Of a stretch of DNA of 64,000 nt, positions 1-64,000 are shown in pieces. The notes beneath the pieces were generated by a model. That model worked only from the letters and a program-made list of their open reading frames with translations, did not search any database and was not told the DNA's origin. The position numbers and the translations under genes are program-made. The number at the start of each line of letters is the position of its first letter. The first letter of the stretch is position 1. The stretch comes from Nitrospirota bacterium (GTDB lineage Bacteria; Nitrospirota; JACRHL01), in assembly GCA_029881725.1 (NCBI GenBank), contig JAOUMB010000005.1, positions 1 through 64,000 of the forward strand. The letters run 5' to 3'.

Positions 1-290
1 CTGCGGTCCATGCTTGGATGGCCCCCCCCCCCGGGGGCGCTGGAGGGCACGGCCCTCACCGATATCCGAAGGGGAAACCGGCCGTGGAATGGCAACGCCC
101 CTCCACCCTGCGGTTCACGCCTGACCGATCCCCCCCCGCCGGGTCGCCGGAGGGCACGGCCCTCACCGGTATCCGAAGGGGAAACCGGCCATGCAACGGC
201 CACCTCGCAAGGTGCGAACCGGGGTGAAGTGGATTACCATAGCCTCCTGACAGGCTGACTGGGGGAAATGCCACACACGGAGCTTCGGTA
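1..290. repeat. 107-bp-spaced GC-rich direct repeat, non-coding
   Basis: A 42-bp block at 42-83 recurs at 149-190 with one difference (A to G), so the repeat spacing is 107 bp. Each block begins with a perfect hairpin, GAGGGC-ACG-GCCCTC (43-57 and 150-164), and is preceded by a C-rich run (21-32 and 130-137). Open frames here are GC-driven and resemble no protein. The array ends about 100 bp before the acyltransferase and may extend left of the window. Confidence 0.75.
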
Positions 291-2183
291 TTGGTTACCT
301 ACCGCCCTGACATCGACGGTCTGCGCGCGATTGCCGTGCTCCCGGTGTTGTTTTTTCACGCCGGGGTGTTCGGGTTCCCGGGTGGGTTCATCGGGGTCGA
401 CGTTTTTTTCGTCATCTCCGGGTACCTGATCACATCCCTGATCGTCAGCGAGTTCGATACCACCGGGTTTTCCATCCGCACCTTCTACGAACGGCGCGCC
501 AGACGCATCCTGCCCGCCCTGTTCGCGGTCATCCTCGCCTGTACCCTGGTGGCCGCCTTCCTGTTCGCTCCGGGCGATTTCAAGCGCATGGGGCAGAGCG
601 CGGTGGCGGCGACCCTGTTTGCCGCCAACGTCCTGTTCTGGACCCAGGCGGATTACTTCGGCGCCGCAGCCGAAACCAAGCCGCTGCTGCACACCTGGTC
701 GCTGGGGGTGGAAGAACAGTTCTACATATTCTTCCCCCTGATCCTGGTGTTCGCCCACCGCTTTTTCGGCCTGCGCTGGCCACTCCTGCTGATGCCGTTG
801 GGGGTTGCCTCCTTCGGTCTGTCCGTGTGGGCCACCACTGCCTATCCCATGGCTTCCTTCTATCTCGTGCCCACGCGCTTCTGGGAACTGCTTCTCGGAG
901 CCCTCCTGGCTGGAAAGCTATTGCCCGCTGTGAGAAGCCGCGCATCCCGCGATTTTCTGTCCGCGGCCGGCTTGGGAATGATCCTGTACTGCGTGGTGGC
1001 CTATTCGGAGCGCACCGTGTTTCCGGGCATCGGCGCGGTCTTGCCGTGCGTGGGCGCCGCGCTGATTATCCATGCCGGGCAGCACGGCCCGTCATGGATC
1101 GGGCGGTTTCTGTCCCTCCCCCCGGTGGTGTTCGTCGGCCTGATTTCCTACTCCCTGTATCTGTGGCACTGGCCGGTTCTGGTGTTTTTCCGTTACGGAC
1201 TGGCGCGGGAACTCACCCCCTGGGAGGGGGGAGTCGCCGTGTTGCTCACCGTTCCGCTGGCCATGGCCTCCTGGCGGTATATCGAAACCCCCTTCCGCAA
1301 GGGCTTTAAACAGCGCACCCGGATGCTGTTCGCCACCAGCGGCACCGTGGGCGCGGCCATCTGCGCCGTCGGCCTGGTGATTCATTTGAATGGCGGATTT
1401 GCCCAGCGTTTTGCCCAGGCCGCCGAAGCGCCGGTCGGCAAGGAGACCTACCACATCGGCACCTGCATGATGGAGGAGGGCCAGCGCTACACGGAAATCG
1501 ACTTTCAGGCATGTACCTTTGGCGCGCCGGATGCGCCCCGCACGGTCCTGATGTGGGGCGATTCCCATTCCGCCCAGTGGATTTCCGCGGTGGACCGGCT
1601 GGCCCGGGAATACGGCGTCTCGGTGGTTCAGGCCAACATCAGCGGATGCCCTCCGATGACCGGCTTCCACATCCGGGCCAAGGCCGCACAGGTGGCCAAC
1701 TGCCTGGACTTCAACCGCACCATCCGGGAGCGGGTGAGCGGGTTTGACGGCGTCATCGTGGCGGCCAACTGGTCCCGCTACGAGGGGGATGAACGGTATT
1801 CCCAGGCGCTTGCGGAAACGGTCCGCTGGTTGCGGGAGCAGCCCACCCCCGCCCTGCTGATCGGCCAGAGTCCCACCTTTGCGCTGCACGCGCCCACCAT
1901 CCGCCAGTTGCGGCCTTCAGGGGCTGGTGAGGCGGATTTTGCGCAAAGTGACAACCTGCGGGATTCCATCACCAACCGGTATCTGGAAACCGCATCCGAT
2001 CCGGGCAAACTGTTTGTGTTCATGCCCCACAAGAAGCTGTGCAAGGAAACCAGTTGCCGGTTTGCCGACGGACAACACCTGCTGTTCTGGGACGACAACC
2101 ACCTTTCCGAATACGGCAGCGCGTACCTGAGCGACGGGTTCCGCGAATTCCTGGCGCGCATCGCGTCGGGTGCCCGGGCCTAG
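291..2183 (+). CDS. Acyltransferase-3/SGNH surface O-acyltransferase (OafA-like)
   Basis: The 630-residue protein has two parts. The first 360 or so residues are a multi-spanning acyltransferase-3 domain, opening with the family signature RPDIDGLRAIAVLPVLFFHAG. A periplasmic SGNH-hydrolase-like domain follows, with the nucleophile block WGDSH near residue 423 and the Asp-His block DDNHLS near residue 600. Proteins of this layout move acetyl groups across the inner membrane onto surface polysaccharide (O-antigen, capsule or peptidoglycan); the acceptor cannot be told here. The start is TTG at 291 with GGAG 8 bases upstream; the nearby ATG at 268 is out of frame. There are no polysaccharide genes alongside, so it looks like a stand-alone modifier. 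Confidence 0.9.
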   Translation: MVTYRPDIDGLRAIAVLPVLFFHAGVFGFPGGFIGVDVFFVISGYLITSLIVSEFDTTGFSIRTFYERRARRILPALFAVILACTLVAAFLFAPGDFKRMGQSAVAATLFAANVLFWTQADYFGAAAETKPLLHTWSLGVEEQFYIFFPLILVFAHRFFGLRWPLLLMPLGVASFGLSVWATTAYPMASFYLVPTRFWELLLGALLAGKLLPAVRSRASRDFLSAAGLGMILYCVVAYSERTVFPGIGAVLPCVGAALIIHAGQHGPSWIGRFLSLPPVVFVGLISYSLYLWHWPVLVFFRYGLARELTPWEGGVAVLLTVPLAMASWRYIETPFRKGFKQRTRMLFATSGTVGAAICAVGLVIHLNGGFAQRFAQAAEAPVGKETYHIGTCMMEEGQRYTEIDFQACTFGAPDAPRTVLMWGDSHSAQWISAVDRLAREYGVSVVQANISGCPPMTGFHIRAKAAQVANCLDFNRTIRERVSGFDGVIVAANWSRYEGDERYSQALAETVRWLREQPTPALLIGQSPTFALHAPTIRQLRPSGAGEADFAQSDNLRDSITNRYLETASDPGKLFVFMPHKKLCKETSCRFADGQHLLFWDDNHLSEYGSAYLSDGFREFLARIASGARA

Positions 2184-2714
2184 CGATCCTTGGCTGGATC
2201 CTGGGTTCCCAATGTTCTACCGGGTGCGCTGCGTGGCCACCGCCCTCCGTCTCCCTGCCCCCATCCACGGCAAGGGCCAACCCCGCCCGGGGGGGAATGG
2301 GTCAATCGGTAACCCATCCGTAAAAATTCCCACTGCGAACCGTTAACGCACCGGTAACTTAGCCGCGTGCGACAGCGATGCCGCGCGCACGGGTGTTCCG
2401 CGCACGTGGGCATGGGCAGGCCGCGCCAGTCCGGCCCTGCGCCCGGCAGCGTGCGGCCAGGAGAGAGGGGGGCATCCACCCGGAAACGCCACAACCGATT
2501 GAAAAAAAGATGTTCCAAACATCCATCCCCGCCCTCCGGATGGGGCGGAGAGGGGCCGAAATGCCTGCGTCGCACCGCTCCCGAATTTCATTTGATTTGT
2601 CGTTAAATGAAATGAATTCCAGCCGCCGCCCCCTTCCCGGACCCCGGCAACCCCCATCGCCCAAACGCACCCCACCGTGAACCACGTTTCCAAAAATCCG
2701 GAAACTACCATATT
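2184..2714. other. Intergenic, no gene seen
   Basis: No convincing gene is present. Two inverted repeats are visible: ATTTCATTT (2585-2593) with AAATGAAAT (2605-2613), and GATGTT-CCA-AACATC (about 2508-2522) preceded by seven A, which on the minus strand reads as a weak hairpin followed by seven T. The latter could be a poor terminator for minus-strand transcripts, but its stem has only six pairs. Confidence 0.4.
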
Positions 2715-3240
2715 TTCAATCACTTCTGCGCGTTTCGTTGCGCGCGCCGCCCCGCCACAACGCCTATTTTTGTCCACGTTTTCAATGGGTTCTGAAAATC
2801 ATCCCCCATAATCCACTGGGAAGCATTCCGAATCGTGCTACCGGCCTTCAGAACCCCTTGATATTCCGTTCCGAGATCACCGTGAACATGCGAAACCCAC
2901 GGTGCGAAACGCCCCCACAAAGCGGGTTTTATTCCACAAAAACAACCGGTTCTGAACGTGAAAACCGTTAATTTTCACCGTGTTTTAGTTCGCAACCACA
3001 AACGCGAAATTTCAAATGAAACCAACCGGTTCTGGATTTTCATCCGATATTTTGCGAAATAAATCCTCCATACCCACAAACGGGATAAAACGCCGCGTTA
3101 TCAGTGGGTTATGCTCGGTGCTTTACCGTGGCCCACGGTTTAGCTTTGCCGTTTGCGAAGCGAAGTAGCACGATCACGGCCCCGTGATGGTGCCGAAGGG
3201 CGGGTGGGGTAGGGCCCATGTCACTGCGCAACCCATTGAA
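2715..3240 (+). repeat. 517-bp periodic non-coding element, copy 1
   Basis: An AT-richer island. The motif TTCAAYNNNTTMTG, or its 3' half NTTMTG, starts at 2723, 2789, 2868, 2949, 3029 and 3108, giving spacings of 66, 79, 81, 80 and 79 bp. Units share further motifs (TTCGCA or its complement, then CCACAAA) about 40-60 bp in. An oppositely oriented half-motif, AACCCATTGA, closes the element at 3230-3239. Copy 2 (41213-41738, inverted) has exactly the same spacings and total length of 517 bp, with identical blocks of 40 bp (2827-2866), 28 bp (2960-2987) and 50 bp (3125-3174) inside otherwise diverged sequence. Open frames inside it differ between copies, so it is probably not coding. Confidence 0.85.
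3118..3171 (+). ncRNA. Candidate three-stem RNA fold at the end of element copy 1
   Basis: An outer stem GTGCT (3118-3122)/AGCAC (3167-3171) encloses two hairpins: ACCGTG-GCC-CACGGT (3125-3139) and GCTTTGC-CGTTT-GCGAAGC (3143-3161, one G-U pair). The two inner hairpins lie in the 50 bp that are identical in copy 2, where the outer stem keeps four pairs. Whether it is transcribed is unknown. Confidence 0.35.
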
Positions 3241-3424
3241 TATGCGTGGATGGAAATCGGGGGCTGGGCCACGTTCACCGCATTCGCCAGCAGCGCGGGC
3301 GCCCCATGGAACGACGGGGGTAGGCTGTGCCCCGAGTGCAAGGCACATGGCCGCGGCGCACAGGTCAAGGGCCCGCTCCCCATGGGCCGCGTTCCCCCCC
3401 CAAAAAAACGCTGCCCGCCGGGGG

Positions 3425-3619
3425 CTACTCCTCGCCGATGTCGTTGTCGTAGCCGAACAGGTGCGTTTGGGTGACCCGCTCCCGCTCCTGCCAGCACGGC
3501 TCGCAGAACCAGATTTCGTCGATTTCCGGGTCGGGGCGCAGGGGCAGGTCGTCGCGGAAGCACTTGGCGCATTCGGCTCCATCCGGCAGTTGCGCGACGG
3601 GAAGATAGGGGGTGCTCAT
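3425..3619 (-). CDS. Small four-cysteine (zinc-ribbon-like) protein, unknown function
   Basis: This 64-residue acidic protein carries CAKC (17-20) and CEPC (39-42), a spacing typical of a small structural zinc site. I do not recognise the family. The ATG at 3619 lies 11 bases after the stop of the aldo/keto reductase on the same strand, so the two genes are almost certainly co-transcribed. There is no clear Shine-Dalgarno, so translation may be coupled to the upstream gene. No signal peptide or membrane segment is visible, so it is probably cytoplasmic. Confidence 0.65.
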   Translation of the reverse strand: MSTPYLPVAQLPDGAECAKCFRDDLPLRPDPEIDEIWFCEPCWQERERVTQTHLFGYDNDIGEE

Positions 3620-3630
3620 GGTGGTGGCGC

Positions 3631-4674
3631 TCAGGGGCAGGGGTTGGGAAGCCGGGCGTGGATTGCCTCGATGCCCTGGACCACTTCCGGGGGCAGGGTC
3701 AGGTCCACGCTGGCGATGTTGGCGTCCAGTTGTTCCAGGGTGGTGGCGCCGATGATGGTGCTGGTGGTGAACGGGCGGCTGTGGACCCAGGCCAGCGCCA
3801 TCCGGGCCGGGTCCAGGCCGTGCTGGCGGGCGAGGTTTACGTATTCGGCGGTGGCGGTGCGTCCCGTGGGGCCGGTATAGCGGGTAAACTTGGAAAACCG
3901 GTCCAGGGTCAGCCGCGCGCCCTTGGGGGGAACGCCCAGGTACTTGCCGGACAGGGCGCCGAAGGCCAGCGGGGAGTAAGCCAGAAGCCCCACCTGCTCG
4001 CGTATGGCCACCTCCGCATTGCCCACCTCGAAGGTGCGGTTGAGCAGGCTGTACGGGTTCTGAACCGATACCACGGCGGGCAGATTGTGACGCTCCGCGG
4101 CGCGCAGGAAGGCCATGATGCCCCAAGGGGTTTCGTTGGACAGCCCTACGTGGCGCACCTTGCCCGCCTTGACGAAATCGCCGAGTACGGCCAGAGTTTC
4201 TTCGACGGGTATGGGGGCGTCGTCCGCCTGGTGGGCGTACCCCAGTTCGCCAAAGTAGTTGGTGGTGCGGTCCGGCCAGTGCATCTGGTACAGGTCCACG
4301 TAGTCGGTTTGCAGCCGCTGGAGGCTGGCATCCAGTGCCGGTTCCAGGTTTTTCCGGTCCAGGCGCGGGTGGCCCTCGCGAATCCACGGCAGCCAGTCGG
4401 CGCGGCTGGCGGCCTTGGTGGCCAGGATCACCCGCTCGCGGCCGTGGCGGGCGGCCAGCCAGGTGCCGATGATGCGCTCGGTGGCGCCGTAGGTTTCCGC
4501 GCTGGTGGGTACCGGGTAGATTTCGGCGGCGTCGATGAAGTTGACGCCGGCATCCAGTGCCCGATCCAGTTGGGCATGGGCTTCGGCTTCGGTATTCTGC
4601 TCACCCCAGGTCATGGTGCCGAGGCAGATGACGCTGACGTCGAGGCCGCTTTTGCCCAGCGGTCGGAATTGCAT
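3631..4674 (-). CDS. Aldo/keto reductase, Tas-like
   Basis: An NADPH-dependent oxidoreductase of the aldo/keto reductase superfamily, 347 residues and close to E. coli Tas in length. The catalytic tetrad appears in order: Asp in NFIDAAEIYP, Tyr in the same segment, Lys in ILATKAAS, and His in YVDLYQMHWP. The segment PVPTSAETYG after the catalytic Asp/Tyr is typical of the Tas branch. The start at 4674 has AGGAGAC 6 bases upstream. The physiological carbonyl substrate cannot be inferred. The small four-cysteine gene follows in the same transcript. Confidence 0.9.
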   Translation of the reverse strand: MQFRPLGKSGLDVSVICLGTMTWGEQNTEAEAHAQLDRALDAGVNFIDAAEIYPVPTSAETYGATERIIGTWLAARHGRERVILATKAASRADWLPWIREGHPRLDRKNLEPALDASLQRLQTDYVDLYQMHWPDRTTNYFGELGYAHQADDAPIPVEETLAVLGDFVKAGKVRHVGLSNETPWGIMAFLRAAERHNLPAVVSVQNPYSLLNRTFEVGNAEVAIREQVGLLAYSPLAFGALSGKYLGVPPKGARLTLDRFSKFTRYTGPTGRTATAEYVNLARQHGLDPARMALAWVHSRPFTTSTIIGATTLEQLDANIASVDLTLPPEVVQGIEAIHARLPNPCP

Positions 4675-4876
4675 GGTGGAGTCTCCTAGGCTCAGATGGC
4701 TCTGATTCTACCAGTGATTCGGGCGCCGGGACACGCCGCGGAAGGCCGCTTGCCGCGATTAATAGTGGCAACGCGGGGTGCCGATAAGGTAGTTTGACCG
4801 GTTGCGAGGGGCCGGCGTCGCGCGTCAGGGAAGACGGTGAGCCGGTAAAACAAGGTCGATTGGAGCGATAAAAACC

Positions 4877-6310
4877 ATGAATGGTTCCCCACTGATTTCG
4901 ACCCGCCTGCTGGCGGGGGTGGGCGGTGCCGTGTTGCTGGCGGCACTGACCGCATGTGCCACGGGGCCCAAGGACGTGGCCTTTTCAGACACCTATTCCA
5001 TCGACACGGAGAGGATGGTCGCCAGGGGGGACGTGGAAGCTCCGATGGACTACGACACCCTGGACTCCCCGGACCTCGCCCCGGCGACCGTGGTGGGCAT
5101 GGTGGACAAGTACGGTAACGCCATCGTGACCTCGAAGGGTCGCCTGCATGGCGTGGTTACCGGCGATACCCTGTGGGACATCTCGGATTCCTATCTGGCC
5201 GACAACTTTCTGTGGCCCAAGGTGTGGGACTACAACGGCGAGATCATGAATCCCGATCTGATCTATCCGGGCGACCGCATTCGCATTCCGGTGGCCCTGC
5301 TGCCGCCGGAAATTCAGGAATTGATCCCGGTGGACGTGGAGGCCATCGAGGTGGCGCCAGTCCCGGAAGACGGTTTTGAATCGGCGGAAGTGCCACCGCT
5401 GGTGGACATTGTCGAGGAAGAAATCAAGGTGGAGGACACTGCAAAGGTGGACTTCCAGCAGTTGGTGGGCATGGAGGAATTTGAAATCCCCGAGGAATTC
5501 CGTGCTGAAATTGCCACCGAGCTGGAGGTGGAACGGCCCGACGAGCCGGTCAAGGTGGTGGAGTGGACGGTGCCGCGCGGCGCCATCAACCCGACCCTGG
5601 TGGAGGCGGCGGGCTATATCACCCGCAGCCTCCGCGCCAAAGGGCGGTTGGTGGGCACCTACGAACCGCGCTTCATCATGGGCCGCAATGACGAAGTATT
5701 CCTGAAGATGAACTGGTTCAAGTCCTCCCAGGTGGGGGACAAGTTCTACATCGTTCGCGTGGAGCGGCCGGTCTATCATCCGCTGACGGACGATGCGGTG
5801 GGCAAGCTGGTGCGGGTGCTGGGTGTCGTTACGGTGCAGGAGCAGGAAAACAACGGGCTCTTTCTGGCAAAGGTAAACCGTTCCTTCGAAACGGTTCTCA
5901 GTGGCGACCTGCTGGTTCCCTACGAGAAGCCGGAAGTGGACGTACACGTGGATCCCCCCGGGGGATTGACCGGCATGATCATCGATGCCAAGGACGCGGC
6001 GTCCCTGTTGGGAAGGGGTCACATCGTGTACATCGATCTCGGCAAACGGGACGGCCTGAAGCCGGGGAATCAGTTCGAAATCCTGCAGCGCGGACGCAAG
6101 GTACGGGTTCCCGGACTGTTCGCGAATCCCCGCCTGCCGACCCGGAAAATTGGCGTGTTGCAGGTGATTTCCGTTCAGGATCGCACGGCGTCGGCACGGG
6201 TGATGCGGGCGATCATGCCCGTTGAGATTGGCGACCGGCTGCAGTCAGTGGCACCGGAAGCGGCGGTGTCGGATGAAGCGGTGCCGGTTTCCGTGGAGGA
6301 CGCCGGTTAA
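4877..6310 (+). CDS. LysM-domain lipoprotein
   Basis: A 477-residue envelope protein. The N-terminus is a signal peptide ending in the lipobox LTAC, so the mature protein should be lipid-anchored. A single LysM domain (about residues 88-137, with HGVVTGDTLWDISDSY and IYPGDRIRIP) should bind peptidoglycan. A long acidic linker (about 140-215) follows, then a C-terminal region (about 220-470) with no domain I recognise. Its stop overlaps that of convergent xseA in a shared TTAA at 6307-6310. It resembles the LysM proteins often encoded near DprA or Smf, but dprA is not adjacent here. Confidence 0.85.
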   Translation: MNGSPLISTRLLAGVGGAVLLAALTACATGPKDVAFSDTYSIDTERMVARGDVEAPMDYDTLDSPDLAPATVVGMVDKYGNAIVTSKGRLHGVVTGDTLWDISDSYLADNFLWPKVWDYNGEIMNPDLIYPGDRIRIPVALLPPEIQELIPVDVEAIEVAPVPEDGFESAEVPPLVDIVEEEIKVEDTAKVDFQQLVGMEEFEIPEEFRAEIATELEVERPDEPVKVVEWTVPRGAINPTLVEAAGYITRSLRAKGRLVGTYEPRFIMGRNDEVFLKMNWFKSSQVGDKFYIVRVERPVYHPLTDDAVGKLVRVLGVVTVQEQENNGLFLAKVNRSFETVLSGDLLVPYEKPEVDVHVDPPGGLTGMIIDAKDAASLLGRGHIVYIDLGKRDGLKPGNQFEILQRGRKVRVPGLFANPRLPTRKIGVLQVISVQDRTASARVMRAIMPVEIGDRLQSVAPEAAVSDEAVPVSVEDAG

Positions 6311-7689
6311 TTGTTCCGGCGTCCGTCTCCGTCATCCGCACGGGTTCCCGTCACGGCGCAGTCCAGTTCCCCTTTCCGAAGCCGAACGGTAATGGCGTCA
6401 CCGGGAGCCGCCTCCAAAGCGTCGGTCAGCACCTGACCATTCCGGGTGGCCACCGCATAGCCGCGCCCCAATACCTTCAGGGGCGACAGGGCATCCAGTC
6501 GGCCGGCGTTCCGGTCCACCCGTGTGCGGGCGCGCTCCAGGGTGTGTTCCATGGCCCCGCGCAGGCGCAGGATCAACCCGTTTACCTGACTCTCTCCCAC
6601 CGCCAGCCGGGCCACGGGGGCGGCCGCGAACACCCGTGCCGAGAGGGTCATCAGGCGCTGGCGGGACACCGCCAGGCGCAGGCCGAATGCCCGTGACAGG
6701 TGCAGTTGAAGATCGTCGGTGCGTTGCATCAGATGGCGCAGCCGCTCGCGGGGATCGGTCAATCCGGACCGTGCGTGCCGCAGCCGGTTTTGCTCCCGGG
6801 TCAGCAGGGCGCCCATGGCGGCATCCATTCGACGCGCCAGTTCGCCGGTGCGGGTGACCAGTTCCAGCCAGCCGGCGCTGACCAACTCGGCGGCGGCGCT
6901 GGGGGTGGGGGCGCGCAGGTCGGCGGCGAAATCGGCAATGCTCACGTCGGTTTCATGCCCCACTCCGGCAATGACCGGCACCGGACAGGCGGCGATGGCC
7001 CGCGCCAAGGCCTCGTCGTTGAAGGCCGCCAGATCCTCCGGAGAGCCGCCCCCGCGCACCAACAGAATCACGTCCACGTCTTTCTGGGTTGCGGCCAGCC
7101 CCAGCGCCTCGGTAAGTTGGCTCGGAGCGTCCCGTCCCTGCACCAGGGCGGGTACCAGCAGCACCGGCAGCCCGGCGGCGCGGCGGCCCAGCACGGAGAT
7201 CACATCGCGCAGTGCGGCGCCGGTGGGGGAGGTTACCACCGCCACCCGGCGTGGCACCATGGGCAGGGGGTGCTTTCGCTCCGGGTCAAATAACCCTTCA
7301 GCGGAAAGGCGCAGGCGCAATTCCTCGAACTGGCGGAACAGGTCGCCGGCGCCCGCGGTCTCCAGATAGTCGATCACCACCTGGTAGTCTCCACGCGGTT
7401 CATACACGGTGATGCGCGCGCGGCACAGGATACGCTCGCCGTCGGCGGGTCGGTGGGTCAGGTAACGGGCGGTGGAGCCCCACACCACGGCACGGATCTG
7501 CGCTTCCGCATCCTTCAGGGTCAGGTACATGTGACCGGAAGGGGGGGTACGCAGGCCACTCACCTCACCCACCAGCCACACGGTGCCGATCTGCCCTTCG
7601 AGGATTTCCCGTACCCGACGGGTCAGCTCGGCGACGGATAGAATCTCCCGCGCGGGCAGGCCGGAGGGATCGGTACCGGCCTCAGGCAT
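6307..7689 (-). CDS. xseA: Exodeoxyribonuclease VII large subunit
   Basis: The catalytic subunit of exonuclease VII, which degrades single-stranded DNA in both directions and acts in mismatch repair and DNA-damage processing. The 460-residue length matches the family. An N-terminal OB fold (GTVWLVGEVSGL, HMYLTLKD) is followed by the catalytic core with TSPTGAALRD, RGGGSPEDL and GVGHETDVSIADF, then a long helical region and the C-terminal GRGYAV segment. Its ATG at 7689 overlaps the stop of ymdB by 8 bases, so it is the last gene of the rarA-rny-ymdB-xseA unit. The small subunit gene xseB is not in the window. Confidence 0.97.
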   Translation of the reverse strand: MPEAGTDPSGLPAREILSVAELTRRVREILEGQIGTVWLVGEVSGLRTPPSGHMYLTLKDAEAQIRAVVWGSTARYLTHRPADGERILCRARITVYEPRGDYQVVIDYLETAGAGDLFRQFEELRLRLSAEGLFDPERKHPLPMVPRRVAVVTSPTGAALRDVISVLGRRAAGLPVLLVPALVQGRDAPSQLTEALGLAATQKDVDVILLVRGGGSPEDLAAFNDEALARAIAACPVPVIAGVGHETDVSIADFAADLRAPTPSAAAELVSAGWLELVTRTGELARRMDAAMGALLTREQNRLRHARSGLTDPRERLRHLMQRTDDLQLHLSRAFGLRLAVSRQRLMTLSARVFAAAPVARLAVGESQVNGLILRLRGAMEHTLERARTRVDRNAGRLDALSPLKVLGRGYAVATRNGQVLTDALEAAPGDAITVRLRKGELDCAVTGTRADDGDGRRNN

Positions 7690-8464
7690 CGGGCAGGTAC
7701 AGCCGTTTCACGCCGGTGCAACGGCCACTGTCCGGGTCAAGGGAAAAGATCACCCCGGCAAACACCGTGGGGCCGGTGGCCACGGAGAAGCGTTTGGGCA
7801 TGCCGGTCAGAAAGCGGGACAGGACAATCTCCTTTTTCATGCCGATCACCCCGTCCATGGGGCCGGTCATTCCCGCATCGGTCAGAAACCCCGTGCCGCC
7901 GGGGAGGATGCGCTCGTCGGCGGTTTGGACATGGGTGTGGGAACCGGCCACGGCAGAGGCCTGGCCGTCCAGGTGCCACCCCATGGCCACCTTCTCGCTG
8001 GTGGCTTCGGCGTGCATGTCCACCACCACGCAGGGGGTTTCACGCTTGAGCCGCGCCACCTCGCGGGCAGCCACCTTGAACGGACAGTCGAGGGCATGCA
8101 TGAACACCCGCCCCATCACCTGCACCACCCCCACCTGATGGCCGGAACGGGTGGTGAACAGGCCGCTTCCCTGGCCGGGGGTGCCGTCCGGGTAGTTGGC
8201 GGGGCGCAGCAGGCGCTTTTCCTCCCGGAACAGGTCCAGGGCCTCGCGCTTGTCCCAGGCGTGGTTGCCGGTGGTGATTACGTCGATGCCCTGCCGGTAC
8301 AGTTCCCGCGCGATCTCCGGGGTAATGCCAAACCCGCCGGCGGCATTTTCGCCGTTGCCGATTACCAGTTCCAGGCGGTATTCGTCACGCAGGCGGTCCA
8401 CATGGCGGAATACCGATTTGCGGCCCGGTTCCCCCATGATGTCGCCGATCATCAGGATGTTCAT
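7682..8464 (-). CDS. ymdB: YmdB-type metallophosphoesterase
   Basis: A 260-residue calcineurin-like phosphoesterase of the TIGR00282/YmdB family; characterised members hydrolyse 2',3'-cyclic nucleotides. Metal ligands are visible in IGDIMGEPGR, GNGENAAGG, TTGNHAWD and the late AGSHTHVQTAD. It begins at 8464 with a 1-base overlap with the stop of rny, matching the rny-ymdB pairing known from many bacteria, where YmdB works alongside RNase Y. It probably acts in the cytoplasm on cyclic nucleotides or RNA ends. Confidence 0.92.
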   Translation of the reverse strand: MNILMIGDIMGEPGRKSVFRHVDRLRDEYRLELVIGNGENAAGGFGITPEIARELYRQGIDVITTGNHAWDKREALDLFREEKRLLRPANYPDGTPGQGSGLFTTRSGHQVGVVQVMGRVFMHALDCPFKVAAREVARLKRETPCVVVDMHAEATSEKVAMGWHLDGQASAVAGSHTHVQTADERILPGGTGFLTDAGMTGPMDGVIGMKKEIVLSRFLTGMPKRFSVATGPTVFAGVIFSLDPDSGRCTGVKRLYLPDA

Positions 8465-9948
8465 CAGCGGGCATACTCGATGAAGCGGGATTCACGTACC
8501 AGGCACACCTTGATCTGGCCCGGGTATGCGATCTCCTTCTCGATCCGCTTGGCGATGTCGCGGGAGACGTTCAGGCATTCCGCATCGTCCAGCCGGTCGG
8601 CATCCACCAGCACCCGCAGTTCGCGTCCGGCTTGCAGGGCAAAGGCACGGTCCACGCCAGGAAACTCCCCGGCCACCGCTTCCAGGTTCTTGAGGCGCTT
8701 GACGTACAGGTCCATGTTTTCCCGCCGGGCGCCGGGGCGTCCGGCGGACAGGGCGTCGCCTGCGGCCACCAGCCAGGCTTCCCGGGTGATCGGTTTCATG
8801 TCGCCGTGGTGGGCGCCGATGGCATTGACCACGTTCGGATGTTCCCCGCATTTTTCCGCCAGTTCCGCGCCGAGCACCGCGTGACCGCCCTCCTGGTCGT
8901 GGCTGAGCACCTTGCCCACATCGTGCAGCAGGCCGCCCCGCACGGCCAGCTTGCGGTCGAGCTTCAGTTCGTCGGCCATCATGCCGCAGATCAGGGCCAC
9001 CTCCCGTGCGTGGGCCAGATTGTTCTGGCCGTAACTGAGGCGGTACTTGAGCCGCCCCAGGGTACCGATCAGTTCCGGGTGCATGTCGTGGATGTCCAGT
9101 TCGTAGAGGATCTTGCTGGCCTCCTCGAGCACCTCCTCCTCCAGCTTTTTCTCCACCGAGGAAACGGTTTCCTCAATGCGGGTGGGCTGGAAACGGCCAT
9201 CGGCCATCAGGTTTTCCAGGGTGCGGCGGGCCACTTCGCGTCGGTACGGGTCAAAACTGGAAACCAGAATCGACTCCGGGGTGTCATCCACGATCAGGTT
9301 GACACCGGTGGCCGATTCCAGGGCGCGGATGTTGCGCCCCTCACGGCCGATAATGCGCCCTTTCATGTCGTCGGACGGCAGGTTGATCACGGAGATGGTG
9401 GCCTCGGTCACATAATCGCTGGCGATGCGCTGAATTGCGCTGGCAATCACGTGGCGCGCCCGGTCGTCCGCCTCCGCGCGGGCCTCCTCCTCCATGCGGG
9501 AAACCAGCCGCTCGCTGTCGAAGCGCAGGCTGGTCTCCAGCTGTTCCAGCAGCATTTGCCGCGCTTCGTCCGCGGACAGGCTGGAAACACGCTCCAGATC
9601 GGCGGTCAGCCGCGCGCGCACCGACTCCGTCTCGGCCTCGGCGGCGGAGAGTCGCCGGGAGCGGTCTTCCACGTCGGCCTCCCGTGCCGCGATTGCCTGT
9701 TCCCGGCCTTGCAGCGCCGCGGCCCGGCCACGGATTTCCGCATCCACATCCGCCTCGGCGGATTTGCGCAGCCCGTCGATCTCCATCGCCGCCGCTTTGC
9801 GCAGCAGATCGGCTTCGCGCTCGGCATTTTCGATGATTTTGGCCGCTACCGTCTCCCCCCCTGAAGCGCCGGAGCGGCGCAGCAGAAAGAGGGTGGCCGC
9901 GGAACTGCCGAGGACGGCGACCGCCAGCAGGATGGTGATTGGATCCAT
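8464..9948 (-). CDS. rny: Ribonuclease Y
   Basis: A membrane-anchored endoribonuclease that initiates mRNA decay, 494 residues. A single N-terminal membrane segment (ITILLAVAVLG) leads into a long Glu/Ala/Arg-rich coiled coil to about residue 190, a KH domain with the GREG loop (GRIIGREGRNIRALE), and an HD hydrolase domain with LLHDVGK and HAREVALICGMM. I chose the ATG at 9948, because it puts the membrane helix at the N-terminus and has GGA about 10 bases upstream. A longer GTG start at 9975 would overlap rarA. RNase Y together with RNase G in one genome is notable among Proteobacteria. Confidence 0.95.
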   Translation of the reverse strand: MDPITILLAVAVLGSSAATLFLLRRSGASGGETVAAKIIENAEREADLLRKAAAMEIDGLRKSAEADVDAEIRGRAAALQGREQAIAAREADVEDRSRRLSAAEAETESVRARLTADLERVSSLSADEARQMLLEQLETSLRFDSERLVSRMEEEARAEADDRARHVIASAIQRIASDYVTEATISVINLPSDDMKGRIIGREGRNIRALESATGVNLIVDDTPESILVSSFDPYRREVARRTLENLMADGRFQPTRIEETVSSVEKKLEEEVLEEASKILYELDIHDMHPELIGTLGRLKYRLSYGQNNLAHAREVALICGMMADELKLDRKLAVRGGLLHDVGKVLSHDQEGGHAVLGAELAEKCGEHPNVVNAIGAHHGDMKPITREAWLVAAGDALSAGRPGARRENMDLYVKRLKNLEAVAGEFPGVDRAFALQAGRELRVLVDADRLDDAECLNVSRDIAKRIEKEIAYPGQIKVCLVRESRFIEYAR

Positions 9949-9961
9949 GGGTATTTTCCGA

Positions 9962-11290
9962 TTATTTGCGGGCACCCCTCGGGGCGCCCTGTTTGCGTAA
10001 TTGGTCGAGTTCCGCCATGCGCTCCGCCAGCCGGGCTTCGAAACCCTGCCGGGTGGGACGATAGTAGGAACGAGTGGCCCCCAGGTAATCCTGGGCCACG
10101 AAATGGTCCGGGAAATCGTGAGGGTATTGGTATCCCTGTCCCCGGTTCAGGCGCTTGGCGCCGGAATAGTGGGCGTCCTGAAGGTAGGGTGGCACCGGCA
10201 GCACCGTGCCGCCGCGCACATCCGCCAGTGCCGCATCCACCGCCATGTAGGCCGCGTTGCTTTTGGGTGCCAGCGCCAGGTAGGTCGTAGCCTGGGCCAG
10301 GGGAATGCGCCCTTCCGGCATGCCGATCGCCGTTACCGCCTGCTGTGCGGCCACCGCAATCATCAGTCCGCGCGGGTCGGCGTTACCGATGTCCTCACTG
10401 GCCACGATCACCAGCCGCCGGGCGATGAACAGGGGGTCTTCACCGCCCTCGATCATCTTGGCCAGCCAGTACAGGGCCGCATCCGGGTCGGAGCCGCGAA
10501 TGCTTTTGATGAAGGCGCTTATGGTGTCGTAATGGGCATCTTCGTCGTCGTAGATCACTGCCTTTTTGCCCAGGCAGGCCTCCATCACCGGGCGGGTGAT
10601 GTGAATTCGCCCGGTGGCATCCACAGGCGTGGTGGTGGCGGCGGTCTCCAGGGCATTCAGGGCGCGACGGGCGTCCCCCTCACTGCGCTCGGAGAGGAAT
10701 TCCAGAGCCTCCGGGTCCACCTGCAGGTTTTCCTTTCCCAACCCCCGCTCCGGGTCGTGAATGGCCACATTCAGCACGGCGCGCAGTTCATCGGCCCCGT
10801 GCGGCTTGAGTTCAACGATATGGGAGCGGGAGGCCAGGGGCGGGATGATGGCGAAAAACGGGTTCTGGGTACTGGCCCCGATCAGAGTGATCAACCCCTG
10901 TTCCACATGGGGCAGCAGGGCGCTTTGTTGAGGCTTGTTGAAGCGATGGATCTCGTCGATGAACAAAAGGATGCCGCCGCCGGTCCGTTGCCGGTGCGCG
11001 GTGGCCTCCTGCACCACCTTGCGGATGTCGGGCACCCCGGCGGTGACTGCGTTCATCTCGGTAAAGGGCAGCGACAGTTCCCGGGCGATCAGGTGGGCCA
11101 AGGAGGTTTTTCCGCAACCGGGCGGGCCGTACAGAATCAGCGATCCGATCCGGCCGGCGGCCAGTTGCCGGCGCAGCAGTCCCCCCTCCCCCAGCAGGTG
11201 GGACTGGCCCACGTACTCGGCCAGCGAACGGGGGCGTACCCGCCAGGCCAGCGGGGCCGTTTGGGCCTGGGGAGCGGTGAACAGATCCAT
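9962..11290 (-). CDS. rarA: Replication-associated recombination AAA ATPase RarA (MgsA)
   Basis: A clamp-loader-like AAA+ ATPase acting at stalled replication forks, 442 residues. Walker A is GPPGCGKTS and Walker B is LLFIDEIHRF. The characteristic C-terminal region contains HYDTISAFIKSIRGSDPDAA and the late VPPYLQDAHYSGAKR. The start at 11290 (MDLFTAPQ) has GAGGTG just upstream; an in-frame extension of 18 residues lacks family resemblance. It opens the minus-strand unit with rny, ymdB and xseA. Confidence 0.95.
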   Translation of the reverse strand: MDLFTAPQAQTAPLAWRVRPRSLAEYVGQSHLLGEGGLLRRQLAAGRIGSLILYGPPGCGKTSLAHLIARELSLPFTEMNAVTAGVPDIRKVVQEATAHRQRTGGGILLFIDEIHRFNKPQQSALLPHVEQGLITLIGASTQNPFFAIIPPLASRSHIVELKPHGADELRAVLNVAIHDPERGLGKENLQVDPEALEFLSERSEGDARRALNALETAATTTPVDATGRIHITRPVMEACLGKKAVIYDDEDAHYDTISAFIKSIRGSDPDAALYWLAKMIEGGEDPLFIARRLVIVASEDIGNADPRGLMIAVAAQQAVTAIGMPEGRIPLAQATTYLALAPKSNAAYMAVDAALADVRGGTVLPVPPYLQDAHYSGAKRLNRGQGYQYPHDFPDHFVAQDYLGATRSYYRPTRQGFEARLAERMAELDQLRKQGAPRGARK

Positions 11291-11703
11291 CACACCTCGG
11301 GGCGTACGCCGGTGGGCGGGTACGCGTGGACGGACCGGGGACATCGGGGGGCGGGCACCTCCTCCAAGGGACGGCGACCCGCCGGAAAGGCGTCGAACGG
11401 ACTCGACGAATGGCGATGCCTTACCGCGTGACCGGTGTCGGTCGGCTTGCCAGAGCCAGCCGGGACGCGGTATTAATATTCCCCACCTTGCCGTTCGGGG
11501 CAGTTTTTGTCCGGAACCCTGTTATTACAGGTGGGGGCCCTACCCGGGGTTTCAGGTCGACTTGAACGGCGGGTGCCGCAGGCCGTCTCACCACCCCGTA
11601 TTCGGACTCCCGTTTCCGAAGCATTGGGTCCCGGAGCAATGGCGCCCCGGACACGTGCAAGGCAGGGAAACCGATATCCTCAGTCTCATAAGAAAAATCA
11701 ACA
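11291..11703. other. Intergenic between divergent rarA and M23 peptidase genes
   Basis: This 413-bp divergent spacer holds the promoters of both flanking genes by position, but no strong -35/-10 pair stands out. A short inverted repeat GCGTAC/GTACGC lies just upstream of rarA, and TGCC-GTTCGG-GGCA followed by five T lies around 11490-11508. No gene is seen. Confidence 0.4.
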
Positions 11704-12651
11704 ATGATCCTAGCCCATTATTATCAGCAAATTCCCGCTTATTGCAAGGCGAAGGCGGCCTTCCGTGTCCCGCTTTTCCTGCTTTTCTTCCTGCTTCCGG
11801 CCATGGCTGCGGCACCCGGTGCCGCGCAGGCGGGCACGCTGCAGATTCCGCAGGGTGGCGTGGCCCGCGTGGAGGTGACCATTCAGCCCGGCGATTCCGC
11901 GCCGTGGGGCAGTTACCGGGCGCGCACGGTACGGTTTGCGGCCGTTTCCGAAACCCGCTTTGTGGGGTTGGTGGGGGTGGACATGCAGAGCGATCCGGGT
12001 GCCAGCCCGATGGAAGTGCGGGTGCTGCGCGCGGGTGAGTCGTTGATCCTGGACCGTTTCACCGTGGAGGTGACGCCGGTGGATTTTCCGGAGCAGCGAG
12101 TGGAGGGGGTGCCGGACAGCAAGGTCAACCTGAGTCAGGAAAATCTGGAGCGGGCCGGGCGTGAAAAGGCTGATGTGCAGCGCCTGTGGGAGAGCGGCGC
12201 GGAGAACCCCCTGTGGAACGACGGTTGGATAATGCCGGTGGACGCCAGCCCGTCGGGCCGCTTTGCCCACCGCCGGGTATTCAACGGCCAGCCGCGCAGT
12301 CCGCACAACGGAGAGGATTTTCCGGCTCCGGAGGGCACCCCGGTTATCGCCCCCAACGAAGGCATTGTGCGGCTGGCGGGAGATCGATTTTTCGGCGGAA
12401 ACACGGTATTTCTGGAGCACGGCGGCGAGTTGTTCACGTTCTATATGCATCTGTTGGAAGTGACGGTGACGGACGGTCAGCGGGTGCACGCGGGGGATCT
12501 GATCGGCAAGGTGGGTGCAACCGGCCGCGCCACCGGACCGCACCTGCACTGGGGCGGGCGCCTGGGCGGGTCGCGCATCAACCCGCTGTTTCTGGTGAAG
12601 GGGGCTCCGGTTTACGTGGCGGGCGCCACTTCGGAGGTTTCAGTCCGGTAG
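11704..12651 (+). CDS. Periplasmic M23 (LytM-type) peptidase
   Basis: A secreted peptidoglycan-peptidase-like protein of 315 residues. A signal peptide runs to about residue 43 (FLLFFLLPAMAAAPGAAQA). A beta-rich N-terminal domain resembles the IgG-like domain found in front of other M23 enzymes. The C-terminal LytM domain shows the zinc motif HNGEDFPAPEGTPV (usual form HxGxD) and the catalytic GPHLHWG. The zinc ligands are therefore present and it should be active. No Shine-Dalgarno is obvious before the ATG. The last 40 bases overlap the end of convergent trmL. Confidence 0.9.
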   Translation: MILAHYYQQIPAYCKAKAAFRVPLFLLFFLLPAMAAAPGAAQAGTLQIPQGGVARVEVTIQPGDSAPWGSYRARTVRFAAVSETRFVGLVGVDMQSDPGASPMEVRVLRAGESLILDRFTVEVTPVDFPEQRVEGVPDSKVNLSQENLERAGREKADVQRLWESGAENPLWNDGWIMPVDASPSGRFAHRRVFNGQPRSPHNGEDFPAPEGTPVIAPNEGIVRLAGDRFFGGNTVFLEHGGELFTFYMHLLEVTVTDGQRVHAGDLIGKVGATGRATGPHLHWGGRLGGSRINPLFLVKGAPVYVAGATSEVSVR

Positions 12652-13103
12652 AAATCGGCGCCGCGCATCTGGCGCAGGGCCTCGAACACCACCACCGCCA
12701 CCGAGTTGCTCAGGTTGAGGCAGCGGGACGGGCCCCACATGGGAATGCGGATGCCCGCGTGCGGATGGCGGCGCACCAGTTCGGGGGGCAGCCCGGCGGT
12801 CTCGCTGCCGAACACCAGCCAGTCGTCATCCGTAAAGCGGACTTCCGTGTAGGGGCGATCGGCGTGGGCCGATGCCAGGTACATGGGGGAGCTACCCCGT
12901 TCCCGCTCCAGTGCGGCCAGGCCCGGGTGTACGGTCAGGTCAAGGTGTTGCCAGTAATCCAGCCCGGCCCGCTTCAGGTAGCGGTCGGACAGTTCGAAGC
13001 CGAGAGGTTCCACCAGGTGCAGGCGGGCCCCCACGCTGACGCACAGGCGTGCCACGTTGCCACAGTTGGGCGGGATTTCCGGAGCTACCAGGACCACGTT
13101 CAC
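12612..13103 (-). CDS. trmL: tRNA (cytidine(34)-2'-O)-methyltransferase TrmL
   Basis: A SPOUT-class enzyme that 2'-O-methylates the wobble nucleotide of tRNA-Leu isoacceptors using S-adenosylmethionine. The 163-residue length is typical. Conserved blocks are PPNCGNVARLC near the start, VFGSETAGLP in the middle, and RIPMWGPSRCLNLSNSVAVV, which forms the trefoil knot. It lies 6 bases downstream of the flavin reductase gene on the same strand. Its 3' end overlaps the M23 gene by 40 bp tail to tail. Confidence 0.95.
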   Translation of the reverse strand: MNVVLVAPEIPPNCGNVARLCVSVGARLHLVEPLGFELSDRYLKRAGLDYWQHLDLTVHPGLAALERERGSSPMYLASAHADRPYTEVRFTDDDWLVFGSETAGLPPELVRRHPHAGIRIPMWGPSRCLNLSNSVAVVVFEALRQMRGADFYRTETSEVAPAT

Positions 13104-13109
13104 GGCTTT

Positions 13110-13850
13110 TTATCCCCACGGTTCCCAGATGATGCGTGATTTGTCCACTCCCAGATCCTGTTTCAGTGCGGTGCGTACCCCCTTTACCATTTCTGTGGGG
13201 CCCGCCACGTAGTACAGGTCGGTGGAGTCCGGCGGGGCATGGTGCCGCAGAAACGCCGCGTCGATGCGTCCGGTGGCACCGTTCCAGGTGCTCCCTTCCG
13301 GGCGGGTGATGGTGTGGGTAACGTGCAGGTTCGGATGGGTTTCGGTCCAGCCGATCAGGGTGGCCAGATAGATCATGTCGTTAGGGGTGCGGCAACTGGC
13401 CAGATAGCGAATGTCCACGTCCAGCCCCTGCTCCAGAATCTGCATGGCGATGGCGCGCATGGGCGCCACCCCGGCACCGCCGCCGATCAATGCGATGCGG
13501 TCGCCCATGCCTTCCTCGTAAAAAAATTTCCCGAACGGCCCTTCGATGGTCATGACCTCTCCCAGGTAGGTGACCTCGCGCAGGTGCCGGGAGACGTGAC
13601 CGTCCTCGTAATACTTGACGGTCAGATCGAGAAAATTCCCTTCGCACGGCGCCGAGCTGATGGAGTAGGCGCGGGTCAGGCGGGACATGTCCGGCCCATA
13701 TTCGGGGGTGTCGACGGTCAGGTTGACGAATTGCCCGGCCTTCCAGGAAAACGGCACGTCCTCGGGAATCCGGAAACGGAAGGTGAGCACATCCATCGTT
13801 TCAAGAACCACCTGAATCACCTCGGCCTCGAAGCAGGTTTTCTGGGTCAT
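13110..13850 (-). CDS. FAD-binding NAD(P)H oxidoreductase (ferredoxin reductase-like)
   Basis: A 246-residue flavoprotein reductase of the FNR superfamily. The FAD-binding beta-barrel has RAYSISSAP (family RxYS) and GPFGKFFYE. The NAD(P)-binding half has LIGGGAGVAPM and ends with YYVAGPTEMV and a C-terminal aromatic segment. There is no ferredoxin domain, so it needs a separate redox partner, which is not nearby. The ATG at 13850 has GGGAGG 7 bases upstream; the longer open frame to 14054 is not supported. It is followed directly by trmL. Confidence 0.88.
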   Translation of the reverse strand: MTQKTCFEAEVIQVVLETMDVLTFRFRIPEDVPFSWKAGQFVNLTVDTPEYGPDMSRLTRAYSISSAPCEGNFLDLTVKYYEDGHVSRHLREVTYLGEVMTIEGPFGKFFYEEGMGDRIALIGGGAGVAPMRAIAMQILEQGLDVDIRYLASCRTPNDMIYLATLIGWTETHPNLHVTHTITRPEGSTWNGATGRIDAAFLRHHAPPDSTDLYYVAGPTEMVKGVRTALKQDLGVDKSRIIWEPWG

Positions 13851-14047
13851 GCGGCCTCCCAAATTGGCGGGGTCAATGCACGCGCGCCGCCCCCGTCCCG
13901 GGCAGTGAAGCGGCTGTGTACGAGCGGAACGCCAGTATACACCGGAGATGTGGGGGAGGCCTGTTGCGGTGGGTGTCCGCCGGGTGGGATATGGGGAGTG
14001 GGAAATCAATACCGGGATGCGGTCCAATCTGTTAGCATTGTATGTCT

Positions 14048-15188
<1,141 letters not shown>

Positions 15189-15197
15189 CGGCGCCCG

Positions 15198-16139
15198 ATG
15201 GTGGTAAGGCGGCGGCGGGGAGGTCGCTGGGTGTGGGCGCTCCTGGCCACCGCCCTTGCGCTGTTTATCCTCTTTCCACAAACGCGTAACCGACCTCTTT
15301 CCCTGATCGAGGCCCCGTTTGTGTGGGTATCCAGCCAGTTGGTGGAGGTTGCCGATGGCATCGGCAACTGGGTAACCGGCAACTGGGAAGCCTATCTGGC
15401 GCTGGGCGAAGTCCACGAAGAAAATTTACGTCTGCGCGGGGAGTTGGCCCGGGTGCAGGATGAACGGGACGGCTTTCGGGACGCGGCCCTGCGGCTGCGC
15501 GCCTTGGAGGCGTCCGCCGGGTTGTCGTCCCGCCACCGGCGCGGCACCGTTGCACGGGTGGTGGGCGGCGATGCCACCCACTGGTTCCAGGCCTTTCTGG
15601 TGGATCGCGGGCAGTTCGACGGGGTGGCCTCCGGCGATGCAGTGATCTCTCCCCAGGGGGTGGTGGGACGGGTCGCCAAAGCCACCCACACCACCGCCCA
15701 AGTGCTGGCCGTGCACAACCGCGGCACGGTGATTCCGGTGCGCATCGAGCGGACCCGGCATGCGGGAATCCTGATCGGAGGGTTGCGCCCGTCGGCCTTG
15801 CGCCCTCTCTCCGCTCGTGAGCGGGAGGCGGTGGCCGGGGTGCCGCTGATTGCCGAAATGCGCTACGTGCACCGTTCCGCCGATGTGCTTCCCGGCGATA
15901 TGGTGGTCACCTCCGGGCTGTCGGGGACGTTTCCCGCCGGGCTTCCGGTGGGCACGGTGGTGCGCGTGGTGCGTGAAAAGACAGAGGCCTTTCTGAAAAT
16001 CTACGTGTCTCCCGGCGTTCGCTTCGACACCCTGGAAGAAGTGGTGATCGTCGCCAGCGGTGAGCCGGTAAAGTTGGAGCTGCGGGAAAACCCGCCGGAG
16101 CCGGTGCCGCTCGTGCCGGAGCCGGAGGAGCCGTCGTGA
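15198..16139 (+). CDS. mreC: Rod-shape protein MreC
   Basis: An inner-membrane protein whose periplasmic part connects MreB to PBP2/RodA. It has 313 residues: a basic N-terminus (VVRRRRGGRW), one membrane helix (about 13-30), a coiled coil (about 70-105), and a two-lobed beta domain with the family blocks FQAFLVDRGQFDGVASGDAVI and DMVVTSGLSGTFPAGLPVG. The C-terminus is a Pro/Glu-rich tail. It starts 9 bases after mreB and its stop overlaps the GTG of mreD by 4 bases (GTGA). Confidence 0.95.
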   Translation: MVVRRRRGGRWVWALLATALALFILFPQTRNRPLSLIEAPFVWVSSQLVEVADGIGNWVTGNWEAYLALGEVHEENLRLRGELARVQDERDGFRDAALRLRALEASAGLSSRHRRGTVARVVGGDATHWFQAFLVDRGQFDGVASGDAVISPQGVVGRVAKATHTTAQVLAVHNRGTVIPVRIERTRHAGILIGGLRPSALRPLSAREREAVAGVPLIAEMRYVHRSADVLPGDMVVTSGLSGTFPAGLPVGTVVRVVREKTEAFLKIYVSPGVRFDTLEEVVIVASGEPVKLELRENPPEPVPLVPEPEEPS

Positions 16140-16636
16140 CCCCGTTTGCCCGCTGGCTTTTGTTCGGGTTTGTGGTCATGGGGGCGATTCCCCTGCAGGT
16201 GAGAATTCTGCCGGCGTTGCTGCCGGATGCGTGGGTGCCGCACCTGGGGCTGGTCACCGCGTTCCTGTGCGGGCTGTTGCTGGGAGAGGGGCCGGGGGTG
16301 ATTGTGGGGTTTGCCCTGGGGCTGTTGTACGACCGCTTCACCGCCGGGCAGGTCGGTCTGCATCTGGTGCTGTTGCCGTTGGTGGGGGTGGGTGCCGGGT
16401 TGCTGCCGCGGTTGCTTCCGGAGATGCTGTTTTCCCAGCAGGTCATGTTATTGGCGGTGTTCATGCTGCTGGCGGAGTTGTTCGGTGCGGTGCTGTATCA
16501 CATGGCCGGGGTGGTCCGGTTTGATGGCTGGCTGGTGCTGTATCAGTTGATTCCCGCAGTGCTGTCGAACCTGCTTGTGGGCGGTGCGTTGCTGGTTTAC
16601 GCCAGTTCCGGCCGCCGTCGCCGGTGGTCCTCGTGA
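16136..16636 (+). CDS. mreD: Rod-shape protein MreD
   Basis: A small integral membrane protein of the elongasome, 166 residues with about five hydrophobic helices. The family is poorly conserved, so the call rests on position between mreC and mrdA, size, hydrophobicity and the segment LGEGPGVIVGFALGLLYDRFT, which resembles the MreD core. It starts with GTG in a 4-base GTGA overlap with mreC. Confidence 0.92.
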   Translation: MTPFARWLLFGFVVMGAIPLQVRILPALLPDAWVPHLGLVTAFLCGLLLGEGPGVIVGFALGLLYDRFTAGQVGLHLVLLPLVGVGAGLLPRLLPEMLFSQQVMLLAVFMLLAELFGAVLYHMAGVVRFDGWLVLYQLIPAVLSNLLVGGALLVYASSGRRRRWSS

Positions 16637-18513
16637 TTCCGCTGGAGCGGGAAAACCTGGGGTGGTCGGTGCGCGGCCGGGTGGCGTTGACCACCGGGCT
16701 GATTTTGCTTGGCTTCCTCTTGTTGGTCTCGCGAAGTTGGTATCTGCAGGTGCTGCACCACGAAAAATACATGCGCCTGGCCACCAACAATAAGGTGCGT
16801 GAGGTGGCCGAGTCCCCGGACCGGGGGCTGGTGTTCGACCGCATGGGCCGTCCTTTGGTTACCAATGTTCCGACCTTTTCCCTAGCTCTGGTGCTGGACG
16901 ACGTGAAGGATCTGGAGGCCACCAGCAACCGGGTGGGGGAACTGCTCGGCATCGACACCGAAAAAATCCGCGAACAAGCCCGCAAACAGCGGCGACGCGT
17001 TCCCTATGTGCCGGTGACCGTGCATCAGGACCTGACCCTTTCCCAGGTGGCCGATATTGAGTGGGCGCGAATCCCCGGCGTGCGGGTGATCGCCGAAACC
17101 CGGCGCCATTACCCTTACGGGAAGGCGGCGGCGCACCTGCTGGGATATGTGGGTGAGATCACCGAAAAGCAGTTGTCCTCCAATGCGTATGCCGAGGTGC
17201 TGCCGGGCAGTCGGGTGGGCCAGTACGGTTCCGAGCGCACATTTGATGCGCCGTTGCGCGGCGTGCCGGGCAGCCGCCAGATCGAGGTGGACGCGCAGGG
17301 CTTCGAGGTGCGCGAAATCAGCCGGGTTCCCCCGATAGTGGGCAACGACGTCTATCTATCGATTGACATCGAAGTGCAGAAGGCCGCCGAACAGGCGCTT
17401 GGAGACCGTCCCGGCGCGGTGGTGGCGCTGGATCCGAACAATGGAAAGGTGCTGGCGTTGGCCAGTTATCCTGCCTTCGATCCCGAGGAGTTGGCCAAAG
17501 GGGTCAACTCCAAACGGTGGCAGGAGATTTCCACAAATCGCAGGAAACCCATGTTCAACCGGGTAGTGCAGGGCACCTACCCTCCTGGCTCCGTGTTCAA
17601 GATTCCGGTGGCGGCGGCCATCCTGGAGACCTTGCGGGGAGGGCAGGAGCGGTTCTGCGTGGGGGAGCACAAGTTCCTGGATCGGACTTTCCGCGACTGG
17701 AAAAAGACCGGCCATGGCATGGTTGGACTGCGCCAGTCGCTGATCGAAAGCTGTGACGTTTACTTCTATCAGTACGGGGACGAACTGGGGGTGGATACCA
17801 TTGCCAAGTATGCCACCATGTTTGGACTGGGGCAGGTGACCGGTATCGATCTGGCCGGAGAGGCGAAAGGCCTGGTTCCCTCCACCCAGTGGAAAATGGC
17901 CGACCGCGGAAAGATCTGGTATCCGGGTGAGACCCTGTCGGTGGCGATCGGTCAGGGCTACGTGAGTGCCACGCCACTGCAAATGGCCGACCTTCTCGCT
18001 GCCGTTGCAGTGAACGGCAAGCGCTTCAGACCTACGATCCGGCTGGGGGTATGGGACAGCATGGCGGACGGTTTGCTGGTAGACGAGCCGGACCCGTTGC
18101 CGACCGTGGCCTTGGCGGAAAACACCTACAAGGTACTGAAGAGCGCCCTTACCGGCGTGGTGTGGGATGCCAAGGGCACCGCCCGCTCGGCCCGCTCCAA
18201 GAAGGTGACCATTGCCGGTAAGACCGGTACCGCTCAGGTTGTTTCAATGGCGGAGGGCGATCAGGATGTGGATGAGAAGGACATCCCCATCCGCCACCGG
18301 GATCATGCCTGGTTTGCCGCCTTTGCCCCGGTGGAGGATCCGCACATTGCGGTGGCGGTGCTGGTGGAGCACGGTGGACACGGCGGCTCCGCCGCCGCGC
18401 CGGTAGCGCGTCAGGTGATCGAGGCCTACATGGGGGCCCGAGAAAAGTCCCCCCAGGGTGAGGAACTGTACCGGGTTCTTGAGGAACTGCACCGGGAGCG
18501 GGAGGCCACCTGA
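16633..18513 (+). CDS. mrdA: Penicillin-binding protein 2 (peptidoglycan transpeptidase)
   Basis: The class B penicillin-binding protein that cross-links peptidoglycan during elongation. It has 626 residues. An N-terminal membrane anchor (about 20-40) is followed by the PBP dimerisation domain (NKVREVAESPDRGLVFDR) and the transpeptidase domain with SVFK (active serine, in GTYPPGSVFK), SCD and GKTGTAQV. I chose GTG at 16633 because it makes a GTGA overlap with the mreD stop, as at the mreC-mreD junction; GTG at 16624 would add three residues. It works with RodA, encoded next. Confidence 0.96.
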   Translation: MIPLERENLGWSVRGRVALTTGLILLGFLLLVSRSWYLQVLHHEKYMRLATNNKVREVAESPDRGLVFDRMGRPLVTNVPTFSLALVLDDVKDLEATSNRVGELLGIDTEKIREQARKQRRRVPYVPVTVHQDLTLSQVADIEWARIPGVRVIAETRRHYPYGKAAAHLLGYVGEITEKQLSSNAYAEVLPGSRVGQYGSERTFDAPLRGVPGSRQIEVDAQGFEVREISRVPPIVGNDVYLSIDIEVQKAAEQALGDRPGAVVALDPNNGKVLALASYPAFDPEELAKGVNSKRWQEISTNRRKPMFNRVVQGTYPPGSVFKIPVAAAILETLRGGQERFCVGEHKFLDRTFRDWKKTGHGMVGLRQSLIESCDVYFYQYGDELGVDTIAKYATMFGLGQVTGIDLAGEAKGLVPSTQWKMADRGKIWYPGETLSVAIGQGYVSATPLQMADLLAAVAVNGKRFRPTIRLGVWDSMADGLLVDEPDPLPTVALAENTYKVLKSALTGVVWDAKGTARSARSKKVTIAGKTGTAQVVSMAEGDQDVDEKDIPIRHRDHAWFAAFAPVEDPHIAVAVLVEHGGHGGSAAAPVARQVIEAYMGAREKSPQGEELYRVLEELHREREAT

Positions 18514-19637
18514 TGTTCACCGTCGATCGCAGACTGTTTATTCATATGGATTGGCGGCTGGTGGGGTTGATTGCCGCCATTCTGTTTGTCGGGATTACCA
18601 CTATCTATTCGGTAACCGACCAATGGTCCCATGGGGGCGCCCCCCTGTTTCTCAAGCAGATGATCTGGGCGGTGGCCGGACTGATGGTGTTTACCGTTCT
18701 GGCGGCATTTGATTACCATCGCCTGCTGGGCTATGCCCACTACATTTTTGGCTTCTCAATCTTGTTGCTGACGGCCGTGCTGGTGCTGGGCAAGGTAGGC
18801 ATGGGGGCTCAGCGCTGGGTGCAGGTGGGTGGGCTCAACATCCAGCCGTCGGAACTGGCCCGGCTTGCGGTGGTGCTGTTGCTGGCCAGATATCTGGCCG
18901 ACAGGGTGCCTCCGGAAGGATTTCGCTTTCGTGATATGTTGATCCCCTCGGCGTTCGCGTTTATCCCGTTTGTGCTGGTTCTCAAGCAGCCGGATCTGGG
19001 TTCGGCGTTGATGATTTTGTTCGTGTTTGGGGTGATGCTGCTGATCTCCGGTGTTCATCCGCGCTCGTTGATGACCGGTGGTCTGTCCGGGCTACTGGTG
19101 CTGCCGTTCTTCTGGGAGTGGTTCTGGAACAGCCTGCACACCTATCAACGCAATCGGCTGGTCACTTTTTTCAACCCGGAAGCCGATCCGCTGGGTACCG
19201 GCTACCACGTGATCCAGTCTAAAATTGCAATCGGTGCGGGTGGCATAGCCGGCCAGGGATTCCTGCAGGGCAGTCAGAGTCAGCTGAAATTTCTTCCCGA
19301 GGGGCATACGGACTTTATCTTCGCGGTGTTTGCCGAGCAGTGGGGTTTTCTGGGGGTACTGGTATTGATTTCCCTGTTCGCCGCGCTGATCTGGCGCGGC
19401 ATGGACACCGCCATGAAGGCAAAGGATCTGGAGGGCACGCTGCTTGCAGCCGGGATCACTTGCATGCTAACCTTCTACGTTTTTGTGAACCTGGCCATGA
19501 CCCTCGGCATGGCGCCGGTGGTCGGAGTGCCGTTGCCGCTCATGAGTTATGGCGGGACGGCGCTGGTGACCACCATGGCGGCCCTGGGCATTCTGGCCAA
19601 TGTTCATCTCCAGCGGCACATCAGCCTGTACCGTTAG
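18513..19637 (+). CDS. rodA: Peptidoglycan glycosyltransferase RodA
   Basis: A SEDS-family polymerase that polymerises lipid II in the elongasome, 374 residues with about ten membrane helices. Recognisable blocks are VGMGAQRWVQVGGLNIQPSE, KQPDLGSALMI, the periplasmic loop with FLPEGHTDFIFAVFAEQWGF, and the C-terminal GVPLPLMSYGGTALVTTM. Its ATG overlaps the mrdA stop by one base, so RodA and PBP2 should be made together. Confidence 0.97.
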   Translation: MFTVDRRLFIHMDWRLVGLIAAILFVGITTIYSVTDQWSHGGAPLFLKQMIWAVAGLMVFTVLAAFDYHRLLGYAHYIFGFSILLLTAVLVLGKVGMGAQRWVQVGGLNIQPSELARLAVVLLLARYLADRVPPEGFRFRDMLIPSAFAFIPFVLVLKQPDLGSALMILFVFGVMLLISGVHPRSLMTGGLSGLLVLPFFWEWFWNSLHTYQRNRLVTFFNPEADPLGTGYHVIQSKIAIGAGGIAGQGFLQGSQSQLKFLPEGHTDFIFAVFAEQWGFLGVLVLISLFAALIWRGMDTAMKAKDLEGTLLAAGITCMLTFYVFVNLAMTLGMAPVVGVPLPLMSYGGTALVTTMAALGILANVHLQRHISLYR

Positions 19638-19676
19638 TCCGCGCCGGGCGATCGGCGCCGTTCCGGCCGCCCCAAC

Positions 19677-22409
19677 ATGAGACCTACCCCACATATCGAC
19701 TTGGAGAACCTCCCCGCTCCCGATCTCGACCGCTATGCGCTGTTGTCGTCCGTGGCGCGTCCGTCCCGCTATATCGGGGGTGAGGTCAACGCCGACCACA
19801 AGTCGTGGGATGAGGTAGACGTGCGGATGGCGCTGGTGTTTCCGGATGCCTACGAGATCGGCATCTCCAACATGGGGCTGCAGATCCTGTACCGGATCGT
19901 CAACAGCCGCACCGACGCGCTGGCGGAGCGGGCCTATGCCCCATGGCCCGACTACGAGAAGGCCCTGCGCAAAAAGGGGCGGCGGCTCACCGCACTGGAG
20001 AGCGAACGGCCCCTTTCCGATTTTGACATTCTGGGGATCACCATCCCCTATGAGTTGACCTTCACCAACATCCTCGCGGTAATTGATCTGGCGGGAATTC
20101 CCCTGCGTGCGGAACAGCGGCAGGCGCATCACCCCATGGTCATTGGTGGTGGGGCTTCGGTCTACAATCCGGAGCCGCTGGCCCCATTTTTCGACGCCTT
20201 TGTCATTGGCGACGGGGAAGAGGTGGTGCATGAACTGCTTGATACCGTGCGCGATTGGCGCCGTTCCGGAGGCACCCGCGCAGAAGGACTGATTGCGCTG
20301 GCACGCATCCCTGGCGTCTATGTGCCGTCCCTGTATCAGGTGATCCATCATGCGGACGGACGGGTGGCCGAAATTCGCAGCATGGATCCGGCTCCAGCCG
20401 CAGTGAACCGAAGGGTGGTGGCGGATCTGGACGGGGCGTTCTATCCCACCGATCCGGTGCTGCCTACCGCCCGCGCGGTATTCGATCGGATCAGCGTGGA
20501 GGTAACGCGCGGCTGCACTCACGGATGTCGTTTTTGTCAGGCCGGTTATACCTACCGCCCGGTGCGTGAACGCTCACCGGAGCGGGTGCGTGATCTGGTG
20601 TTGAACTCCCTGGAACAAACCGGTCTGGACCAGGTTTCGCTGGCGTCCCTGTCCACCGGCGACTACCTGTGCCTGTATCCGCTGCTCAAGGATCTGGTGG
20701 ACCGCACCGGCGACCGGGGGATTGCCTATTCCCTGCCGTCCCTGCGCATCGGCACCCTGACTCCGGCAGTTGTGCGCCAGATCAAGCGGGTCACCAAAAC
20801 CGGCTTTACCATGGCCCCGGAGGCGGGCACCGAGCGCATGCGCCAGGTGATCAACAAGCCCATCTCCGAGTCCGATTTGCTGGCCGCGGTGCAGAACGTG
20901 TTTGCAGAGGGGTGGCCGGAGATCAAGTTCTATTTCATGTACGGCCTGCCCACCGAGGAAATCGAAGACCTGGACGGCATAGTGCGCCTGGCGCAGGCGG
21001 CACTGGCGGTGGGGCGAAAACTGGGCGGCAAAATGCGCAACGTAAAGGTGAGTACTTCGGTTTATGTGCCCAAGCCCATGACGCCGTTCCAGTGGATCGG
21101 CCAGATGCCGATGGACGAGGTGGGCCGCCGCCGCCGACACCTGCGTGAGCAGTTCCGCCACGTGCGCGGTGCGCGCTTCACCTGGAAGGACGAGCGGGTG
21201 TCACGATTGGAGGCGGTGTTCTCCCGGGGCGACCGGCGGCTTGCTGCGGTGGTGGAGGAGGCGTTCCGGCGCGGCATCCGCATGGACGCCTGGGAGGAAA
21301 TGATTGATCCCGACGCCTGGGAGGCGATCTTCGAACGGTTCGGTATTGACCCGGACTTTTACGCCCTGCGCGAAATTCCCACCGACGAGATATTGCCGTG
21401 GGACATGCTCGATTGCGGGACCAGCAAGGAGTACTTCGCGTCCGACCTGGCCCGCGCCTTGCGTGAACGGACCATTAAGGACTGTCGCTACGGCCTGTGT
21501 GGCGATTGCGGGGTGTGTACCGCACCGGAATCCGGCCCGCTGGTGGTGCCCCGGGTATACGTGCCCGAGGGGGAACGCGCCGAGGAGTTCAATCTTCCGC
21601 TCACCGAGGATGCGGTTAACCATCCGCTGGTTCCCGAGTTGACCCCGATTGCTCCGGAGTCTCTGGTTCCGGAGACGTCCTCGCAAGGGCGCTTCCCCAT
21701 GCGCGTGCGGTGGACCAAGCTTGGCTCGATCGCCTTTCTGTCCCACCTGGAAGTGCTGGCCCTGTTCGCTCGCGTGGTACGCCGTGGGGGCATTCCGGTG
21801 GCTCTGAGCGAGGGGCACCATCCCCGCCCGCGCCTCTCTTTTGGCCCGGCCCTGGCGCTGGGCGCGGAGAGCACCAGCGAGGTAATGGACCTGCTGCTCA
21901 CCCGGCCCATGGATGCCGCAGAACTCTGCGACCGGATGAACGGCGCCCTGCCGGAGGGATTGATTGCGCTGGAGGCGGTGCCGGTACCCCAGGGGGGACG
22001 CTCCCTGGCGTTGGATGACGTGATATATGTTTATGAACTGCGCTGGAAAGGCGGCCTTCCGCAGGGTCTGGATGTGCGTGTGGCAGAATTCCTGGCGCGG
22101 GACAGCGCTATGGTCACCCGTCTGGATAAAAAAGGGCGCAGCCGTCAGATGGACGTGCGTGCCCTGCTTCGATTGTTGAAATTTCAGTCTGATCACTTGC
22201 TGATGGCCTTGGGGTCCGATAGATCACGCACCTGCCGGGTTGCCGAGGTGCTGGAGGAGATGGGGGTCGCCGATCCGGAAAATCCGGTCCATATGCGGCG
22301 GGTCGGACTGATGTATGCTGATGGGGAGCGCGTTTACCACTTGATGGACCCGGCGCGCCAAAACCCCGATTTTTTGGACTTTGACCTGCAGGCCATTACG
22401 TGTCACTAG
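19677..22409 (+). CDS. Radical SAM protein (TIGR03960-type) fused to a DUF2344 domain
   Basis: A 910-residue two-part protein. The N-terminal 190 residues resemble a B12-binding-like domain (VFPDAYEIGISNMGLQILY). The radical SAM core has the iron-sulfur motif CTHGCRFCQAG near residue 282, and a later CRYGLCGDCGVC cluster may hold another metal centre. From about residue 680, MRVRWTKLGSIAFLSHLE and SEGHHPRPRLSFGPALALG mark a DUF2344 (TIGR03936) domain, often a separate gene elsewhere. The reaction is unknown. Its last 10 bases overlap rng, and this neighbourhood is conserved in other bacteria, suggesting a link to RNA or ribosome maturation. Confidence 0.9.
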   Translation: MRPTPHIDLENLPAPDLDRYALLSSVARPSRYIGGEVNADHKSWDEVDVRMALVFPDAYEIGISNMGLQILYRIVNSRTDALAERAYAPWPDYEKALRKKGRRLTALESERPLSDFDILGITIPYELTFTNILAVIDLAGIPLRAEQRQAHHPMVIGGGASVYNPEPLAPFFDAFVIGDGEEVVHELLDTVRDWRRSGGTRAEGLIALARIPGVYVPSLYQVIHHADGRVAEIRSMDPAPAAVNRRVVADLDGAFYPTDPVLPTARAVFDRISVEVTRGCTHGCRFCQAGYTYRPVRERSPERVRDLVLNSLEQTGLDQVSLASLSTGDYLCLYPLLKDLVDRTGDRGIAYSLPSLRIGTLTPAVVRQIKRVTKTGFTMAPEAGTERMRQVINKPISESDLLAAVQNVFAEGWPEIKFYFMYGLPTEEIEDLDGIVRLAQAALAVGRKLGGKMRNVKVSTSVYVPKPMTPFQWIGQMPMDEVGRRRRHLREQFRHVRGARFTWKDERVSRLEAVFSRGDRRLAAVVEEAFRRGIRMDAWEEMIDPDAWEAIFERFGIDPDFYALREIPTDEILPWDMLDCGTSKEYFASDLARALRERTIKDCRYGLCGDCGVCTAPESGPLVVPRVYVPEGERAEEFNLPLTEDAVNHPLVPELTPIAPESLVPETSSQGRFPMRVRWTKLGSIAFLSHLEVLALFARVVRRGGIPVALSEGHHPRPRLSFGPALALGAESTSEVMDLLLTRPMDAAELCDRMNGALPEGLIALEAVPVPQGGRSLALDDVIYVYELRWKGGLPQGLDVRVAEFLARDSAMVTRLDKKGRSRQMDVRALLRLLKFQSDHLLMALGSDRSRTCRVAEVLEEMGVADPENPVHMRRVGLMYADGERVYHLMDPARQNPDFLDFDLQAITCH

Positions 22410-23932
22410 AAATTCTGATCAACGCAACCCGCGAGGAAACCCGTGTCGCCCTGCTGGAGGGGGACCAGGTACAACAGGTATTCAACGAGCGCACCAAGGA
22501 GCGGGGCATCGTCGGCAACATCTACAAGGGCAAGGTGCTGCGGGTGTTGCCCGGCATGCAGGCCGCGTTTGTGGATATTGGGTTGGACAAGAGCGCTTTT
22601 CTGTACGTGGGAGACGTGCTGGATCCGGACAAACGCTACGAGGATCTGGTCGGTGGTGGCGGTGACGACGAGGAGATCAGCCGGGGGCCGCGTGAGGGGC
22701 GCCGCTCCCGGGCTGCCGGTCGGCCCATCGAGGCGCTGCTTCGCTCAGGCGACGAAATCATTGTGCAGGTTTCCAAGGAGCCGATTTCCACCAAGGGTCC
22801 CAGGGTGACCATGTATGTCTCGCTGCCGGGGCGCTACCTGGTGTTCATGCCGGGCATCCGCCACGTGGGCATCTCCCGGCGCATCGGCTCCGACCGTGAA
22901 CGCCGCCGCCTGCGTGAGATTGTGGACAACCTGGCTACCACCAACGGTGGTTACATCGTGCGCACAGTGAGCACCGGCGTGCCAGAGGAGGAGTTTGCCT
23001 CCGACATGGGCTTTCTGGAACTGTTGTGGGCCAACATCCTCAAGAAATGGCAGTACCTGAAGGCCCCGTGCCTGCTGCACATGGATCTGGACCTGACCTT
23101 CCGCGCCGTGCGCGATATGTTCACGCCGGACGTGGACCGGTTGGTCATCGACAACAAGGCGTACTTCGACCGGATCATGGACTTTCTGGAAACCTATCTG
23201 CCCAGCGTGGCTGACCGGGTATTTCTGTATGAAGGGCCACAGCCGTTGTTCGAGTATTTCAACATCGAGGCGGAGCTGTCCCGGGGACTTGGCAAGCGCG
23301 TATGGCTGAAGAGTGGCGGTTACATCATCATCGAGACCACCGAGGCGCTCACGGTGATCGATGTAAACACCGGTCGTTACGTGGGTAAGACCGGCAGCCT
23401 GGAAGACACCATTACCAAGACCAATCTGGAGGCGGTCAAGGAGATCGCGCACCAGCTCAAGTTCCGCAACATTGGCGGAATCATCATCATCGACTTTATC
23501 GATATGGACGAGGCCGGCAATCGGGACAAGGTGTTCCAGACCCTGCAACAGGCCGTCTCAACCGATAAGGCGCGCATCAACCTGTACCGAATGAGTGAAT
23601 TGGGTCTGGTGGAGATGAGCCGCCAGCGCAAGCGGGAAAACCTGGAGCAGCTGCACTGCGAGGCGTGCCGTTACTGCGACGGGCGGGGCATCACCAAGAG
23701 CCCAACCACCATTGCCTATGAACTGTTCCGCGAGGTGCGCGCCAGCGCCGCCCAGCGCGAGGCCAAGACCCTGGTGCTTTCGGTGCATCCGGCGGTGGCC
23801 GATGTGCTGATGGGGGAGGACCGGGGCAACCTGGACGCCCTCAAGGCCGAAGTGCGCAAAGATCTGGTGGTTAAGGCCGACCGCCGCCGCCACCTGGAAG
23901 AATACGAAATCCAGCAGGCTCGACAGGGCTGA
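22400..23932 (+). CDS. rng: Ribonuclease G/E family endoribonuclease
   Basis: A single-strand-specific endoribonuclease processing rRNA and mRNA, 510 residues, RNase G-sized without the long RNase E scaffold tail. An N-terminal S1 domain (about 38-125) contains GIVGNIYKGKVLRVLPGMQ. The catalytic core has IDVNTGRYVGK and the metal-binding IIIIDFIDMD. The zinc-link cysteines are in CEACRYCDGRG. It starts at GTG 22400, inside the end of the radical SAM gene. It may divide the work of RNA decay with RNase Y. Confidence 0.95.
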   Translation: MSLEILINATREETRVALLEGDQVQQVFNERTKERGIVGNIYKGKVLRVLPGMQAAFVDIGLDKSAFLYVGDVLDPDKRYEDLVGGGGDDEEISRGPREGRRSRAAGRPIEALLRSGDEIIVQVSKEPISTKGPRVTMYVSLPGRYLVFMPGIRHVGISRRIGSDRERRRLREIVDNLATTNGGYIVRTVSTGVPEEEFASDMGFLELLWANILKKWQYLKAPCLLHMDLDLTFRAVRDMFTPDVDRLVIDNKAYFDRIMDFLETYLPSVADRVFLYEGPQPLFEYFNIEAELSRGLGKRVWLKSGGYIIIETTEALTVIDVNTGRYVGKTGSLEDTITKTNLEAVKEIAHQLKFRNIGGIIIIDFIDMDEAGNRDKVFQTLQQAVSTDKARINLYRMSELGLVEMSRQRKRENLEQLHCEACRYCDGRGITKSPTTIAYELFREVRASAAQREAKTLVLSVHPAVADVLMGEDRGNLDALKAEVRKDLVVKADRRRHLEEYEIQQARQG

Positions 23933-23973
23933 TTCTAAAATTTAACCCCCGGATCGCCGATCCTTGCCGCGGG

Positions 23974-24987
23974 TCAGGGCGTGACAGATACCGGTACGGC
24001 TTCGACCTGAGAGTCCAGCGGCTGGATTACGATATGGGCCTCGCGGCGCAGACCGGCCATCCATTCATCGGTACGCCGGGCGACCGCTTCCCGGGTGCCC
24101 AATTCCCGAACCGTATCGGCAATGGCCTCAAACGGCGCTGGCGGGTTGCGGCTGACCTCCTGAGCCAGAAACAGGGCGATCCCCGCGGGCAGGCTTACCA
24201 ATTCGCTGACCTGCCCGGCTTCCAGCCGGTGCACGGCGGCAGCCAGTTCGGGGCGCAGGTCCCCCAATGAAAAGGTGCCGATTTCCCCGGCGGAAATACC
24301 CGGTGTCCCGGCAAGTCGTTCTTCAGCGGCCAGGAAGGCGTCGGTGCCGGTTATTTCCCGGGACAGGGTTTCCATCTGCAACCGGGCCGCTTCCCGGTCG
24401 TCCGCGGACAGTCCCGCAAAAATCACCTGGATTTGCCTCAGGCGCATGGTTGGCGGGGGGGAAAAGGCGTCCGTGTGTGCATCGTAAAACTGCCGGACCT
24501 CCGCATCACTCAGTTGCACCCGGGCACGCACCTCACGCTGGGTGACCCGTCCCAAGGTCATCTGATCCTGGATCTCGCGGCGAAAGGCCTTCAGTTCCTT
24601 GCCTTCGGCTGCCAGCGCGGCCTCCAGATCCGAAAGTTTGGTCAGTCCGTTGTTGTGCATGATCTCGCGCAGCGCGCCTTCCACCGCTTCCGGGGTGGCC
24701 GCCACCCCCAGTTCCCGTGCCCGCTGAAGCTGAAGGCGCTGGTCGATCAGGTGTGAGAGCAGCGCTTCCCGATCCGGCAGCAACATGGCCAGTTGCGGAT
24801 CCTGCTGCACCTGCCCCCACATTTCGTCAAGTTCCGAAAGGGTGATGGCCTGATTCCCCACCACGGCGGCAATCCGATCGATGACGGTGGCGCGGCCGAC
24901 GGCGGGAGCCGTCAGAAGCAGCAGGAAAACGAGAGGCAGCCAGTGGGCCGGACGCGGGAATGTCATGTGCATGGCGATGGGGTTCAT
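23974..24987 (-). CDS. surA: SurA-like periplasmic chaperone/peptidyl-prolyl isomerase
   Basis: A secreted foldase of 337 residues that helps outer-membrane proteins cross the periplasm. The signal peptide (LPLVFLLLLTAPAVGRA) is followed by the SurA N-domain (VIDRIAAVVGNQAITLSEL, IDQRLQLQRARELGV) and one parvulin-like domain (about 190-290, MRLRQIQVIF), then a C-terminal helix. E. coli SurA has 428 residues and two parvulin domains, so this is the one-domain form. The start is uncertain: ATG at 24987, 24972 or 24966 all fit, none with a Shine-Dalgarno. TATAAT at 24985-24990 overlaps the first of them and may be the promoter -10. Confidence 0.85.
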   Translation of the reverse strand: MNPIAMHMTFPRPAHWLPLVFLLLLTAPAVGRATVIDRIAAVVGNQAITLSELDEMWGQVQQDPQLAMLLPDREALLSHLIDQRLQLQRARELGVAATPEAVEGALREIMHNNGLTKLSDLEAALAAEGKELKAFRREIQDQMTLGRVTQREVRARVQLSDAEVRQFYDAHTDAFSPPPTMRLRQIQVIFAGLSADDREAARLQMETLSREITGTDAFLAAEERLAGTPGISAGEIGTFSLGDLRPELAAAVHRLEAGQVSELVSLPAGIALFLAQEVSRNPPAPFEAIADTVRELGTREAVARRTDEWMAGLRREAHIVIQPLDSQVEAVPVSVTP

Positions 24988-25011
24988 TATAAGGAGGGGG
25001 GATAACGAAAA

Positions 25012-25040
25012 CGGGGCGGCCCCTTTTGAGGGCCGCCCCG
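25012..25040 (-). terminator. Rho-independent terminator after the 34-residue gene
   Basis: A perfect 11-bp stem (25012-25022 with 25030-25040), almost all G and C, with a 7-base loop. Read on the minus strand it is followed by TTTTCGTT. It separates the small membrane-peptide gene from surA. Confidence 0.8.
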
Positions 25041-25064
25041 TGTCGGTTTCGTGGGCTTGTGGGG

Positions 25065-25169
25065 TTAGACCCGCGGCCAGCTTCCGCCGCCTTCGGCGAA
25101 CATGAAAATGGTGATCAGGATGCCCACTGCGATGCAGGCCCACACAATCCCGTCGTGATTTGCTTTCAT
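25065..25169 (-). CDS. 34-residue single-span membrane peptide, unknown
   Basis: A very small gene with ATG at 25169, AGGGAGAC 8 bases upstream, and TAA at 25065-25067. The product has a short charged N-terminus (MKANHDG), a hydrophobic stretch IVWACIAVGILITIFMFA that would span the membrane once, and a C-terminal EGGGSWPRV. The clean ribosome site and the strong terminator immediately downstream support a real, independently transcribed gene. I do not recognise the family; the layout recalls small subunits or regulators of membrane complexes. Confidence 0.65.
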   Translation of the reverse strand: MKANHDGIVWACIAVGILITIFMFAEGGGSWPRV

Positions 25170-25455
25170 TCTTTTGTCTCCCTAGTCTCGCGCACCCCGG
25201 GCCCCGCGGTGGCACGGATGGTCCGTTAACCCGCTCCGCTCCGATTGGCGCTGTTTCCCGGTCGCAAGCGCTTCCGGCCACACCTCTGTTCCTGCCCGCG
25301 CGCGCCGCCGGTTTCCGGCGACTGGTCCGGGGCCGGGTTTTTGCCCGCCCGACGGCCCCGGCCACAAAAAGCACTTGCGCTCCGGCTCGGCGGAACTGTA
25401 AACAAATCACAGGGGGATGTCAACGTTGAGCTCGCGCGACTTTGTGGAGAGTTTT
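25170..25455. other. Divergent spacer, no gene seen
   Basis: GC-rich sequence between the 34-residue minus-strand gene and the DUF2065 gene. It must carry the promoters of both, but no convincing -35/-10 pair is visible. Open frames here are GC-driven. Confidence 0.4.
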
Positions 25456-25659
25456 ATGGGATGGCGTGACCTGCTCATTGGAATTGGTTTTCTGTTGCTT
25501 TTTGAAGGGCTGCCCCTGTTCGCCGCGCCTGGAGCGTATCGCAGGGTGGCCCGTCAAATCGACGCGATTCCGGAAGCCGTGTTGCGGGGGGCCGGGTTCC
25601 TGGCGTCCGCAATTGGATTGGTCGTTCTTTATACAGTTTTTTTGGGAGGTGTGGATTGA
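25456..25659 (+). CDS. DUF2065 (YjeT-like) small membrane protein
   Basis: A 67-residue protein with two hydrophobic helices: GWRDLLIGIGFLLLFEGLPL near the N-terminus and VLRGAGFLASAIGLVVLYTV near the C-terminus, joined by a basic loop (YRRVARQIDAIPE). This is the DUF2065/YjeT pattern, inner membrane, function unknown. I chose ATG at 25456, with GGAG 6 bases upstream and the first helix starting at once; upstream in-frame sequence to 25417 adds a polar stretch not seen in the family. In many Proteobacteria the gene sits near hflK-hflC, but not here. The trxA promoter overlaps its stop. Confidence 0.85.
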   Translation: MGWRDLLIGIGFLLLFEGLPLFAAPGAYRRVARQIDAIPEAVLRGAGFLASAIGLVVLYTVFLGGVD

Positions 25660-25684
25660 CCACCTTCTTGGCACGTCCTACAAT
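25656..25684 (+). promoter_or_regulatory. Promoter of trxA
   Basis: TTGACC (25656-25661), a 17-base spacer and TACAAT (25679-25684) make a near-consensus promoter. The predicted start near 25691 gives trxA a leader of about 125 bases. The -35 box overlaps the stop codon of the DUF2065 gene. Confidence 0.7.
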
Positions 25685-25817
25685 GGTTTTTCCCGAATGA
25701 AGTGTTTTTGTAATTCAATCCGGGAGTGACCGGCTATTGGAAGCGCAGAGCAAGGGGCTTTGCGGCGGAAATGGTTTTTGTTGGAACCGGAAGGCACTTG
25801 TTCCTAAGGAGAGAAAC

Positions 25818-26138
25818 ATGGGTGCAGTTGCGGTCAATTCGGCCGAATTCGAATCGGAAGTTCTTCAGGCCGACACTTTGGTGATGGTCGATTTTTGGGC
25901 CCCTTGGTGCGGCCCGTGCAAAATGATCGCTCCCACTGTGGAAGCGTTGGCGGAAGAGTATGCCGGTCGTTGCAAGGTGGTGAAGGTGAACACCGATGAA
26001 AATCAGGATGTTGCCACCCGCTACCAGGTGATGGGCATTCCCACGCTGTTGTTCATCAAGGGCGGGCAGCCGGTGGACAAGGTGGTGGGAGCCGCGTCGA
26101 GCCAGCAGTTGAAGGACAAGATCGAGGCCCACCTGTAA
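25818..26138 (+). CDS. trxA: Thioredoxin
   Basis: A cytoplasmic dithiol reductant of 106 residues with the active site WCGPC (C31 and C34) and the cis-proline segment MGIPTLLFIKGG. ATG at 25818 has AAGGAGAG 8 bases upstream. It has its own promoter and a following terminator, so it is monocistronic. It is a plausible electron donor to the B12-dependent ribonucleotide reductase encoded at 43550-46306. Confidence 0.97.
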   Translation: MGAVAVNSAEFESEVLQADTLVMVDFWAPWCGPCKMIAPTVEALAEEYAGRCKVVKVNTDENQDVATRYQVMGIPTLLFIKGGQPVDKVVGAASSQQLKDKIEAHL

Positions 26139-26165
26139 GGGCGGGCCCGTTGTCTTTTGTCTCAT

Positions 26166-26206
26166 GCGGGGCGTTCCGGAAATGACCGGAGCGCCCCGCT
26201 TGCGTT
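26166..26206 (+). terminator. Terminator after trxA
   Basis: A 14-bp stem (26166-26179 with 26186-26199, one G-T pair) with a 6-base loop, followed by TTGCGTTT. It sits 27 bases after the trxA stop and before recN. Confidence 0.75.
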
Positions 26207-26236
26207 TATGGGCCGTTTGATCCGTTGGAGGGTTCC

Positions 26237-27940
26237 GTGACAGCGCATTCCGCAAGGCCGTATCTGGCTGAACTGGCGGTGGAAAATCTGGCAGTGGTGG
26301 AGCGGGTGCGCCTGTCTCTGGCCCCCGGATTTGTCACCCTGACCGGTGAAACCGGCGCCGGCAAGAGCATGTTGATCAACGCCTTGCAGTTGTTGGCCGG
26401 GGGGCGGGCGGATGCGGGCCTGATCCGCTCCGGTGCCGAGCGGGCGGTGGTGGAGGGGGTCTTCGTCCGGGTGCCGGGTCCGGTGCGCGAGCGTCTGGCC
26501 GAGGCCGGTGCCGACGAGGGAGAGACCATGGTGGTGCGCCGGGTGCTGGACCGGGGCGGCAACAATGCGGTATATGTGAACGATCGCCGGGTGGGCCTGT
26601 CGCTGCTGGCGGAGTTGGGCGGCGAATTGATCGATATTCAGGGGCAGCACGCCCAGCGCTCCCTGCTGGCGGATTCCGCCCATGGCGGTCTGCTGGATGC
26701 GGCGGGAGGACTGGAGCCGCAGGCGGCGCGTTACCGCGACGGATACCATCGGTTGCGGGATCTCACCGCCAAGATCGGCGAACTGACCGCGCACCGGCAG
26801 GAGGCCGAGGCCCGCACCGCATTCCTGCGTTTTGCGCTGGACGAAATCCAGGCCCTGAATCCGTATGTGGAAGAAGACGACGAATTGACGGTGGAACTGG
26901 GCCGCCTGTCCCACGCGGAGCGCCTGCAGTCCTTGGGGGATGCGGCGTTTGACTCCCTGTACGGAGCGGACGGCGCGGTGCTGGACAGGCTGGCGCAGGT
27001 GGCCGGGTGGATTGACGAGATCACCCACGTAAGCCCGGATCAGGCTGATACCGGCCGCATGGTGGCTGATGCCCGCATGCTGTTGGAGGAAGCTGCCGAT
27101 GCGGTGCGCCATTTCCGCGACGAGACCCGGCCCGATCCAGAACGGCAGGCGGAGGTGGATGCCCGGCTGGCGGCCATCGAGGGGCTGAAGCGCAAATACG
27201 GGCGCACCATCGAAGAGATATTACAGACTGCAGCCGAGTACCGGGCCGAATTGGCCGGGGGGGGCGATGTAGACGAGGTTCTGCAGGCACTGGAGGCGGA
27301 GCGCGCCGAACTGGCCCGGGCCGTGGCGGTGCAGGCGGCGGAGCTGCGGGCGGGACGCGAGGCGGCGGCGGAGCAACTGGCGGCGGCGGCGCGGGGCCAT
27401 CTGACTGATCTGCCCATGCCCCACGCCCGGCTCAGCGTGGAGTTTGCCCCTTGCAGGGACGGTATTCCCCACGACGGCACCCTGTTGGGGCCGGACGGCA
27501 CCGAGCGCGCACGTTTTCTGCTGGCCGCCAATCCGGGGGAAGAGCCGCGCCCCCTGTCGCGGGTGGCCTCCGGAGGGGAACTGTCGCGTATCATGCTCGC
27601 CCTCAAACAAGTGATGATCGGTGCGGATCCGGTGCCATGCCTGGTATTTGATGAGGTGGATTCCGGCATTGGCGGTTCGGTGGCCGAACGGGTGGGGCAC
27701 ATGCTGCGCGCCCTGTCCGCCGGGCATCAGGTGTTCTGCATCACCCATCTGCCACAAATCGCCGCTTTGGCCAGCACCCATCTGGTGGTGGACAAACAGA
27801 CCGACGGCACGCGCACCACCACCCGCGTGGCCCTGCTGGACGATACTCAACGGCTGAGCGAGGTGGCGCGCATGCTGGGCGGAGAGCGGCTCACCGATGC
27901 TACCCTGGCCCACGCCCGGGAAATGCTCGCCGCGGGATAA
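26237..27940 (+). CDS. recN: DNA repair ATPase RecN
   Basis: An SMC-like ATPase of 567 residues used in double-strand-break repair. The Walker A GETGAGKS near residue 34 and the signature ASGGELSRIMLALK plus Walker B CLVFDEVDSGIGG near the C-terminus flank a long coiled-coil region (about 150-360). The final FCITHLPQIAALA block is typical. The start is GTG at 26237, with GGAGGG 4 bases upstream; TTG at 26225 lies before that site and is less likely. Confidence 0.96.
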   Translation: MTAHSARPYLAELAVENLAVVERVRLSLAPGFVTLTGETGAGKSMLINALQLLAGGRADAGLIRSGAERAVVEGVFVRVPGPVRERLAEAGADEGETMVVRRVLDRGGNNAVYVNDRRVGLSLLAELGGELIDIQGQHAQRSLLADSAHGGLLDAAGGLEPQAARYRDGYHRLRDLTAKIGELTAHRQEAEARTAFLRFALDEIQALNPYVEEDDELTVELGRLSHAERLQSLGDAAFDSLYGADGAVLDRLAQVAGWIDEITHVSPDQADTGRMVADARMLLEEAADAVRHFRDETRPDPERQAEVDARLAAIEGLKRKYGRTIEEILQTAAEYRAELAGGGDVDEVLQALEAERAELARAVAVQAAELRAGREAAAEQLAAAARGHLTDLPMPHARLSVEFAPCRDGIPHDGTLLGPDGTERARFLLAANPGEEPRPLSRVASGGELSRIMLALKQVMIGADPVPCLVFDEVDSGIGGSVAERVGHMLRALSAGHQVFCITHLPQIAALASTHLVVDKQTDGTRTTTRVALLDDTQRLSEVARMLGGERLTDATLAHAREMLAAG

Positions 27941-27965
27941 GACGACTTCTGTTGATCATTCCGGC

Positions 27966-28919
27966 ATGCGCGGCCTGACCTTCGACGGCGCGCTACGCTA
28001 TCGGGATGACCTTCCGGTCCCGGAACCCGCCCCAGGGGAGGTGCGGGTGAAGGTCACGGTGGCCGGGGTCTGTGCTACGGATCTGGCCATCACCGCCGGC
28101 TACATGGGTTTTCATGGGATTCTCGGTCACGAATTTGTCGGCCGGGTGGACACTGGGGCCGACGGTATTGCCACCGGGCAGCGGGTGGTGGGGGAAATCA
28201 ACGCGGCATGTGGCCACTGCCCGACCTGCCGGGCGGGGCGTCCCCGTCACTGTCCGCAGCGGACCGTGCTCGGCATCCTGGGACGGGGCGGCGCCTTCGC
28301 GGAATATTTGACCCTTCCGGCCGATAACCTGTTGGCGGTTCCGGAATCGGTGAGCGACCAGATGGCGGTCTTTGTTGAGCCGCTGGCTGCGGCGTTCCGC
28401 ATCCCGGAACAGCTTTCGCTGCAAGGCAACGAGCGGGTGTATGTGCTTGGTGACGGGCGCCTTGGCCTGCTGTGTGCCCAGGTGCTGCACCTGTCCGGAT
28501 GCCGGGTGACCCTGTTTGGCAGGCATCCGCAAAAATGTGCGGTGGCCGCCGGGTGGGGCATTGCCACTACTGCCGCTGACCTCGCCGCCGGAGCGGAGCG
28601 GGCGGACGTGGTGGTGGATTGCACCGGGCGGCCGGAAGGGCTCCAACTGTCCGCATCCCTCACCCGCCCGTGCGGAACGGTGGTGCTCAAGACCACCAGC
28701 GCCCACCCGCCCGAGTGGAATCCGGCACCGCTGGTGGTCGATGAGATCACCGTGGTCGGTTCCCGCTGCGGGCCGTTCGCCCCGGCATTGGCGGCGCTGG
28801 CTGGGGGGCGTATCGATGTGGCTCCGCTGGTGGCCGCCAGCTATCCGCTGGAGGAGGGTACGGCCGCCTTTGCCGCGGCCCGCGCTCCCGGCGCCCTCAA
28901 GGTGTTACTAATCCCTTAA
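27966..28919 (+). CDS. Zinc-dependent alcohol dehydrogenase (MDR family)
   Basis: A medium-chain dehydrogenase/reductase of 317 residues. Catalytic zinc ligands lie in GVCATDLAI and GHEFVG; the structural zinc lobe is ACGHCPTCRAGRPRHC with four cysteines. The nucleotide-binding segment is VYVLGDGRLGLLCAQVL, with DGRLG in place of the usual GxGxxG. Length is a little short for the family, and the substrate is unknown. It starts 26 bases after recN without an obvious Shine-Dalgarno; the start ATG 27966 is chosen because family resemblance begins at once. Confidence 0.88.
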   Translation: MRGLTFDGALRYRDDLPVPEPAPGEVRVKVTVAGVCATDLAITAGYMGFHGILGHEFVGRVDTGADGIATGQRVVGEINAACGHCPTCRAGRPRHCPQRTVLGILGRGGAFAEYLTLPADNLLAVPESVSDQMAVFVEPLAAAFRIPEQLSLQGNERVYVLGDGRLGLLCAQVLHLSGCRVTLFGRHPQKCAVAAGWGIATTAADLAAGAERADVVVDCTGRPEGLQLSASLTRPCGTVVLKTTSAHPPEWNPAPLVVDEITVVGSRCGPFAPALAALAGGRIDVAPLVAASYPLEEGTAAFAAARAPGALKVLLIP

Positions 28920-29048
28920 GCGGACCTGCCGGGCCCGGAGCATGCCAGTACTTAGCGGAATTTTCGAATAATTGGCGAAAGTGAAGCCATTTAAATCGGG
29001 TCGCAAAAATTAACAGTTTTAGGGGGGTGTCACCGGTACTTCGGGGTG

Positions 29049-29888
29049 CTACTCGTCAGAGGGAGAGGTGGGGCATTCCGGTCCCAGTTCCAGAATCCGA
29101 CCGGTGCCCTGCTCGGCCAGATAAATGGCCGCACCGCACTCGGGGGTGGGTGGGCGGAAGGCCATACCCTGGGGGGCGGCCAGCCCGCCCAGTACGGGGA
29201 TCATGCGGTTGCCGAAGGATTTCAACAGGCGCCCTGGGCGGGCATCTTCGGTGACGAACAGGATGCCGAACGGGCCGATCGCCACCTGATCCGGCTCGTT
29301 GAGGTCCGAGGCCACCGGGGTCAGTTTTCCTTCCCGTAACGCAAGCACCCGTCCGGAGGCGGTTTCGGCGATATATATGGTGCCATCCGGGGCCACCGCC
29401 AGGCCTTCCGGGCGATTCAGCCCACCTGCCAGTTCCGATACCGTGCCGTCCGGGGCAATGCGCACGATACGCCCCTGCTTCCGGTCCTCGGCCACCACCA
29501 GTGAACCGTCCGGCAGGCGGTCGATTCCCTCCGGATTGCGCAGGATGGTGATCTGGCGCAACTCGCCGCTTTTCAGTCCGTAGGCCAGCACCCGCCCGGC
29601 GCGCACCTCCTCGGTGATGTACAGGGTATCGCCCACCAGAAGCAGCCCGTCCGGCCGGTCCAGGGCCTGCAACACCACGGAGAGGGTGCCGTCGGGCGCC
29701 ACCTTTATCACACGGCCGCCACCCTGCCCCAACTCCAGGGTGGCATACAGGGTGCCGTCGTCGGCCCGCGCCAGATTGTCCACGGCGGGCAGCCCCTCGG
29801 CCACCACCCGGAACGGAAGGTCTTCGGCGTGGGCGATCTGCCCCGCCAGCAGCAGGGCGATCCCCCACCAACCGGATAAACGGGTCAT
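29049..29888 (-). CDS. Secreted NHL/SMP-30-like beta-propeller protein
   Basis: A 279-residue protein with a signal peptide (GWWGIALLLAGQIAHA) and at least five repeats of a strand pattern such as APDGTLSVV, PDGSLVVAED, APDGTVSELAGG, NRPEGLAVAPDGTIYIAE. These are the blades of an NHL/SMP-30-type propeller, probably periplasmic. The function is not determinable: such proteins bind ligands or hydrolyse lactones. Its ATG overlaps the stop of the peptidase gene by 4 bases, so the two are co-translated. Confidence 0.82.
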   Translation of the reverse strand: MTRLSGWWGIALLLAGQIAHAEDLPFRVVAEGLPAVDNLARADDGTLYATLELGQGGGRVIKVAPDGTLSVVLQALDRPDGLLLVGDTLYITEEVRAGRVLAYGLKSGELRQITILRNPEGIDRLPDGSLVVAEDRKQGRIVRIAPDGTVSELAGGLNRPEGLAVAPDGTIYIAETASGRVLALREGKLTPVASDLNEPDQVAIGPFGILFVTEDARPGRLLKSFGNRMIPVLGGLAAPQGMAFRPPTPECGAAIYLAEQGTGRILELGPECPTSPSDE

Positions 29889-30973
29889 GACAGCCTCTTT
29901 CGGTAGCGCGCGGTGGCACGGGTCAGACGGCGATAGTATCCGGCCAGAGAGTCTCCCGCCGGCGCGGTGACGGCCGTCTCCAGCAGATCGACGCCACCCA
30001 GATAGTCGGCGGTGGCCACCTGTTCCCGGGCGATGCCCCCATCGTCAATCATGTTGTGGTAGTTGACCAGTGGATAGGCAAGCCCCACCGCCGGATACCC
30101 CAGGGCGGCGAACACGGTGGCCTCGCAGGTACCGCCGCTCATCAATTGGCGCTGAAAGCGAAAGTCGGAATTGGCCTCGGCCAGCTTTTTGGCCGCGCCG
30201 TGCAAACGGTACTCGGCATCGCCGTTGAAGGTGGAGGTGCGGTCGCCGACCCGAATCACCGGCCCCATCCCCTGCCGGGCCCCGGCCATCTCCTTGCTGG
30301 CCTCCAGCGATACCACCAACGTGTCCCTGGGAAGGGTGCCCGCCTCCGCCAGTAACTGGGCCCCCGCGAAGCCCACCTCCTCGGCACGGGTGAATACCCC
30401 CCACACCCGGGCGCGAGCCCCGCTGGATTTCAGCCACGCCAGCACGCTCAGGGCGGTGGCACAGCCGATCAGGTCGTCCACGGCGATGGCGGCCACGGTT
30501 TTTTCATTTACGGTGGGCGCTCCCAGGTCAAAGGTGCCAAATGCGCCCGGTGATACCGATCCCGGCCGTTCCAGGGCGATGGTCACGCGCTTTTCCCCGC
30601 CCACCATGCGGGTGGCGGTGATGGTGGCCGGTTGCCCCTGTGCGTCATCCCCGCAAAACAGCCGCACCCGAGCCCCCGGCAGGCTGTCCGGCCGCACGCC
30701 GCCCAGAAAAGTGCCGTGGGCGGTGCCGCCGCGTACCCCGGTGATCTCGACGCCCGGATGGTCCGTGTGCGCCATCAGCGCCCAGCGGGGGCCGCGTCCG
30801 TTCTGGTAACGGGCGATCAGGTTGCCGTGGCGGTCGCTGCGGAACGGGATGCCCCAGTGGTTTAGAATGGCGCCGATCACCGTCAGAACCCGCACTTCGT
30901 GGAACGGAGCGGTGGGTTGTTCCAACAGGCGCCGCAGAATATCCAGCGGCCCGGTATCGACGGAAACAGTCAT
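29885..30973 (-). CDS. M42/M20-like zinc aminopeptidase
   Basis: A 362-residue di-zinc peptidase-like protein. Ligand and catalytic blocks in order are AHTDHPG, AVDDLIG, TRAEEVGFAG, SLEASKE and the late YHNM. The insertion between the first two blocks is the small beta domain of M42 enzymes. The start at 30973 (MTVSVDT) makes a 4-base ATGA overlap with the methyltransferase stop; the longer frame to 31015 lies inside that gene. The physiological peptide substrate is unknown. Confidence 0.85.
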   Translation of the reverse strand: MTVSVDTGPLDILRRLLEQPTAPFHEVRVLTVIGAILNHWGIPFRSDRHGNLIARYQNGRGPRWALMAHTDHPGVEITGVRGGTAHGTFLGGVRPDSLPGARVRLFCGDDAQGQPATITATRMVGGEKRVTIALERPGSVSPGAFGTFDLGAPTVNEKTVAAIAVDDLIGCATALSVLAWLKSSGARARVWGVFTRAEEVGFAGAQLLAEAGTLPRDTLVVSLEASKEMAGARQGMGPVIRVGDRTSTFNGDAEYRLHGAAKKLAEANSDFRFQRQLMSGGTCEATVFAALGYPAVGLAYPLVNYHNMIDDGGIAREQVATADYLGGVDLLETAVTAPAGDSLAGYYRRLTRATARYRKRLS

Positions 30974-31737
30974 GGGAGGGTCACCCCTTGGGGTTTTTGT
31001 AGCAGATAGAACCACCGGTCACCCTGGTCGCTGCCGGGGGTCCACGGAATCAGGTCACGCCGGTCCTGGATCACCAGTCCTGCGGCGGCAATGGCGTCTT
31101 CAATGAGCGCCTGGGAATACCCATATTCGCACACTCGCTCCGTGACCCGGCAAATCCCCCCCCCGGTGGGCACGGCCACGGTCAGATGCAGGGATAGCAT
31201 GCCGCGGTCATCGTCCCACACGGAATGCCACACAGAGGGGTAGGGGTCGTCGGTCCGGATTTCATCACTACCCCAGTCTTCGCACAGGTGTCGGATGGTG
31301 GCCATGTCGCACACCACATGGCCGCCGGGATTCAGATGGGCGGAAAATCCGCCCAGCGTCCGCCGCAGCAAGTCTTCGGAAGGCAGCGCGTTCAAGGCGT
31401 CGTAGGCGCAGACGATCAGGTCCACCGGCTCCGGCAGGGACAATTCCTGCATGGGCTGCACGGTAAAATCCACTTGGATTCCCGCCAGTTCGCAATGGGC
31501 GCGGGCCACGCGGATCATGTCCGCCGACAGGTCCGTGCCGGTCACCTGTTTCCCCTGCTCCGCCAGCCGCAGTGCGGTGCGTCCGGTACCGCAGGCCACA
31601 TCGCACACGGTGGAAAATTCAACCTGGTGATCCGCTACGAAGCGTTCAAAGCCGCGCCACCAGTATTCCTGGTAGTCGTCTCCGACCACGGCGTCGTAGA
31701 TGTCGGCGAAGGTGGGGGCGGGGTGGTTCACGGCCAT
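30970..31737 (-). CDS. SAM-dependent class I methyltransferase
   Basis: A 255-residue Rossmann-fold methyltransferase. The S-adenosylmethionine site is CDVACGTGRTALRLA (motif I), followed by VTGTDLSADMI (motif II) and DLIVCAYDALNALP (motif IV). A beta-rich C-terminal part with WHSVWDDDRGMLSL follows. The substrate cannot be inferred. It is the first gene of the three-gene minus-strand set with the peptidase and propeller genes, all linked by 4-base overlaps. Confidence 0.88.
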   Translation of the reverse strand: MAVNHPAPTFADIYDAVVGDDYQEYWWRGFERFVADHQVEFSTVCDVACGTGRTALRLAEQGKQVTGTDLSADMIRVARAHCELAGIQVDFTVQPMQELSLPEPVDLIVCAYDALNALPSEDLLRRTLGGFSAHLNPGGHVVCDMATIRHLCEDWGSDEIRTDDPYPSVWHSVWDDDRGMLSLHLTVAVPTGGGICRVTERVCEYGYSQALIEDAIAAAGLVIQDRRDLIPWTPGSDQGDRWFYLLQKPQGVTLP

Positions 31738-31847
31738 CCATTATGCCGGGTGCGGGGGGGCGGGGGAAACCCGCGGGTATGGCGTTCGGGCCGGATCGGG
31801 TACACTGACACCTTGCCGCCATTCCGGATTGATGCCCGTGGAGTCCA

Positions 31848-32429
31848 ATGAAGCTGCTGTTTGATTTTCTGCCCATCGTCTTGTTCTTTGCGGTGTTCAA
31901 GCTGCATGGAATCATGGCGGCCACCGCCGTGGCCATGGCCGCGTCGATCCTGATGGCCGCCTACGGCTGGCTGCGGCATCGCAAGGTGGAGCCGATGCAG
32001 ATGATCTCCGCCGGGTTGATCGTGGTATTTGGCGGCGCCACCCTGCTGCTGGCCGATGAGCGCTTCATCAAGGTCAAACCCACCATTCTCTATCTGGTGC
32101 TGGCCGGAGTGTTTGCAGGCAGCCACCTGATGGGCAAGCCGCTCACCCGCAAGGTGTTCGCGTCGCTGGCGGATGGACTGAACCCGTCTATTCTGGCGCG
32201 TCTCAATCACTGGTGGGTTGGCTTTTTCACGATGCTTGGCGGTCTCAACCTGTGGGTGGCATGGCGTTTTTCCACTGACGTGTGGGTGAGTTTCAAGCTG
32301 TTTGGACTGCTAGGATTGACGGTGGTATTCGTGTTGGCCCAGGGCCTGTACCTGTCCCGTCATTACGTGGAGCCGGAGGGGGCTGCCGATAAGCCGCCCG
32401 GGTCCGGGGGCGGCGGCGCGCCCCACTAA
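31848..32429 (+). CDS. yciB: Inner-membrane septation protein YciB (IspZ)
   Basis: An integral membrane protein of 193 residues with about five helices, linked in E. coli to envelope synthesis and septation. The N-terminus KLLFDFLPIVLFFAVFK and the segments FKLHGIMAATAVAM and GKPLTRKVF are distinctive for the family. The last 20 residues are a Gly/Pro-rich tail. It lies upstream of the M16 peptidase pair on the same strand, 41 bases from the first. Confidence 0.95.
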   Translation: MKLLFDFLPIVLFFAVFKLHGIMAATAVAMAASILMAAYGWLRHRKVEPMQMISAGLIVVFGGATLLLADERFIKVKPTILYLVLAGVFAGSHLMGKPLTRKVFASLADGLNPSILARLNHWWVGFFTMLGGLNLWVAWRFSTDVWVSFKLFGLLGLTVVFVLAQGLYLSRHYVEPEGAADKPPGSGGGGAPH

Positions 32430-32470
32430 CATTCTGGATTTTGCATCGGATTCCCGTGGAGACCCGATTG

Positions 32471-33811
32471 ATGCTGTGCAACCGACTCGTCACGCTGCTG
32501 ATCTCAACCCTGCTGGCCGCGCTCCTGCTCCCTGCGGAAGCACGTGCCGCCAAGGTGCGCAGCCACACCCTGGAGAACGGCCTGAAGGTGGTGCTGGTGG
32601 AAGAACACAAGGCACCGGTGGTGACCTTTCAGGTCTGGTATCCGGTCGGCTCCCGCAACGAGGTGGTGGGCCTGACCGGCCTCTCGCACCTGCTGGAGCA
32701 CCTGATGTTCAAGGGCACCCCCACGGTGGGCAAGGGGGAGTACGCGCGTATGGTGTCCGCCCGGGGCGGTTCCGAGAACGCCATGACCAGCCGCGACTAC
32801 ACCGCCTATTACATGACCTGGGCACCGGAATACCTGCCCCTGTCGGCGGAACTGGAAGCGGACCGGATGCGCAATCTGGTGCTGGACGACACGGAGTTCG
32901 ATCTGGAGCGCAACGTGGTGCGGGAGGAGCGGCGCATGCGCATCGACGACAACCCGATCATGTCGACCGTGGAACAGATGTACGCTACGGCGTTCATGGC
33001 CCACCCCTACGGCCAGCCGGTGATCGGCTGGATGAGTGACCTGGAACACCTGACGGCGGAAGATGCGCGGCGCCACTACCGTACCTATTACGCGCCGGAT
33101 AACGCGGTGGTGGTGGTGGCCGGAGATTTTGATCCGAAAACGGCGCTGGCCGAGGTCAGGCGCCAGTTCGGGCCGATTCCCGCCGGAGGGGGCGTGCGGG
33201 CGGTGCACACGGTGGAACCCGAGCAAAAGGGCGAGCGGCGACTGGTTTTGAAGCGTCAGGCGCAACTGCCGTTCCTGTTCATGGGCTATCACGCGCCCAA
33301 CTGGCAAAGCGAGGATGCCCACGCCTTGGTGGTGCTGGCGCAGATTCTGTTCGAGGGAAAGCGGTCACGCATGTATCAGCGGCTGGTGTTCGGCGATCGC
33401 ATCGCGGTGGACGAGGGGGGCGAATACGATCCGGTAACCACGGATCCGGAGCTGTTTTACATCTATGCGGTGGCCTCCCCGGACGCAGATCCGGCCACGG
33501 TGGAGGCGGCCATCCATGAGGAGGTGGCGCGGATTCAGGCCACGCCCCCCGAGGCACGGGAACTGGAGCGGGCCAAGAACCAGATCGAGGCCGGCTACCT
33601 GCTGGCGCAGGACTCCATGTTCTATCAGGCCATGCAGTACGGCACCGCCGAGGCCACTGGTGCCGGCAGTGGCTATGTGGACGACTTTCCAAAACAGGTG
33701 CGCCGGGTGACGGCGGAGGATGTTTCCCGGGTGGCCCGCAGCTGGCTAACCCCCGAAAACCGGACGGTGGCGCTGATGCAGCCGATCACCGCTGATGAGG
33801 TGTCCCAATGA
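32471..33811 (+). CDS. Periplasmic M16 zinc peptidase (catalytic partner)
   Basis: A 446-residue pitrilysin-type peptidase with a signal peptide (LLAALLLPAEARA). The inverted zinc motif HLLEH (family HxxEH) is present near residue 78, with the more distal glutamate expected in the ERNVVREERRMR region, so this is the active member of the pair. I chose ATG 32471, with GGAG 10 bases upstream; TTG at 32441 is further away. Its stop overlaps the start of the second M16 gene by 4 bases. Confidence 0.92.
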   Translation: MLCNRLVTLLISTLLAALLLPAEARAAKVRSHTLENGLKVVLVEEHKAPVVTFQVWYPVGSRNEVVGLTGLSHLLEHLMFKGTPTVGKGEYARMVSARGGSENAMTSRDYTAYYMTWAPEYLPLSAELEADRMRNLVLDDTEFDLERNVVREERRMRIDDNPIMSTVEQMYATAFMAHPYGQPVIGWMSDLEHLTAEDARRHYRTYYAPDNAVVVVAGDFDPKTALAEVRRQFGPIPAGGGVRAVHTVEPEQKGERRLVLKRQAQLPFLFMGYHAPNWQSEDAHALVVLAQILFEGKRSRMYQRLVFGDRIAVDEGGEYDPVTTDPELFYIYAVASPDADPATVEAAIHEEVARIQATPPEARELERAKNQIEAGYLLAQDSMFYQAMQYGTAEATGAGSGYVDDFPKQVRRVTAEDVSRVARSWLTPENRTVALMQPITADEVSQ

Positions 33812-35169
33812 GCCGCCATGGGTTGCTGTGTTGGAAAACAGCCGGAATGACCGCGGCATTGGCGGTTTTGGCACTTTTACCGTGGAGCCCCGCGTGGGCG
33901 GCGGATATCAAGGTGCAGCGGCATACCCTGGACAACGGTATGGTGATTCAGGTTGTGGAGCGCAAGGCCCTGCCCATCATCAGCGTGGAATTGGCCCTGC
34001 CCGATGCCGGGGCCATTCAGGATCCGCGCGAGCAGGCGGGCATGGCCGCCCTGACCGCACGGCTGCTCACCGAGGGAACCGCGACGCGCAGTGCCGACCA
34101 GATCGCGGAAGCGATTGAATACGTGGGAGCTTCACTGGAAGCGGGGGCGGGGCCGGATTTTGCCACGGTGTCGTTCACCGGCCTGTCCCGCGACCTGTCC
34201 CTGGGGTTGGAACTGATGGCGGACGTGACCCGCCATCCGAAATTTGCCGAAGACGACGTGACCCGCATTCGGGATGAGGTGCTGGCGGATATTCAGGCGG
34301 GCGACGACAAGCCCGGTGTGGTGGCCGCCAAGGCCTTCGACAAAGCCCTGTTCGGCGCGCACCCCTATGCCCTGCCGGAAGAGGGGACGGAGGACACGGT
34401 GCCGGGGCTGGGGCCGGAACAACTGATGGCATTTCACAGCCGCTACTATGTGCCGGAAGGGGCGGTAATCAGCCTGGTGGGCGACGTGTCCATGGGCAAG
34501 GCGAAGAAGCTGGTGAAGGCGCACTTTGGCGGGTGGAGCGGTGCTCGCCCGGCGCCGCAGGAGCGTGCGGCGGCGGTGCCGCCGGAGGGGATCCGGCTGA
34601 TCACCGTGGACCGCCCGGTAACCCAGGCCAACGTGGCCATGGGGCACCTGGGGCTCACGCGCAGCGATCCGGACTACTATCCGGTCATTGTGATGAATTA
34701 TCTGCTGGGTGGCGGCGCGCTCACCTCCCGGCTGGGGGACAGCGTGCGGGACAGCCAGGGGCTGGCCTATTCCATCTACAGCGCGTTTGCGGGCATGGGC
34801 GATCCGGGCTCTTTCGCGGTGCGTTTTCAGACCAGGAACGAGAGTGCCAATCAGGCCATCCGAAGTGTACTGGCCGAACTGCGCCGCATCCGGGAGGAGA
34901 AGGTGCCGCAGGAGGAACTGGACGCGGCCAAGAGCTACCTGACCGGCAGCTTTCCGCTGCGGCTGGACACCAACAACAAGACCGTGGGGCTGTTGACGTT
35001 CATCCGCATGTATGGATTGGGCGATAGCTATTTCACCGATTACCTGGAACGGGTGCGCCAGGTGACCGCCCGGGATGTGCAGCGGGTGGCGCGCCAGTAC
35101 CTGCATCCGGACGACATGGTGTGGGTGGTGGTGGCCAATCAGGGCGAGGCGAACGTTGAACGTCCCTAG
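33808..35169 (+). CDS. Periplasmic M16 peptidase-like partner lacking the zinc motif
   Basis: A 453-residue M16-fold protein with a signal peptide (AVLALLPWSPAWA). At the position of the zinc motif it reads AGMAALTARLL, so HxxEH is missing. The C-terminal half has the R/Y segment (LGDSVRDSQGLAYSIYSAF) used by M16 heterodimers. With the upstream gene it should form an active/inactive pair, as in mitochondrial processing peptidase and bacterial two-gene M16 systems. The 4-base ATGA overlap supports equal production. Confidence 0.92.
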   Translation: MSRHGLLCWKTAGMTAALAVLALLPWSPAWAADIKVQRHTLDNGMVIQVVERKALPIISVELALPDAGAIQDPREQAGMAALTARLLTEGTATRSADQIAEAIEYVGASLEAGAGPDFATVSFTGLSRDLSLGLELMADVTRHPKFAEDDVTRIRDEVLADIQAGDDKPGVVAAKAFDKALFGAHPYALPEEGTEDTVPGLGPEQLMAFHSRYYVPEGAVISLVGDVSMGKAKKLVKAHFGGWSGARPAPQERAAAVPPEGIRLITVDRPVTQANVAMGHLGLTRSDPDYYPVIVMNYLLGGGALTSRLGDSVRDSQGLAYSIYSAFAGMGDPGSFAVRFQTRNESANQAIRSVLAELRRIREEKVPQEELDAAKSYLTGSFPLRLDTNNKTVGLLTFIRMYGLGDSYFTDYLERVRQVTARDVQRVARQYLHPDDMVWVVVANQGEANVERP

Positions 35170-35182
35170 GCGCGGAATCCGG

Positions 35183-35869
35183 ATGGCGGCGCGGGCGCGG
35201 GCGCTGTTCGCCCTGCTGGCAGTGGCGCCGTTCCCGGCGTTTGCCGCGGACACCGGGCCGGAAGCGTCCGTGCCTGGCGGGGTACAGGTAGTGAAGGCGG
35301 AGGAAATCGGGCAGGGCCCGGAATTTCTGACCGCCACGGTCACCCTGACCCGGGTGTATGACACCAAGCCGCGCCAGGTGGTCCGCGAAACCCTGCTGCG
35401 GCATGACGGCCGCAGCAGGATCACGCAACTGGAGCAGGGCATCGAGGGACGGTTCGCCGATTTTGCCCTGTACCACTATCAAGCGGGCGACATATTCCGT
35501 CCCCTGCGGGAAGGGAATATGGCCTTTGCCTATCGGCTGACCATGGCCGAGCAGATCACTGCCCAGGTGCGCGGCTACATGCCGATCCCGGCGGAAGAAC
35601 TGGTGTGGCGGGTGGTTCTGAAGGAAGATGTGAAATTTGCGGGACACCCGTGCAAACTGGTGCTGATGGGCTTTTCGTCTGGCGGGCGGGTGTTTTCCCT
35701 GCGTTGGGTGTGGGAGGCACGGGATCTGGGCGGGCAGCCGGTCCGGGTGGTGTTTCCGCAGGGCGATAGCGGTATCCTGATTGTCGAGTTCGATGAGGTG
35801 TCGGTGGAGCCGTTTGATCCGGAGCTCCTCGAGTTGCCGGAAGGCATGCCGGTGATGACCGGGTTCTGA
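35183..35869 (+). CDS. Secreted protein of unknown family
   Basis: A 228-residue protein with a cleavable signal peptide (ALLAVAPFPAFAADTG). The mature part is beta-rich, with alternating strands such as VTLTRVYDTKPRQVVRETLL and GYMPIPAEELVWRVVLKED, and a single cysteine pair cannot be formed. It loosely recalls LolA-like or DUF-type lipid-carrier folds, but I cannot assign it. It starts 13 bases after the M16 partner gene, so a role with the M16 pair in the periplasm is an inference from position. Confidence 0.7.
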   Translation: MAARARALFALLAVAPFPAFAADTGPEASVPGGVQVVKAEEIGQGPEFLTATVTLTRVYDTKPRQVVRETLLRHDGRSRITQLEQGIEGRFADFALYHYQAGDIFRPLREGNMAFAYRLTMAEQITAQVRGYMPIPAEELVWRVVLKEDVKFAGHPCKLVLMGFSSGGRVFSLRWVWEARDLGGQPVRVVFPQGDSGILIVEFDEVSVEPFDPELLELPEGMPVMTGF

Positions 35870-35894
35870 CGGTGCAAGCAGTGGAAAGAGTGGC

Positions 35895-36290
35895 ATGGCC
35901 ATTGAGGTAAAACGCTTGTTGCACACCCGGATGCGGGTGGCCGACATGGAAGCCAGCGTGCGCTTCTACACGGAGGTTCTGGGGCTGACGGTGCTGTCCC
36001 GGCACCGGTCGCCGCGGGGATCGGAACTGGTGTTTCTGCGGGTGCCGGGTTCCACCGAGGAAATCGAGCTGTGTGCTTTCCCGGCCAGTGGTGAAGTACG
36101 GGTGCCGGAAGATCTGGTGCACCTGGCCTTCGAGGTGCCGGATATGGCCGCTACAGTGGCCCGCTTGGAGGCCATGGGCGTGCCGATCACCGACGGGCCG
36201 ACGGAAAGCCGCTCCGGCAGTTTTTGCTTTATCGACGCGCCGGAAGGGTACGAGGTGGAGTTGATCGAAACCGGAAAGCGGAACCGGTAG
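35895..36290 (+). CDS. Glyoxalase-fold (VOC) protein, probable lactoylglutathione lyase
   Basis: A 131-residue vicinal-oxygen-chelate protein close to GloA in length. The four metal ligands expected for glyoxalase I are placed correctly: His in LLHTRMRV, Glu in EEIELCAF, His in DLVHLAFEV and Glu in GYEVELIE. The segment ASVRFYTEVLGL is the family signature. It would convert the methylglyoxal-glutathione adduct to lactoylglutathione; other VOC activities are possible. Confidence 0.85.
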   Translation: MAIEVKRLLHTRMRVADMEASVRFYTEVLGLTVLSRHRSPRGSELVFLRVPGSTEEIELCAFPASGEVRVPEDLVHLAFEVPDMAATVARLEAMGVPITDGPTESRSGSFCFIDAPEGYEVELIETGKRNR

Positions 36291-36307
36291 CACAAGGGAG
36301 CCGGGCA

Positions 36308-36802
36308 ATGGTCAAAACGGGATGGTGGATGGTACCGGTTCTGGCGATGACGATCGCCGGATGGGGGTGTGTGGAAAAACGGGTTCGCGTCAGCGGCACC
36401 TTCGGGCCCATGCCGTTTCATTCGAAGGTGACCGTAACCGGGACCGACGTGCCGGGTCCCCTGCGCATCCGCGACGTGAAAACGGCGTTTTCGGAAAATG
36501 GCGCCAAGGAGGCCCAGGTGCCGCTGGGCGGGCCGTTGGGTGCGGTGTTCACGGCCTGGGTCAATGGTCACGGGCAGTTTCTGGGGCGCTGGGAACGCAA
36601 CGGCCAAGTGGTGGATCGGGTGGACGTGTTTCTCACCTACGGGGAGACCCTGGAGATCCGTCTGGAGGAACCGGGCGCGCTGGCGCTGGGGCAGCCCGGG
36701 GATTACCGGCTTCGGTTCGTGGTGGAAAGCCCGGCGCAGCAGGTCACCGATGAGGTGGCGGAGTCGCTGGTGTTGAGCTATCAGGTCGGCGCTGCCCGCT
36801 AA
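36308..36802 (+). CDS. Small envelope protein, probable lipoprotein, unknown function
   Basis: A 164-residue protein with a hydrophobic N-terminus ending IAGWGCVEK. A cysteine at the end of the signal region suggests lipidation, but Trp at -2 is not a classic lipobox. The rest is beta-rich with a polar C-terminal domain. AAGGGAG lies 8 bases before the ATG. I do not recognise the family. It follows the glyoxalase gene by 17 bases. Confidence 0.65.
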   Translation: MVKTGWWMVPVLAMTIAGWGCVEKRVRVSGTFGPMPFHSKVTVTGTDVPGPLRIRDVKTAFSENGAKEAQVPLGGPLGAVFTAWVNGHGQFLGRWERNGQVVDRVDVFLTYGETLEIRLEEPGALALGQPGDYRLRFVVESPAQQVTDEVAESLVLSYQVGAAR

Positions 36803-36831
36803 CCGTTTGGCAACGGCCGATGGCGGGAGCC

Positions 36832-37632
36832 TCACCCGAACACCATAAACAGGCCGACCACGATCAGGAGCAGGATAAACAGCCTGCGCAGCGCTCGTGC
36901 GGGCAGCCGGTGGGCCACCCGGGCGCCAAGCGGGGCAAACAGCACGCTGGTGAGGCCAATGGCGGCCAGTGCCGGAAACGACACGTAGCCGGCACTGAAC
37001 GGCGGCAGGTCAGGCGTGGAGGCGCCCATCGCGGCAAATCCCAGGGCCCCGAACAGGGCGATGGGAAAGCCGCAGGCGGACGATACCGGCACCGCGCCGT
37101 GGATGGGCGTATGGCGGTGTAACAGGTAGGGCACCGTGAGGGAGCCGCCGCCAATGCCCACAATGGCGGAAACCGCGCCAATCAGTCCGCCAATGGTCCG
37201 CGACAATGGAAGCGGTGCCGCGTCAGCGGTGGCGCGGGGTGCGGTGACCAGTGTCATCTGGGCCGCCATGAGCAGCGCGAATCCCCCCACGCACGCCTTC
37301 AGGGCCGGTCCCGGCAGCCGGCTGGCCAGCACGGCCCCCAGAAGGGCGCCAAAGGCCACGGAAGGGGCGAATTCCCGTACCCGGGGCCAAGGCACTTTCC
37401 CCAATCGATGATGGGCCCGTACGGCGGCCAGGGATACAAATACGATGATCGCCAGCGAGGTGCCCACCGCCAGATGGACGCGCACCTCCTCCGGCACCGC
37501 CAGCAGGGTGAACACCACGGTCAGCGTGGGTACGATCACCAGCCCGCCGCCGACACCGAAGAGGGCGCCGATGAACCCGGCAAAGGCCCCGGCCCCCAGA
37601 CACAGCAGGATCAGCGTGCCCGCGTCGGTCAT
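36832..37632 (-). CDS. TauE/SafE family sulfite/anion exporter-like permease
   Basis: A 266-residue membrane protein with about eight helices and the duplicated family motif: GFIGALFGVGGGLVIVPTL near the N-terminus and GLIGAVSAIVGIGGGSLTVP in the middle. Members export sulfite or organosulfonates, or act on other anions. Its ATG overlaps the stop of the HTH-ArgA gene by 4 bases, so it is co-transcribed with that gene, an unexpected partner for an arginine-biosynthesis enzyme. Confidence 0.9.
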   Translation of the reverse strand: MTDAGTLILLCLGAGAFAGFIGALFGVGGGLVIVPTLTVVFTLLAVPEEVRVHLAVGTSLAIIVFVSLAAVRAHHRLGKVPWPRVREFAPSVAFGALLGAVLASRLPGPALKACVGGFALLMAAQMTLVTAPRATADAAPLPLSRTIGGLIGAVSAIVGIGGGSLTVPYLLHRHTPIHGAVPVSSACGFPIALFGALGFAAMGASTPDLPPFSAGYVSFPALAAIGLTSVLFAPLGARVAHRLPARALRRLFILLLIVVGLFMVFG

Positions 37633-39236
37633 CCCCGGGCCCCCCGCAACGGTTTGCGGTAGATGCGGGAACCGCGCTTGTAGTTGTACAGGGCCTGGCG
37701 CTCCACCGGCAGGTCCGAGGGCTCGGCGGGTTCAAAACCGTGCTCCAGAAACCAGTGGGCGGTCTGGGTGGTCAGGGCGAACAGGTGGGTAAAGCCCCGC
37801 GCCACGGCCAGCCGTTCGATCTGGGACAGCAGTTCGGTGGCGCGCCCGGATTTCTGGTAATCGGGATGCACCACCATGCAGGCCAGTTCCGCCACTTTTT
37901 CCCTTGGAAATGGATGCAGCGCGGCGCAGGCGAGAACGGTTCCGTCCCGCTCGGCCACCAGGAAGGAGTCGATTTCCCGTTCCAGTTGCTCCCGGGAACG
38001 GCGCACCAGCACTCCGGCGTTCTCCAGCGGGACGATCAGGCTGATGATGCCAGCCAGATCGTCCAGGTTGGCTTTGCGCAGGGTTTCGTAACGGTTGGCG
38101 GACAGCATGGTCCCGCACCCGTCGCGGGTGAACAGCTCAGTCAGCAGCGCGCCGTCCAGGGAGTGGTCGAGCAGGTGACCGCGGGTGACACCGGCATCCA
38201 CGGCGTCAATCAGGGCGGACAGGGGTTCGGCGTCCGGCAGGGAGGGGAGCAGGGCGCGCGCCGCGTCCAGGGAAAGCTCGGAGGGCAGGGAGGCGGTGTC
38301 GCCGGAAGAGAAGCCCCGCTGGGCCAGGACGATGAGCTTGCGGGCGTGCAATTTGGAAGCGACGGTGCCCGCCACGTCATAGGACGATAGGTTGAAAATC
38401 TCGCCGGTGATGGAGTAGCCCACCGGGGGGATCAGCACCACCGTTTGATTGTTCAGCAGGGTGTTGATGGCGTCCGCGTCAACCCGGCGCACAGTGCCGG
38501 TGTGGTGGTAGTCCACCCCGTCCCGAATGCCGATCGGGCGGGAGGTGAGGAAATTGCCGGAGGAGACCCGCACATTGAATCCAGCCATGAGGGACGTTGG
38601 CAGCGAGGTGGTAAACAGCGCCTCGATCTGGGTGCGCACCGAGCCGGAAGCCTCCAGCAGGGCGGGAACTGCCTCCGGTGGAGTGACCCGGTAGGCACCG
38701 TGAAAGGAGGCATTGACGTTGGAGCGGGACAGACGCTCGGAAAGCTGGGGGCGGATTCCGAAAACAATGACCACCCGGATGCCCAGGGTGTGCAGCAGCG
38801 CAATATCGTGGATCAACGATGTAAAGAATGGGGAAGCCAGCGCTTCACCGGGAAAGTGGACGACAAAGGTGGAGCCCCGGTGAGCGTGGATATAGGGGGA
38901 CGCGGAGCGAAAAAACGAAACGAAAGGCGGAACTGCGGAAGCGGGTTGTTCGGCAACCGGAGGGGGACTCATGGTGTCCGGATAGGGGAGGTCGGGACGC
39001 AGCAGGCTGGGATGAATGGCAAAAATGGAGGCAAGCCGCAATGCCATTTCGGCGCTGATACGGGTTTTTCCGTGAAGGAATTGGCTGATGGCGCCCTGGG
39101 TGGTTCCGATCTGGCTGGCCAGGTCTGCTTGCGAAGGGCGGGTGCCGGTTTGTTTCGCAACGGTATCCTGCCAATCGCGAAATAAAGCGATGAAACTCTG
39201 CGCTGACAGGTCGCTTGTTTGGCTGTTGCTGGGCAT
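37629..39236 (-). CDS. argA: N-acetylglutamate synthase with an N-terminal XRE-type HTH domain
   Basis: A 535-residue fusion. Residues about 15-85 are a Cro/CI-type helix-turn-helix (SQADLASQIGTTQGAISQFL then HGKTRISAEMALRLASIFAI). From about 105 the classical ArgA follows: the amino-acid-kinase-like regulatory domain (GIRVVIVFGIRPQLSERL, LIPPVGYSITGEIFNLSSYD) and a C-terminal GNAT domain (CMVVHPDYQKSGRATELL, YNYKRGSRIYRKPL). It makes N-acetylglutamate, the first step to arginine. E. coli ArgA has 443 residues and no such domain. There is no stop or frameshift between the domains; Met89 could give a second, HTH-free product. argE lies just upstream, with the TauE gene downstream. Confidence 0.9.
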   Translation of the reverse strand: MPSNSQTSDLSAQSFIALFRDWQDTVAKQTGTRPSQADLASQIGTTQGAISQFLHGKTRISAEMALRLASIFAIHPSLLRPDLPYPDTMSPPPVAEQPASAVPPFVSFFRSASPYIHAHRGSTFVVHFPGEALASPFFTSLIHDIALLHTLGIRVVIVFGIRPQLSERLSRSNVNASFHGAYRVTPPEAVPALLEASGSVRTQIEALFTTSLPTSLMAGFNVRVSSGNFLTSRPIGIRDGVDYHHTGTVRRVDADAINTLLNNQTVVLIPPVGYSITGEIFNLSSYDVAGTVASKLHARKLIVLAQRGFSSGDTASLPSELSLDAARALLPSLPDAEPLSALIDAVDAGVTRGHLLDHSLDGALLTELFTRDGCGTMLSANRYETLRKANLDDLAGIISLIVPLENAGVLVRRSREQLEREIDSFLVAERDGTVLACAALHPFPREKVAELACMVVHPDYQKSGRATELLSQIERLAVARGFTHLFALTTQTAHWFLEHGFEPAEPSDLPVERQALYNYKRGSRIYRKPLRGARG

Positions 39237-39273
39237 TTGTATGCTAATTGAAAATCTTTAAACGGTTAACTTG

Positions 39274-39288
39274 TAATGGGTCATTATA
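39274..39288 (-). promoter_or_regulatory. argA promoter -10 box with an overlapping palindrome
   Basis: On the minus strand TATAAT (39288-39283) is a consensus -10 box; a good -35 is not evident. The 13-base palindrome TAATG-GGT-CATTA (39274-39286) overlaps it, as an operator would. The leader to the ATG at 39236 is about 40 bases and has no Shine-Dalgarno. Confidence 0.55.
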
Positions 39289-39344
39289 TTAGCCTGCCTA
39301 AATAAAAGTTTGGAAATTTTGTATTTCACCCACTCGAACCGCCT

Positions 39345-39366
39345 AAAATTTAGTCCAACTAATTTT
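39345..39366. promoter_or_regulatory. AT-rich inverted repeat upstream of argA
   Basis: AAAATTTAGT and ACTAATTTT, separated by CCA, form an inverted repeat with one extra T in the left arm. It lies about 60 bp upstream of the argA -10 box and could be a second regulator site. Confidence 0.4.
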
Positions 39367-39386
39367 CCCCGTTCCGGGGCTTGGGG

Positions 39387-40541
39387 TCAAGCCCCCACAC
39401 AAAAACGGTGAACCAGCGTTCTCAGAATTTCCACGGTGGGCGGAATGCGGCTGAGCTCCAGGTATTCGTCCGGTCGGTGAGCCTGAGCGATGTCCCCCGG
39501 TCCAAGGATCACCGTGTCGATCCCCAGCGCCGTCAGGTACGGCCCCTCGGTGCCGAAGGTCACCGCCCGGGGCGTCTGACCGCTCAGTTCCGCCGCTGCT
39601 TGCACGATAGGCGCCTGCTCCGGAGTCTCCATGGCGGAGGTGCCGGCAAACAGCGGGAAAACTTCCGCCCCCACGCCGCTGCCGGCAATGGCGGAGTGGA
39701 CCCGCTGCGCCAGCTCGGCACGCAATTCATCCACCCCCATGCCGGGCAATGGCCGCAGGTCGATGTGCAGTTCGCAGGCGGCGCAGATGCGGTTGGGGTT
39801 GTCGCCCCCGTGGATGTGTCCCAGGTTGAGGGTCGGCACCGGCACCGCGAAGCGGGTGTCCCGATGGCGGGTGCCCAATTGGGTGCGCCATTCCATCAGT
39901 GCGCCCATCACCCGCTGCATGGCATCCAGCGCGCTGGCTCCCCCCGCCGGATCGCTGGAATGGCCGCCGCTGCCGGTGAGGCGGATGGCTTCCATCAGGA
40001 TGCCCTTGTGTACGTGCACAGGCGCCATGCCGGTGGGTTCGCCGATCACCGCGTGGGCCGGATGGGCCAGTTGTCCGGCGGTGAGCGCCGCCGCGCCGCA
40101 CATGCTGCTCTCCTCGTCGGCGGTGCCCAGAATGGTCAGCGGCCGGGCGAACTGCCCGGCTTTGAACGCCCGCGCCGCCTCAATGGCGATGGGGATAAAG
40201 CTCTTCATGTCGCTGGTGCCCAGCCCATACAGGCGGCCATCCCGCTCGGCGAGGGTGAACGGGTCGCTGGTCCAGCGCTCCCGGTCGAACGGCACCGTGT
40301 CCGTATGTCCGGCCAGCAGTAGGCCGCCGGACCCGGAGCCCAGTGTTCCCACCACGTTGGCCTTATCCGGCGCGCCGGGTATGGGGATTACCTGTACGGC
40401 AAAGCCCAGCAGCTCCAGCCATCCGGCCACCTGTTCCGCCACCTGGCGGTTGCCTTGGTCAAAATCCGGGTGCACGGAACTGACCGAGGGGGTGGCGATG
40501 ATCCCTTCGAGCATGGTGCGCAAGGTCGGTTGCGTTTTCAT
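39387..40541 (-). CDS. argE: Acetylornithine deacetylase
   Basis: An M20-family zinc hydrolase of 384 residues that removes the acetyl group from N-acetylornithine in the linear arginine pathway. Ligands and catalytic residues are in LAGHTDTVPF, GLGTSDMKSF, TADEESSMCGA and the late IDTVILGPGDIAQAHRPDE. The dimerisation domain includes GSGGHSSDPAGGASALDAM. The ATG at 40541 begins the family match; the longer frame to 40769 overlaps the divergent DUF2007 gene. argA lies 150 bp downstream with its own promoter region. Confidence 0.94.
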   Translation of the reverse strand: MKTQPTLRTMLEGIIATPSVSSVHPDFDQGNRQVAEQVAGWLELLGFAVQVIPIPGAPDKANVVGTLGSGSGGLLLAGHTDTVPFDRERWTSDPFTLAERDGRLYGLGTSDMKSFIPIAIEAARAFKAGQFARPLTILGTADEESSMCGAAALTAGQLAHPAHAVIGEPTGMAPVHVHKGILMEAIRLTGSGGHSSDPAGGASALDAMQRVMGALMEWRTQLGTRHRDTRFAVPVPTLNLGHIHGGDNPNRICAACELHIDLRPLPGMGVDELRAELAQRVHSAIAGSGVGAEVFPLFAGTSAMETPEQAPIVQAAAELSGQTPRAVTFGTEGPYLTALGIDTVILGPGDIAQAHRPDEYLELSRIPPTVEILRTLVHRFCVGA

Positions 40542-40623
40542 AGCGGGAATTTTGCGTTCTTCCTTTTGAATGCACAACCACCCCGGCGATCCGGGAGTGG
40601 AAATATTGTGGTAGCGTGGCCCC

Positions 40624-41061
40624 ATGACCGACGCCGATGTTCGCCAGAACCCCACCCCCCGGGTGGTGGTGGCCACTTTTTTCGACCCGGTGCAGGCCGA
40701 GATGTGCGCTTCCTTTCTCCTGGCCGAGGGGTTCGATGTGCGCCTGCGGGACAACCACACGGTGTCCATCGACCCCCTCTATGCCATGGCCCTGGGCGGC
40801 GTGCGCCTTACCGCCCCGGAACACGAGGCTGACCGGGTGCGCCAGGTGCTGGACGCCTTCCATGGCGAAGCGGGCGGCGACGGCACATCTCCCGCCGGGG
40901 GGACGGCGGAAAACGCCTCCGATCCGGGCCGTGTCTGCCGCATTTGTGGCAACCGCCCGGTGGTGGCTGAATCCGGGTGGCGATTGCTGGGCATCCCCCT
41001 GCCGTTTGGCCCCACGTGCCTGCGGTGTGTGACGTGCGGGTACCGGTGGGCGGGGCCGTGA
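40624..41061 (+). CDS. DUF2007 domain protein with C-terminal zinc-ribbon cysteines
   Basis: A 145-residue cytoplasmic protein. The first 80 residues match the DUF2007 pattern (VVVATFFDPVQAEMCASFLLAEGFDV and the later EADRVRQVLDAF), a ferredoxin-like fold proposed to act in signalling. The C-terminus has CRICGNRP and CLRCVTCGYRW, consistent with one zinc site. It is divergent from argE, 82 bp away, and lies before the second 517-bp element. Function unknown. Confidence 0.82.
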   Translation: MTDADVRQNPTPRVVVATFFDPVQAEMCASFLLAEGFDVRLRDNHTVSIDPLYAMALGGVRLTAPEHEADRVRQVLDAFHGEAGGDGTSPAGGTAENASDPGRVCRICGNRPVVAESGWRLLGIPLPFGPTCLRCVTCGYRWAGP

Positions 41062-41212
41062 ACCGGTCCACGCCTGGCGGCGCCGTTCAGGGGCCGGGAA
41101 GGTTGGCTCCCCGGTAACGGGGGGGCAGCGTACCGTTTCCCCGTTTTCGCCCTCCTGCGCATGTGGCGGATGGTGCGCATCCGGTCCATGTGTTCGGCGC
41201 ACAACTCTCTAA

Positions 41213-41738
41213 ATCAATGGGTTATGTTTACTTTCCGGGCGGATCCTGACGGCGGGGTCCGATTGTTGGTGGGGGCAAATCGTGCTACTTCGCTTCGCAA
41301 ACGGCAAAGCTAAACCGTGGGCCACGGTGGCGCACCGAGCATAACGTGTTGATGGTTTGGAAAAAATGGCCGTTTGTGGGCACGACGGTTTAATTTCGCA
41401 AAATGTAGGAGAAAAATCCATAACGGGCCGTTTTTGCTGGGCATTTTTCGGGTGTGGTTGCGAAATAAAACACGGTGAAAATTAACGGTTTTCGCGCTCA
41501 TAACTGGTTGGTTTTGTGGGAGAAAAGTGGCTTTGTGGTGGCATTTTGCACCGTGTGTTTCGCATGTTCACGGTGGAGACAGAACCGAATATCAAGGGGT
41601 TCTGAAGGCCGGTAGCACGATTCGGATGGTTTTAAATGGGGTTTTTGGGAGGACTGCTCATAACCCGTTGAAATAATGCAGAAATCTCCCCTCTGTGGTG
41701 CATGGGAAAGGCAAGCGAAGTGGGCATAACCTATTGAA
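41213..41738 (-). repeat. 517-bp periodic non-coding element, copy 2 (inverted)
   Basis: The reverse-complement partner of the element at 2715-3240. Reading the minus strand, motif NTTMTG begins at 41730, 41664, 41585, 41504, 41424 and 41345, with spacings 66, 79, 81, 80 and 79 as in copy 1. The closing opposite half-motif is at 41214-41223. Identical blocks lie at 41587-41626 (40 bp), 41466-41493 (28 bp) and 41279-41328 (50 bp). Its motif more often reads GTTATG, while copy 1 more often reads GTTCTG. It fills the space between the DUF2007 and metallo-beta-lactamase-fold genes. Confidence 0.85.
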
Positions 41739-41741
41739 GGA

Positions 41742-42698
41742 ATGGAAAATGATTCCGGTGCGGGGGGCGGTTCCCGGTGCGCCCCGGTTACGACATGGCC
41801 GGTCAGGGTGAAAAAGTCGCCTGTTCAGGATTGCCTTTACTGTATTCACGTGGCATTGCCGGGCATGAGGCCGGGCGGATTTTCGTTCAACCAGTATCTG
41901 GTGGTGAATGAAAAACCGCTGCTGTTTCACACCGGTCCGCGGCGGCTGATCGAGCTGCTTCGTGCCCAGATCGAAACCGTACTTCCCGTAACCGACCTGC
42001 GCTACATCGCGTTTTCTCATGTGGAGGCGGACGAGACCGGGAGCCTGGCCGAGTTCCTGGCGGCCGCCCCCGATGCCCGGCCGGTGTGCAGCCAGGTGGC
42101 AGCCATGGTGTCGGTGAACGATCTGGTGGGCGTGCCGCCGGTGGCGATGGCGGACGGCGAAATCCTGAGCCTGGGCCGCCATCAGCTGGTGTGGCAGACC
42201 ACCCCCCACCTGCCCCATGGCTGGGAGTGCGGCGATCTGTTCGACCAGACCACCCGTACCCTGTTTTGCGGCGATCTGTTCACCCAGCCTGGCATGGGGG
42301 AGCAGGCGTTGACCCGGGACGATATTCTGGCCCCTAGCGAGGCGTTGCGCAGCCAGATGGATTACTTCGCCCACAGCCGCGACACCCCCCACCTGTTGGA
42401 AAAACTGGCCAATCTGCACCCTGATGTGCTGGCCATGCATGCATGGCAGCGCTTGGGCCGGGGATGGCGCGGGACTGCTGCGCAAGCTGAGTGGCGCCCT
42501 TTCCCTGGCCCTCGCCTGAACGTGCGGCCGCCCGCGTTTTGCGGCGCGGGCGGCCGGTTCAAAGGGGGCCGCGTGCGAGAGCGACAAAGAACATGGGCAA
42601 GCCGTTGGGGTCCACCCCAAACACCGCCAGCAGAAACACCCCAACCCCTGAGGAGGGCGGCAGTAGTGCCGCGGCAAACAGTACGAAAAAGCCGCTGA
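41742..42698 (+). CDS. Metallo-beta-lactamase-fold protein (ODP-like) with a C-terminal frameshift
   Basis: A cytoplasmic protein related to the metallo-beta-lactamase domain of flavodiiron/ODP proteins. FNQYLVVNEKPLLFHTG is followed by the metal motif SHVEADETGSL, then LPHGWECGDLFDQ and LFCGDLFTQ. The family tail is expected after Met in VLAMH: a frame shift at an ATGC repeat (42435-42445) restores MHGSAWAGDGAGLLRKLSG and a stop at 42519. As read, the frame instead continues through unrelated residues to 42698, into the convergent neighbour. The start is uncertain; GTG at 41808 is an alternative. Confidence 0.75.
   Translation: MENDSGAGGGSRCAPVTTWPVRVKKSPVQDCLYCIHVALPGMRPGGFSFNQYLVVNEKPLLFHTGPRRLIELLRAQIETVLPVTDLRYIAFSHVEADETGSLAEFLAAAPDARPVCSQVAAMVSVNDLVGVPPVAMADGEILSLGRHQLVWQTTPHLPHGWECGDLFDQTTRTLFCGDLFTQPGMGEQALTRDDILAPSEALRSQMDYFAHSRDTPHLLEKLANLHPDVLAMHAWQRLGRGWRGTAAQAEWRPFPGPRLNVRPPAFCGAGGRFKGGRVRERQRTWASRWGPPQTPPAETPQPLRRAAVVPRQTVRKSR
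42435..42445 (+). other. ATGC tetranucleotide slippage site causing a frameshift
   Basis: The sequence ATGCATGCATG holds two full ATGC units plus ATG. Removing one ATGC joins the metallo-beta-lactamase-fold frame to a family-typical ending that stops at 42517-42519, just before the hairpin at 42525-42556. Confidence 0.7.
42525..42556. terminator. GC-rich hairpin between convergent genes
   Basis: A perfect 12-bp stem (42525-42536 with 42545-42556) and an 8-base loop containing TTTT. It starts 6 bases after the restored stop of the metallo-beta-lactamase-fold gene and ends 3 bases before the stop of the minus-strand membrane gene. There is no T run, so it may be a weak two-way terminator or an RNA-end stabiliser. 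Confidence 0.5.
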
Positions 42699-42969
42699 TG
42701 ACCGGCAGACCGGAAGAGCCACCGGTGCTCTCGGTGCCTCCATGCGTGCACTTATAAAGCCACGGCCCGATACACGTCAGATAGACGTTCCAGGTGCACA
42801 CCAGCACCGCCAGCCCCGCGAACAGGACTCCAAATCCGGCCCGCCCCGGGATGGGCGGAATCCACGAGATCGGCTCCATGCCCACCAGGTGACGCATGAC
42901 GACTACCGCTGCGATGCCGGTAACCACGATGGCAAAAATGAGGATGGTGGCAAGGTCTTCCCGTGTCAT
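42559..42969 (-). CDS. Small integral membrane protein, unknown family
   Basis: A 136-residue protein with three or four hydrophobic stretches: LATILIFAIVVTGIAAVVVM, FGVLFAGLAVLVCTWNVYL, VISGFFVLFAAALL and VGVFLLAVFGV. It contains three scattered cysteines and a GGTESTGGSSG linker. It resembles generic small inner-membrane proteins and I cannot assign a family. It is convergent with the metallo-beta-lactamase-fold gene, whose shifted frame overlaps it. Confidence 0.7.
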   Translation of the reverse strand: MTREDLATILIFAIVVTGIAAVVVMRHLVGMEPISWIPPIPGRAGFGVLFAGLAVLVCTWNVYLTCIGPWLYKCTHGGTESTGGSSGLPVISGFFVLFAAALLPPSSGVGVFLLAVFGVDPNGLPMFFVALARGPL

Positions 42970-43468
42970 GGGGCTACTGTAGCACCCCGCAGGGTGCTAA
43001 AAAACCGTGGGGTTAATGGGCTATTTGCCCGAAATTTACAGGGTGGCAACACGCCACCATTTTCGCCCTGTCCTGTCATTCCCTCTGCGCGGGAATGACT
43101 AGTTGCGCGCACGGCGGTATTGGCTGACGGAATGGCCACGTTCCATGGAAAAGGGGTCCCCGGGCCCGCCTCCCTGTTAGCGATGGCCTGAACGACACAA
43201 TCCGCCCCGGAGCGGGCATTCAGGGTACGTACGGGTCACGCGCCCCAACCGGGGTTCCCGGCGCGCGGCCATGTTGGCCGGCGAAAGGATTGCCCACCTT
43301 AAGACGTGCCGTGAAGCGCCGCGGGAAAGAGAGGGTTGCGGGTTTTTTATTTGCCCCGATTGGCACGCCTGTGATTTTTTGGGTTTCGTGGCGGCGTTGT
43401 GGCCCTGCTGTCCCGGTTTTGTGTTCCCGGTCTGCGGCGGAGAAATGGTCGCTCCCTAATTAAAAAAT
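42970..43468. other. Intergenic, no gene seen
   Basis: About 500 bp downstream of nrdJ and upstream of the small membrane gene. It holds two hairpins, AGCACCC-CGC-AGGGTGCT near 42980-42998 and GGTGGC-AACAC-GCCACC near 43043-43059, and the palindrome TTCCATGGAA near 43141. The first is followed by A rather than T on the plus strand. Open frames here do not look coding. Confidence 0.4.
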
Positions 43469-43506
43469 GTCAAAAGGGGAGGCGCCTTCCGGCACCTCCC
43501 CTTTCA
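43469..43506 (-). terminator. Rho-independent terminator of nrdJ
   Basis: A 14-bp stem (43473-43486 with 43491-43504, one G-T pair) and a 4-base loop. On the minus strand it is followed by a T-rich tail ending in six T. It lies about 45 bases after the nrdJ stop. Confidence 0.8.
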
Positions 43507-43549
43507 CATGTCACAGCGGGGTGTGTTACTTGGATGTTAAACCAACCAA

Positions 43550-46306
43550 TCAGCTACACCCCACGCTCGCACCGCAGTTGATGCACTTGTAACAAGCGCC
43601 GTTGCGCACCAGCATGCTGCCGCACTCCGGGCACGGAGGGGAATCCTCCTGGGCCTGGAAGCTGGCTTCCTCGTGATCCACGCTCAGGTCCTGGGCGGTC
43701 ACGTCCTCGGCGGTGGCGGCTTGGGCCTCCTCCGGGGCGACCTTGGACAGGAACTTCACCCCCAGCCAGCGGAACACGTAGTCGATCACGCTCTTGGCGA
43801 TCGGCACATCCGGGTTGTTGGTGAAGCCCGCCGGCTCGAAGCGCGTGTGGCTGAACTTCTTCACCAGGGTCGCCACCGGCACGCCGTACTGCAAGGCGAT
43901 GCTGGTGCCGGTCGCCACCGAGTCCATCAGGCCGCTGATGGTGGAGCCCTGCTTGGCCATGGTGATGAAGATTTCGCCCGGTTGGCCGTCCTCGTACATG
44001 CCAACGGTGATGTACCCTTCGTGACCCCCCACCGAGAACTTGTGGGTGATGGACTGGCGCTCGTCCGGCAGGCGCCGGCGGCGCGGCTTGGCTTCGGCCA
44101 CCGCGGCCTTCTTGTCCATGGAGGTGTTCAGCGGCTGGGTGCGCTTGGAGCCGTCGCGGTAGATGGCCACCGCCTTCACGCCCAGCTTCCAGCTTTCGAT
44201 GTAGGCATCGCGGATCTGCTCCACGGTGGCCTCGTTGGGCACGTTCACGGTCTTGGAGATGGCCCCGGACAGGAACGGCTGCACCGCGCCCATCATGCGG
44301 ATGTGACCCATGGGCGCAATGGAGCGGATGCCCTCGGCAGGCTTGAAGGCACAGTCGAACACCGGCAGGTGCTCATCGGAGAGGCCCGGCGCACCCTCGA
44401 TGGTGCCGGTCTCGTCGATGTATTCCAGCATGGCGTCGATCTGTGCGCGGGTGTAGCCCAGCTTGGTCAGGCCCTCGGTCACGGTGCGGTTCACGATCTT
44501 CATCATGCCGCCGCCCACCAGCTTTTTGTACTTCACCAGCGCGATGTCCGGCTCCACTCCGGTGGTGTCGCAGTCCATCATGAAGCCGATGGTGCCGGTG
44601 GGGGCCAGCACCGAGATCTGCGCGTTGCGGTAGCCGTGCTCCTCCCCCTGCTTGAGGGCTTCGTCCCACACGCCGCGGGCCGCTTCCACCAGGTCCTGGT
44701 CCAGATACTGGGCCTCGATGCCTTCCACCGCCGCCCGGTGCTTCTTGACCACCTTCAGGAACGGTTCCCGGTTCTTGGGAAAGCCGGTAAACGGACCCAC
44801 CCGGTCGGCGATCTCGGCGGACATTTCGTAGCCCTGGCCGGTCATGATGGCGGTGATCACCGCCGCATGGGCGCGTCCGGCTTCCGAATCGTACGGCAGG
44901 CCGCGTGCCATCAGCATGGCGCCCAGGTTGGCGTAACCGAGGCCCAGCGGACGGAAGTCCTCGCTGTTCATGCCGATGCGCTCGGTGGGGTATCCAGCGC
45001 CGGATACGATGATCTCCTGGGCCAGAATCATCACCCGCACGCCCTGACGGAAGGCCGGCACGTCAAACTCGCCGTCGGCGGTGCGGAATTTCATCAGGTT
45101 CAGGGACGACAGGTTGCAGGCCGAATCGTCCAGGAACATGTACTCGGAGCACGGGTTGCTGGCGTGGATGCGGTCGGTGTTGGGGCAGGTGTGCCAGTCG
45201 TTGATGATGGTGTCGAACTGCATGCCCGGATCGCCGCACACCCAGGTGCCCTCGGCAATCTTGTCCATCAGCTCGCGGGCCTTGTAGGTCCACATGGGCT
45301 GGCCGGTGGTGCGCGCCACCGTGGTCCAGTCGCCGTCCTCGATGACCGCCTTCATGAAGGCGTCGGTCACCCGCACCGAGTGGTTGGCGTTCTGGAAGTG
45401 CACCGAGTCGTAGGCGCCGCCGGGGACGTTGAAACCGCCGTCGTAACCGGCGTCGATCAGCGCCCAGGCCTTCTTTTCCTCGGTTTCCTTGCTGGTGATG
45501 AACTCCACGATGTCGGGATGGTCCACGTCCAGGATCACCATCTTGGCGGCGCGCCGGGTTTTGCCGCCGCTCTTGATGACCCCGGCAAAGGAGTCAAAGC
45601 CGCGCATGAAGGAGACCGGGCCGGAGGCGATGCCGCCGCCGTCCAGCTTTTCCATGGAGCCGCGCAGGGGGGACAGGTTGGACCCGGCGCCGGAGCCGCC
45701 CTTGAACAGCATGCCCTCGGTTTTGGCCAGGTCCAGAATGCTGGACATGGAGTCTTCCACGCTGTTGATGAAACAGGCGGAGCACTGGGGCTTGTCGTGC
45801 AGGCCGCAGTTGAACCACACCGGGCTGTTGAAGCTGGACATCTGGTTCAGCAGCAGGTACGTGAGTTCGTCACCAAAAATGTCGCGCTGATCGTCGGTGG
45901 CGAAGTAGCCCATGTCGCGGCCCCAGCGGGCGATGGTGTGCACCACCCGGTCGATGAGCTGCTTGAGGGAATGTTCCCGGTCCGGGGCGCCCAGGTGACC
46001 GTGGAAATACTTGGAAACCACCACGTTGGTGGCCATCTGCGACCACCCCTTGGGCATTTCCACGTCGCGCTGTTCAAACAGCACTTCGCCCTTCTCGTTG
46101 ACCACGCTGGCGGTGCGGTTTTCCCACTCCACCTCACCATAGGGGTGCACCCCCTGGCGGGTGAAGAAGCGCGAAATCAGCCCGGCCGGGCCGCTGGCCG
46201 CGGGGGCCTGCGTGGCGGCCTGCTTGCGGGTATCGCCTGTGCTGCTCACCTGATCCTCCCCGGTGTCCGCGTCGGTGCTGGCGGATGCTGCGGCGTCGTT
46301 ATCCAT
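43550..46306 (-). CDS. nrdJ: Adenosylcobalamin-dependent (class II) ribonucleotide reductase
   Basis: A 918-residue B12-dependent reductase that makes deoxyribonucleotides without oxygen requirement. Landmarks are the N-terminal FFTRQGVHPYGEVEWENRTA, NSPVWFNCGLHDKPQCSACF, the active-site region ASNPCSEYMFLDDSACNLSS, and LAPTGTIGFMMDCDTTGVEP. The C-terminus has a four-cysteine zinc segment (CPECGSML and CYKCINCGAS) plus a final Cys, suited to thiol exchange with thioredoxin. It is monocistronic, with a long leader and its own terminator. No other ribonucleotide reductase is in the window. Confidence 0.97.
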   Translation of the reverse strand: MDNDAAASASTDADTGEDQVSSTGDTRKQAATQAPAASGPAGLISRFFTRQGVHPYGEVEWENRTASVVNEKGEVLFEQRDVEMPKGWSQMATNVVVSKYFHGHLGAPDREHSLKQLIDRVVHTIARWGRDMGYFATDDQRDIFGDELTYLLLNQMSSFNSPVWFNCGLHDKPQCSACFINSVEDSMSSILDLAKTEGMLFKGGSGAGSNLSPLRGSMEKLDGGGIASGPVSFMRGFDSFAGVIKSGGKTRRAAKMVILDVDHPDIVEFITSKETEEKKAWALIDAGYDGGFNVPGGAYDSVHFQNANHSVRVTDAFMKAVIEDGDWTTVARTTGQPMWTYKARELMDKIAEGTWVCGDPGMQFDTIINDWHTCPNTDRIHASNPCSEYMFLDDSACNLSSLNLMKFRTADGEFDVPAFRQGVRVMILAQEIIVSGAGYPTERIGMNSEDFRPLGLGYANLGAMLMARGLPYDSEAGRAHAAVITAIMTGQGYEMSAEIADRVGPFTGFPKNREPFLKVVKKHRAAVEGIEAQYLDQDLVEAARGVWDEALKQGEEHGYRNAQISVLAPTGTIGFMMDCDTTGVEPDIALVKYKKLVGGGMMKIVNRTVTEGLTKLGYTRAQIDAMLEYIDETGTIEGAPGLSDEHLPVFDCAFKPAEGIRSIAPMGHIRMMGAVQPFLSGAISKTVNVPNEATVEQIRDAYIESWKLGVKAVAIYRDGSKRTQPLNTSMDKKAAVAEAKPRRRRLPDERQSITHKFSVGGHEGYITVGMYEDGQPGEIFITMAKQGSTISGLMDSVATGTSIALQYGVPVATLVKKFSHTRFEPAGFTNNPDVPIAKSVIDYVFRWLGVKFLSKVAPEEAQAATAEDVTAQDLSVDHEEASFQAQEDSPPCPECGSMLVRNGACYKCINCGASVGCS

Positions 46307-47028
46307 ATCTTACCCCTCAATGATTGATTCGGCTTGCGAACCCGGGCGCCGTGGCGTTCCCGGTATATCCCTCTCCAGCGTCACCTGCAGCGGCGGGCCG
46401 GCCTGTTCCCCAAATTCCTGACAACTGTGCGCACAACCGTGCGTCCGGAGCACGGGCTCCGTTCCGGGCGTCGTTATCTCCGGGACGGCTGCCCCGGTTT
46501 TTACCTGAATGCGGTCTCGGCGGCGGACCCCGAAAGGGGCGCGCCGCACCGGTCCAATTTTCCCGACCCCCGGTTTCCCGGTGTCGGACCCTCTCCCTCG
46601 GTGCGGCGCGTCCCAACGGGGATCGGCTGCGGCCGGTCCGGTCGCTGCGGGCTGCGCGACGGGAAATTCCCCTCCACGGCCGCCGGTTGCCATAACCCCC
46701 GAATCCGGGATACACGCCCCGGCCATCCGGTGTCGGACGGCCACGGCTTGCGCGGCGACTTCCCGATTGCGAGCCCCGTGCGGAGCCCGGTCGTGCGGGT
46801 CGTCACCCGGTCGATTCACCCACCTCTGCCCGGCCCCTCCCAGGCAGATACCTGCCATCTTCCCCTGGGTCGGGTGGGCCTTCCTAGAAGGCCCTTGCCG
46901 GTTCCCCCGAAGGCTCCTGCGGGTTCCCCCGAAGGCTCCTGCGGGTTCCCTTACGCAGTCCCGCCGGTTTACCCCACAGGACTCCCGTTAGCCCCCTGAC
47001 GGCGGCTGGCGGGGGTGGCGCCCGACCG
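46307..47028 (-). other. Long GC-rich leader of nrdJ (about 720 nt)
   Basis: The predicted nrdJ transcript carries an untypically long leader. It contains a 12-bp inverted repeat (46540-46551 with 46599-46610) with inner pairings, a perfect 8-bp hairpin (46876-46894) and a 22-bp tandem repeat (46901-46922, 46923-46944, partial to 46950). A 182-codon frame (46858-46310, with AGGGGAAG before its ATG) lies in the same frame as nrdJ and ends three bases before it, but its composition (Gly, Pro, Arg, Ala) looks non-coding. I see no cobalamin-riboswitch B12 box. Confidence 0.5.
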
Positions 47029-47034
47029 ATGCAA

Positions 47035-47064
47035 ACGGTATCAGGGAGGGGATCGGGGTGTCAA
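47035..47064 (-). promoter_or_regulatory. nrdJ promoter
   Basis: On the minus strand TTGACA (47064-47059), an 18-base spacer and TACCGT (47040-47035). The -35 is perfect and the -10 is weak, as expected for a promoter under regulation by the sites just upstream. Confidence 0.6.
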
Positions 47065-47075
47065 CGGGGAAAATA

Positions 47076-47117
47076 CCACATCTTGTGGGTATCCAGTTTC
47101 ATGCTACAGCATGTGGT
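47076..47117 (-). promoter_or_regulatory. Pair of NrdR-like boxes upstream of nrdJ
   Basis: CCACATCTTGTGG (47076-47088) is an odd palindrome. A related site, CCACATGCTGTAG, lies on the complementary strand at 47105-47117. Their centres are 29 bp apart, close to the three helical turns typical of paired NrdR boxes, and they sit just upstream of the -35. NrdR represses ribonucleotide-reductase genes according to ATP/dATP. A DnaA-box-like TGTGGATAA follows at 47129-47137. Confidence 0.5.
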
Positions 47118-47317
47118 GTTGAAAAGGTTGTGGATAAGGTGGTGGATGGGGTGGGAAACTGCTCTAAAAGCCGGGGGGATGGGGGTGCCTGGGGATAAAC
47201 GGGGGGTGCCGCGGGCGGGGTGCTCCATGGTATTCTTCGCGGGCGGATTTTTGGGTTTTTCAGCGCGCGGCGCCGGGCCTCGCCATGGATTCGGACGGGC
47301 GGCGGGATCGCCGGGTA

Positions 47318-47337
47318 CTCTATAACTATATATAGAG
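47318..47337 (+). promoter_or_regulatory. AT-rich palindrome in the dapA promoter region
   Basis: CTCTATA and TATAGAG surround ACTATA, and the same stretch offers -10-like hexamers (TATAAC, TATATA). It lies about 65 bp before dapA. A clear -35 is not seen. Confidence 0.4.
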
Positions 47338-47400
47338 AACGACCAGGGTCGGCCGGATGACCGGCCCCGCCGCGCAGGGCTATCAGGAGTGATCGGTTTT

Positions 47401-48291
47401 ATGTTCCAGGGAAGCATTGTCGCGCTGGCGACGCCATTTGACGCCGACGGAGGGCTGGACGAGCGACGCCTGGCGGAACTGGTGGAGTGGCACGTGGATC
47501 AGGGCACCCACGGCATCGTGCCGTGCGGCACCACAGGCGAATCGGCCACCCTGAGCCACGGGGAGCACCTGCGGGTGGTGGAGATCTGCGTGGAAACGGC
47601 GGCGGGGCGGGTACCGATCATCGCGGGGACCGGCTCCAACTCCACCTCCGAGGCCATCACGTTGACCCGTCGCGCCAAGGAGGCCGGGGCCGACGCGGCA
47701 TTGCTGATCGCCCCCTATTACAACAAGCCCACCCAGGAGGGGCTGTTTCGCCACCATCAAGCGATTGCCGAGGCGGTGGACATTCCTCAGGTGCTGTACA
47801 ACGTGCCGGGTCGCACCGTGGTGAACATGGCGCCCGAAACGGTGGAGCGACTGTGCGCGTTCGACAACATCGTGGCCATCAAGGAGGCCACCGGCTCGGT
47901 GGCGGTGACCGGCGAGATCATCCGCCGCTGCGGCGACCGCATGGCGGTTATTTCCGGCGACGACTTTTCCAACCTGGGGCTGCTGGCCATGGGTGCGGTG
48001 GCGGCCATTTCGGTTACCGCGAACATCGTGCCGGCGGACATGTCGGCCATGTTCAATGTCTGGGACAAGCACGACTTCGGCCGGGCCCAGGAGTTGCACT
48101 ATCAGATGATTCCGCTGCACACGGCCATGTTCATCGAAACCAGCCCGATTCCGGTCAAGACCGCCCTGGCCATGATGGGGCGTATCGGCGAGCAGTTGCG
48201 GCTGCCCCTGTGTCCTATCGGCGAGGCCAACCGGGAAGTGCTGCGGGAAACTCTGGCCGACTACGGTCTGCTCAAGGAGCGCGCGGCATGA
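47401..48291 (+). CDS. dapA: 4-hydroxy-tetrahydrodipicolinate synthase
   Basis: Condenses pyruvate with aspartate semialdehyde, the first committed step to diaminopimelate and lysine. 296 residues. The start motif MFQGSIVALATPF, the threonine pair in PCGTTGES, the tyrosine in LYNVPGRT and the Schiff-base lysine in IVAIKEATGS are all present. ATG 47401 fits the family start and has GGAG upstream; GTG 47389 would add four residues. It begins the dapA-dapB-folK-panC unit, its stop overlapping dapB. Confidence 0.97.
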   Translation: MFQGSIVALATPFDADGGLDERRLAELVEWHVDQGTHGIVPCGTTGESATLSHGEHLRVVEICVETAAGRVPIIAGTGSNSTSEAITLTRRAKEAGADAALLIAPYYNKPTQEGLFRHHQAIAEAVDIPQVLYNVPGRTVVNMAPETVERLCAFDNIVAIKEATGSVAVTGEIIRRCGDRMAVISGDDFSNLGLLAMGAVAAISVTANIVPADMSAMFNVWDKHDFGRAQELHYQMIPLHTAMFIETSPIPVKTALAMMGRIGEQLRLPLCPIGEANREVLRETLADYGLLKERAA

Positions 48292-49097
48292 GCGCGGTAC
48301 GGGTTGCCATCACCGGCGCCGCCGGACGCATGGGACAGCGGCTGGTGGCTCTGACCCATCAGGGCGAGCACACGGTGGTCACCGGCGCTACCGAGGTCAG
48401 CACCCACGGCAAGATCAAGCACGACGCGGGACTGGTAGCGGGGATCGGCGAGATCGGGGTGACCATCAGCCCGTCCCTGGCGTTGGACATCGGCCGCGCG
48501 GACGTGGTCATCGACTTTTCCTCGCCGGAGGCCACCGTGGCTCACGCCCGCATTGCGGGCGAGGCGCGGGTGCCGATGGTGATCGGCACCACCGGCATGT
48601 CCACCGAGCAGGCGGCGGCGGTGGCGTCCGCCATGGAGGGGCTGGCCTACGTGAAGGCACCCAACTTCAGCGTGGGGGTCAATCTGGTGCTCAAGCTGTT
48701 GAGCACCGCCGCCAGCATCCTGTCCGACGAATACGACATCGAGGTGGTGGAAATGCACCACCGGCACAAGGTGGACGCCCCCTCCGGCACCGCCCTGCGC
48801 ATGGCCGAGGTACTGGCCGAGGCACGCGGGGTGAGCCTGGAAACCCACGGCGTATACGCCCGTCACGGCCATACCGGGGCCCGTTCGCGCGGCACCATCG
48901 GCATGCAGACCCTGCGCGGCGGCGACGTGGCCGGGGACCATACGGTGATTTTCGCCGCCGACGGCGAGCGGGTGGAAATCGGCCACCGGGCGTCCGGGCG
49001 GGACACCTTTGCCAGCGGCGCCATTCGCGCCGCCCGCTGGGTGGTGGCGCAAACGAAGCCCGGCCAGTACGACATGGCCGACGTCCTCGGCCTGTAG
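48288..49097 (+). CDS. dapB: 4-hydroxy-tetrahydrodipicolinate reductase
   Basis: The next enzyme of the diaminopimelate pathway, reducing the dapA product with NAD(P)H. 269 residues. The nucleotide site is VAITGAAGRMGQRL; the catalytic block is MHHRHKVDAPSGTALRMAE; the segment DVVIDFSSPEATVAH is also conserved. The start at 48288 has AAGGAG upstream and overlaps the dapA stop by 4 bases. Confidence 0.97.
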   Translation: MSAVRVAITGAAGRMGQRLVALTHQGEHTVVTGATEVSTHGKIKHDAGLVAGIGEIGVTISPSLALDIGRADVVIDFSSPEATVAHARIAGEARVPMVIGTTGMSTEQAAAVASAMEGLAYVKAPNFSVGVNLVLKLLSTAASILSDEYDIEVVEMHHRHKVDAPSGTALRMAEVLAEARGVSLETHGVYARHGHTGARSRGTIGMQTLRGGDVAGDHTVIFAADGERVEIGHRASGRDTFASGAIRAARWVVAQTKPGQYDMADVLGL

Positions 49098-49112
49098 CCG
49101 GAGTTTTTCCCG

Positions 49113-49604
49113 TTGGCCACCGAAGTGACCGCCTATGTGGCCTTTGGCGCCAACCTGGGCGACCGGGTGGGCAACTGCCTGACCGCCCTGCGCATGCTGA
49201 ACCAGTGTGATGGGGTGACCGTCCGGCGGGTTTCGCGCATGCTGGAAACCGATCCGGTGGGGCCGGTGGCGCAAGGGGCCTTCGTGAACGGTGCCGCCGA
49301 GGTGATCACCACCCTGGGGCCGGAAGCCCTGCTGGCCTGCTGCCTGCGGGTGGAGGAGGAGATGGGCCGGGTGCGGGAAGAGCGGTGGGGACCGCGCCTC
49401 ATCGATCTGGACCTGATCCTGTATGGGGATCGGGTCATCGAGCAGCCTGGCCTGAGTGTGCCGCACCCGGAGATGCACCGCCGCACCTTTGTGCTTGCGT
49501 CCCTGTACAGCCTGGCGGCGGATCTGGTGCATCCGGTGCTGGGCAAGACGGTGGCGGAACTGCTGGAGTCCCTCCGGCAGTCGGAGGCGGAGGCCGGCGG
49601 GTGA
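49113..49604 (+). CDS. folK: 2-amino-4-hydroxy-6-hydroxymethyldihydropteridine pyrophosphokinase
   Basis: Transfers pyrophosphate from ATP to the pterin precursor of folate. 163 residues. VAFGANLGDRVGNCL, the substrate loop region and the metal-binding LIDLDLILYGD are diagnostic. The start is TTG at 49113 with GGAG 9 bases upstream; GTG at 49125 is possible. The stop overlaps the start of panC by one base (TGATG). Confidence 0.95.
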   Translation: MATEVTAYVAFGANLGDRVGNCLTALRMLNQCDGVTVRRVSRMLETDPVGPVAQGAFVNGAAEVITTLGPEALLACCLRVEEEMGRVREERWGPRLIDLDLILYGDRVIEQPGLSVPHPEMHRRTFVLASLYSLAADLVHPVLGKTVAELLESLRQSEAEAGG

Positions 49605-50449
49605 TGGCCGCGCTGGAGCGCGTGGACACGGTTTCCCGCCTGCGCGAGCGGGTGAAAGGCTGGCGTGCCGAGGGGCGTATTGTCGGTTTCGTCCCTACCA
49701 TGGGTGCCCTGCATGCCGGGCACCGGGCGCTGATGGAGCAGGCCCGCGCCGAGTGCGGGGCGGTGGTTGCAAGCGTGTTCGTGAACCCCAAACAGTTCGG
49801 GCCCGACGAGGATTTCGACCGTTATCCGCGCACGTTGGAGGAGGACCTGGTGGTGGCCTCCGGGGCCGGGGTTGACGCGGTGTTCTGCCCGTCCGTGGAG
49901 GATGTCTATCCGCCCGGATTCCAGACTACGGTCAGCGTGGGGCCTCTCACCCAGCGCCTGTGTGGGCTGGCGCGTCCGGGCCATTTCGATGGGGTGACCA
50001 CGGTGGTGGCGCGCCTGTTCGGGCTGGTGGGGGCGCAGCGGGCCTATTTCGGTCAGAAAGACTACCAGCAGGCCCAGGTGATCCGGCGCATGACCGCCGA
50101 CCTGGGGCTGGAGCCGGAGATTGTGGTGTGCCCCATCGTGCGCGAGGCGGACGGGCTGGCACTCAGTTCCCGCAACCGCTATCTGTCCCCGGAGGCGCGG
50201 GGGCGGGCGCGGGCGGTGCCGGACAGCCTGGCCCGGGGGGCGGAGCGCTTCGCGGAGGGGGTGCGGGACCCGGGGCCGGTGCTGGCGGAGATGGTCTGCG
50301 TGCTGGAGGCCGCGGGGGCAGAGGTGGAGTATGTGGCCGCCTGCCATCCGAAAACCCTGGAGCCGGTGCCGGAACTGGTTCCCGGTACGGTGCTGCTGGT
50401 GGCGGCGCGAGTGGAGACCACCCGACTGATTGACAACCGCATCCTGTGA
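49604..50449 (+). CDS. panC: Pantothenate synthetase
   Basis: Joins pantoate and beta-alanine, the last step to pantothenate and so to coenzyme A. 281 residues. The nucleotide-binding PTMGALHAGH (HIGH-like), FVNPKQFGPDEDF, YFGQKDYQQ and SSRNRYL are all in place. It follows folK as in many Proteobacteria; panB is not in the window. It is the last gene before the str operon promoter. Confidence 0.97.
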   Translation: MAALERVDTVSRLRERVKGWRAEGRIVGFVPTMGALHAGHRALMEQARAECGAVVASVFVNPKQFGPDEDFDRYPRTLEEDLVVASGAGVDAVFCPSVEDVYPPGFQTTVSVGPLTQRLCGLARPGHFDGVTTVVARLFGLVGAQRAYFGQKDYQQAQVIRRMTADLGLEPEIVVCPIVREADGLALSSRNRYLSPEARGRARAVPDSLARGAERFAEGVRDPGPVLAEMVCVLEAAGAEVEYVAACHPKTLEPVPELVPGTVLLVAARVETTRLIDNRIL

Positions 50450-50567
50450 CCGGGGTGCCGTCGGCGGGTCCGGGCCGGCGAATCGTTCACGGTTTTCGGG
50501 TCGCCGGATATTGCCGCGTGCCGGGGTCGGGAATCGGGTAAGCGAAAAAAATCCGCCCGGATGGGGA

Positions 50568-50596
50568 TTGACGCGGCCCTTTAATCAGTCTAGAAT
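50568..50596 (+). promoter_or_regulatory. Promoter of the str/S10/spc ribosomal operon
   Basis: TTGACG (50568-50573), a 17-base spacer and TAGAAT (50591-50596), then a leader of about 65 bases to rpsL. It is near consensus, as expected for ribosomal genes. The whole 217-bp gap after panC has no gene. Confidence 0.8.
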
Positions 50597-50666
50597 ACCG
50601 AGCTTTTCCGCAAGTGCGCGAATGCCGCGCGTATCGCGTTTTTTTGGGTTTGTCTGAAGGGGTCGT

Positions 50667-51038
50667 ATGCCTACCATCAGCCAGCTGGTCCGCAAGGGCC
50701 GCAAGAAGATGATTACCCGGACCAAGAGTCCGGCGCTCAAGAGCTGTCCGCAGAAGCGCGGCGTGTGTGTGCGTGTTTACACCACCACGCCGAAGAAGCC
50801 GAACTCGGCGCTGCGCAAGGTTGCCCGTGTGCGCCTCACCAACGGGATGGAGGTAACCTCCTACATTCCAGGTGTCGGCCACAATCTGCAGGAGCACAGC
50901 ATCGTGCTGATCCGCGGCGGTCGTGTGAAGGACCTTCCGGGTGTGCGTTATCACATTGTGCGTGGCGCGCTGGATACGTCAGGCGTGAACGACCGCCGTC
51001 GCGGTCGTTCCAAGTACGGCGCCAAGCGGCCCAAGTAA
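50667..51038 (+). CDS. rpsL: Ribosomal protein S12
   Basis: 123 residues; the small-subunit protein that monitors codon-anticodon pairing and is the streptomycin-resistance target. The N-terminus [12 protein letters not shown] and the blocks [20 protein letters not shown] and [14 protein letters not shown] are typical. The lysine in TPKKPN is wild type, so no classical streptomycin-resistance change is present there. GAAGGGG lies upstream of the ATG. First gene of the ribosomal series. Confidence 0.99.
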
Positions 51039-51053
51039 CGGGAGGTATCGAGA

Positions 51054-51524
51054 ATGTCACGCAGGAGCAGTGCCCAAAAGCGGATTCCGCTTCCGGACCC
51101 CAAGTACGGTGACGTGCTGGTGGCCAGTCTGGTGAACATCATCATGAAGGACGGCAAGAAGGGGGTGGCTGAAAGCTTGGTGTACAGTGCCTTCGATCGC
51201 ATCCAGGAGAAGGTGGGTCGGGACGGTCGCGAAGTGTTTGAAGAGGCCATGGAGAATCTGCGCCCCACGGTGGAGGTTCAGTCCCGCCGGGTGGGTGGCG
51301 CCTCCTACCAGGTACCGATGGAGGTGCGCAATGAGCGGCGCACCGCGCTGGCTCTGCGTTGGCTGGTCCGTTACGCCAAGGAGCGTTCCGGTAAGTCCAT
51401 GCATGAGAAGCTTGCGCAGGAGTTGATGGATGCGGTGGGCAAGACCGGTGGCGCGTACAAGAAGCGCGAGGATACGCACCGCATGGCGGATGCGAACCGG
51501 GCCTTCGCGCACTTCCGGTTCTAG
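51054..51524 (+). CDS. rpsG: Ribosomal protein S7
   Basis: 156 residues; binds 16S rRNA and nucleates the head of the 30S subunit, and regulates the str operon in E. coli. Landmarks are [20 protein letters not shown] and [20 protein letters not shown] lies upstream. It follows rpsL by 15 bases. Confidence 0.99.
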
Positions 51525-51571
51525 GTTTTTTTCGGTATTTCGATTTTTTGTTGATTCGGGGCTAGATCTCA

Positions 51572-53665
51572 ATGGCACGCACATACGCACTGAACCGGTG
51601 GCGCAACATCGGCATCATGGCCCACATCGATGCCGGCAAGACCACCACCACAGAGCGCATTCTGTTCTACACCGGTGTCTCGCACAAAATCGGCGAGGTG
51701 CATGACGGCGCGGCCACCATGGACTGGATGGAGCAGGAGCAGGAGCGTGGTATCACCATCACCTCCGCTGCCACCACCTGTTACTGGAAGCGTGACGGCG
51801 AGCAGTACCACGTCAACATCATTGATACCCCGGGCCACGTGGATTTCACCATCGAGGTGGAGCGTTCCCTGCGCGTGCTGGACGGCGCCGTGGCAGTGTT
51901 CGACTCGGTGAGCGGCGTGGAGCCCCAGTCCGAGACCGTGTGGCGTCAGGCCAACAAGTACAAGGTCCCGCGCATCTGTTTCATGAACAAGATGGACCGC
52001 ATGGGCGCCGACTTTTTCAAGAGCGTGCAAACCCTGGTGGACCGCCTTCAGGCTCGCCCGGTGATGATGCAGATCCCCATTGGCTCCGAGGACCAGTACC
52101 AGGGTCACGTGGACCTAGTGGAGATGAAGGCCATCCTGTTCAAGGATGAGACCATGGGCGCCGAGTACACGGTCGAGGAGATTCCGGCCAACCTGAAGGA
52201 TCAGGCCGAGGAGTACCGGGAGAAGCTGATCGAGGCGGCCGCCGACTTTGACGACGCCATCATGGAGCGCTTCCTGGAGGGTGAGGAGATTGGTTCCGCC
52301 GAGATTCGCGCGGCCATCCGCAAGGGGTGTCTGGCCCTGCAGATCGTGCCGTGCCTGTGCGGCACCGCGTTCAAGAACAAGGGCGTGCAAACCCTGCTGG
52401 ATGCGGTGGTGGACTACCTGCCGAGTCCGGCCGATATCGGTCAGGTGGTGGGCGAAGTCGAGGAGGGTGAGGAGCCGCAGGTCCGCAAGTTCGTCGACGA
52501 GGAGCCGTTCTCGGCGCTGGCCTTCAAGGTGGCCACCGACCCCTATGTGGGCAACCTGACCTTTATTCGTGTTTACTCCGGTGTGCTGTCCGCCGGGTCC
52601 TACGCCTACAACTCGGTGAAGGGCAAGAAGGAGCGCATCGGTCGCCTGCTGCAGATGCACGCCAACAAGCGCGAGGAGATCACCGAGATCCGCGCCGGCG
52701 ACATCGCTGCCGTGGTGGGTCTGAAGGACACCACCACCGGCGATACCCTGTGCGACGGCGATCACGAGATCGTGCTGGAGCGGATGACGTTCCCGGAGCC
52801 GGTGATCTCGGTGGCCATCGAGCCGAAGACCAAGGACGATCACCAGAAGATGGGCGTGGCCCTGGGCAAGCTGCTCCAGGAGGATCCGTCCATGCGCGTG
52901 CAGACCGACGAGGAGACTGGCGAGGTCATCCTGTCCGGGATGGGTGAGTTGCACCTGGAGATTCTGGTCGACCGCATGCGCCGGGAGTTCAAGGTGGAAG
53001 CCAACGTGGGCAAGCCCCAGGTGGCCTATCGCGAGACCATCACCAAGACGGTCGAGGTGGAGGGCAAGTTTGTCCGCCAGTCTGGTGGCCGTGGTCAGTA
53101 CGGTCACGTGTGGGTTCGTCTGGAGCCGCTGGAGCCGGGTTCCGGGTTTGTGTTCGAGAGCGCCGTGGTCGGTGGTACCGTGCCCAAGGAGTTCGTCGGG
53201 CCGGCTGGTAAGGGCATCGAGGAGGCCATGGAGAACGGCGTGTTGGCCGGGTATCCCATGGTGGACATCAAGGCGGTCGTGTTTGACGGCTCCTACCATG
53301 ATGTGGACTCCTCCGAAATGGCGTTCAAGGTGGCTGGCTCCATGGCTTTCAAGGCGGGTGCAGCCAAGGCGAGCCCGCAGATCCTTGAGCCGATCATGTC
53401 CAACGAGGTGATCGTTCCCGAGGATTACATGGGCGATGTGATCGGCGACCTGAACTCCCGCCGGGGCCGCATTCAGGGGATGGAAGCCCGCGCCGGTGCG
53501 CAGGTGATCAGTTCCCAGGTGCCGCTGGCGGAAATGTTCGGGTATGCCACCCAGTTGCGCTCCATGACCCAGGGGCGCGCCACCTTCACCATGCTGTTTT
53601 CTCATTACGAGCCGGTTCCCAAGAACATTACGGATGAGATTGTGGCCCGGGTGAAGGGTTCGTAG
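51572..53665 (+). CDS. fusA: Elongation factor G
   Basis: The 697-residue GTPase that drives translocation and ribosome recycling. G-domain motifs are [17 protein letters not shown] and NKMDRMGAD. Domains II-V follow without insertions, with [15 protein letters not shown] in domain III and [12 protein letters not shown] in domain IV. It is the third gene of the str operon and gives a normal length. Confidence 0.99.
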
Positions 53666-53717
53666 GTTTTTTGCAGGTTTTACGGAATTTTAAGGTCTAA
53701 GAGGAGCGCGGAAGGTC

Positions 53718-54917
<1,200 letters not shown>

Positions 54918-54975
54918 CGGGTCCCCCTCGTTTGTTTGGGAACCCAACGATGCTGCAAGCACGGAGCTGTTAGCG

Positions 54976-55290
54976 ATGATAACCGCCAGCCAAAAAATCC
55001 GGATTCGCCTCAAGGCGTATGACCACCGGCTGCTCGACAAGTCCATGGAAGAAATCGTGGACACCGTCGGGCGCACCGGGGCCGTCGTCGTGGGACCGAT
55101 TCCCCTGCCCACGCGGATTAACAAGTTCACGGTGAACCGCTCGGTTCATACGGACAAGAAGTCCCGCGAGCAGTTTGAGATCCGGACGCACAAGCGGCTG
55201 ATCGATATCGTGCAGCCCAACCCGGAGACGGTGGATGCGCTGATGAAGATCAACCTGTCGGCCGGCGTGGATGTGGAGATCAAGATTTAG
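54976..55290 (+). CDS. rpsJ: Ribosomal protein S10
   Basis: 104 residues; a 30S head protein that also serves as the NusE antitermination factor. The blocks [33 protein letters not shown] and [12 protein letters not shown] are diagnostic. GGAGCT lies upstream. It opens the S10 group, 58 bases after tuf, without a clear promoter of its own. Confidence 0.99.
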
Positions 55291-55292
55291 CC

Positions 55293-55913
55293 ATGAGCGG
55301 ACTGATCGGATCCAAACTGGGCATGACCCAGGTGTTCGACGACGAGGGCCGGGTTGTACCGGTCACCGTGATCGAGGCCGGGCCATGCGTGGTCACCCAA
55401 AAGAAGACCATGGAGCGGGACGGCTATGAAGCCACCCAACTGGGCTTCGGGGTGGCCAAGGAAAAACACCTGACCAAGGCCCGTATCGGCCACCTGAAGA
55501 ACGCCGGCGGCAAGCTGCTGCGCAACCTGCGGGAGTTCCGCGGCGCGTGGGACGTGAGCGTGGGCGATCAGGTGGGTGCGGACCTGTTCGAGGGCGGGCA
55601 GAAGGTGGACGTGACCGGCACCAGTATCGGCAAGGGCTTTGCCGGTACCATCAAGCGGCACAACTTCAGTTCCGGCCCCAAGTCGCACGGTTCGCACAAC
55701 GTGCGTGAACCGGGATCGCTGGGGCAGTGCGCATGGCCGGGTCGTGTGTTCAAGAACAAGAAACTGCCGGGCCACATGGGCAGCAAGCAGCGCACCGTTC
55801 AGAACCTGAAGGTGCACCAGGTGTTGCCGGAAGAGAATCTGATTCTGGTCAAGGGCGCAGTTCCCGGACCGGTCGGCAGCCTGGTGGTGATCCGGCCGGC
55901 GGTGAAAGGGTAA
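55293..55913 (+). CDS. rplC: Ribosomal protein L3
   Basis: 206 residues; one of the proteins that starts 50S assembly near the peptidyl-transferase centre. GLIGSKLGMTQVFDDEGRVV, GTSIGKGFAGTIKRHNFSSG and the long loop with GSLGQCAWPGRVF are in place. It starts 2 bases after rpsJ. Confidence 0.99.
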   Translation: MSGLIGSKLGMTQVFDDEGRVVPVTVIEAGPCVVTQKKTMERDGYEATQLGFGVAKEKHLTKARIGHLKNAGGKLLRNLREFRGAWDVSVGDQVGADLFEGGQKVDVTGTSIGKGFAGTIKRHNFSSGPKSHGSHNVREPGSLGQCAWPGRVFKNKKLPGHMGSKQRTVQNLKVHQVLPEENLILVKGAVPGPVGSLVVIRPAVKG

Positions 55914-55918
55914 CGAAG

Positions 55919-56548
55919 ATGGCAAAAATCGACGTATATGCCCAGACCGGAAAGAAGTCCGGCAGTGTGGATGTGCAGGACGCCGTGTTTGCGCGTCCCA
56001 ACAACACCGCGCTGCTGCACGAGGTTGTGGTCCGGGAGCAGGCTTCCCGTCGCCAGGGCACCCACGCTACCAAAGACCGTGGCATGGTGAGCGGCGGCGG
56101 CAAGAAGCCGTGGCGCCAGAAGGGCACCGGCCGGGCGCGCGCGGGTTCCAACCGTTCTCCCTTGTGGAAGGGTGGTGGTGTGGCGCAGGGGCCGCAGCCG
56201 CGGGACTACTCCTATCGTATGCCGCGCAAGAAGGTGCGTGCCGCGTTGCAGGTGGCGCTCTCTCAGGCGTTGCGTGACGGTCGTCTGGCGGCCCTCGGGG
56301 AGCTGGAGTTGTCCGCCCCGAAGACCAAGGAATTTGTCACCGTGCTCAAGCAGCTGGATGCCCCGCAGGGGACCATTCTGGTGGTTACGGAATTGAATGA
56401 AACCCTCGGGCTGGCCAGTCGCAACGTTCCGGGTGTCGTGGTGGTGGAAGCCAACGACCTGACTCCCTACGACGTGGTGACCGCGCATCGCCTGCTGATC
56501 TCCAAAGACGCCCTGGCGCACTTTGAAGGGGGCTCCAATGCAGCGTGA
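55919..56548 (+). CDS. rplD: Ribosomal protein L4
   Basis: 209 residues; lines the exit tunnel and, in E. coli, represses the S10 operon. The extended loop KKPWRQKGTGRARAGSNRSP and the C-terminal half are typical. ATG 55919 fits the family start; the longer open frame from 55727 lies within rplC. It overlaps rplW by 11 bases. Confidence 0.98.
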   Translation: MAKIDVYAQTGKKSGSVDVQDAVFARPNNTALLHEVVVREQASRRQGTHATKDRGMVSGGGKKPWRQKGTGRARAGSNRSPLWKGGGVAQGPQPRDYSYRMPRKKVRAALQVALSQALRDGRLAALGELELSAPKTKEFVTVLKQLDAPQGTILVVTELNETLGLASRNVPGVVVVEANDLTPYDVVTAHRLLISKDALAHFEGGSNAA

Positions 56549-56825
56549 TCCGCATACCATCCTGATCAAGCCGGTGCTCTCGGAGAAGAGCATGGCGGAT
56601 GCCAATGACGGCCGTTGCGTGGTCTTCGAGATCGCTCGCAGCGCCAACAAGGTGGAAGTGGCCAAGGCAGTGGAAACCATCTTCAACGTCAAGGTGGCGA
56701 AGGTGAACACCGCCATGCGCAAGGGCAAGGTCAAGCGGCAGGGCCGCTCCATCGGCCGCCGTCCGGACCGCAAGCGGGCCACCGTGACCCTGGCCGAGGG
56801 CCACACCCTGAACCTGTTCGAGTAA
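56538..56825 (+). CDS. rplW: Ribosomal protein L23
   Basis: 95 residues; surrounds the tunnel exit and docks the signal recognition particle and trigger factor. [11 protein letters not shown] and [20 protein letters not shown] are conserved. ATG 56538 has GAAGGGGG 8 bases upstream, within the end of rplD; TTG 56523 would add five residues. Confidence 0.97.
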
Positions 56826-56835
56826 GGACCGACCG

Positions 56836-57663
56836 ATGCCGATTCGCCCATACAAGCCGACCTCGCCGGGTCGCCGCAACATGAGTGTGTCCGGGTTTGA
56901 CGAGATCACCCAGGGCAACGAGCCGCACAAGGCGCTGGTCGAAAAGAAGACCCGTATCAGTGGTCGCAACAATAACGGCCGCATTACCATGCGTCGCCGG
57001 GGTGGCGGGCACAAGCGCAAGCTGCGGATCATCGACTTCCGGCGCAACAAGCCGGGCGTGCCGGGTCGCGTGGAAGCGATTGAGTACGATCCGAACCGTT
57101 CCGCCCGCATTGCGCTGATCTGCTACGCCGATGGCGAGCGCCGCTACATCCTGCATCCGTTGGGGGTGAAGGTGGGTGATTCGGTTGTCGCCGATGAGCG
57201 GGTGGAGGTCCATCCGGGCAATGCCATGCCGCTGGCGGGAATTCCCCTGGGGACTGCGGTGCACAACGTGGAACTTCAGCCGGGAGGCGGCGGCAAAATC
57301 GCCCGTTCGGCCGGTTCTTCGGTGCAGCTGATGGCCAAGGAGGGGGTGTATGCCCTGCTTCGGCTTCGTTCCGGCGAAGTGCGCAAGGTGCGCATCGAGT
57401 GCATGGCGACCATCGGTCAGGTAGGCAATACCGATCATGACAGCGTGAGCATCGGCAAGGCCGGCCGTTCCCGCTGGAAGGGCCGTCGTCCGAAGGTGCG
57501 TGGCGTGGCCATGAACCCGGTGGATCACCCGTTGGGTGGTGGTGAAGGCAAGACCGCCGGTGGCCGGCATCCGGTCAGCCCGTGGGGCACGCCCGCCAAG
57601 GGGTATCGCACGCGCAACAATCCGCGCACCGACAGGCTGATTGTCAGCCGCCGGCGCAAGTAA
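56836..57663 (+). CDS. rplB: Ribosomal protein L2
   Basis: 275 residues; needed for subunit association and peptidyl transfer. [19 protein letters not shown], the conserved [20 protein letters not shown] and the histidine-containing [20 protein letters not shown] are all present. Starts 10 bases after rplW. Confidence 0.99.
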
Positions 57664-57695
57664 TTCGCGCAGACGTTTTTTTGAGGTAGAAGGTT

Positions 57696-57977
57696 ATGCC
57701 GCGTTCGCTAAAAAAGGGCCCGTTTATTGACGAGTCCCTGGCTCGCAAGGTGGAAAAGAATCAGGCCGCCGGTGGTGGTCAGGTGATCAAGACCTGGTCG
57801 CGCCGCTCGATGATCAGCCCGGACATGGTGGGTCTTACCTTCCACGTGCACAACGGCAAGCAGTTTATTCCGGTGTATGTGACGGAAAACCTGGTGGGCC
57901 ACAAGCTCGGCGAGTTTTCCCCGACCCGTACTTATCGGGGTCACGTGAAAAGCGAAAAGAAGAGCAAGGGCAGGTAA
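57696..57977 (+). CDS. rpsS: Ribosomal protein S19
   Basis: 93 residues; a 30S head protein near the A-site finger. [28 protein letters not shown] and [13 protein letters not shown] are the family blocks. Starts 32 bases after rplB with a TGAGGT site upstream. Confidence 0.99.
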
Positions 57978-57980
57978 GTC

Positions 57981-58331
57981 ATGTCGCAGGTACGTGCAAC
58001 GGCAAAATTTCTTCGCATCTCCCCGACCAAGGTGCGTCTGGTGTTGGACACCATTCGCGGCGACCGGGCGGGTGACGCGCTGAACCGGCTCAAGTTTATG
58101 CCCCAGGCCGCGGCCCGGGTGGTGGAGAAGGTGCTTAAAAGCGCCGTCGCCAACGCCGAGGACCGGGAGGTGGGCGATGTGGATCAGTTGGTTATTTCCA
58201 GTTGCTGGGCCGATCAGGGTCCGACCCTGAAGCGGTTCCGCCCGCGGGCACAGGGCCGCGCGGGCCGGATTTTGAAGCGCACCAGCCACATTACCGTGGT
58301 GGTCGCTCCGGACGGCAAGGCAGCGGGTTAG
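57981..58331 (+). CDS. rplV: Ribosomal protein L22
   Basis: 116 residues; its hairpin lines the exit tunnel at the macrolide region. [35 protein letters not shown] and the C-terminal [20 protein letters not shown] are typical. Starts 3 bases after rpsS. Confidence 0.98.
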
Positions 58332-58342
58332 GGAGACACGAC

Positions 58343-58981
58343 GTGGGTCAAAAGGTACATCCGATCGGGTTCCGGCTCGGTTACATCAAGGGGTGGGAGT
58401 CCGTCTGGTTCTCCAACAAGCGTGGTTACGCCGACGCCCTGCACGAGGATCTCAAGATCCGCAAAATGGTCAAATCCCGCCTGTATCACGCGGGGCTGGC
58501 CAAGGTGGAGATCGAGCGCTCGGGCAAGCAGCTGCGGCTCAACCTGCACACCGCGCGCCCTGGCGTGATTATCGGCCGCAAGGGGGCCGAGGTGGACAAG
58601 TTGAAGTCCGATCTGGACAAGATGACCTCCTCCGAGGTGTACATCAACATCCGCGAGATCAAAAAGCCCGAGACCAACGCCACCCTGGTGGCCGAGAGCG
58701 TGGCGCAGCAGCTGGAGAAGCGGATCGCTTTCCGGCGGGCCATGAAGAAGAGTGTGGCTTCGGCCTTGAGATTCGGAGCAAAAGGCGTTAAAATCACCTG
58801 TTCCGGTCGTCTGGCCGGTGCCGAGATTGCGCGCACCGAATGGTACCGGGAAGGCCGGGTGCCCCTGCACACTCTTCGCGCAGATATTGATTACGGCGCC
58901 GCCGAGGCGCACACCACCTACGGGCGGATCGGCATCAAGGTGTGGATCTACAACGGTGACGTGCTGCCGGAGGCCCGTTAG
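58343..58981 (+). CDS. rpsC: Ribosomal protein S3
   Basis: 212 residues; part of the mRNA-entry helicase of the 30S subunit, with a KH domain ([18 protein letters not shown]). The N-terminus [19 protein letters not shown] fixes the start at GTG 58343, with GGGAGA upstream; the longer frame from 58202 lies in rplV. Confidence 0.98.
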
Positions 58982-59039
58982 CAGACTTTCTGATTGTTTT
59001 GGGCCGCGCATGGCGGCCCGCTTGTGGTTTGGATAGACG

Positions 59040-59453
59040 ATGCTCAGTCCCAAGAAAATTCGCCATCGCAAGACGTTCAAGGGGCGCATGAAGGGTGCCG
59101 CCAGCAGCGGCAACTCACTGGCCTTCGGCGACTACGGTATCAAGGCTGACGGGTGTGGCTGGATCACTTCACGCCAGATTGAGTCGGCGCGTATTGCCAT
59201 GACCCGCCACGTGAAGCGTGGCGGCAAAGTGTGGATCCGGATCTTCCCGGACAAGCCGATCACCAAGAAGGCCCAGGAGACCCGTATGGGTAAGGGCAAG
59301 GGTTCGCCCGAGTATTGGGTAGCCGTGGTGCGGCCGGGCCGGATCATGTTCGAAATGGGCGGCGCCAACGAGGAGATGACCATGGGGGCGCTCCGTCGCG
59401 CCGTGGCCAAGCTACCGGTTCCGTGTCGGATTGTGAAGCGGGAGGAGCACTGA
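59040..59453 (+). CDS. rplP: Ribosomal protein L16
   Basis: 137 residues; organises the A-site side of the 50S subunit. [38 protein letters not shown] and [20 protein letters not shown] are diagnostic. The stop overlaps rpmC by one base. Confidence 0.99.
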
Positions 59454-59647
59454 TGAACGCCCAGGAGATGCGCAAGAAAGACGTTGCCAAGCTGCGTGAA
59501 CAGGTCGCTGGTCTGCGCAAGGAGCTCTTCAATCTGCGTTTTCAGTCCGTGACCGGTGGCATGGCAAGTCCGGCACGGCCCAGTCAGGTGCGCCGGGAGA
59601 TTGCCCGGGCGCTGACTGTGATCAAAGAGAAAGAGGCAGGAGCCTAA
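59453..59647 (+). CDS. rpmC: Ribosomal protein L29
   Basis: 64 residues; a two-helix protein at the tunnel exit. [20 protein letters not shown] and [11 protein letters not shown] are typical, and [15 protein letters not shown] closes it. ATG 59453 overlaps the rplP stop (TGATG). Confidence 0.98.
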
Positions 59648-59648
59648 A

Positions 59649-59918
59649 ATGGCAAATGTTGAGCAGCAGGGCGACGATCGCGCGCGGCGCAAGGTTGTCG
59701 AGGGCGTGGTCATCAGTGACCGCATGGAAAAGACCGTCGTGGTGCAGACCGAGCGCAAGCTTCGGCATCCGCTGTACAAGCGTGTGGTCCGGCAGCGTGT
59801 GAAGCTGTATGCCCATGACGAGCAAGGTGTGGCCAAGGAGGGTTCCCGGGTTCGCCTGGTGGAGACTCGCCCCCTGTCCAAGAACAAGCGCTGGCGTGTT
59901 GTTGAGGTGTTGTCGTGA
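59649..59918 (+). CDS. rpsQ: Ribosomal protein S17
   Basis: 89 residues; an early-assembling 16S rRNA-binding OB-fold protein. [20 protein letters not shown] and [19 protein letters not shown] are conserved. It overlaps rplN by four bases (GTGA). Confidence 0.99.
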
Positions 59919-60283
59919 TTCAACCGCAAACGATGCTGCAGGTCGCCGATAATTCCGGCGCCAAAAAGCTCATGTGCTTTCACGTGGTGGGTGGTTCGCG
60001 CCGCCGCTACGCCAGTCTCGGCGACGAGATCGTTGGCACCGTCAAGCAGGCCATCCCGCACGCGGGGGTCAAGAAGGGCGATGTGGTCAAGGCCGTGGTA
60101 GTGCGCACCAAGAAGGAAGTGCGCCGCGAGGACGGTAGCTACATTCGCTTCGACGAGAACGCCGCGGTGCTCATCGGCAAGGACGGCGAGCCGGTCGGCA
60201 CCCGTATCTTCGGTCCGGTGGCCCGTGAGCTGCGCTGGAAGAAGTACATGAAGATCGTGTCGCTGGCTCCGGAGGTTGTGTAA
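59915..60283 (+). CDS. rplN: Ribosomal protein L14
   Basis: 122 residues; sits at the subunit interface. [20 protein letters not shown] and [20 protein letters not shown], then FGPVARELR, are family blocks. The start codon is GTG. The stop overlaps the rplX ATG by one base. Confidence 0.99.
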
Positions 60284-60612
60284 TGGGTGCTTCGCTGAAA
60301 ATCCGCAAGGATGACCAGGTGGTGGTGATCACCGGCAAGGACACCGGCAAGCAGGGCAAGGTGCTGCAGGTTCAGCCCAAGAAGGGCAAGGTGGTGGTCG
60401 AAAGTGTGCGCATGATCAAGCGCCACACCAAGCCGAACGCCAAGAACCAGCAGGGTGGCATCCTCGAGCATGAGGCAGCGATCGAGGCCTCCAATGTCAT
60501 GGTGGTGTGTGGTAGCTGTGGCAAGGCCACTCGAGTGGGCTGCAAGCCGCTGGCGGACGGCAAAAAGATGCGCGTCTGCAAGCAGTGCGGCGAGAGTCTG
60601 GACAAAAAATAG
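60283..60612 (+). CDS. rplX: Ribosomal protein L24
   Basis: 109 residues; initiates 50S assembly. The KOW region ([20 protein letters not shown]) and [16 protein letters not shown] are typical. The C-terminus carries four cysteines (CGSC and CKQC), a zinc-binding form of L24 seen in some bacteria. Confidence 0.98.
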
Positions 60613-60633
60613 TTTTTACGGGATGGCGTGCAA

Positions 60634-61173
60634 ATGAGCCGCTTGCAAGCGAAATACAAAACCGAAATTATCCCCGCGCTGCAAAGCGAACTGGGTATCA
60701 CCAACGTCATGCGCGTGCCGAAGGTCACCAAGGTGGTTCTTAACATCGGCCTTGGCGAGGCGATCAGCAACGGCAAGCTGCTGGATTCGGCGGTGGATGA
60801 GATGGCCGCCATCAGCGGTCAGAAGCCGGTGGTGACCCGCTCCCGCAAGGCAATCGCCGGGTTCCGTCTGCGTGAGGGGATGCCCATCGGCTGCAAGGTG
60901 ACCCTGCGAGGCACTCGCATGTACGAGTTCATTGACCGCTTGATCAGCCTGTCGCTGCCGCGTATTCGCGATTTCCGGGGGGTGTCCGCCAAGGGGTTTG
61001 ACGGCCGGGGCAATTATTCGCTGGGGCTGAAAGAGCAATTGATCTTCCCGGAAATCGAGTTCGAGAAGACCGAGGGAATTCACGGCATGAACATCTGTTT
61101 CGTGACAACCGCCAAGACCGACGATGAAGGTCGGGCGCTGTTGAGGCAGTTTGGCATGCCGTTCCGCAAGTAA
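60634..61173 (+). CDS. rplE: Ribosomal protein L5
   Basis: 179 residues; binds 5S rRNA and contacts P-site t[43 protein letters not shown] and [20 protein letters not shown] are conserved. I chose ATG 60634; GTG 60628 would add two residues. Confidence 0.98.
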
Positions 61174-61192
61174 GTGTAGGAAGGACCTTAAA

Positions 61193-61375
61193 GTGGCCAA
61201 GAAGTCGATGATTGCCAAGGCGGCCCGCCCCAAGTGGCCGGTTCGCTCCCGCAACCGCTGCCGGGTGTGCGGTCGTCCGCGCGGGTTTATGCGCCGGTTC
61301 GAGATGTGTCGTATCTGCTTCCGTCAGGAAGCATTGAGCGGCCGCATCCCGGGCGTGGTCAAGTCGAGCTGGTAA
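61193..61375 (+). CDS. rpsN: Ribosomal protein S14, short zinc-binding form
   Basis: 60 residues with CRVC (23-26) and CRIC (39-42), the type Z form of S14. Most Proteobacteria have a 101-residue cysteine-free form, so this is a lineage-informative feature. The start is GTG 61193, with AAGGACC upstream. It lies between rplE and rpsH as usual. Confidence 0.97.
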
Positions 61376-61387
61376 GGGAGTGACATC

Positions 61388-61786
61388 ATGAGTATGACTG
61401 ACCCCATTGCCGACCTGCTGACCCGCATTCGCAATGCGACCATGCGGCAGCGTCCCACCACCCTGGTTCCGGCCAGCCGGTTGAAGGCGGATATCCTCAC
61501 CCTGATGAAGCGTGAAGGCTACATCTCCGGGTTTGAGCGTTTCCAGCCGGAAGGCGGCCACCCGACCCTGCGTGTGGATTTGAAGTATGTGGACGGCCGT
61601 TGCGCCATCGAGGGGCTGCGGCGCCTCAGCAAGCCGGGCCTGCGCCAGTACGTCACCAAGAGCGACATTCCCTGGATTCAGGGTGGCTTCGGGGTGGCGG
61701 TGGTTTCCACCAGCCGTGGATTGCTCACCGACAAGGAAGCGCGTCGGCAGGGCATCGGCGGCGAAGTGCTCTGCGCGGTCTGGTAG
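61388..61786 (+). CDS. rpsH: Ribosomal protein S8
   Basis: 132 residues; binds the central 16S domain and, in E. coli, represses the spc operon. MTDPIADLLTRIRNA at the start and STSRGLLTDKEARRQGIGGE near the end are diagnostic. GGGAG lies upstream. Confidence 0.99.
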   Translation: MSMTDPIADLLTRIRNATMRQRPTTLVPASRLKADILTLMKREGYISGFERFQPEGGHPTLRVDLKYVDGRCAIEGLRRLSKPGLRQYVTKSDIPWIQGGFGVAVVSTSRGLLTDKEARRQGIGGEVLCAVW

Positions 61787-61796
61787 GGAGGAAATC

Positions 61797-62336
61797 ATGT
61801 CACGTATTGGATTGCTTCCCGTTGCCATTCCGTCCGGCGTCACCGTTTCGGTGGCCGGCGGCCAGGTAAGTGTGAAAGGGCCGAAGGGCCAGTTGGACCG
61901 GGTGGTCGAGATGCACACCGGCGTTGAAATTGACGGCGACACCGCGCGAGTGGTGCGGGCCAACGATTCCCGCGAGGCGCGTGCCCGTCACGGCCTGATG
62001 CGCGCGGATCTGTCGAACATGGTGACCGGGGTATCGAACGGGTTTGAGCGCCGCCTGGTGCTGACCGGTGTCGGTTACCGTGCCCAGATGAAGGGCAGCG
62101 GCATCAGCATGTCCCTGGGCTTCTCCCATCCGGTTGAGATTGACGCGCCGGACGGCATTCAGTTCGCCGTGGACGGCAACACCGCGGTTGTGGTGAAGGG
62201 AATTGACAAGGCCCTCGTGGGACAGGTGGCGGCCAATATCCGCAAGCTGCGTCCACCAGAGCCCTACAAGGGCAAGGGTATCGCCTATTCCGACGAGCGA
62301 ATTCGCCGTAAGGAAGGCAAGAGCGGTAAGAAGTAA
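61797..62336 (+). CDS. rplF: Ribosomal protein L6
   Basis: 179 residues; sits at the factor-binding base of the 50S subunit. The N-terminal [19 protein letters not shown] and the C-terminal [19 protein letters not shown] are typical. ATG 61797 has AGGGAGG 5 bases upstream; the longer open frame from 61587 overlaps rpsH. Confidence 0.98.
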
Positions 62337-62347
62337 CAGGTGAAATT

Positions 62348-62713
62348 GTGGCAAAGACGGCAAAAAAAGTAGAGCTGCGCGACCGGCGCCGGGTCCGGGT
62401 CCGCAAGAAGATCTCGGGCAGCGTGGAGCGTCCGCGTCTGGCGGTGTTCCGCAGCAGCCGGTACATCTATGCCCAGTTGATTGATGATGCGGCGGGCCAT
62501 ACGCTGGCGGCCGCGTCCAGCCGCGAGGAAGCGGCCCGGGTGGACGGAAAGTCCATGTCGGTGGCCACTGCCGGACGGGTGGGAGAGTTGCTGGCCGAGC
62601 GGGCCAAGTCGAAGAAGGTGGTGAATGCGGTGTTCGATCGGGCGGGTTACCGCTATCACGGTCGGGTGGCTGCGTTGGCCGATGGCGCGCGCAAGGGCGG
62701 TCTGCAGTTTTAG
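62348..62713 (+). CDS. rplR: Ribosomal protein L18
   Basis: 121 residues; carries 5S rRNA into the 50S subunit. [40 protein letters not shown] and GARKGGLQF are the family blocks. The start codon is GTG. Confidence 0.98.
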
Positions 62714-62772
62714 TGCGGGAAATGGAAGCGCCGGTAGCGTAAAACCGCCGGTGGAGAACAGGTACGGATCAA

Positions 62773-63261
62773 ATGGCGTATCAAGAAGAAGAGACACTCC
62801 ACGAAAAGGTGGTGCATATCAACCGGACCGCAAAGGTGGTGAAGGGCGGTAAACGCTTTTCCTTCGCAGCCTTGGTGGTGGTGGGTGATGGCAACGGCCA
62901 GGTGGGTTTTGGTAACGGCAAGGCCCGCGAGGTTCCCGAAGCGATTCGCAAGGGGATTGAGAAGGCCAAGGCCTCAATGGTGGAAGTGCCGCTGATTAAC
63001 GGCACCATTCCCTACGAGGTGTTGGGTTCCTGGGGTGCTGGTCGGGTGGTGATCAAGCCGGCCCGTGAGGGACGCGGCGTGATTGCCGGCGGTGCTGTTC
63101 GTGCCGTGATGGAGGCTGCCGGTATCCGTAACGTGGTGAGCAAGGTCACCAACGGCGGCAGCCACGCCAACACCCTGCGTGCAACCATTGAAGGCCTGAA
63201 GAGCCTCCGGCACCCGGATGATATCCGTCGGTCCCGTCAGTCTCCGGGCGAGGAGATCTAG
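62773..63261 (+). CDS. rpsE: Ribosomal protein S5
   Basis: 162 residues; a decoding-fidelity protein of the mRNA entry. [40 protein letters not shown] and [17 protein letters not shown] are diagnostic. The 59-bp gap before it holds only a ribosome-binding region. Confidence 0.99.
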
Positions 63262-63264
63262 ACC

Positions 63265-63684
63265 ATGGCTGACGAGAAAGCTCCGGAGAAGAAGGCGCCG
63301 GCTAAAAAGGCCGCTGCAAAGCCCGCGGCCAAGAAGCCGGCCGCCGCCAAGGCCGCCGAGAAGAAGCCTGCAGCCAAGAAGCCTGCCGCCGCCAAGGCGC
63401 CGGCCAAGAAGGCTGCTGCCGCCAAGGCCAAGGTAGAGGTGCCCGCCAAGGCCGTGGAAGCCAAGGTGGTCAAGCCCGCGGCCAAAAAGGCAGCGACCGG
63501 GCCGGTGCTGCGGTTGCAACTGACCCGCAGCATGCACGGTACCAAGCCGAAACTGAAGGCCACCATCAAGGGGCTCGGTTTCAAGCGCACCCATCAGATC
63601 GTGGAACGTCTCGATACCCCTGAAATCCGTGGAATGATCAATAAGGTCACCCCGTGGATCACGGTGATCGAGGGAGGCAAGTAA
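63265..63684 (+). CDS. rpmD: Ribosomal protein L30 with a histone-H1-like N-terminal extension
   Basis: 139 residues, about 78 more than a normal L30. The core starts near residue 79 ([18 protein letters not shown]) and ends at VIEGGK. The first 78 residues are almost entirely Ala, Lys and Pro, in degenerate KKPAA and AAAK repeats, like histone H1 tails. It is translated in frame with no internal stop. The tail is probably disordered and could bind rRNA or other polyanions. Confidence 0.95.
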
Positions 63685-64000
63685 TGCAATACAATCAGCT
63701 CAAACCGGCGCCGGGCGCCCGCAAGAAGGCCAAGCGCCTGGGAATGGGTCCGGGTTCCGGTACCGGCAAGACGTCCGGCCGCGGCCAGAAGGGCCAGTAC
63801 GCCCGTTCCAATGGAAAGGGACCCGGATTCGAGGGTGGCCAGATGCCGCTCATCCGGCGGGTTCCGAAGCGCGGTTTCCACAACCCGTTTCGGGTTGAGT
63901 TTGCCGTGATTAACGTGAGCACCCTGAACGACCTGCAAGGCGTGGACGAGGTGACTGCGGAACTCCTGCACGAGCGTGGACTGGTCCGCAAGTCGGCCAA
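63684..64000 (+). CDS. rplO: Ribosomal protein L15, partial (runs off the window)
   Basis: The first 105 codons of L15, cut by the window end. The glycine-rich N-terminal segment ([20 protein letters not shown]) and [18 protein letters not shown] are diagnostic. Its ATG overlaps the rpmD stop by one base (TAATG). secY, rpmJ and rpoA would be expected downstream. Confidence 0.97.

Follow-up and report, generated by a model that had tools for sequence, protein, structure and literature searches.

A conserved 34-codon reading frame for a predicted single-pass membrane protein upstream of surA in one lineage of Nitrospirota

Does a 34-codon open reading frame directly upstream of surA encode a protein, and what might such a protein do? 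The frame lies in a stretch of 64,000 nucleotides (the window) from a Nitrospirota genome (G000; 2.96 Mb, 126 contigs, 98% complete). Despite this completeness, a search for 16S rRNA in the assembly gave no match (0/1; 9/14 controls positive). The Nitrospira 16S probe Ntspa662 matched 6/118 genomes of the phylum, all six from one family (f9), in keeping with Nitrospirota. An initial annotation of the window had described the frame as a stand-alone gene for a membrane peptide, with its own ribosome site and terminator. It had also suggested an envelope role, from the neighbouring surA. The features of the locus are collected in Table 1.

Table 1 Features of the small gene locus in the window.
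Feature	Position	Strand	Evidence
Small gene ORF, 34 codons, predicted single-pass membrane protein	25065..25169	-	ORF/translation, conservation, predicted helix
surA, SurA_N plus one parvulin domain	23974..24966	-	SurA_N 1.4e-17, Rotamase_2 1.2e-11
Intrinsic terminator between small ORF and surA	25011..25041	-	13 pairs, 11 G-C, then TTTTCG
Inferred 5' untranslated leader, ~219 nt	25170..25388	-	Promoter-like site and ATG positions; start near 25388 inferred
Sigma-70-type promoter-like site, TTGACA-N17-TACAGT	25395..25423	-	Consensus scan, 10/12 matches
DUF2065 small membrane protein, divergent neighbour	25456..25659	+	PF09838 6.2e-14; in-frame start also at 25417
trxA, thioredoxin, divergent neighbour	25818..26138	+	PF00085 2.1e-35

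The predicted protein and the selection acting on it

Positions 25169 to 25065 of the minus strand hold the frame, a strand that the initial annotation had left unstated. The product of the frame in the window genome is MKANHDGIVWACIAVGILITIFMFAEGGGSWPRV. The ribosome site AGGGAG (25178–25183, minus strand) is separated from the ATG by 8 bases. The predicted protein has a single hydrophobic span, with a best 17-residue Kyte-Doolittle mean of 2.72. AlphaFold2, run on a four-row alignment, gave one helix at residues 3–27 (mean pLDDT 77). The earlier description as a single-span membrane peptide gene with its own ribosome site agrees with these results, and we infer that the protein inserts into the membrane.

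We compared the window genome with G001, G002 and G003. Together these four are all the genomes of the family, and all those of the class, that were examined, and each represents a separate genus. The small gene was present in all four. The protein of G003, MKKNMDGIVWACIAWGIVVTIFMFVEGGGIWPRG, was 76% identical to that of the window, the protein of G001, MAELSGPEKDKIMWIIIAVGIVLVVFSFGMTEGTFR, 38%, and the protein of G002, MDTGTKDRIMWIITGIGVAICVFALTTEGTFR, 26%. The most divergent of these, in G002, was recovered at 9.4e-5 by a profile made without the G002 sequence. Across the four proteins the best 17-residue hydropathy ranged from 2.43 to 2.96, and seven columns of the four-row alignment were invariant (M1, D6, I8, W10, G16, F22 and G29).

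Selection was assessed on one pair, G000 and G003, the closest two genera, the other pairs being near saturation. The two ORFs differed by 23 base changes, 5, 6 and 12 of them at the first, second and third codon positions, and these led to 8 amino-acid changes. The Nei-Gojobori estimates were 0.165 for dN and 0.847 for dS, a dN/dS of ~0.19. When the same changes were placed at random on the G000 sequence, they caused on average 14.4 amino-acid changes, and a result as conservative and free of stops came up in only 3 of 20,000 placements. The initial annotation had named beforehand equal synonymous and non-synonymous change in relatives as evidence against the gene; in this one genome pair the change was mostly synonymous, and the small protein appears to be under purifying selection.

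Conservation was unevenly spread over the locus. G000 and G003 were identical at 81/105 positions of the small ORF vs 92/201 aligned positions of the leader, at 22/40 of the promoter stretch and at 26/37 of the terminator stretch. Since identity is high in the ORF and low in the leader and promoter stretch, what has been kept is the protein, with the promoter hexamers and the hairpin, and not the RNA as a whole. This bears on the reading of the frame as a chance ORF within a conserved non-coding RNA, for which a promoter-like site and a terminator do bracket a transcript of ~380 nt. The ORF is conserved while the leader is not, and its changes are biased to synonymous ones. The inferred transcript folded no better than shuffled sequences (z -0.96), and no Rfam family reached its gathering score, the one match being at chance level (E 0.087). 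We consider a non-coding RNA extremely unlikely, largely refuted already by the selection results, and the small gene almost certainly a real protein-coding gene.

Gene order and a possible transcription unit with surA

In all four family genomes the small gene was upstream of surA on the same strand, trxA was divergent on its other side, and RNase G was convergent to surA. The adjacency to surA claimed for the window thus holds throughout the family, as does the presence of a short ORF upstream of surA in relatives, which the initial annotation had proposed to search for. Start codon candidates for surA in the window are 24966, 24972 and 24987, and the choice among them is uncertain. The NCBIfam SurA model scored 70.8 bits against this gene, well under its cut-off of 394 bits.

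A DUF2065 gene was also found in the matching place in G001 (PF09838 1.1e-15) and G002 (7.6e-17). In the G003 neighbourhood tblastn did not find it; there the distance from trxA to the small gene promoter is only ~290 bases. Ahead of surA the window carries a cell-shape cluster (16624–23932, plus strand) with mrdA (PBP2), rodA, a TIGR03960/TIGR03936 radical SAM protein and RNase G. The shape genes mrdA and rodA (16624–19637) are further from the small gene than surA is.

Among 30 RNase G loci, with flanks of up to 1.5 kb, surA was beside RNase G only in the four family genomes. Among the 80 of 565 RNase G matches listed for the window gene, the best identity was 48%. In three genomes of another family (f6; G008, G017 and G025), RNase G and a SurA-like gene share a contig and are 4.5 to 4.7 kb apart. 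This spacing, outside the 1.5 kb flanks, is a looser form of the window neighbourhood and counts against a strict family-only reading of it.

Two other loci of the window were recorded. A frame of 536 aa at 47487–49097 (plus strand) matched DapB with residues 271–534, and its first 270 residues had no Pfam match at a limit of 1e-8. This could reflect a fusion, or an open frame extending far upstream. At 37629–39236 (minus strand), an amino acid kinase and a GNAT domain were found in one protein, an arrangement also present in fused N-acetylglutamate synthase.

The promoter scan of the region gave 2 matches vs 0.2 expected. A promoter-like motif for the small gene was found by the standard scan at the equivalent place in G003 and G001. 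For G002 the motif TTGACT-N18-TACCGT, absent from the standard scan list, came from a looser pattern used without a shuffle control. The hexamer pattern common to the four genomes is TTGAC-N17/18-TAC.GT. A plus-strand terminator-like hairpin (25313–25341) lies just ahead of the DUF2065 gene, where antisense transcription through surA and the small gene could be stopped.

The strong terminator described close behind the small ORF was confirmed, its stem beginning 24 bases past the stop. A hairpin folds after the small ORF in 4/4 genomes, at varying distances from the stop. The scan listed it as a terminator in G000, G003 and G002; the G001 hairpin, with a weak T run, was unlisted. From the small gene stop to the best surA start codon there are 98 (G000), 134 (G003), 89 (G001) and 72 (G002) bases, and from the hairpin to the best surA ATG 44, 60, 38 and 22 bases, respectively. 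The latter gap has just enough room for a sigma-70 promoter in G000, G003 and G001, and clearly none in G002. No promoter was listed there in any of the four genomes by the standard consensus scan, the same scan that missed the small gene's promoter in G002. By inspection, the window has a TATAAT at 24991–24986, just before surA, with no -35 match 17 bases upstream.

Because the gap between hairpin and surA is short and no promoter was listed in it, surA is perhaps transcribed by leakage through the terminator. The description as a stand-alone gene therefore stands in part. The ribosome site, the promoter-like site and the terminator are the small gene's own, but only 22 to 60 bases separate the hairpin from surA, and the scan listed no promoter in this interval. 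The small gene and surA probably form one transcription unit with an internal terminator. We hold with moderate confidence that at least part of surA expression would come from read-through, and that the small protein would be in excess.

The same arrangement could be that of an attenuator, in which the small ORF is a leader peptide, inert in itself, that together with the hairpin regulates surA. A hairpin between ORF and surA in 4/4 genomes, followed by no listed promoter, would suit such a device. An inert peptide does not account for purifying selection on the amino-acid sequence or for the conserved predicted membrane span. In addition, inspection found no run of regulatory codons in the small ORF, the predicted minimum-energy fold (window sequence only) had no pairing that competes with the terminator, and the stop-to-stem distance is not constant among genomes. 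We regard an attenuator as unlikely and retain the reading of a functional small protein sharing a unit with surA.

Distribution outside the family

A three-row profile was searched over 395 genomes of the phylum, a sample from a larger set, with matches taken at E up to 1, and at least 145 of the 395 genomes had a match. Among the profile matches listed there was no convincing homologue of the small gene outside the family. The best three outside-family matches listed (2.4e-4, 4.9e-4 and 7.4e-4) lay within frames of 587, 421 and 414 aa in one genus and were judged to be chance membrane-helix likeness.

SurA-like matches were found in 40/41 genomes. Thirty stored SurA loci were screened for an upstream ORF that is small and hydrophobic and has a ribosome site; SurA paralogues with lower scores, and genomes with no locus kept, lay outside this set. 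One locus (L195) had no alignment, leaving 29. Such an ORF was found at 4/4 family loci and at 0/25 outside. An earlier screen with a first-start rule had missed G003 and had given one weak outside ORF (L177, GTG start) that dropped out in the second screen.

Pfam, NCBIfam and PHROGs gave only below-cut-off or chance-level matches for the small protein. The G001 and G002 proteins scored 17.8 and 15.2 bits (E 0.002 and 0.013) with an NCBIfam pilin-like conjugal-transfer family that has a cut-off of 40 bits, which we read as membrane-helix likeness. The PHROGs matches had E values of 0.11 and up. By these searches the small gene appears specific to one class-level lineage; it is an unnamed family, new as a family and ordinary in kind.

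A short hydrophobic peptide behind a long leader might also be a type I toxin, or a small membrane peptide of mobile or phage origin such as a holin, and two of the proteins do touch the pilin-like family, though far under its cut-off. Several results speak against such an origin. The gene is single-copy in the window genome (next match at E 1.2), keeps a fixed place in four genera and evolves under purifying selection. The charge of the protein, by inspection, is near-neutral. The window protein, the one searched against plasmid and phage sequences, had no match there, and PHROGs adds only chance-level ones. No antisense promoter was listed over the small gene by the consensus scan, which is weak evidence. 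We consider a toxin or mobile peptide very unlikely.

Possible roles and comparison with known small proteins

We propose that the locus is a unit of promoter, small ORF, hairpin terminator and surA, whose first gene would encode a 34-residue single-pass inner-membrane protein. The hairpin would end most transcripts, giving much small protein, and a minority may read through and supply surA. The helix of the small protein would pack against a larger inner-membrane complex, steadying or tuning it, with contacts made via the invariant Asp, Ile, Trp, Gly and Phe and the C-terminal Gly. We consider it evenly balanced whether the small protein is a helper of a membrane complex. The whole model, in which a small protein peculiar to this lineage partners an inner-membrane complex and its gene forms a unit with surA, is the most likely of the readings weighed here and is offered tentatively. 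An envelope-building complex or a cbb3-type oxidase would be our guess for the partner.

The case for an envelope role is guilt by association, through the neighbour surA and, further off, mrdA and rodA. A general envelope role is unlikely, judging from the families sampled, since outside its own family there was no trace of the small gene. More specifically, the small protein could be an inner-membrane partner of outer-membrane protein assembly that docks SurA or its clients as they leave the translocon, the leaky terminator setting the ratio. If so, it would be made in large excess from a promoter shared with surA. To our knowledge SurA has no small membrane partner, and a weak search of literature titles and abstract openings showed none. 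We consider this docking role improbable.

What the locus offers is an unnamed small-protein family, supported by sequence, in a bacterial lineage that has been little studied. Small proteins that are conserved and keep the same neighbours offer good starting points for working out function. The place of this one ahead of surA, with a hairpin in between in 4/4 genomes, suggests a simple and testable tie between a small membrane protein and the folding of outer-membrane proteins.

Alternatively, the small protein might work as CcoM, CydX or YnhF do, as an orphan small subunit in a respiratory oxidase. Heme-copper oxidase subunit I (COX1) was found in 4/4 family genomes, and in the window genome, where FixO was checked, COX1 adjoins a FixO subunit. 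The small gene is not beside oxidase genes, however, and none of the four small proteins matched an oxidase family in Pfam at E up to 1. CydA was found in 0/4 family genomes vs 10/14 positive controls, G002 being only 91% complete; because of this absence the bd branch is unlikely. We judge an oxidase subunit to be rather unlikely overall.

The cbb3-like oxidase locus of the window genome (L199:295–3623, contig C81) encodes COX1 and a short FixO-like subunit and is flanked by small ORFs. Four of these were scanned, two of them mutually overlapping, and Pfam gave nothing for them at E up to 0.01.

Accessory parts of membrane complexes are among the known single-helix proteins of this size, and several small subunits resemble the predicted protein in part. 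KdpF is a small single-span accessory subunit, and the small protein is likewise small and single-span. KdpA, in contrast, was found in 0/4 family genomes vs 5/14 positive controls, which makes a KdpF-type role unlikely. CcoM is small and encoded at a separate locus, a small oxidase subunit that was identified late since it had not been annotated as one. In this the small protein may be like it, but the four-row profile matched no solved chain in the PDB at E up to 10. As a heme-copper oxidase was detected in 4/4 genomes with the small gene, a role like that of CcoM is possible. CcoM has been named as a subunit of the cbb3 oxidase of Pseudomonas stutzeri, and YnhF as a small subunit of bd oxidase, in PMC9264385.

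CydX, CydY and YnhF share with the small protein its small size and one helix (PMC4325964, PMC9264385). For CydX and CydY, PMC4325964 reports a conserved Trp at the helix start; the size, the single span and the Trp near the helix start of the small protein match these reports. They differ in that the small gene is not beside cydAB. Membership in CydX / YbgT_YccB is unlikely: none of the four proteins matched that Pfam family at E up to 1, and CydA was found in 0/4 genomes.

For the proposed unit itself, internal terminators that lower the expression of downstream genes have been measured in an archaeon (PMC10450193). Those operons are archaeal and their effect was measured, whereas the window unit is read from sequence. 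The likeness lies in unequal expression, the gene ahead of the internal terminator exceeding the one behind it, as we would expect for the small gene and surA.

Follow-up and report, generated by a model that had tools for sequence, protein, structure and literature searches.

The locus described here raises the question of whether the first enzyme of the arginine pathway, the N-acetylglutamate synthase ArgA, may also have become a regulator of its own gene. In the window, by which we mean the whole 64,000-nucleotide stretch of Nitrospirota DNA that was analysed, a single unbroken minus-strand ORF of 535 codons, running from 39236 down to 37629, encodes an XRE-type helix-turn-helix (HTH), a linker and a complete classical ArgA, and this fusion in one chain is real. 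An earlier note, made from the letters of the window, had described an uninterrupted frame from a Cro/CI-type HTH into a full ArgA. The frame was confirmed by the single ORF, by Pfam and NCBIfam scores and by a second copy in another genus; the HTH is indeed of the Cro/CI type (HTH_3 match), and only its extent had to be corrected, from residues 15-85 to about 12-80. The features of the locus are collected in Table 1.

Table 1. Features of the XRE-ArgA locus, with positions counted in the window.
Feature	Position	Strand	Basis or remark
XRE-ArgA fusion gene, 535 codons	37629..39236	-	ORF, Pfam, NCBIfam; same architecture in G003
XRE/Cro-type helix-turn-helix, residues about 12-80	38997..39203	-	HTH_3 above cut-off; 65% identity with G003
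TQGAISQFLHG, holds the expected recognition helix	39069..39101	-	identical in G003; DNA-reading helix expected from the XRE fold
Variable linker, residues 81-103	38928..38996	-	26% identity with G003; low model confidence
ArgA amino-acid-kinase-like domain, residues 104-380	38097..38927	-	Pfam, NCBIfam, fold match
Arginine-binding motif ELFTRDGCGT, residues 367-376	38109..38138	-	match to consensus of PMC4490483
ArgA GNAT acetyltransferase domain, residues 381-535	37632..38096	-	Pfam, NCBIfam, fold match
AT-rich gap, argE to fusion gene	39237..39386	-	absent in two unfused genera
Candidate operator TAATG-ACC-CATTA (TAATGACCCATTA)	39274..39286		sole exact copy in G000 genome; overlaps TATAAT at 39283-39288; suggestive only
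Candidate operator TTAGT-TGG-ACTAA (TTAGTTGGACTAA)	39350..39362		genome has a single further site at one mismatch or less; suggestive only
argE, acetylornithine deacetylase, upstream neighbour	39387..40544	-	family match; start inferred from it
TauE/SafE-type permease, overlaps argA stop codon	36832..37632	-	Pfam

The HTH_3 match covers residues 35-78 (E 4.9e-7, 30.1 bits against a cut-off of 23), and this XRE-type Pfam family cut-off is passed both in the genome of the window (G000) and in that of the second genus (G003). The fused HTH also matches YdaS-type regulators, with a score below that family's cut-off, and bears a weak likeness to the phage 434 repressor. AA_kinase and GNAT domains were likewise matched by Pfam, and residues 104-530 correspond to ArgA over its full length, far over the NCBIfam cut-offs, as the equivalogs NF003641 (549 bits, cut-off 344) and TIGR01890 (496 bits, cut-off 203) both align from residue 104 onward. 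The window protein is, by its sequence, a true ArgA, as the earlier note had held. Its best solved match in sequence and fold is the N. gonorrhoeae enzyme (ngNAGS), whose K201 is taken from the alignment as the counterpart of the invariant key lysine K300, and its arginine-binding motif agrees with the consensus E-L/I-F/M-T/S-X-X-G-X-G-T of NAGS (PMC4490483). The structure model has low confidence for the HTH and for the linker, and a model of the HTH alone, likewise of low confidence, was set aside.

The family of the window was sampled by four genera (G000, G001, G002 and G003), and the domain order sought in these relatives was found again in G003, hence the fusion is not unique to the window's genome. 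There, in a separate assembly, the same ORF has 536 aa, an HTH_3 match of E 5e-7 and an ArgA equivalog match of 584 bits. Identity between the two proteins is 65% in the HTH, 56% in the kinase-like domain, 62% in the GNAT domain and 26% in the linker, while the nucleotide differences in the HTH fall on codon positions 1, 2 and 3 in the numbers 23, 13 and 39. This codon-position pattern suggests that the fused HTH has been conserved as under purifying selection. The genome of the window is a draft of 126 contigs, and the earlier note had allowed that a sequencing error might have joined two genes; the same fusion in the separate assembly argues against any assembly or sequencing error so directly that its probability is negligible. 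Read-through was rejected as well, because in G003 the HTH is as conserved as the enzyme and the linker is not.

Another doubt concerns the start of translation. Met89 is located where plain ArgA proteins start, so that two products might be made, the full-length XRE-ArgA and a plain ArgA from Met89, with the enzyme being chiefly the short form. We consider this quite improbable, since the linker of G003 contains no Met, only GTG codons, and the start at Met89 is therefore not conserved; in addition, no clear Shine-Dalgarno sequence was seen by eye before Met89. Translation only from Met89, which the earlier note had set against its own proposal, is made unlikely by the same linker. As inspection by eye revealed no clear Shine-Dalgarno sequence 5' of Met1 either, the full-length start rests on conservation and not on a ribosome-binding site.

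With reference to the origin of the fusion, plain ArgA proteins were found in G001 and G002. The argE and argA genes overlap in G002, whose contig is the public record JALWRU010000064.1, labelled Nitrospira sp., and lie 10 bp apart in G001. In the fused genomes an AT-rich gap separates argE from the fusion gene, measuring 150 bp in the window and 265 bp in G003, where the start codon is at 6743. This would be most simply explained if an XRE gene, together with its promoter, had come to be placed between argE and argA and its frame had then been continued into that of argA. Some short XRE proteins of this family that stand alone (L118, L120 and L125) carry at their C-terminus an LRPDL segment resembling the one in the fused HTH, and may be relatives of the source of that HTH. 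Of the 396 genomes sampled from the phylum, 18 have an ArgA match at E 1e-40 or better; they belong to this family and to one other, and besides G003 no match extends into the HTH. The ArgA of the window's family is placed among gammaproteobacterial ArgA proteins with moderate support in the tree, and this grouping, together with the occurrence in two families, suggests that it came by transfer. The HTH is absent from the best 80 named ArgA relatives. An N-terminal match in L073 and a long frame in L082 were considered as HTH fusions and rejected, both being read-through from a neighbouring frame.

As regards the neighbourhood, argE (39387-40544 in the window) lies beside argA, judged by position, in the window and in G001-G003, and argJ occurs in all four family members (G000:C99:17699-18856 in the window's genome); argE and argJ act in the linear and in the cyclic arginine pathway, respectively. 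A TauE/SafE-type permease also stands 3' of argA in G002 and G003 (L111 and L113, by ORF order).

A second XRE-ArgA group came to light among the Pseudomonadota, the phylum to which the Marinimicrobium locus L031 belongs. Of 399 sampled genomes of this phylum, 117 have ArgA, and one of these, G760, carries in frame an XRE domain that differs in kind from that of the window; no HTH was seen by eye in the long open frames of other Pseudomonadota, L161-L168 among them. Within the family of G760, the fusion is near-universal: by our own count, 138 of 187 genomes align over the HTH, the linker and the start of ArgA in one stretch, and all 14 of the weaker cases that were opened carry the HTH, 12 of them being genomes of 0.9-1.3 Mb. 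Both domains exceed their curated cut-offs in the window, in G003 and in this family. One frame, L174 (G853), stops after 173 residues, so that either the gene is broken or the assembly is in error. Methylophilaceae is the probable identity of the family, to judge from 3-hexulose-6-phosphate synthase, which is above its curated cut-off in 14 of the 15 members tested and in none of three outside genomes, from the Sulfuricella ArgA, its nearest named relative in the tree, and from a range of genome sizes that we take to be in keeping with that family. The XRE part matches the NCBIfam model PRK08154, an anaerobic benzoate catabolism regulator in which an XRE domain likewise precedes a small-molecule kinase fold, with a kinase-like part that is presumably unrelated to ArgA. 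A tree in which all fused proteins form one clade was rejected (p-AU 1.4e-4), thus the XRE-ArgA fusion arose at least twice.

The operator evidence in the G760 family is stronger than that in the window itself. The fused loci looked at are L171-L200 and L223-L236. TGC-N7-GCA was found in 23 of the best 30 upstream regions, at a spacing of 7 only, against 0.3 in shuffles, and the wider dyad TGY-N7-RCA stands near the start codon in 40 of 44 (shuffles 3.2, largest 9), counts that are inflated by the kinship of the sequences, a relatedness which the spacing-scan control shares. Before unfused argA genes the dyad occurs in 3 of 47. The sites are concentrated around positions -30 and -58 relative to the start codon, and the dyad is often doubled, as 15 of 27 site pairs lie 29-31 bp apart, i.e. 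three helical turns. These observations strongly suggest that the XRE-ArgA of this family binds DNA. Four members with small genomes (L231, L234, L235 and L236) keep the HTH and have no TGY-N7-RCA dyad within 110 bp upstream; their operator may have changed along with the HTH. Elsewhere in eight genomes of the family the strict site is rare and falls for the most part within genes or in gaps that border on genes unrelated to arginine, and on this ground a regulon of the operator was rejected. Among the loci read, argA is the only arginine gene that adjoins a strict site, and autoregulation is thus indicated.

In the window, the 150-bp gap contains three 13-bp dyads with the 5+3+5 geometry seen in TGCGT-TTA-ACGCA (P about 0.01, for one spacing of nine looked at). 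These palindromes are only suggestive as operators: G003 has no exact copies of them, and a motif search for an operator common to G000 and G003 in the argA and argB regions was not significant for the four regions together (P 0.03-0.28). It might then be supposed that in the window lineage the XRE domain has lost DNA binding and now helps the enzyme to oligomerise, stabilises it or makes contacts with other proteins. In favour of this, the operators of G000 and G003 are candidates only, and extra N-terminal segments of other enzymes make protein contacts, as has been suggested for mammalian NAGS (PMC4490483). We nevertheless regard a loss of DNA binding as unlikely, because the segment holding the expected recognition helix is identical in G000 and G003, the gap between argE and argA widened as the fusion arose, and a conserved palindrome accompanies its counterpart in the G760 family. 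By analogy with that family, whose HTH is a different one, the XRE-ArgA of the window may bind DNA as well.

An equally doubtful alternative is that the fusion protein takes the place of ArgR and controls a set of arginine genes, argA and argB among them, rather than argA alone. ArgR (PF01316) was found neither in the genomes of the window's four family members nor among the Pfam matches of the fusion protein. In addition, a TAATG-N3-CATTA dyad with one mismatch lies upstream of argB in G000, its end 14 bp from the start codon, and in both fused genomes the argA region and the argB region have a weak motif in common, with P 0.03-0.05 for two of the three widths. The dyad before argB may nonetheless be a chance match, for ten sites of the TAATG type exist in the G000 genome and a control pattern yields more, and in the G760 family argA is the exception among arginine genes in adjoining a strict site. 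A regulon built on TAATG-N3-CATTA or TTAGT-N3-ACTAA in G000 was rejected, as the sites are few and, of those inspected, only that of argB adjoins an arginine gene.

The reading that we favour, and consider reasonably probable, is that of an active N-acetylglutamate synthase, probably a hexamer, which carries an XRE domain at its N-terminus and acts as a trigger enzyme; it would bind palindromes in the argA promoter and repress mainly its own gene. Both in the window and in G003, enzyme and DNA-binding domain are joined in one conserved chain. The trigger enzyme proposed by the earlier note is partly supported: the domain order, its conservation and an independent second fusion with a palindrome before its own gene speak for it, and the operator of the window lineage is a suggestive candidate. 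Of the direct control by arginine or acetylglutamate that the note had in mind, the sequence shows the arginine-binding motif and the key lysine. Neighbouring subunits of ngNAGS are interlaced through their N-terminal helices, and arginine, which binds next to this helix, displaces it and makes the ring about 10 A wider (PMC4490483). In the fusion protein, the XRE domains would sit just before the helices that pair neighbouring ring subunits and, as dimers, would occupy the promoter palindromes of argA, and the bound protein would repress argA, repression seeming likelier than activation. A hexamer could present three XRE pairs whose spacing depends on arginine, and arginine would tune DNA binding, most likely as a co-repressor. 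Such a presentation is proposed because the XRE domain stands just before the moving helix, the arginine motif is intact and no ArgR was found; with its binding motif intact, arginine is a plausible signal. A wider reading, to which we give somewhat less than an even chance, is that of a twice-evolved arginine sensor and autorepressor, whose arginine-controlled enzyme ring would offer XRE pairs to operators separated by three helical turns. One allosteric protein would then carry both the feedback inhibition and the repression of arginine synthesis in lineages without ArgR.

Compared with known systems, the enzyme part resembles classical ArgA (NF003641/TIGR01890; N. gonorrhoeae NAGS, 2R8V/3D2P) in its kinase-like and GNAT domains and its arginine-binding motif, whereas ngNAGS, the best 80 named relatives and the other groups sampled are all without an XRE domain. 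Like NadR, an enzyme plus HTH repressor (PMC8027369), PutA, which controls mainly its own locus (PMC8249747), and BirA, it unites a metabolic enzyme and a DNA-binding domain in one chain, but it belongs to another pathway and another enzyme fold, and its regulation is putative. NAGS-kinase of the Maricaulis/Xanthomonas type and ArgH-NAGS also join N-acetylglutamate synthase to another module; their partner, however, is another arginine enzyme and not a DNA-binding domain, and the review of NAGS architectures lists the kinase and ArgH fusions and does not mention DNA (PMC4490483). No description of XRE-ArgA was found in the literature searched, in which subscription journals are thinly covered. 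As a fusion of an arginine enzyme with a DNA-binding domain, XRE-ArgA appears to be new, trigger enzymes and other NAGS fusions being already known.

To our knowledge, trigger enzymes are few and have been discovered one by one. If the proposal is true, the joining of feedback inhibition and repression in one protein would be a repeatable solution with two independent origins, one of them retained even in streamlined genomes of ~1.2 Mb. XRE-ArgA would fill the same regulatory role as the arginine repressor ArgR, to which it is unrelated as a protein. ArgR is reported to be absent in the studied proteobacterial classes other than gammaproteobacteria (PMC5343134), and XRE-ArgA, with its predicted operator, offers a possible answer to how argA may be controlled outside the gammaproteobacteria.
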